Part shown: piece after piece, positions 1-19,105 of the stretch
Position numbering within the stretch: position 1 is the stretch's first letter
Layout of the letters: every line of letters begins with the position of its first letter
NCBI GenBank assembly: GCA_030037185.1
Contig: JASHRR010000649.1
Coordinates: 1 to 19,105, forward strand
Source of the DNA: Xanthobacteraceae bacterium
GTDB taxonomy: Bacteria; Pseudomonadota; Alphaproteobacteria; Rhizobiales; Xanthobacteraceae
Length of the DNA stretch: 19,105 nucleotides
Direction: 5' to 3'
Notes under the pieces: generated by a model
Databases searched by the model: none
Seen by the model: only the letters and a program-made list of their open reading frames with translations
Told to the model about the DNA's origin: nothing
Position numbers and translations under genes: made by a program

Positions 1-879
1 GAGGCCCATTTGCATGCTTTCGCGACCGAGCTTGCGACCCCCGACGGCGGCAAACGGCAGCTCTTTCTGCACACATCACCGGAATTTGCCTGCAAGAAAC
101 TGTTGACGGCGGGCGAGCGCCGCATCTTCGAGTTCGCCCGCGTGTTCCGCAATCGGGAACAGGGGGCCTTGCATCACCCGGAATTCACCATGCTGGAATG
201 GTACCGCACCGGCGAATCCTGCGAGGCGCTGATGGACGATTGCGCCCAATTCCTCGCCATCGCGGCATCCGCCGCCGGAACCGACCGATTCTCATTCCGC
301 GGCCGCACTGCCGATCCGCTGGCGGCTCCGGAACGGCTTACGGTCGCGGAGGCGTTCACGGTCTATGCGGGGATCGATGTTCTGGCGACCCTCAGTGAAC
401 ATGCAGGAGACCGCGATCGACTGGCCGCCCAGGCCCGCGCTGCCGGGGTGCGGCTCGCCGATGACGATAGCTGGAGCGACATTTTCAGCCGCATCCTAAT
501 CGAGCGCATCGAGCCTCGGATCGGCAACGGCCGCGCCACGTTCTTGACCGAATATCCGCGCCCCGAGGCGGCACTGGCGCGACCCAAACCCTCCGATCCG
601 AGGATCGCAGAGCGTTTCGAACTGTTCGCGTGCGGAGTAGAACTTGCCAATGGGTTCGGCGAACTTACCGACCCGGTGGAGCAGCGCACGCGGCTCGAAG
701 CCGAAATGGCCAACAAGCAGCGGCTTTACGGCGAGCGCTATCCGATCGATGAGGAGTTCCTGGCGGCTCTGGCCCGCATGCCGCCGGCGAGCGGCTGTGC
801 CCTCGGTTTCGACCGGCTTGCGATGCTCGCGGCGAGAGCCTCGCGCATCGAGCAGGTGATTTGGACGCCGCTGTCTTGA
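1..879 (+). CDS. epmA: EF-P beta-lysyltransferase EpmA (5' partial)
   Basis: Class II lysyl-tRNA-synthetase-like enzyme that activates (R)-beta-lysine with ATP and attaches it to a conserved lysine of elongation factor P, which helps ribosomes through polyproline stretches. The frame is open from base 1 (Glu-Ala-His-Leu-His-Ala-Phe), so the gene begins upstream. The TTG at position 10 is inside the conserved core and is not a start. By comparison with the E. coli protein about 50-60 residues are missing. Class II motif 2 is seen as FARVFRNRE followed by HHPEFTMLEWYR, and motif 3 as GCALGFDRLAML near the end. No anticodon-binding domain is present, which separates EpmA from LysS. The stop at 877-879 is 10 bases before epmB, so the two are surely co-transcribed. 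Identification is from family knowledge plus the visible motifs. Confidence 0.93.
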   Translation, partial: EAHLHAFATELATPDGGKRQLFLHTSPEFACKKLLTAGERRIFEFARVFRNREQGALHHPEFTMLEWYRTGESCEALMDDCAQFLAIAASAAGTDRFSFRGRTADPLAAPERLTVAEAFTVYAGIDVLATLSEHAGDRDRLAAQARAAGVRLADDDSWSDIFSRILIERIEPRIGNGRATFLTEYPRPEAALARPKPSDPRIAERFELFACGVELANGFGELTDPVEQRTRLEAEMANKQRLYGERYPIDEEFLAALARMPPASGCALGFDRLAMLAARASRIEQVIWTPLS

Positions 880-889
880 AAGGCACCCG

Positions 890-1948
890 ATGACGAGCAA
901 CACCCTGCGCAGCATTGCGCAACTGCGAGACGCCGGCCTGGTGCCGGCCGAGCAAACGGCAGCGCTCGAGAAGGTCGCCGCCCGCTATGCCGTGGCAATC
1001 ACCCCCGCCGTCGCGGCGCTGATCGATCGCGACGATCCGAATGATCCGATCGCACGCCAGTTCATCCCCGACCCCGCCGAACTCGTCTCGCGGCCAAACG
1101 AGCGGGCCGATCCGATCGGCGATGACGCTTTCAGCCCGGTCGAGGGAATAGTAGGCCGCTATCGGGACCGGGTGCTTCTGAAACTGGTTTACGCCTGCCC
1201 GGTCTATTGCCGGTTCTGCTTTCGCCGCGAGATGGTGGGGCCGGGCGGACGACGAAGTCTCACGGCGGACAAGCGCGACGCCGCTTACCGGTATATCAGC
1301 CAGCACCCCGAGATTTGGGAGGTCATATTGACGGGCGGCGACCCGCTGGTGCTGCCGCCGTCCCTGCTGCGCGAGGTGGTGCGCACGCTCGCCGCCATCG
1401 ATCACGTCAAGATCGTTCGCCTGCATACCCGCATGCCCGCGGTGGCGCCCGAGCGGATCACCGCCGAATTGGTGGAGGCCCTGCGGGCGGCTGGAGCGAC
1501 GACTTACGTGGCGCTTCATGCCAATCACCCTCGCGAATTGTCGCCGGCGGCCCGTGCGGCGTGCGCCCGGATCGTCGACGCCGGCATTCCGATGCTCAGC
1601 CAGACGGTGCTGCTGCGCGGCGTCAACGACGACGTCGAAACCATGAGCGCGCTGATGCGCGCCTTCGTGGAGTGCCGTATCAAGCCCTACTATCTGCACC
1701 ACCCTGATCTCGCGCCCGGCACGGGCCACCTGCGCAGTTCGATCGCGGCCGGCCAGGACCTGATGAGGCAGATGCGCGGGCGGGTATCAGGTCTATGCCA
1801 GCCCGCCTATGTGCTCGACATTCCGGGCGGCGCCGGCAAAGTTCCGGTTGGGCCGAACTATATTTCGGCGCGCGCGGACGGCGCCGAACAAGGTTACGAA
1901 GTGCGCACGATCGACGGCAGCTTACACCCATACCCGCCGCCCAGCTGA
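890..1948 (+). CDS. epmB: EF-P modification lysine 2,3-aminomutase EpmB
   Basis: Radical SAM, PLP-dependent aminomutase of 352 residues that converts (S)-alpha-lysine to (R)-beta-lysine, the substrate of EpmA. The [4Fe-4S]/SAM motif CxxxCxxC is visible as C103-PVY-C107-RF-C110. A glycine-rich GGD motif (LTGGDPLVL) follows, and near the C terminus GGAGKVPVGPNYI carries the likely PLP lysine K317. The length suits the short EpmB type rather than the clostridial KamA of over 400 residues. The ATG at 890 has a purine-rich AAAGG about 6 bases upstream, overlapping the end of epmA. The neighbouring epmA makes the EF-P role far more likely than lysine fermentation. The efp gene itself is not in the window. 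The stop lies 12 bases from the convergent hpaB-like stop, so there is no room for a terminator between them. Confidence 0.93.
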   Translation: MTSNTLRSIAQLRDAGLVPAEQTAALEKVAARYAVAITPAVAALIDRDDPNDPIARQFIPDPAELVSRPNERADPIGDDAFSPVEGIVGRYRDRVLLKLVYACPVYCRFCFRREMVGPGGRRSLTADKRDAAYRYISQHPEIWEVILTGGDPLVLPPSLLREVVRTLAAIDHVKIVRLHTRMPAVAPERITAELVEALRAAGATTYVALHANHPRELSPAARAACARIVDAGIPMLSQTVLLRGVNDDVETMSALMRAFVECRIKPYYLHHPDLAPGTGHLRSSIAAGQDLMRQMRGRVSGLCQPAYVLDIPGGAGKVPVGPNYISARADGAEQGYEVRTIDGSLHPYPPPS

Positions 1949-1960
1949 GCGCGCTGTCGA

Positions 1961-3448
1961 TCACTCGGCCGCGGCGCTCCTGCTTGCCTGTCCTGGCGTG
2001 GGATAGCGCGCCATCAGGTCGTCCACCATGCCCGTACATCTGGCCCAGTCGAAGGTCCGATAAGAGTGCCCGCGGGTGACGAACGATGCGCCGGCGTAGA
2101 ACATTTCATACTGGATGTGGCGCGATGCGAATTCCGATCCCAGCGCATCCCAGGCAAGCTTGAAGAATTTCACCCGCTCTTGCGGCGTCAACAAGGGAGA
2201 TTTCTGCGTCTTGTCGATCAAGTCGGCAAGCAGCGGATTGTCGAAGTCGGCAACGCTCGACGGCTGCATGATGAGACCGCCGCCGGCGAGATCCCTGATC
2301 GCGGTGATGACCTTCGGATAGAGCTGCTGGGTCAGCGTCTGCGCCGAATAGAGCAGGTGGCGATCCGGAACAAAGTAGCGGCCGGCGCGCTGCCCCTTGG
2401 CTTCCATGCCGTGCAGCAGGCCGTCGACGAGGCCGACCTGCGCGGCAATCTGGCCCAGCGAATCGCGAACCTGCGCAAATGCCGCGATGCCGTTTGCTTC
2501 GGCGATGCGATGGGCAAGCCCGGCGAGGAAACGCATCTTCACCAGCAACCTGATCTGGCATTGATAATTCTGGTAGACATGGGCCGGCGTCCCGTGAAAC
2601 TGCTTTAGGGTCATCTCTATGTTCTGGTTAACGAATACGCGCTCCCACGGCACCTTGACGTCGTCGAAGTAGAGCACGGAATCGTTTTCATCGAACTGGC
2701 TCGACAGCGGGTTGTCAAAGCAAGAGGCTGCGCTGTCCTCGTAGGATTTGCGGGAAAGCACGCGCAGCCCCTTGACGTTCATCGGGACCGCGAACGATGC
2801 GGCGTGCCTCTCGTCCCCGGCGGCGAGCGGCTGGATGCAGGTGACGAACACTTCATTCGCCATGATGCTTGATGTGGCGAGCATCTTGGCGCCCCTGATG
2901 GTCAGGCCTTCGCCATCCTCATCGACCACCGCAGCAGCGAGATTGGGGTCAGCCTGGGCGTGGGCTGATTTGGAGCGGTCCGCTTGCGGATTGATGATGA
3001 CGTAAGTCAGGAACAAGTCATTGTCGCGGGCGAACCGGTAATAGTCCCGCAAAGCGCCGGCGCGCTTTCGATCATAGGCCTCAAACAGCTCGATCCCCAT
3101 GAACATGCCGCTGATGCATGACGCCACGTGGTCGGGCGAACGCCCCATGAACCCGAAATGCAGCTCGGCCCAGGCCGCGAGCGCCTGGCGCCGTTCGAGC
3201 AATTGGGCATGGTTTTCCGGAAGCTGCCAGCAGCGGTTGACGCGGCGCCCGGTATCCGGGCTCGCGAAGGTCAAGGCGTCGATGAAGCCGGGCTGGGCCT
3301 GGAACTCGTAAAGGGCGGCTACCGTTCGGATCGAGTTACGAAAGGCCTTGTGAGTGGTCACGTCGCCGACGCGTTTGCCGTAAATATAGACGTCGCGCCC
3401 GTCGCGCAGACTCTCGACGTGAGCCTGCCCTGTCTTGATCGGAATCAT
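1961..3448 (-). CDS. HpaB-family flavin-dependent aromatic monooxygenase
   Basis: Member of the 4-hydroxyphenylacetate 3-hydroxylase/PvcC family: a cytosolic oxygenase that uses reduced FAD from a separate reductase (HpaC type) to hydroxylate phenolic substrates. The 495-residue length fits the family. The N terminus IKTGQAHVESLRDGRDVYI, followed by GKRVGDVTTH, is the typical HpaB N-domain opening. FDDVKVPWERVFV is the conserved turn of the acyl-CoA-dehydrogenase-like core. The related 4-hydroxybutyryl-CoA dehydratase needs cysteines for a 4Fe-4S cluster, and no such spacing is evident, so an oxygenase is favoured. I chose the ATG at 3448, preceded by GGGATGGGAA. A TTG at 3460 would add four residues. 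No reductase gene is adjacent, and the true substrate cannot be read from sequence. Confidence 0.85.
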   Translation of the reverse strand: MIPIKTGQAHVESLRDGRDVYIYGKRVGDVTTHKAFRNSIRTVAALYEFQAQPGFIDALTFASPDTGRRVNRCWQLPENHAQLLERRQALAAWAELHFGFMGRSPDHVASCISGMFMGIELFEAYDRKRAGALRDYYRFARDNDLFLTYVIINPQADRSKSAHAQADPNLAAAVVDEDGEGLTIRGAKMLATSSIMANEVFVTCIQPLAAGDERHAASFAVPMNVKGLRVLSRKSYEDSAASCFDNPLSSQFDENDSVLYFDDVKVPWERVFVNQNIEMTLKQFHGTPAHVYQNYQCQIRLLVKMRFLAGLAHRIAEANGIAAFAQVRDSLGQIAAQVGLVDGLLHGMEAKGQRAGRYFVPDRHLLYSAQTLTQQLYPKVITAIRDLAGGGLIMQPSSVADFDNPLLADLIDKTQKSPLLTPQERVKFFKLAWDALGSEFASRHIQYEMFYAGASFVTRGHSYRTFDWARCTGMVDDLMARYPTPGQASRSAAAE

Positions 3449-3475
3449 TTCCCATCCCAATTCGAGGTTTGCCCT

Positions 3476-3495
3476 GCGCCAGTCGGCGCCTTTTT
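3476..3495 (+). terminator. weak terminator-like hairpin
   Basis: GCGCC (3476-3480) pairs with GGCGC (3485-3489) around the loop AGTC. One C and then five T residues (3491-3495) follow. The shape is that of a small intrinsic terminator reading on the plus strand, but no plus-strand gene ends just before it. It would act only on transcripts antisense to the hpaB-like gene, or it may be chance. Confidence 0.25.
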
Positions 3496-3562
3496 GCGGT
3501 TGTCATGTTAGCACGCGTCGCCACGGCAACGACTCGCCGACTCCGCTTCGCAAATGGTAGGC

Positions 3563-3591
3563 CTGTAGTGTATCGATGGGGCTGTAGTGTA
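3563..3591 (+). repeat. two direct copies of CTGTAGTGTA
   Basis: The 10-mer CTGTAGTGTA occurs at 3563-3572 and again at 3582-3591, 19 bases apart start to start, which is close to two helical turns. The placement about 115 bases upstream of the hpaB-like ATG and 270 bases upstream of the PBP gene suits a regulator binding site. No regulator gene is nearby to support this. Confidence 0.4.
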
Positions 3592-3857
3592 CGGATAGTG
3601 GCGGTGTGGCGCGACCTGACCGAGGAGCAGAGCCAAGCAAAAAGGTCGCAGGCGCCTTTTCTGGCTGCGGACAGGCGCAATTTTGCTGATGGTTAAGAAA
3701 AGCTTGCGGAATGGCATGCTGAATATGCCACTGGAACGCATCAGCGTTGAACCGCATATCCACCTGAGTTGACAAACCCTAAAAAAGCCGTCGTCGGAAT
3801 GCGTCATCGACCGCAGGGCGCGATAAAATCTGGGCCAGCCAATAGATTGGTGTCTTT

Positions 3858-6800
3858 ATGGATATGATTCTCGTCAAGATTTTAGCTGCGTTCCTTACGC
3901 TCAGCGTGGTGACGACGCGCCCCGATGCCATCAAGACGCAGTTCGATCCGCAGCGCGACCAGGCCGAGGTCACTCAGGTATTGCGTGATGGCTGCGCCCA
4001 TATGCGCAAAGCGTTCGATGTTGAGTCCCTTGACATCGACGACCTCATCAAGACCGCCATGGATGATCCGCAAGCGCTCTCGAGCGACGTCAAGGTGCTT
4101 CATGGGCTGAAGTTCGATACCCTGCTTGCGGTCTACAGTCAATTCTGCAAGGGCGAAGACAAGGCTTCGGTGGACCTTGGCGAGGTGATCCGATTCTATA
4201 ACGGCGCCCTCGCTGACCTTCCCGATTACACCCGTCTCAAGGGCGCCCGCATGGCCATATCGGGCGGGATTCTCGACGGCAAAGGGGAACGCTTCGCCGA
4301 TCTCACCGAGAGCAACCGACGCATCTGGGTGCCGCTGCGGGACATTCCCCTTCATGTCCAGAAGGCCTTCATCGCCGCCGAGGACAGGCGCTTTTACGAA
4401 CATCATGGAGTCGACGAGCGCGCTCTCATCCGCGCCATGGTGTCGAACCTTGCCAGCCCCGGCCGGCCGCAAGGCGGTTCGACCATCACCCAGCAGGTTG
4501 TCAAGAACCTGCTGGTCGGCGATGACGTCACCTACGAACGCAAGATGCGTGAGATCATCCTGGCTTCCCGGCTGGAGCACAGTCTCACCAAAGCGGAAAT
4601 CCTGGAACTCTATCTCAACTCGATCTACCTCGGCCGCGGTGCGTGGGGAATCGAGCTGGCGGCGCGCAATTACTTCGGCAAGCCGGCCTCCGCATTGACG
4701 CTGGAGGAAGGCGCAATGCTGGCCGGGCTGCCCAAAGGGCCGACTTATTACAGTCCGGATCGCCGTCCCGATCGAGCGCAGGAGCGGCTCGCCTATGTGG
4801 TGAGCCGGATGCAGGAAGACGGCGTGGCGGGTGCCGCGGCGATCGACAGCAGCAAGCTCGCGTTACCCCACATGGTGGCCTACACCCAGACCCAGCAGCG
4901 CGATTCGGGCTACTACTTCCTCGACCATGTGACGCGCGAGGCGCGATCGCTTGCCGGATTGGCGACCCTGACGGCTGCCGGCACGACGGTACACACCACG
5001 GTTCGTCCGGAGCTCCAGCGCGCCACCGAGGCTGCGCTGCAGGAGGGCTTGGCGCAGTACGAGATTCGCACCGGCCGCACGGAATGGCACGGCGCGGAGG
5101 CAAATCTCGCTGAGGCGGTGCGACGCATCGAGGCGTCCCGGCCGGCGGCGGTTGCCGAGATGACGGCGGTATCTGATGTCAAGCCTCCCGGCCGCGGCTC
5201 CGCCCGCACGGCCGACGGCGGCGCCAAACCGTCACGCGGCGGCACTGCCGGAAGGCTCGCGCCAGGTCCCGGCTCAGCAGGTCCCGGCTCAGCAGGTCCC
5301 GGTTTAGCAGGTCCCGGTTTAGCAGGTCCCGGCTCAGCAGGTGCCGGCTCGGCAAGTCGCGGCTCGGCGGGCGCGGGGTCAACGAGCGCGAAAGCCTCGC
5401 CTTCTGCGCCCGATGTCGTCGGCCCCGTGCCGCTCGCTCCGGCGGCGGCTCCCGTCGTCAAGCCGAAGCCGGCTTGGCAGCAGGCGCTCGAGGCGGCGCA
5501 TTTGCCGCTCTACGACGTCCACTGGTCGAGCGCAATCGTGCTGCCGACGAGTGATCGCGCCGGCCTACGGGTTGGACTATCCGACGGTCGCATCATGCCG
5601 CTGTCCTCAGCCGGTCTCGCCGGCCGGCGCGGTCTCAACCCTTATGACGTGGTGTTCGTCAAGGTCAGCGACACCAGAGGCAAGCAGACCCGGGCCGAGC
5701 TGCGCGTGCGCCCGACCGTCGAGGGCGCCGCGGTGATCCTCGACAACAAGACCGGCGCCATTCTCGCCATGGCGGGCGGCTTCTCTTATCCGTTGAGCCA
5801 GCTCAACCGCGTGACCCAGGCGGTGCGCCAGCCGGGCTCCTCGCTCAAGCCGTTCACCTATCTGGCGGCGCTGCAACGGGGCCTGCAGCCCAATACGCTG
5901 GTGAGAGACCAAGCTGTGACCCTGCCGCCGATGGGCGATTCGTCCCGTGCGCGGGAGAAGGACTACTGGTCGCCCAAGAACGCCGACGGCGGCGGCGGCG
6001 GCATCACGACGTTGCGACGCGGACTGGAAAATTCCAAGAACCTTGTCACCGCCAATCTGCTCGACGGCGGCATCGACTCCGATCCGAGCCAAAGTCTCCG
6101 ACGGGTCTGCGAACTGACTATCGACGCGCAGATCTACCACGATTGCGTGGCGTATTATCCGTTCGTTCTCGGCGCCCAGCCCGCCCGGCTGATCGACATG
6201 GCGGCATTTTATGCGGCAGTCGCCACCGAGGGCCGCCGCCCCTCGCCCTACGCCATCGAGTCGATTGAGCAGAACGGCCGCACCGTCTACACCCATACGC
6301 CCGATGCGAAATGGCTGGCCGGGGGCGACCGGCCGTCATTCTTTCAACTGCGCAGCATGTTGCAGGGGGTGGTGGCCCGCGGCACCGCGCGCGCGATCGG
6401 GCACTTGTCGTCCTACGTGGGCGGCAAAACCGGCACCAGCGATGACGGCAACGACGCGTGGTTCATTGGCTTTACCAACGACATGACGATTGGCGTGTGG
6501 GTCGGCTACGACAACGCCGACGGCAAGCGCCGCACGCTCGGCAATAACCAGACCGGCGGACGCGTAGCCGTGCCGATTTTCGCGCAGATCGTCGAAGCCG
6601 GCTGGGCGAGCTACGCCCGCAAGACGCCGCTCAATCCGCCGTCGCCCGAGGCAAGAAAAGAGCTTGTGGCGATGCAGATCGACCTTGAGAGCGGAACCCC
6701 GCTCCGTGATCGCGGACCTGGTCCGGAGGGCTTTACGGAATATTTCCGCGTGCGGCACGGGCAGGTCGAGGAAACCCGCTATGCGCTGGTGTCACCGGAC

Positions 6801-7091
6801 GAGGTCGCCGCCAATCGGTTCGGCGATGACGGTGAGGACGATCTGCGCTACCCGAACGCCGGCGGGCGGTACCCCGGGAGTCCCTATGGCGGCTATTATG
6901 CGCAACCGCAACGTCCCGGTGACCTTTTCCAGCTGTTCGGCAGTTTGTTCGGCCAGCCGCAGCGCCAAGCGCCGCCGAACGGCGGGTATGGCGATCTTCG
7001 TTCACGCAGCCCGGACGATCGGCGGTGGTTCCCACCACGCCAGGTCGACCCCGACGTGCCATGGCGCGACCGCCAGCGCAGCGATTATTGA
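3858..7091 (+). CDS. class A penicillin-binding protein (PBP1A-like)
   Basis: Bifunctional peptidoglycan glycosyltransferase/transpeptidase acting in the periplasm, anchored by the hydrophobic N terminus (MILVKILAAFLTLSVV). Residues 20-135 form an extension I do not recognise. The GT51 domain (about 150-330) shows FIAAEDRRFYEHHG with catalytic E175, then QGGSTITQQVVKNL. The penicillin-binding domain has SSLK (S661, K664), SKN (S726-N728) and KTG (857-859), so all three active-site motifs are intact. Between them is an OB-like segment (about 560-630) preceded by a Gly/Pro/Ala-rich linker with a 5-residue repeat at 470-504. The last 120 residues are Pro/Gly/Tyr/Gln-rich. At 1077 residues it is longer than usual for PBP1A (about 800-850). 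No clear ribosome-binding site precedes the ATG at 3858, and an ATG two codons later is also possible. Confidence 0.92.
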   Translation: MDMILVKILAAFLTLSVVTTRPDAIKTQFDPQRDQAEVTQVLRDGCAHMRKAFDVESLDIDDLIKTAMDDPQALSSDVKVLHGLKFDTLLAVYSQFCKGEDKASVDLGEVIRFYNGALADLPDYTRLKGARMAISGGILDGKGERFADLTESNRRIWVPLRDIPLHVQKAFIAAEDRRFYEHHGVDERALIRAMVSNLASPGRPQGGSTITQQVVKNLLVGDDVTYERKMREIILASRLEHSLTKAEILELYLNSIYLGRGAWGIELAARNYFGKPASALTLEEGAMLAGLPKGPTYYSPDRRPDRAQERLAYVVSRMQEDGVAGAAAIDSSKLALPHMVAYTQTQQRDSGYYFLDHVTREARSLAGLATLTAAGTTVHTTVRPELQRATEAALQEGLAQYEIRTGRTEWHGAEANLAEAVRRIEASRPAAVAEMTAVSDVKPPGRGSARTADGGAKPSRGGTAGRLAPGPGSAGPGSAGPGLAGPGLAGPGSAGAGSASRGSAGAGSTSAKASPSAPDVVGPVPLAPAAAPVVKPKPAWQQALEAAHLPLYDVHWSSAIVLPTSDRAGLRVGLSDGRIMPLSSAGLAGRRGLNPYDVVFVKVSDTRGKQTRAELRVRPTVEGAAVILDNKTGAILAMAGGFSYPLSQLNRVTQAVRQPGSSLKPFTYLAALQRGLQPNTLVRDQAVTLPPMGDSSRAREKDYWSPKNADGGGGGITTLRRGLENSKNLVTANLLDGGIDSDPSQSLRRVCELTIDAQIYHDCVAYYPFVLGAQPARLIDMAAFYAAVATEGRRPSPYAIESIEQNGRTVYTHTPDAKWLAGGDRPSFFQLRSMLQGVVARGTARAIGHLSSYVGGKTGTSDDGNDAWFIGFTNDMTIGVWVGYDNADGKRRTLGNNQTGGRVAVPIFAQIVEAGWASYARKTPLNPPSPEARKELVAMQIDLESGTPLRDRGPGPEGFTEYFRVRHGQVEETRYALVSPDEVAANRFGDDGEDDLRYPNAGGRYPGSPYGGYYAQPQRPGDLFQLFGSLFGQPQRQAPPNGGYGDLRSRSPDDRRWFPPRQVDPDVPWRDRQRSDY
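5265..5369 (+). repeat. 15-bp in-frame tandem repeat (seven units)
   Basis: Seven 15-base units with consensus GGTCCCGGCTCAGCA run head to tail. Units 1, 2 and 5 are identical, units 3 and 4 share a CTCA-to-TTTA change, and units 6 and 7 have diverged further. Each encodes Gly-Pro-Gly-Ser/Leu-Ala, giving residues 470-504 of the penicillin-binding protein. Because the unit is a multiple of three, gain or loss of copies would keep the frame. Confidence 0.95.
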
Positions 7092-7136
7092 TATTGAGGA
7101 TTGGATGGTCACGGTGATCGCGAGAAGGACCTTAAG

Positions 7137-8168
7137 ATGAGAGCGCCCGACGTTGCATTTTTCGGAATTCTGGCGGCCGCGGCATGCATGCCGGCCCATT
7201 CCTGGGCCCAGGAATTCCAGATGAAGGAAGTCCCCTCCCTGCCGCCGCTGGCGGCGGGCACTTTGGCGCCCCACACGATCCTGTTTGCGGATCATCGCAA
7301 GGACGAACTCGTCGACCCCACCACCGGGCTCATCCGTTTCTCGGACTGGGAGCGTTCACGGCCGCAACAGAAACAGCTGCTGAGCCTGTTTCCCTCATTC
7401 GAGGAACCGATGGTGAGCGGTGCCGAGGGTGCCGGCAAGCCGCGCAAGCGACGGCTTCACGTCTATGTGGCGGAAGCGCGCTTTGCGGTGGCCAAGCCGG
7501 CCGCCGCGATCAATCTGTCGAAACTGATCACGCTTGCGATGATTCAGCAGCTCGATCCGTCCATTCAGCATCGCCTGATCCCGGCGGCGGACGTTATTCC
7601 AAACAAGGACGCGAACTCGCCGAACCGTAATCCGAAGCGCCAGTGGTGCGAAGGCAGCACCACTTTGATCTGCATCCAATCGAGGTACCAGCTCGAAGGA
7701 CGGCTGCCGACCGGCATCATGCTGGTCAACAAGATCCGCGAAAACCACAAGAGGATTGCGGATTTCATGGAATTTCAGAGCGAGCTTCGGCTGGTTCCGG
7801 AGGCCGAGGTCGACCAGGCGGCCCTGGCCAAGGCGACTGGCGTCGATGCTCCGGTGGCGGGGGTGGTCGAGCAGAACATCTTCTATGTCAACCAGATCAT
7901 GCAGTTCGGTAAATTTATCGCGGTGCTGCAGCCCGATCCAGCCGATGCCAAGAAGTCGGTCGCGACCGCCCTCATTGCGCTCGCCGTCGACAGCGAACTG
8001 TTCGAGAAGAAGAAGGAGCTGGAAAGCGTCCCCATCCTGCGCAACCTTGTGCCCGCGCAGGTGCTTGCCGGAAACAGCTCATTCAATACCGGAAATTCGA
8101 TCAGCGCCGGACTGCCGAAATATTCCCGCAATCGCATCAAGGCCGTCGCGACGCTGCTGGAGAAATGA
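7137..8168 (+). CDS. exported protein of unknown function
   Basis: I do not recognise a family. The 343-residue product begins with a clear Sec signal peptide (MRAPDVAFFGILAAAACMP, likely cut after the Ala of SWAQE, near residue 27), so it is probably periplasmic. The body is soluble-looking and moderately charged. A two-cysteine segment (WCEGSTTLICIQSRYQLEG) in the middle could form a disulfide. The ATG at 7137 follows GAGAAGGA at 7122-7129 at good spacing, and is preferred over a TTG at 7101 that would put charged residues before the signal. It starts 45 bases after the penicillin-binding protein gene and is probably co-transcribed with it, so a cell-envelope role is a reasonable guess only. 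Confidence 0.8.
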   Translation: MRAPDVAFFGILAAAACMPAHSWAQEFQMKEVPSLPPLAAGTLAPHTILFADHRKDELVDPTTGLIRFSDWERSRPQQKQLLSLFPSFEEPMVSGAEGAGKPRKRRLHVYVAEARFAVAKPAAAINLSKLITLAMIQQLDPSIQHRLIPAADVIPNKDANSPNRNPKRQWCEGSTTLICIQSRYQLEGRLPTGIMLVNKIRENHKRIADFMEFQSELRLVPEAEVDQAALAKATGVDAPVAGVVEQNIFYVNQIMQFGKFIAVLQPDPADAKKSVATALIALAVDSELFEKKKELESVPILRNLVPAQVLAGNSSFNTGNSISAGLPKYSRNRIKAVATLLEK

Positions 8169-8201
8169 AAGACCCGGTTCCATTTCAACGGAACGCAGGT
8201 G

Positions 8202-9266
8202 ATGGACCACTTACCCGACGTCAAATCAATCGATTGCGACGTCCATCCGCGCGTGCCCGGCATGCCGGCGCTGATGCCCTACCTGGAGGATTTCTGGCGC
8301 GATTGCGTCGAGGACCGCGGCATCAGTTCGCTTGAGAGCATCGCTTATCCGCCGAACGCGCCGATTTCGGCGCGATGCGATTTTCGCGCGGGTGGCGAGG
8401 TGGCAGCTACCGTCGGCCAATTGCAAGCGCAAGTATTCGACCGCTGGGGCATGAGCTTGGCGATCTGCAACTGCCTCTACGGCGTCCACCTCGTTCTGAA
8501 CGAGGACATGGCGCGTGCCTTCGCGCGGGCCGTCAATCAGTGGATCGCGACGCAATGGCTCGACCGCGACGAACGGCTACGCGCATCGATTGTGGTTCCG
8601 GTGCAGAATGTCGAATTTGCCGTCGATGAAATCGAGCGGTGGGCGGGGGATCCCCGTTTTGTCCAGGTGCTGGTGCTCGCGATGGGCGAACTTCCGCTGG
8701 GTCGCCGCCAGTTTTGGCCGATCTACGCGGCGGCTGAACGGCATCGCCGACCGATCGGGATTCATGCCGGCAGCGCGTACCGCCATCCCGTCACCTCGCT
8801 GGGCTGGCCGAGCTATTACGTGGAGGATTATGCGGCCCAGGCGCAGGGCTTCCAATCGCAGGTCGCAAGTCTCATCTGCGAGGGTGTGCTGACCAAGCAT
8901 CCCGCGCTCAAGGTGGTGCTGATCGAGTCCGGCGTCACTTGGGTGCCGGCCTTTTTGTGGCGCCTGTCGAAGTTCTGGCGCGGCCTGCGTACCGAGATCC
9001 CGTGGATCGACCGATCCCCATCGGAAGTCTTCCGCGATCATTTTCGCCTGACCGTGCAACCCTTCGATGCGCCCGATTCCCCCGACATTGTCCACCGCGT
9101 CATCGATCAACTTGGTTGCGATGACCTCCTGCTTTTTTCCTCCGATTACCCGCATTGGCAATTTGATGGCGACAATTTCCTTCCCGCCGGCATTCCGGCC
9201 GACCTCGCACGCAAGATCATGGTGGACAATCCTCGCGCTACTTATTTTGGACAGGGAACTTCCTGA
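8202..9266 (+). CDS. amidohydrolase-2 family metal hydrolase
   Basis: TIM-barrel metal-dependent hydrolase of the amidohydrolase-2 group (Pfam PF04909 style), which includes decarboxylases and hydrolases of ring-cleavage products. The N-terminal metal site is IDCDVHPRVPG (D13, H15), lacking the second His of a classical DxHxH. Later elements are IGIHAGSAYRHP, the LIESGVTWVP strand, and LLFSSDYPHWQFDGDN with the conserved late Asp, then DNPRATYFG at the end. All are typical of this family. The 354-residue length is normal. The ATG at 8202 is one codon after a possible GTG at 8199, and GGAA at 8190-8193 is the likely ribosome-binding site. It lies 33 bases after the unknown exported protein on the same strand. 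The substrate is unknown. Confidence 0.85.
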   Translation: MDHLPDVKSIDCDVHPRVPGMPALMPYLEDFWRDCVEDRGISSLESIAYPPNAPISARCDFRAGGEVAATVGQLQAQVFDRWGMSLAICNCLYGVHLVLNEDMARAFARAVNQWIATQWLDRDERLRASIVVPVQNVEFAVDEIERWAGDPRFVQVLVLAMGELPLGRRQFWPIYAAAERHRRPIGIHAGSAYRHPVTSLGWPSYYVEDYAAQAQGFQSQVASLICEGVLTKHPALKVVLIESGVTWVPAFLWRLSKFWRGLRTEIPWIDRSPSEVFRDHFRLTVQPFDAPDSPDIVHRVIDQLGCDDLLLFSSDYPHWQFDGDNFLPAGIPADLARKIMVDNPRATYFGQGTS

Positions 9267-9398
9267 TGCGCTCCCGAAAGCGTCCAAAAGCGTCGGCCGG
9301 CGCTTGGTAAGGCGACAGCCCGACAGCGCGCGCTACAACCTGCTCAGCGGGCGTAGCCGAGCAGCACCATTTCGCGCGATGCATGGGCGCTGGTCGGT

Positions 9399-11294
9399 TC
9401 ACGATTGGCCGTCGCGACGCAGATTGCGGCGATCCCCCTGGCGCTGTGTTATGCCGATCCGATCGAAATATTCCAAGACCTGGATGCTCAGGTTTCGGCC
9501 AATGCCGCTCATGCGGTTGAAATCGGCAGCGGAAAATGTGCCGTCCGGATATTCGCCGGCAAGCTGCTCGGCGATCCGCTGCAGTTCGTGGAGCGTTGCG
9601 GTTAGAAAATAGCGATTTTCTGCCACCTGATGCACCCAACCCAGCTGCTCGGCGCGGGCGAGGAACGATTTAAGGGGGGCGAGGGCAATTCGCACGCGCT
9701 CGACCACTTCCAGCACCCGCGGCGGACGCACGCCGTCGGCCGCGAGAGCTGGCGCGACGCGCTTCCAGAGGGCAGCTTCCCCCGGCGTCGGTTGGGGCTG
9801 GTGACCGCAAAGATGAATGATGGCGCCCCGGCGGGCAACGATGCCGGCCTCGCAAAGCTGCGCGAGCGCGCGGCGCAGCAGCGATTTCGTGACCGGCGGG
9901 CGGACAGCCGCATGAAGGCCCGTTTCAGCAAGCCCAAGCAGTTGTGGGTGGTTGCGGTGATGAGCCCCCAGCAGTTCTGCGGTTTGATCGAGCAATGCCT
10001 GCCAGTGATCGGCATGCAAGACGATCTTCGCGTTGCCATCGTGAAAGATCCTGGCGGGGTGGACTGCCAGCAGCGCTTCGCATTCCGATGCGGTCAAATT
10101 CCACGACCGTACAAAGATATCAAGATCGAAGCCGCGAACCGATGCGGCCATCATGCGGGCGAAGGCGGTTGCGGCGTCGGCCTTTCTCAGCGCCTCAAGC
10201 AGCCCCGATCGCATCGTCTTGTTCTGGCGTGTTGGCGGCAGCGGATCGAGAACCGAGCCGCCGCCGAGGGTACGTTTCGCCGGCTGATCCCTGAGGATGA
10301 ACTTCTGCATCGCCCAAGCCGCAATCGGCCGGTCGAGGTGCAGCGCCGCAACAGCACTTTCGCCTGACTGGACGGCCTTGCCGGAGAGGAGCGCGATGCG
10401 GCAGGTGAGTTCCTGTGTACCGATATGAAGATGCGCGGGAGTCCAATGGCGCAGCGGCCGCTCGCGCCCGACCAGGCGCAAATCGACGTCGATGCGCCGG
10501 GTCGCCTGATTGGGGCCGGCAGCGATCCAAACACCGCGCCGCAGATCATCAAGCGCCACCCCGGACAGTTGCATCGCGCAGCGGTCGCCGGCCTGTACCA
10601 GTGACACGTCGCGGTCATGGATGCGCAAGGAGCGTACCCGCGCCGCGGCCCCGGCCGGCGCGACCGTTACGGTGTCGCCGAGGCGGGCGGTGCCCGCATG
10701 AACGGACCCCGTCACCACGACGCCGACGCCATGCAGAACGAAGGCGCGGTCAACCGCCAGGCGAAACTGGCCGGCGGCTGGCGGCCGTGCATGGGTTTGC
10801 GCCAAAGCGGCGAGGTGGGCGCGGAGCGGCGCAATGCCTTCGCGCCTGTGAACAGAGGTGCGGAACAGACTCTCCGCCGTTATGCGCGTGTGGCTGAGCA
10901 GCGCACCAATTTCCGCTTCCACGGCATCGCTGCGCGCCGCCGCGACCTTATCGGTTTTGGTGAGCGCGACCGTGGCCCGCGCCACGCCGAGCAGGTCGAG
11001 GATTTCCACGTGTTCGACGGTTTGCGGCATCACGCCGTCATCGGCAGCCACCACCAGCAGGGCATGATCCACATTGCTGACGCCGGCCAGCATGTTCTTT
11101 ATGAAGCGCTGATGTCCCGGCACGTCGACGAAACCGAGCAGTCGTCCGCCCGCCAGCGGCATATAGGCAAAGCCGAGATCGATGCTAAGGCCGCGCGCCC
11201 GTTCTTCCGGCAGGCGATCAGTGTCGACGCCGGTGAGGGCGGAAACCAGCGAGGTCTTGCCGTGGTCGACGTGTCCGGCCGTCGCAATGATCAT
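9399..11294 (-). CDS. selB: selenocysteine-specific elongation factor SelB
   Basis: GTPase that brings Sec-tRNA(Sec) to ribosomes at UGA codons marked by a SECIS hairpin. The EF-Tu-like G domain shows G1 GHVDHGKT (7-14), G3 DVPGH (57-61) and G4 TKTD (112-115). Beta-barrel domains follow. The C-terminal 270 residues are the winged-helix region, ending in [18 protein letters not shown] and TQRQGDRR, the SECIS-binding part typical of SelB. The 631-residue length is normal. Neither selA nor selC is next to it, although selA-selB is a common order. Its 194-base upstream gap is shared with the divergent operon encoding the thioredoxin fusion and the UGSC selenoprotein, so the genes for Sec insertion and for a Sec protein lie together. 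Confidence 0.97.
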
Positions 11295-11411
11295 GGGCGA
11301 GCTTCGGGCCTACGCGTCAGAGAGCCGATTGAACGAAGCGACAGGACGCAGCGCGCTGATCGGCTTGGCCTGACATCAACAATCCTGCCAACATTGAGCC
11401 GCCCTGCCCAC

Positions 11412-11428
11412 CCTGCCGCAGCGGCAGG
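11412..11428. other. GC-rich hairpin in the selB/thioredoxin-fusion gap
   Basis: CCTGCCG (11412-11418) and CGGCAGG (11422-11428) form a perfect 7-bp stem around CAG. It lies in the divergent promoter region, so it would be in the 5' leader of selB if transcription starts to its right. The role is unknown. Confidence 0.35.
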
Positions 11429-11439
11429 CGGCGCCGCAA

Positions 11440-11449
11440 CCCTATAGGG
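11440..11449. promoter_or_regulatory. palindrome CCCTATAGGG, possible operator
   Basis: A perfect 10-base palindrome with an extra A on the left and G on the right (ACCCTATAGGGG). G/C tracts flanking an AT core resemble operators of the CsoR/FrmR repressor family. It lies 40 bases upstream of the thioredoxin-fusion start, where a repressor could act. No such regulator is encoded in the window, so this is a resemblance only. Confidence 0.3.
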
Positions 11450-11476
11450 GTGATTCCCGTCAACTGAAATCCGTCC

Positions 11477-11494
11477 TATCATGGCTCCATGATA
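11477..11494 (+). promoter_or_regulatory. inverted repeat over the start codon, with possible -10 box
   Basis: TATCATGG (11477-11484) and CCATGATA (11487-11494) are perfect inverted copies with two bases between. The ATG of the thioredoxin fusion (11489-11491) is inside the right arm. The left arm begins with TATCAT, a plausible -10 hexamer whose natural start point would be at or next to the ATG. No ribosome-binding site precedes the ATG, so a leaderless message is possible. The -35 region is weak. Confidence 0.35.
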
Positions 11495-12979
11495 CACGAC
11501 GGCGTTCCACAGATCGAAGCCAAGGACAACCCGGCATTCGCGGGCCCGACGTTCTTTGCCTTCATCAAGCAAGACTGTCCGACCTGTGTTCTGGCGATGC
11601 CGGCGCTGCGCGAGATCGACGAGCGCATCGCCCGCTCCGGCGGGACACTTAAAGTGCACGTGCAGGACGATGTGAGCTTCGCCAAAGGTTTTTCGCAGGC
11701 GAGCGACGATAGCGCACTCGCAGCCTCTTACCGCTACAACATCGATACGGTGCCGACCCTGCTCCGCCTCACGAGCGGCCGCGAGAACGCGCGCGTGGTC
11801 GGCTGGCGGCGCGCGGAATGGCAAGCCATCACCGGGCTTCCCGGGCTGGGCGAAGGCCTGCCGGAATATCGCCCGGGGTGCGGATCGAAAACCATCGACC
11901 CCGGCATGGCGGTGCGGCTCAAGGTGAAATACGGCGACACCGGCCTCGCATCGCGCCGCATTACAGTGCCGGCACTGTCCGATCCGGTCGAAACCTGCTA
12001 TGAGCGCGGCTGGACCGACGGCCTGCCGGTAGTGCCGCCCACCGAGGAACGCGTGCTCGAAATGCTTGACGGCATCCCGCGCGCACCGGGCGAGCTTATC
12101 GGCCTGATACCGCCCAACCTCGCTCCATGCACCGTGGAGAAGGTTGCCGTCAATGCTGTGATGGCGGGCTGCCGACCCGAATACATGCCTGTGGTGCTCA
12201 CCGCCGTCGAGGCGGCGCTGATGCCGGCCTTCGGGCTCCATGGGGTGCTTGCCACCACCAACGCCTGCACGCCGGTCGTCATGGTCAACGGGCCGATTGC
12301 GCGCGTCATCGGCATGAATGCGAAGGGCAATGTATTCGGCCAGGGCAACCGCGCTAACGCGGCGATCGGCCGTACGCTGCAGCTCATTGTACGCAATGTG
12401 GGCGGCGGGCGGCCGGGCGAGATCGATCGCTCGGTCTTCGGCAGTCCGGCGAAATACTCCTTCTGTTTCGCGGAAGACGAGGATGACCCCCGCTGGGACT
12501 CCTATGCTGTGTCGCTCGGGTATTCGCCGAATGCCTCAACCGTCACGATATTTCCAGGCGACGGTATCACCCAGATTATCGATCACATTTCGCGACGGCC
12601 GGAGGATTTGTGCCGCGCCTTTGCGGGCTGCATCCGGGCGATATATGGCACCGGCCATATCATCGGCGTGCAGGCTTTCCTGGCGATCGCACGGGAACAC
12701 GCAATCGTATTCTACGATGCCGGCTGGTCGAAAGCGCGCGTGAAGGAAGAGCTTCTCGGGCTGCTGAAAATTCCGGTGCGTGAGGTGGTGGCGGGCCGCG
12801 CCGGTTTGACGGGGCTGACGATCGAAGAAAGATCCAATCCGGACAACCTGGTCGCCAAATTCAAGAACGGCACCTTCAACATCATCCGGGCCGGTGGCTA
12901 CGCCGGCAAATATTCCGCCATCATCCCATCGATCGGCGGAAGAGGCAGTATCGAACCGGTAACCAGGGAGATCAGATAG
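11489..12979 (+). CDS. thioredoxin-fold fusion protein, partner of the UGSC selenoprotein
   Basis: The 496-residue protein has two parts. Residues 15-115 form a thioredoxin-like domain: FFAFIKQDCPTC with redox pair C30/C33 and the cis-proline loop DTVPT (P89). Residues 160-496 form a second domain opening with GWTDGLPVVPPTEERVLEML and containing NAVMAGCRPEYMPVV, VNGPIARVIGMNAKGN, GNRANAAIGRTLQL and GSPAKYSFCFAEDEDD. I recall this as a conserved family without an assigned reaction, found beside UGSC-type proteins; that recollection is not proof. No signal peptide is seen, so it is probably cytosolic. The stop is two bases before the ATG of the selenoprotein gene, implying translational coupling. 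The likely role, inferred, is to reduce or work with the selenocysteine centre of its neighbour. The ATG lacks a ribosome-binding site. Confidence 0.8.
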   Translation: MIHDGVPQIEAKDNPAFAGPTFFAFIKQDCPTCVLAMPALREIDERIARSGGTLKVHVQDDVSFAKGFSQASDDSALAASYRYNIDTVPTLLRLTSGRENARVVGWRRAEWQAITGLPGLGEGLPEYRPGCGSKTIDPGMAVRLKVKYGDTGLASRRITVPALSDPVETCYERGWTDGLPVVPPTEERVLEMLDGIPRAPGELIGLIPPNLAPCTVEKVAVNAVMAGCRPEYMPVVLTAVEAALMPAFGLHGVLATTNACTPVVMVNGPIARVIGMNAKGNVFGQGNRANAAIGRTLQLIVRNVGGGRPGEIDRSVFGSPAKYSFCFAEDEDDPRWDSYAVSLGYSPNASTVTIFPGDGITQIIDHISRRPEDLCRAFAGCIRAIYGTGHIIGVQAFLAIAREHAIVFYDAGWSKARVKEELLGLLKIPVREVVAGRAGLTGLTIEERSNPDNLVAKFKNGTFNIIRAGGYAGKYSAIIPSIGGRGSIEPVTREIR

Positions 12980-12981
12980 CG

Positions 12982-13503
12982 ATGCCGGAAAACATTCTCC
13001 TCGACCCGACGGCCGAGACGGCGCCGGCTAGACAGCCGCGCCTGGCGCGGCCGCCATCGATCGCCGGAATGACGATCGGACTCCTCGACATCGCCAAGAT
13101 GCGGAGTGACGAATTTCTCGATCGGCTCGACGAACTTCTGACGGAGCGCGGCCATGTGGTGAAGCGCTATCGCAAGAAACACTTCACGCACCTGGCGCCG
13201 CTTGAGCTGAAACAAAAGATCAAATCCGAATGCGACCTTGTCGTCGAAGGATTGGCTGATTGAGGCTCCTGCACGTCGTGCTGTATGCATGACCTCAGGG
13301 GCCTTGAGCAGCTGGGCACGGTGGCGGTCGGGGTTGCGACCACGGAATTCACGGTCGCGGCGGCGGCGCAGAGCCAGGCGCTGGGCTATGATCCGGCCGT
13401 GGTATTCGTTGCGCATCCGATCCAGGACCGCACACACGATGAAATCCGCGCCCTTGCGGAAGGTGCGCTGGGGGAGATCTTGGCTAATCTGGCGGACCGG
13501 TAG
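12982..13503 (+). CDS. UGSC-family selenoprotein (TGA 13261-13263 = Sec94)
   Basis: The frame opened at 12982 meets TGA at 13261-13263 and continues without another stop to TAG at 13501-13503. Read with selenocysteine, the product has 173 residues and the motif U94-G-S-C97-T-S-C100-C101, the signature of the UGSC (seleno)protein family, in which U or C occupies the first position. Sequence on both sides of the TGA looks like one protein: SECDLVVEGLAD before it, and HDLRGLEQLG and GVATTEFTVAAAAQ after it. A SECIS-like hairpin starts on the TGA, and selB is 1.7 kb away. No signal peptide is present. The ATG follows CAGGGAG at about 11 bases and nearly overlaps the upstream stop. The family's reaction is unknown to me; the UxxC pair suggests thiol/selenol redox chemistry. 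A standard gene caller would report 93 residues or split the gene in two. Confidence 0.93.
13261..13306 (+). promoter_or_regulatory. bacterial SECIS element
   Basis: An eleven-pair lower helix joins 13261-13271 to 13296-13306, with four G-U pairs and the UGA at its base. A small internal loop (13272-13274 and 13294-13295) follows. A seven-pair upper helix joins 13275-13281 to 13287-13293 and closes the five-base loop UGUAU (13282-13286). The loop begins 18 bases after the UGA and has a G in its first two positions, matching the published pattern for bacterial SECIS elements that bind SelB. The pairings were traced by hand. Confidence 0.85.
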
Positions 13504-13565
13504 GCTCTGACAGCGGCGGGCAACAGTGCCGTTGCGCCTCCCACGCCTCCATTCAGCTTTCACTT

Positions 13566-13591
13566 GAACAGCCGTCCAAACACGGCTGTTC
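13566..13591. terminator. perfect 10-bp hairpin after the selenoprotein gene
   Basis: GAACAGCCGT (13566-13575) pairs fully with ACGGCTGTTC (13582-13591) around CCAAAC. It lies between the plus-strand selenoprotein gene and the minus-strand cupredoxin gene, so it could end transcription from either side. There is no T-tract on either strand, so it may instead stabilise 3' ends. Confidence 0.5.
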
Positions 13592-13652
13592 GACCTATTG
13601 GCAAGCTCGGCTCGAGCGATCGGCGTCAGCGAAATTGGTTCGAGCTTGACTT

Positions 13653-13711
13653 CCGCTTTCCGGCGGATTCTGGTGCGCTACAGCCTGTGCGAAGTTTACA
13701 CCGGAAAGCGG
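13653..13711. repeat. 11-bp inverted repeat with 37-base spacer
   Basis: CCGCTTTCCGG (13653-13663) and CCGGAAAGCGG (13701-13711) are perfect inverted copies. The 37 bases between hold no ORF of note. It lies just downstream of the cupredoxin gene on the minus strand. It could be a transcript-end hairpin, a small mobile-repeat remnant or a dispersed palindromic element. Confidence 0.55.
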
Positions 13712-13726
13712 CTAAGCCACACGGTT

Positions 13727-14062
13727 TCACGGCGTCACGACAACCTTGCCCGTCATGTGTGGATGCAGGCCACAGAAATACTCATAGCTGCCGGCCTTAT
13801 CGAAGGTGAAGCTGAATTTATCTTCGGTGTCGAGGGCCGGTGAGTGGAACTTGCCGGTCGTTTCGACGATCGAATGGGCAATGTCGTCGTTGTTCTGCCA
13901 AACGATCTTGGTCCCGATTGGAACCGTGATGGCGTCGGGCTTGAAGGTGAAGTTGCCGATAGCGAGGTTGATTTCGCGGGGCTCCGCGAGTGCTGCGTAG
14001 ACGGCACAGCACACCGCCGCACCCGCCGAGAATGCGCGCAGACTGTCGTGGATGAGAGACAT
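13727..14062 (-). CDS. small periplasmic cupredoxin (amicyanin/pseudoazurin-like)
   Basis: A 111-residue blue-copper protein for periplasmic electron transfer. Residues 1-26 are a Sec signal peptide (likely cut after ALA, before EPREIN). The mature part is a single beta-barrel. The type 1 copper ligands are all visible: H63 in DDIAHSIVE, and C97, H100 and M103 in YFCGLHPHMTGKV, with amicyanin-like C-x2-H-x2-M spacing. The ATG at 14062 follows AAAAAAGGCA at about 8 bases and gives a proper signal peptide; the ORF extends upstream to 14113 but the extra residues are charged. It lies downstream of the phosphoesterase gene on the same strand with a gap of 153 bases, so they may be co-transcribed. 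The redox partner is unknown. Confidence 0.88.
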   Translation of the reverse strand: MSLIHDSLRAFSAGAAVCCAVYAALAEPREINLAIGNFTFKPDAITVPIGTKIVWQNNDDIAHSIVETTGKFHSPALDTEDKFSFTFDKAGSYEYFCGLHPHMTGKVVVTP

Positions 14063-14215
14063 TTTGTGTGCCTTTTTTGTTGCGTCATGCCATCCCGCGG
14101 CGCGATCGCGCACGTGTAGCGAGACACCGGCTTTTGCTCAGCCACCACGGAGCGTGGTTGGCCGGGCGCGGCGATGACGGGCTGTTTCGACGTGACCGAG
14201 CCGCGAACCGGAGGT

Positions 14216-15166
14216 TCACGCCTTGACGAGTTCGCTGTCGGTGATGGCAAGGGGCTGGGTGCCTCGTTTCACCTCGACTGTGGTGATGCCGAGGACCGTG
14301 CGCAGCTTGTCATCAGGCACGCGCATGGGGCCGGGCGCCGGCGCAGTGCCGGGCGCCGGTTGCGGGAAAGCTGTCGAGCGCGCGGTATGGAAGGTTACGG
14401 CGCCTTCGACCTTCTGCATGATCTGATGGATATGGCCGTTGAGCACCGTCACTGAGCCGAACCGCCTGACGAACCCTAGCGCCTGCGCTGCATCATCGGT
14501 TCCCCAGCCCCAGTTCTCAGCGACGGTCCACAGCGGGATATGGGCAAACAGTACGATCGGGGTGGAGGCTGGTTTGCTCTTCAGATCGTCCGAAAGCCAC
14601 GCAAGCTGCTCGGCGCCAAGCGTTCCCATGCCGCCCGCCTTGAGGTTCGCGACATTGACCAGGCCAACGAAATGCACGCCGTTGGTGTCGAACGAATACC
14701 AGCCGCTGCCCTTGGCCCGGACCCGCTTGCCGTAGCGCTCCAGGTAGGCCTTGCCGAGGTCGGCATCGATGATGTCATGTTCGCCCGGAACGTAGAAGGT
14801 ATCGAGCCGCGCCTTACCGATCGCCTGATCGGCGTTGTCGAATTCCTCAGGCCTGGACAAATGGGTGATGTCGCCGGTGTGCAGCATCAGGGCGGGCTTC
14901 TGCGGCAACCCGCCGATCTTGGCAATGGCCTCCTCGAGCGTCGCCATCGGATTGGGGTTGGCGGGCGCTTTGAAGCCGATGTGACTGTCGGAAATCTGCA
15001 GGAACGCGAAACCGCTCGCGGCCTGCGCCCTGGCTTCGGAGATTGCGAGCAACGACGATGACCGCGGCACGCCGCCTACCATTGTCCACAGCACGCCGGT
15101 GCCGGCCCACATCATGCAGTTCAATGCGCCGCGCCGGTCAATCCCGTCCCGATCGTTGTGTTCCAT
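14216..15166 (-). CDS. Tat-exported calcineurin-like metallophosphoesterase
   Basis: A 316-residue two-metal phosphohydrolase. DRRGALNCMMWAG at residues 10-22, followed by a hydrophobic stretch and ARAQA, looks like a twin-arginine signal, so the enzyme would fold with its metals before export. Metal-site motifs appear in order: ISDSHIG (D60, H62), LHTGDITH (D99), VPGEHD (129-131), LFAHIPLW and LNGHIHQ. The third motif is normally GNHD/E; here Glu replaces the metal-binding Asn. A Pro/Ala-rich loop (PQPAPGTAPAPGP) lies near the C terminus. The ATG at 15166 is preceded by AGGGAGA at good spacing. The substrate is unknown. Its partner downstream is the cupredoxin, and both products are predicted periplasmic, so a joint envelope role is possible. 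Confidence 0.87.
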   Translation of the reverse strand: MEHNDRDGIDRRGALNCMMWAGTGVLWTMVGGVPRSSSLLAISEARAQAASGFAFLQISDSHIGFKAPANPNPMATLEEAIAKIGGLPQKPALMLHTGDITHLSRPEEFDNADQAIGKARLDTFYVPGEHDIIDADLGKAYLERYGKRVRAKGSGWYSFDTNGVHFVGLVNVANLKAGGMGTLGAEQLAWLSDDLKSKPASTPIVLFAHIPLWTVAENWGWGTDDAAQALGFVRRFGSVTVLNGHIHQIMQKVEGAVTFHTARSTAFPQPAPGTAPAPGPMRVPDDKLRTVLGITTVEVKRGTQPLAITDSELVKA

Positions 15167-15248
15167 AATGTGCTCTCCCTCGCGGCCGATAACGGCCGAC
15201 TGCCGGAGAGACGGCGGAGGGGGAGCGTTTATTCCGGGTCATTTCAGG

Positions 15249-15290
15249 CCACGTATCACGTGGTCGTGAATGCGGCAGAAACCCGCATTC
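15249..15290. other. two adjacent hairpins between phosphoesterase and pseudogene
   Basis: CCACGT/ACGTGG (15249-15254 with 15258-15263) is followed by GAATGCGG/CCGCATTC (15268-15275 with 15283-15290, loop CAGAAAC). They lie downstream of the stop of the minus-strand amidohydrolase pseudogene, so they may be its old transcription end. No T-tract follows. Confidence 0.35.
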
Positions 15291-15339
15291 TGCTGGTCAG
15301 TCAGGTCTGATCCGACACATCTCTCGGTTGCTTCGCAAG

Positions 15340-16321
15340 CTACCCTTTAATGCCCAACAGGCGCAAAGGGTCGTGGTGGCGAAGATGTGATCCACCGGAT
15401 GTTGCTCCCACACGAACGGGTGGTCGCTGCCGAGCATGACCTGGCTCGCACCGACCTGCGCCACCAGATGGCGCAGCGCCTCCGGCGTGAACACCAGAAA
15501 TAAAGCGCCTTGAGCAGATGGACGCCATGGCAATCGACATGGAAGTGCTCTCCATCAATCCGTTCTGGTACCGCAAGGACCGCGACAAGCGGCCGCAATC
15601 GTCAAGCTGCAGAATCTTGCGGCGCTGTGCGCGTTGCCACCGGAACGCTTCGTCGGGCCTTTGCGTCGCTGTGCCCTGCAATTCCCCGACCTGGCGGTGA
15701 AACAACTCGAAGACGCCGTGAAGAGGCTGGGGCTGCGGGGCGCCCAGATCGGCGGCAGCGTCGACGGCGAAGATTTTTCCGACCGCAAATTTCATCCGGT
15801 CTGGGCGAAGGCTGAAGAGCTTGGCGCAGTGCTATTTATTCACCCGCAGAACACCCGGAGCTTGCCAGCCGCTTTAAGCGCAATGGCCTCAGCTTGAGGT
15901 CCGGATTGCAGGCGCCGGGCGGCGCGACGAAGCAGGCATGGTCGGAGCGCCGTCAAGCTGATGGGTGATGACGCCCGCAACGTGTTCGTGCCCGTCAAAG
16001 GCGCGGAAAATCAATACATCGTCATCGCGGAGCGGACCAGAAATAAAGCTGACGCAAATATTCCCTGCTTTGGCTGTCGAACACGATTGGCAACCCGCTC
16101 GATACCACCGTCGCGCTTCAGCATCTGATCTTTGAAGGCACGCTTGACCGTGAAACAGGCAGTGCGCGTGCACATCGATCGTCCTGACGCGCTGGCCCTT
16201 GACGATGACGGGCAGGCGCCGCGCGGGCTGTGTGCCCGGGCAGCCCTCCAGCATCCCGCAGCGGCAGAAGGCGATTGCGGCCATCGCCGCCCCTTTCAGG
16301 AAAGCTTCTGCGTGTCGTCAT
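15340..16321 (-). pseudogene. scrambled amidohydrolase pseudogene
   Basis: Seven recognisable pieces of one Tat-exported amidohydrolase-2 protein are out of order and alternate in strand. From right to left: A (minus, 16321-16150) TTRRSFLKG signal with a 1-base insertion, then RTIDVHAHCLFH; D (plus, about 16071-16149) WLSNTIGNPLDTTVALQHL; G (minus, about 16062-16038) EYLRQLYF; B (plus, about 15955-16035) LMGDDARNVFVPVKG to YIVIAER; F (minus, about 15947-15887) RSDHACFVAPPGACNPDLKL; C (plus, about 15507-15886) MDAMAIDMEVLSINPFWYRK through GLRGAQIGGSVDGEDFSD to HPQNT; E (minus, about 15500-15340) FTPEALRHLVAQVGASQVML through DHPFVWEQHPVDHIFATT, then a frame-shifting deletion before LLGIKG and TAG. 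In the family the order is A-B-C-D-F-G-E. Small indels also break piece C. The end pieces indicate an original minus-strand gene. It cannot make a functional enzyme. Confidence 0.88.
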
Positions 16322-16545
16322 GCCTCTCCTCCCGCAATTTTTACTTGCATTATTTTACCTTGCTGCGGGCGCGGCGGATTGTTCGCCCATCCACGCCAAT
16401 GATCAAGCAGCATCCGCCTTACGCCGGCGCCCCCTTCACTACCGCTGGGGGACAAGGGGTGTCGCAGCCTCCCCGAGATGACACCGGTTGCCGTCGCGCT
16501 TCATCGGCATTAACAATCAATCAAAGAAACACCAAGGAGACGTCC

Positions 16546-17586
16546 ATGACGGCTTTCCCTCGGCAGAGCCTCCTCGCAGCAGCGGTGCTTGCCTCGGCCA
16601 CGGCAATTTGCTTCGCCTTGCCGGCCGCAGGCCAGACAGTTGAGAATTTCTACAAGAGCCACGAGCTGACCATCCTGATCGGCCATCCGCCGGGCGGCTC
16701 TTACGATCTCTACGCACAACTCGCTGCCGCCCACATCGGCAAATACATTCCCGGTAAGCCGACGGTGATCGTCCAGAGCATGCCGGGAGGAGCCGGCTCC
16801 AAGGCAGCGTCCTATCTTTATGCCAAGGGTCCCAAGGACGGCTCGATGATCTCGCTGTTTCCCGAGACCATTGCGTATGTGCAGCTGATGGATCCGGCGC
16901 AAGGGCGCTGGGACGTCACCAAGATGAGCTATATCGGCTCATTCGCGCCGGTGAACACCGCCTTCATGGTGCACAAGGGCTCCAAGCTTGCTTCCGCGGA
17001 GGACCTGTTCAGGGGTAAGACCAATGTCGGCTGCAGCGGTCACGCGTCGCAGAGCTTTCAGTATCCCGCAACCCTCAAAGTCCTCGCCAAGATGCCGCTC
17101 AACATCATCTGTGGCTATGACGGCTCGTCCGCCTACACGCTTGCCCTGCTGCGCGGCGAAGTCGATCTCGTTTCGAAAGCCTGGAATTCCTGGCGGGCCG
17201 AGGACAAGGACAACATCGACAACGGCACCTTTATCCCGCTGCTGCAGGCCGGCCTCAAGCGCACGCCAGAATTGCCGAACGTGCCGCTGATGCAGGAGAT
17301 CGTGCCGGACCCCACCTCCAAAACCGCGCTCGAATTCATCTCGGCCGGCGCCGCCATCGGACGGGCGCTGTTGGCCCCGCAGAACGTTCCGGCCGACCGG
17401 CTGGCGGCGCTGCGCGCGGCCTTCGACAAGGTGGTGGTCGACAAGGATTTCCTCGCCGAAGCACAAAAGCGCAGCATCTACATCGAGCCGACGCCGGGCG
17501 CAGAGGTGCAGAAATACAGCGACGCCATCGTCAAGACCCCGAAAAATATCGTCGATCTCGTCGCCAAGGCATTCGACGCATCGTGA
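16546..17586 (+). CDS. TctC/Bug-family periplasmic solute receptor
   Basis: Extracytoplasmic substrate-binding protein of the tripartite tricarboxylate transporter type, binding small carboxylates for uptake. The 346 residues begin with a Sec signal (QSLLAAAVLASATAICFALP, likely cut near AAG-Q). The family features follow: ELTILIGHPPGGSYDLYAQL with the ligand-loop glycines, then IPGKPTVIVQSMPGGAGSKA, and late LLAPQNVPADRLAALRAAFD. The ATG at 16546 is preceded by AAGGAGA (16533-16539) at ideal spacing. The same frame is open back to 16132, but that part crosses the pseudogene and is not coding. No TctA or TctB membrane gene is seen, so the receptor may use a transporter encoded elsewhere, as many such orphans do. 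It stands just before the thiamine-diphosphate enzyme, suggesting linked uptake and catabolism. Confidence 0.92.
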   Translation: MTAFPRQSLLAAAVLASATAICFALPAAGQTVENFYKSHELTILIGHPPGGSYDLYAQLAAAHIGKYIPGKPTVIVQSMPGGAGSKAASYLYAKGPKDGSMISLFPETIAYVQLMDPAQGRWDVTKMSYIGSFAPVNTAFMVHKGSKLASAEDLFRGKTNVGCSGHASQSFQYPATLKVLAKMPLNIICGYDGSSAYTLALLRGEVDLVSKAWNSWRAEDKDNIDNGTFIPLLQAGLKRTPELPNVPLMQEIVPDPTSKTALEFISAGAAIGRALLAPQNVPADRLAALRAAFDKVVVDKDFLAEAQKRSIYIEPTPGAEVQKYSDAIVKTPKNIVDLVAKAFDAS

Positions 17587-17602
17587 CTGCGATGCATGAT
17601 CG

Positions 17603-17627
17603 GGATGCCCGCTTGCAGCGGGCATCC
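17603..17627 (+). terminator. strong hairpin after the TctC-like gene
   Basis: GGATGCCCGC (17603-17612) pairs perfectly with GCGGGCATCC (17618-17627) around TTGCA, 16 bases after the receptor stop. There is no T-tract, so it is either a weak intrinsic terminator or a 3'-end stabiliser that lets the receptor be made in excess over the downstream enzyme. Confidence 0.6.
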
Positions 17628-17733
17628 GCTATCATCAGCTAACGCGGTGCAGCCCGGCGGCGCTGCAAACGCCATTCGCCGGGCTCTTGGCTCGCTCCCC
17701 CGACAACTCCGCAAGGCCATTGAAGAGTTAAGC

Positions 17734-19105
17734 ATGAACGAAACCGCGACGGATGCGTGCCTGGGCGACGACCGAACGAGCCCGGCGGGTGCTCGCGTTG
17801 AAAGGCGTTGGCAGTCGGACGTGATCGTCGACCTGATCAAGCAATTCGGATTTCCGTACATCGCACTTAATCCAGGGGCAAGCTATCGCGGCCTGCACGA
17901 TTCACTGGTCAACTATGGCGGCAACAATCCGCCTATGCTGCTTTGTCAGCACGAAAAGATTGCCGTGCAGATCGCTCACGGATACGCCAAGGCGACCGGC
18001 CAGCCCATGGTGGCGATCGTTCACGACGTTGTCGGGCTGCTCCACGCCACCATGGGCATTTACTATGCCTATGTGGACCGCGCGCCGGTTTTCGTGATCG
18101 GGGCGACGGGCCCGATGGACGAGGGCAAGCGCCGTCCCTTCATCGATTGGATCCACACCGCCAACGTTCAGGGGGAGCAGGTCCGCCACTACGTCAAATG
18201 GGACTACCAGCCGGGCAGCATCGAAGGCGTGCCGGACTCTTTTGCGCGCGCATATGCGGCGATGATGACGGAGCCGCAGGGTCCGATTTACATGTGCTAC
18301 GACGCGTGGCTGCAGGAGCAGCCGCTCACCGCGCCGGTGCGGATGCCGTCGCATGCGGGCGCTACAGTGCCGGCCGCGATGGCGGCGGACGGCCGAGCCC
18401 TGGCGCAAATCGCCGACCGGCTGCTGGCGGCGAAGTTTCCGGTGCTGCTTGCTGAATATGTCGGGCGCCACGCCCAGGGATTTCAGCACCTGGTGCAACT
18501 CGCCGAGACCGTCGGCGCCGCCGTCTATGACGTCAACGGGCGGCTCAATTTCCCCAACCGCCATCGCCTTAATTTGAGCATGGAGAAGAGCGTTTTCCGT
18601 GAGGCCGATCTTATCCTCGCTTTCGACACCCGCGACTGGGAAAAGCCCACCCACATCATCGACCGCACCAAGCGGACCGCGCAGCCGCTCTACCCGCCGA
18701 CATGTGAAATGATCGAACTGGGCTTCGGCGATGTCGGGCTGTCCAAATGGTCGATGGATTTTACTCGCATGCCCGATTGCAGCCTGCGGGTGCTCGGCGA
18801 CACCGTCACGGCAATCCCGCAGCTGACGGCGCTTTGCAGGGATCGCATCGGCCGCAACGCCGCCCTTGCCGATCGCATCGCGGATCGCACTGCAGGGATT
18901 GCTGTTCGCCATGACGCCCTGTTCGCCAAATGGGAGGAGCAGGCGCGCAAGGGCTGGGACGAGAGCCCAATCTCGCTGCCGCGCTTGGCGCACGAGATTT
19001 GGCAGGTCATCAAGACCGAGGACTGGGTGCTGACCGCGTGCACGTTGCAGGATTGGGTTCTCAAGCTGTGGGAGTTCGACCGGCCCTGTCGCCACGCGGG
19101 CCGCG
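17734..19105 (+). CDS. thiamine-diphosphate-dependent enzyme, acetolactate synthase-like (3' partial)
   Basis: Member of the superfamily of acetolactate synthase, benzoylformate decarboxylase and oxalyl-CoA decarboxylase. 457 codons are present and the frame is still open at the window end. The N-terminal pyrimidine-binding domain shows YIALNPGASYRGLHDSL and LLCQHEKIAVQIAHGYAKAT; the Glu in QHEKIA is the expected cofactor-activating glutamate. VGLLHATMGIYYAYVDRAPV and then EPQGPIYMCYDAW close that domain. The middle domain follows from about residue 210 (LAQIADRLLAAKFPVLLAEY). The diphosphate-binding GDG motif should lie beyond the end. The ATG at 17734 has GAAGAG upstream, and about 30 poorly conserved residues precede the domain. 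The substrate is not readable; a keto-acid lyase or ligase is likely. The TctC-like receptor upstream suggests its substrate is imported. Confidence 0.88.
   Translation, partial: MNETATDACLGDDRTSPAGARVERRWQSDVIVDLIKQFGFPYIALNPGASYRGLHDSLVNYGGNNPPMLLCQHEKIAVQIAHGYAKATGQPMVAIVHDVVGLLHATMGIYYAYVDRAPVFVIGATGPMDEGKRRPFIDWIHTANVQGEQVRHYVKWDYQPGSIEGVPDSFARAYAAMMTEPQGPIYMCYDAWLQEQPLTAPVRMPSHAGATVPAAMAADGRALAQIADRLLAAKFPVLLAEYVGRHAQGFQHLVQLAETVGAAVYDVNGRLNFPNRHRLNLSMEKSVFREADLILAFDTRDWEKPTHIIDRTKRTAQPLYPPTCEMIELGFGDVGLSKWSMDFTRMPDCSLRVLGDTVTAIPQLTALCRDRIGRNAALADRIADRTAGIAVRHDALFAKWEEQARKGWDESPISLPRLAHEIWQVIKTEDWVLTACTLQDWVLKLWEFDRPCRHAGR

Follow-up and report, generated by a model that had tools for sequence, protein, structure and literature searches.

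The stretch of DNA analysed here (the window, 19,105 nucleotides in full) contains an open frame that is interrupted by a single TGA and then continues, which raises the question whether this TGA ends a protein or is read as selenocysteine (Sec), and what kind of protein results in the latter case. The frame extends from an ATG at 12982 to a TAG stop at 13501-13503 and comprises 93 residues, Sec and a further 79 residues. The original prediction of one frame broken only by TGA at codon 94 and followed at once by Gly-Ser-Cys, whose fragments of 93 and 79 codons join into a protein of 173 residues, was confirmed by re-reading the frame, and its coordinates are exact.

12982..13503, + strand: UGSC selenoprotein gene, 173 residues with predicted Sec94, motif DUGSCTSC (UxxCxxC)
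13261..13263, + strand: TGA codon 94, predicted to be read as selenocysteine; nearly all homologues have TGA or Cys at the site
13261..13305, + strand: SECIS-like element with a partly conserved lower stem; the upper stem (7 bp) pairs 13275-13281 with 13287-13293 around the loop UGUAU (13282-13286)

Stop codon or selenocysteine

Taken by itself the open continuation of the UGSC frame is weak evidence, because the window has 66 open frames longer than 90 codons that end in TGA, and 15 of them, the UGSC frame included, continue for at least 79 codons; a true stop, followed by a frame that is open by chance or is a decayed remnant, would not look unusual in this respect. However, the related loci speak against such a stop. 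A search of genome contigs, whose query had Cys at the Sec site and which therefore did not disfavour Cys forms, confirmed 168 relatives, the best 80 of which were kept for counts. In all 80 the codon at the Sec site is TGA and a conserved protein runs on past it, so that two observations named beforehand as weighing against the original prediction, homologues that all end at the TGA and a lack of conservation beyond it, were not borne out. Both before and after the TGA the loci differ most often at third codon positions: over 60 codons, mismatches at the first, second and third positions number 1471/1121/2666 upstream of the TGA and 1024/1064/2211 downstream. Likewise, when the window is compared with L001, its closest relative at 91% identity, 24 of the 32 changed codons before the TGA and 15 of the 21 after it are synonymous.

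Cys homologues are a further argument against a true stop. A single-sequence search gave 63 matches, 13 of which reach 165 aa or more and contain xGSCTSC, the Sec site being occupied by Cys in 11, by W in one and by R in one, and among 107 further matches of a profile search (among the 120 listed of 930) the site is Cys in 106 and W in one. Homologues of the joined product with Sec or Cys at this site that align on both sides, for which the original prediction had proposed to search, thus exist. The entries with W (P0002, P0185) or R (P0005) all lie on contigs of about 1 kb, and these residues could be a gene-caller translation of TGA or real replacements. The remaining single-sequence matches are mostly short: 47 of the 63 fall below 150 residues, and in 41 of the 47 the last residue is the Asp that directly precedes the TGA. 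This bears out the earlier claim that standard annotation truncates the gene. UGSC shows how annotation loses selenoprotein genes.

The constraints given for bSECIS elements (PMC13188914; this and the other papers are cited from their accessible parts) are a loop of 3-9 nt, an upper stem of 4-16 bp, a G at loop position 1 or 2 and a spacing of 16-37 nt, and the window hairpin agrees with them (7-bp stem, UGUAU with G second, 19 nt from UGA to G). Compared with resampled synonymous codons, the fold of the 45 bases from the TGA scores z -2.44 in the window and below -1 in 80 of 81 sequences across the loci (mean -2.33). Alignment of 58 of the 81 stretches, near-duplicates having been removed by eye, shows no variation in the loop or in most of the upper stem. 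In a 13-pair structure, which was derived from those same folds so that the counts lean towards them, 91.1% of cells are paired against 88.6 in shuffles, 27 cells are changed on both sides against 10.9, and covariation is 0.104 against 0.075 (for both of the latter, none of 500 shuffles is as high). The number of pairs with double changes and the number of pair types are not above shuffles (203 and 243 of 500), and slid registers are lower in paired cells, both-side changes and covariation.

The UGSC frame stands above chance because of the TGA in all 80 loci, the third-position bias on both sides and the SECIS-like hairpin. On comparative grounds it is nearly certain that 12982-13503 is one selenoprotein gene in which the TGA at 13261 is recoded to Sec94 by the SECIS hairpin and SelB, and a true stop, against which the hairpin also argues, is extremely improbable and already contradicted by the homologues.

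Family membership and selenocysteine machinery

Against NF041046, 'UGSC family (seleno)protein', the joined product scores 129.4 bits (cut-off 125, residues 29-170), and against PF24696 133.2 bits (cut-off 25, residues 6-170). The earlier suggestion that UGSC/CGSC marks a known (seleno)protein family agrees with these two matches, both above cut-off, by which the selenoprotein itself is not new and belongs to the named family NF041046/PF24696. Its distribution is patchy, with 5 of 398 sampled proteobacterial genomes carrying it, among them that of the closest relative (G001), and UGSC is stated to make up 8.2% of selenoprotein genes (PMC9402790). Functions are described as largely uncharacterized for the group of families that includes UGSC in the accessible text of a 2026 review (PMC13188914).

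9399..11294, - strand: selB, Sec-specific elongation factor, 631 aa; TIGR00475 400 bits, cut-off 242.25

The presence of selB in the same locus, as claimed originally, is upheld by this match. In G001 selA, selB, selC and selD are all over cut-off, and in 10 of 12 UGSC genomes tested (G001-G008, G147, G319) UGSC with TGA is accompanied by selA, selB and selD over cut-off; in G319 the match to selB is partial and barely over it (249.1 against 242.25). The gene selC was found in all eight of G001-G008, with best matches of 66.2-83.2 bits against 47, by a model that also exceeds its cut-off in 5 of the 14 control genomes. In G151, whose form is CGSC, selA, selB and selD are all absent over cut-off; G285 is an exception, with UGSC containing TGA in two pieces, selD present, and selA and selB not over cut-off. 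Among the best 80 loci selA is present in 50, selB in 51 and both in 46. UGSC, selA, selB and selC are clustered in G004-G008 (5 of 8 genomes tested), so that in these organisms the UGSC system may be a main reason for keeping selenocysteine.

A fixed partner, TrxX

11489..12979, + strand: TrxX, thioredoxin domain and core domain; ends 2 nt before the UGSC start
11576-11587, + strand: CPTC (codons 30-33) of the N-terminal thioredoxin domain of TrxX
11864-12976, + strand: TrxX core domain, residues ~126-496, of unknown family

TrxX sits directly upstream of UGSC in all of the best 80 of 168 loci, and the two genes overlap by four bases in 73 of 81. TrxX also adjoins the CGSC form (L116) and divergent systems. 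Among the neighbour clusters common to many of the 80 loci, which are partly annotated, only trxX, selA and selB stand out. The core domain (~370 residues) has no match in Pfam, NCBIfam or PDB, and its homologues number in the thousands (at least 8000). For the TrxX alignment 31 of 43 non-redundant sequences were used; L007 (parts in different frames), L021 (contains N), L061 (cut by the contig end) and L009 were left out.

The two components also occur in one chain: L089 (1195-3117, + strand), L090 (- strand) and, putatively, L123 (G003:C31) are single-frame fusions of a divergent UGSC domain (USTC, with in-frame TGA) with the TrxX core domain, and a hairpin with a GGUC loop lies 3' of the TGA in L089 and L090. 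A TrxR-like gene occurs in 4 of 9 wide loci, and in L118, L121 and L122 it closely precedes, in the same orientation, systems without a Trx domain; none was found in the best 80 loci or the window. The UGSC/TrxX system is patchy but broad in proteobacteria, with Noviherbaspirillum and Halopseudomonas, such as the marine isolate Halopseudomonas pachastrellae, among the cultured carriers.

Fold and likeness to GrdB and PrdB

The AF2 model of UGSC (pLDDT 93.4) consists of five beta-alpha units, a (beta-alpha)5 arrangement, and the matches listed by fold searches are flavodoxin-, receiver- and corrinoid-domain-like. No thioredoxin chain occurs among the 50 matches listed by each of two such searches, which is not an exclusion. 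The UGSC set (A4) of 70 sequences was hand-picked from the single-sequence, related-locus and profile searches, and Cys97 and Cys100 are invariant in the UGSC alignment. At E <= 1 its members match TIGR01917 (57), NF040794 (56), TIGR01918 (41), NF040795 (40) and TIGR04483 (3); the best E to this GrdB/PrdB group is 3.7e-5 (NF040794), and no unrelated family matches more than five members. The window protein itself matches GrdF NF040794 with E 0.15 (10.6 bits against a cut-off of 800) and does not match TIGR01917, TIGR01918 or TIGR04483 at E <= 1, and the best UGSC relatives reach about 20 bits against 602.2, the cut-off never being reached. Because the similarity of the window protein is this weak and the cut-offs are not reached, UGSC is taken as a probable distant relative of GrdB/PrdB and not as a member.

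The match lies within positions 324-430 of GrdB, at about 327-428, and the Sec position counts to GrdB column 346 (from P0251). The UxxCxxC motif, which is given for GrdB (PMC13188914), is present in UGSC with Sec in the GrdB-aligned column. Natural PrdB-like proteins with Sec have their TGA at column 346 (L115) or 344 (L108, without gap correction); both are PrdB/GrdB-like sequences with an in-frame TGA (UPVC) from G147, a proteobacterium that also has two UGSC copies. An hhalign alignment of the UGSC profile to that of ten Cys PrdB-like proteins placed Cys on Cys (P 0.0021, probability 13%), with a score of 29.4 against 15.5 for the reversed profile and 25.8 for the highest of 200 column shuffles. 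These proteins represent 10 of 17 loci, after removal of L101 and L106 (wrong frame chosen), of L108 and L115 (TGA inside) and of L103, L105 and L112 (redundant), and the GrdB/PrdB cut-offs are passed by the proteobacterial PrdB-like proteins used in none of 398 genomes. Neither TrxX nor its core domain has an NCBIfam match to a GrdE/PrdA-like pyruvoyl partner.

Proposed function and its alternatives

GrdB/PrdB-type enzymes carry out the reductive deamination of glycine and the ring cleavage of D-proline, and glycine reductase is fed by thioredoxin (PMC13188914). The reading that we favour, at about even chances, is that UGSC is a stand-alone relative of the GrdB/PrdB Sec domain, working in a complex with TrxX by a reductive-cleavage mechanism. 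The active site would be formed jointly by UGSC and the TrxX core domain, which would supply part of the pocket, with Sec94 placed where the helix that follows strand three of a parallel sheet begins. In a small substrate Sec94 would attack an electrophilic atom, so that a bond of the C-N, C-S or C-halogen type is reductively cleaved, and Cys97, or possibly Cys100, would resolve the intermediate, which leaves a selenenylsulfide between Sec94 and Cys97. Re-reduction of this selenenylsulfide would then fall to the CPTC thioredoxin domain of TrxX, itself supplied by a thioredoxin reductase. Asp36, Lys39, Arg41, Lys65, His103, Asp104 and His145, which are conserved in UGSC, would suit an enzyme pocket for a small, perhaps anionic substrate.

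The UxxC motif, the thioredoxin domain of TrxX and the grouping of UGSC with Trx-like redox proteins in the accessible literature would suit a genuine selenoprotein that acts with TrxX as a generic thiol-disulfide or peroxide reductase, in which Sec-x-x-Cys exchanges disulfides or reduces peroxides. We consider this rather unlikely, given the predicted (beta-alpha)5 order, the similarity to GrdB, the conservation of charged residues outside UxxC, the constant association with a large additional domain and, short of an exclusion, the lack of thioredoxin chains among the listed fold matches. Sec94, Cys97 and Cys100 might instead bind or detoxify metals, metalloids or electrophiles with no bond cleavage: three chalcogen residues, two of them invariant, lie close together, and metal ligation has been proposed for some other selenoproteins (PMC13188914). 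However, no recurrent metal-resistance neighbour occurs in the 80 loci, with the clusters partly annotated, and the thioredoxin coupling suggests turnover, which makes such a role improbable.

Returning to reductive cleavage, it is conceivable, at somewhat less than even chances, that UGSC and TrxX each contribute one half of a thioredoxin-driven selenoenzyme of an undescribed class, in which a minimal GrdB/PrdB-type Sec domain is linked, either through an operon or within a single chain, to an undescribed catalytic domain. Divergent UGSC/TrxX paralogues may be substrate-specific, by analogy with the glycine, betaine and sarcosine reductases. If this is true, selenium-based reductive carbon-heteroatom cleavage extends beyond amino-acid-fermenting anaerobes.

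Other features of the window

Positions 13727-17586 hold cupredoxin, metallophosphoesterase and solute-receptor genes, which lie near UGSC in L001 too and are unmatched in the other 79 loci. Within 15297-16284 (- strand) pieces lie in different frames, perhaps of a broken gene copy, which we presume, from motifs judged by eye, to be amidohydrolase-like. An EpmA-like lysine ligase is located at 1-1948 beside a KamA-like radical SAM protein (TIGR03822 over cut-off; the EpmB model not reached), and 3858-7091 encodes a large product that, judged by eye, resembles a penicillin-binding protein and contains a Gly-Pro-Gly-Ser-Ala stretch of low complexity.

Comparison with known systems

Neither a tie of UGSC to GrdB/PrdB nor a fixed partner appears in the titles and visible abstracts found, most subscription papers lying outside the search, and the TrxX partner, the fusions and the GrdB link are absent from the accessible parts of PMC2398784, PMC13188914, PMC9312934, PMC10838667, PMC1088965, PMC7539508, PMC5029168 and PMC9402790. 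With the UGSC family (NF041046/PF24696) the window protein shares the motif, the full length and Sec or Cys at the same site, and as a member only the window copy is new. What is added beyond the known family is the TrxX partner, the Sec-containing UGSC-core fusions, the GrdB/PrdB similarity and the (beta-alpha)5 prediction. Through the fixed partner, the Sec fusions and the placement near GrdB/PrdB, what was an unexplained redox protein becomes the subject of a testable hypothesis on an enzyme.

A thioredoxin-like fold was proposed for UGSC in 2008, as far as the accessible part of that work goes; in its predicted (beta-alpha)5 arrangement UGSC differs from thioredoxin. With GrdB (glycine/sarcosine/betaine reductase protein B) and PrdB (D-proline reductase) it shares UxxCxxC and the Sec at profile column 346. 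However, GrdB/PrdB have 431-435 residues and UGSC 173, and, unlike them, UGSC is proteobacterial, with some hosts being cultured non-fermenters, and a pyruvoyl subunit was not detected. FarB, a GrdB-like protein, is a further case by description, as a GrdB-type Sec domain for which action on the C-F bond of fluoroacetate (fluoroacetate reduction) has been proposed (PMC10838667); it differs from UGSC in being a GrdB relative with a GrdE-like partner, from Synergistota.
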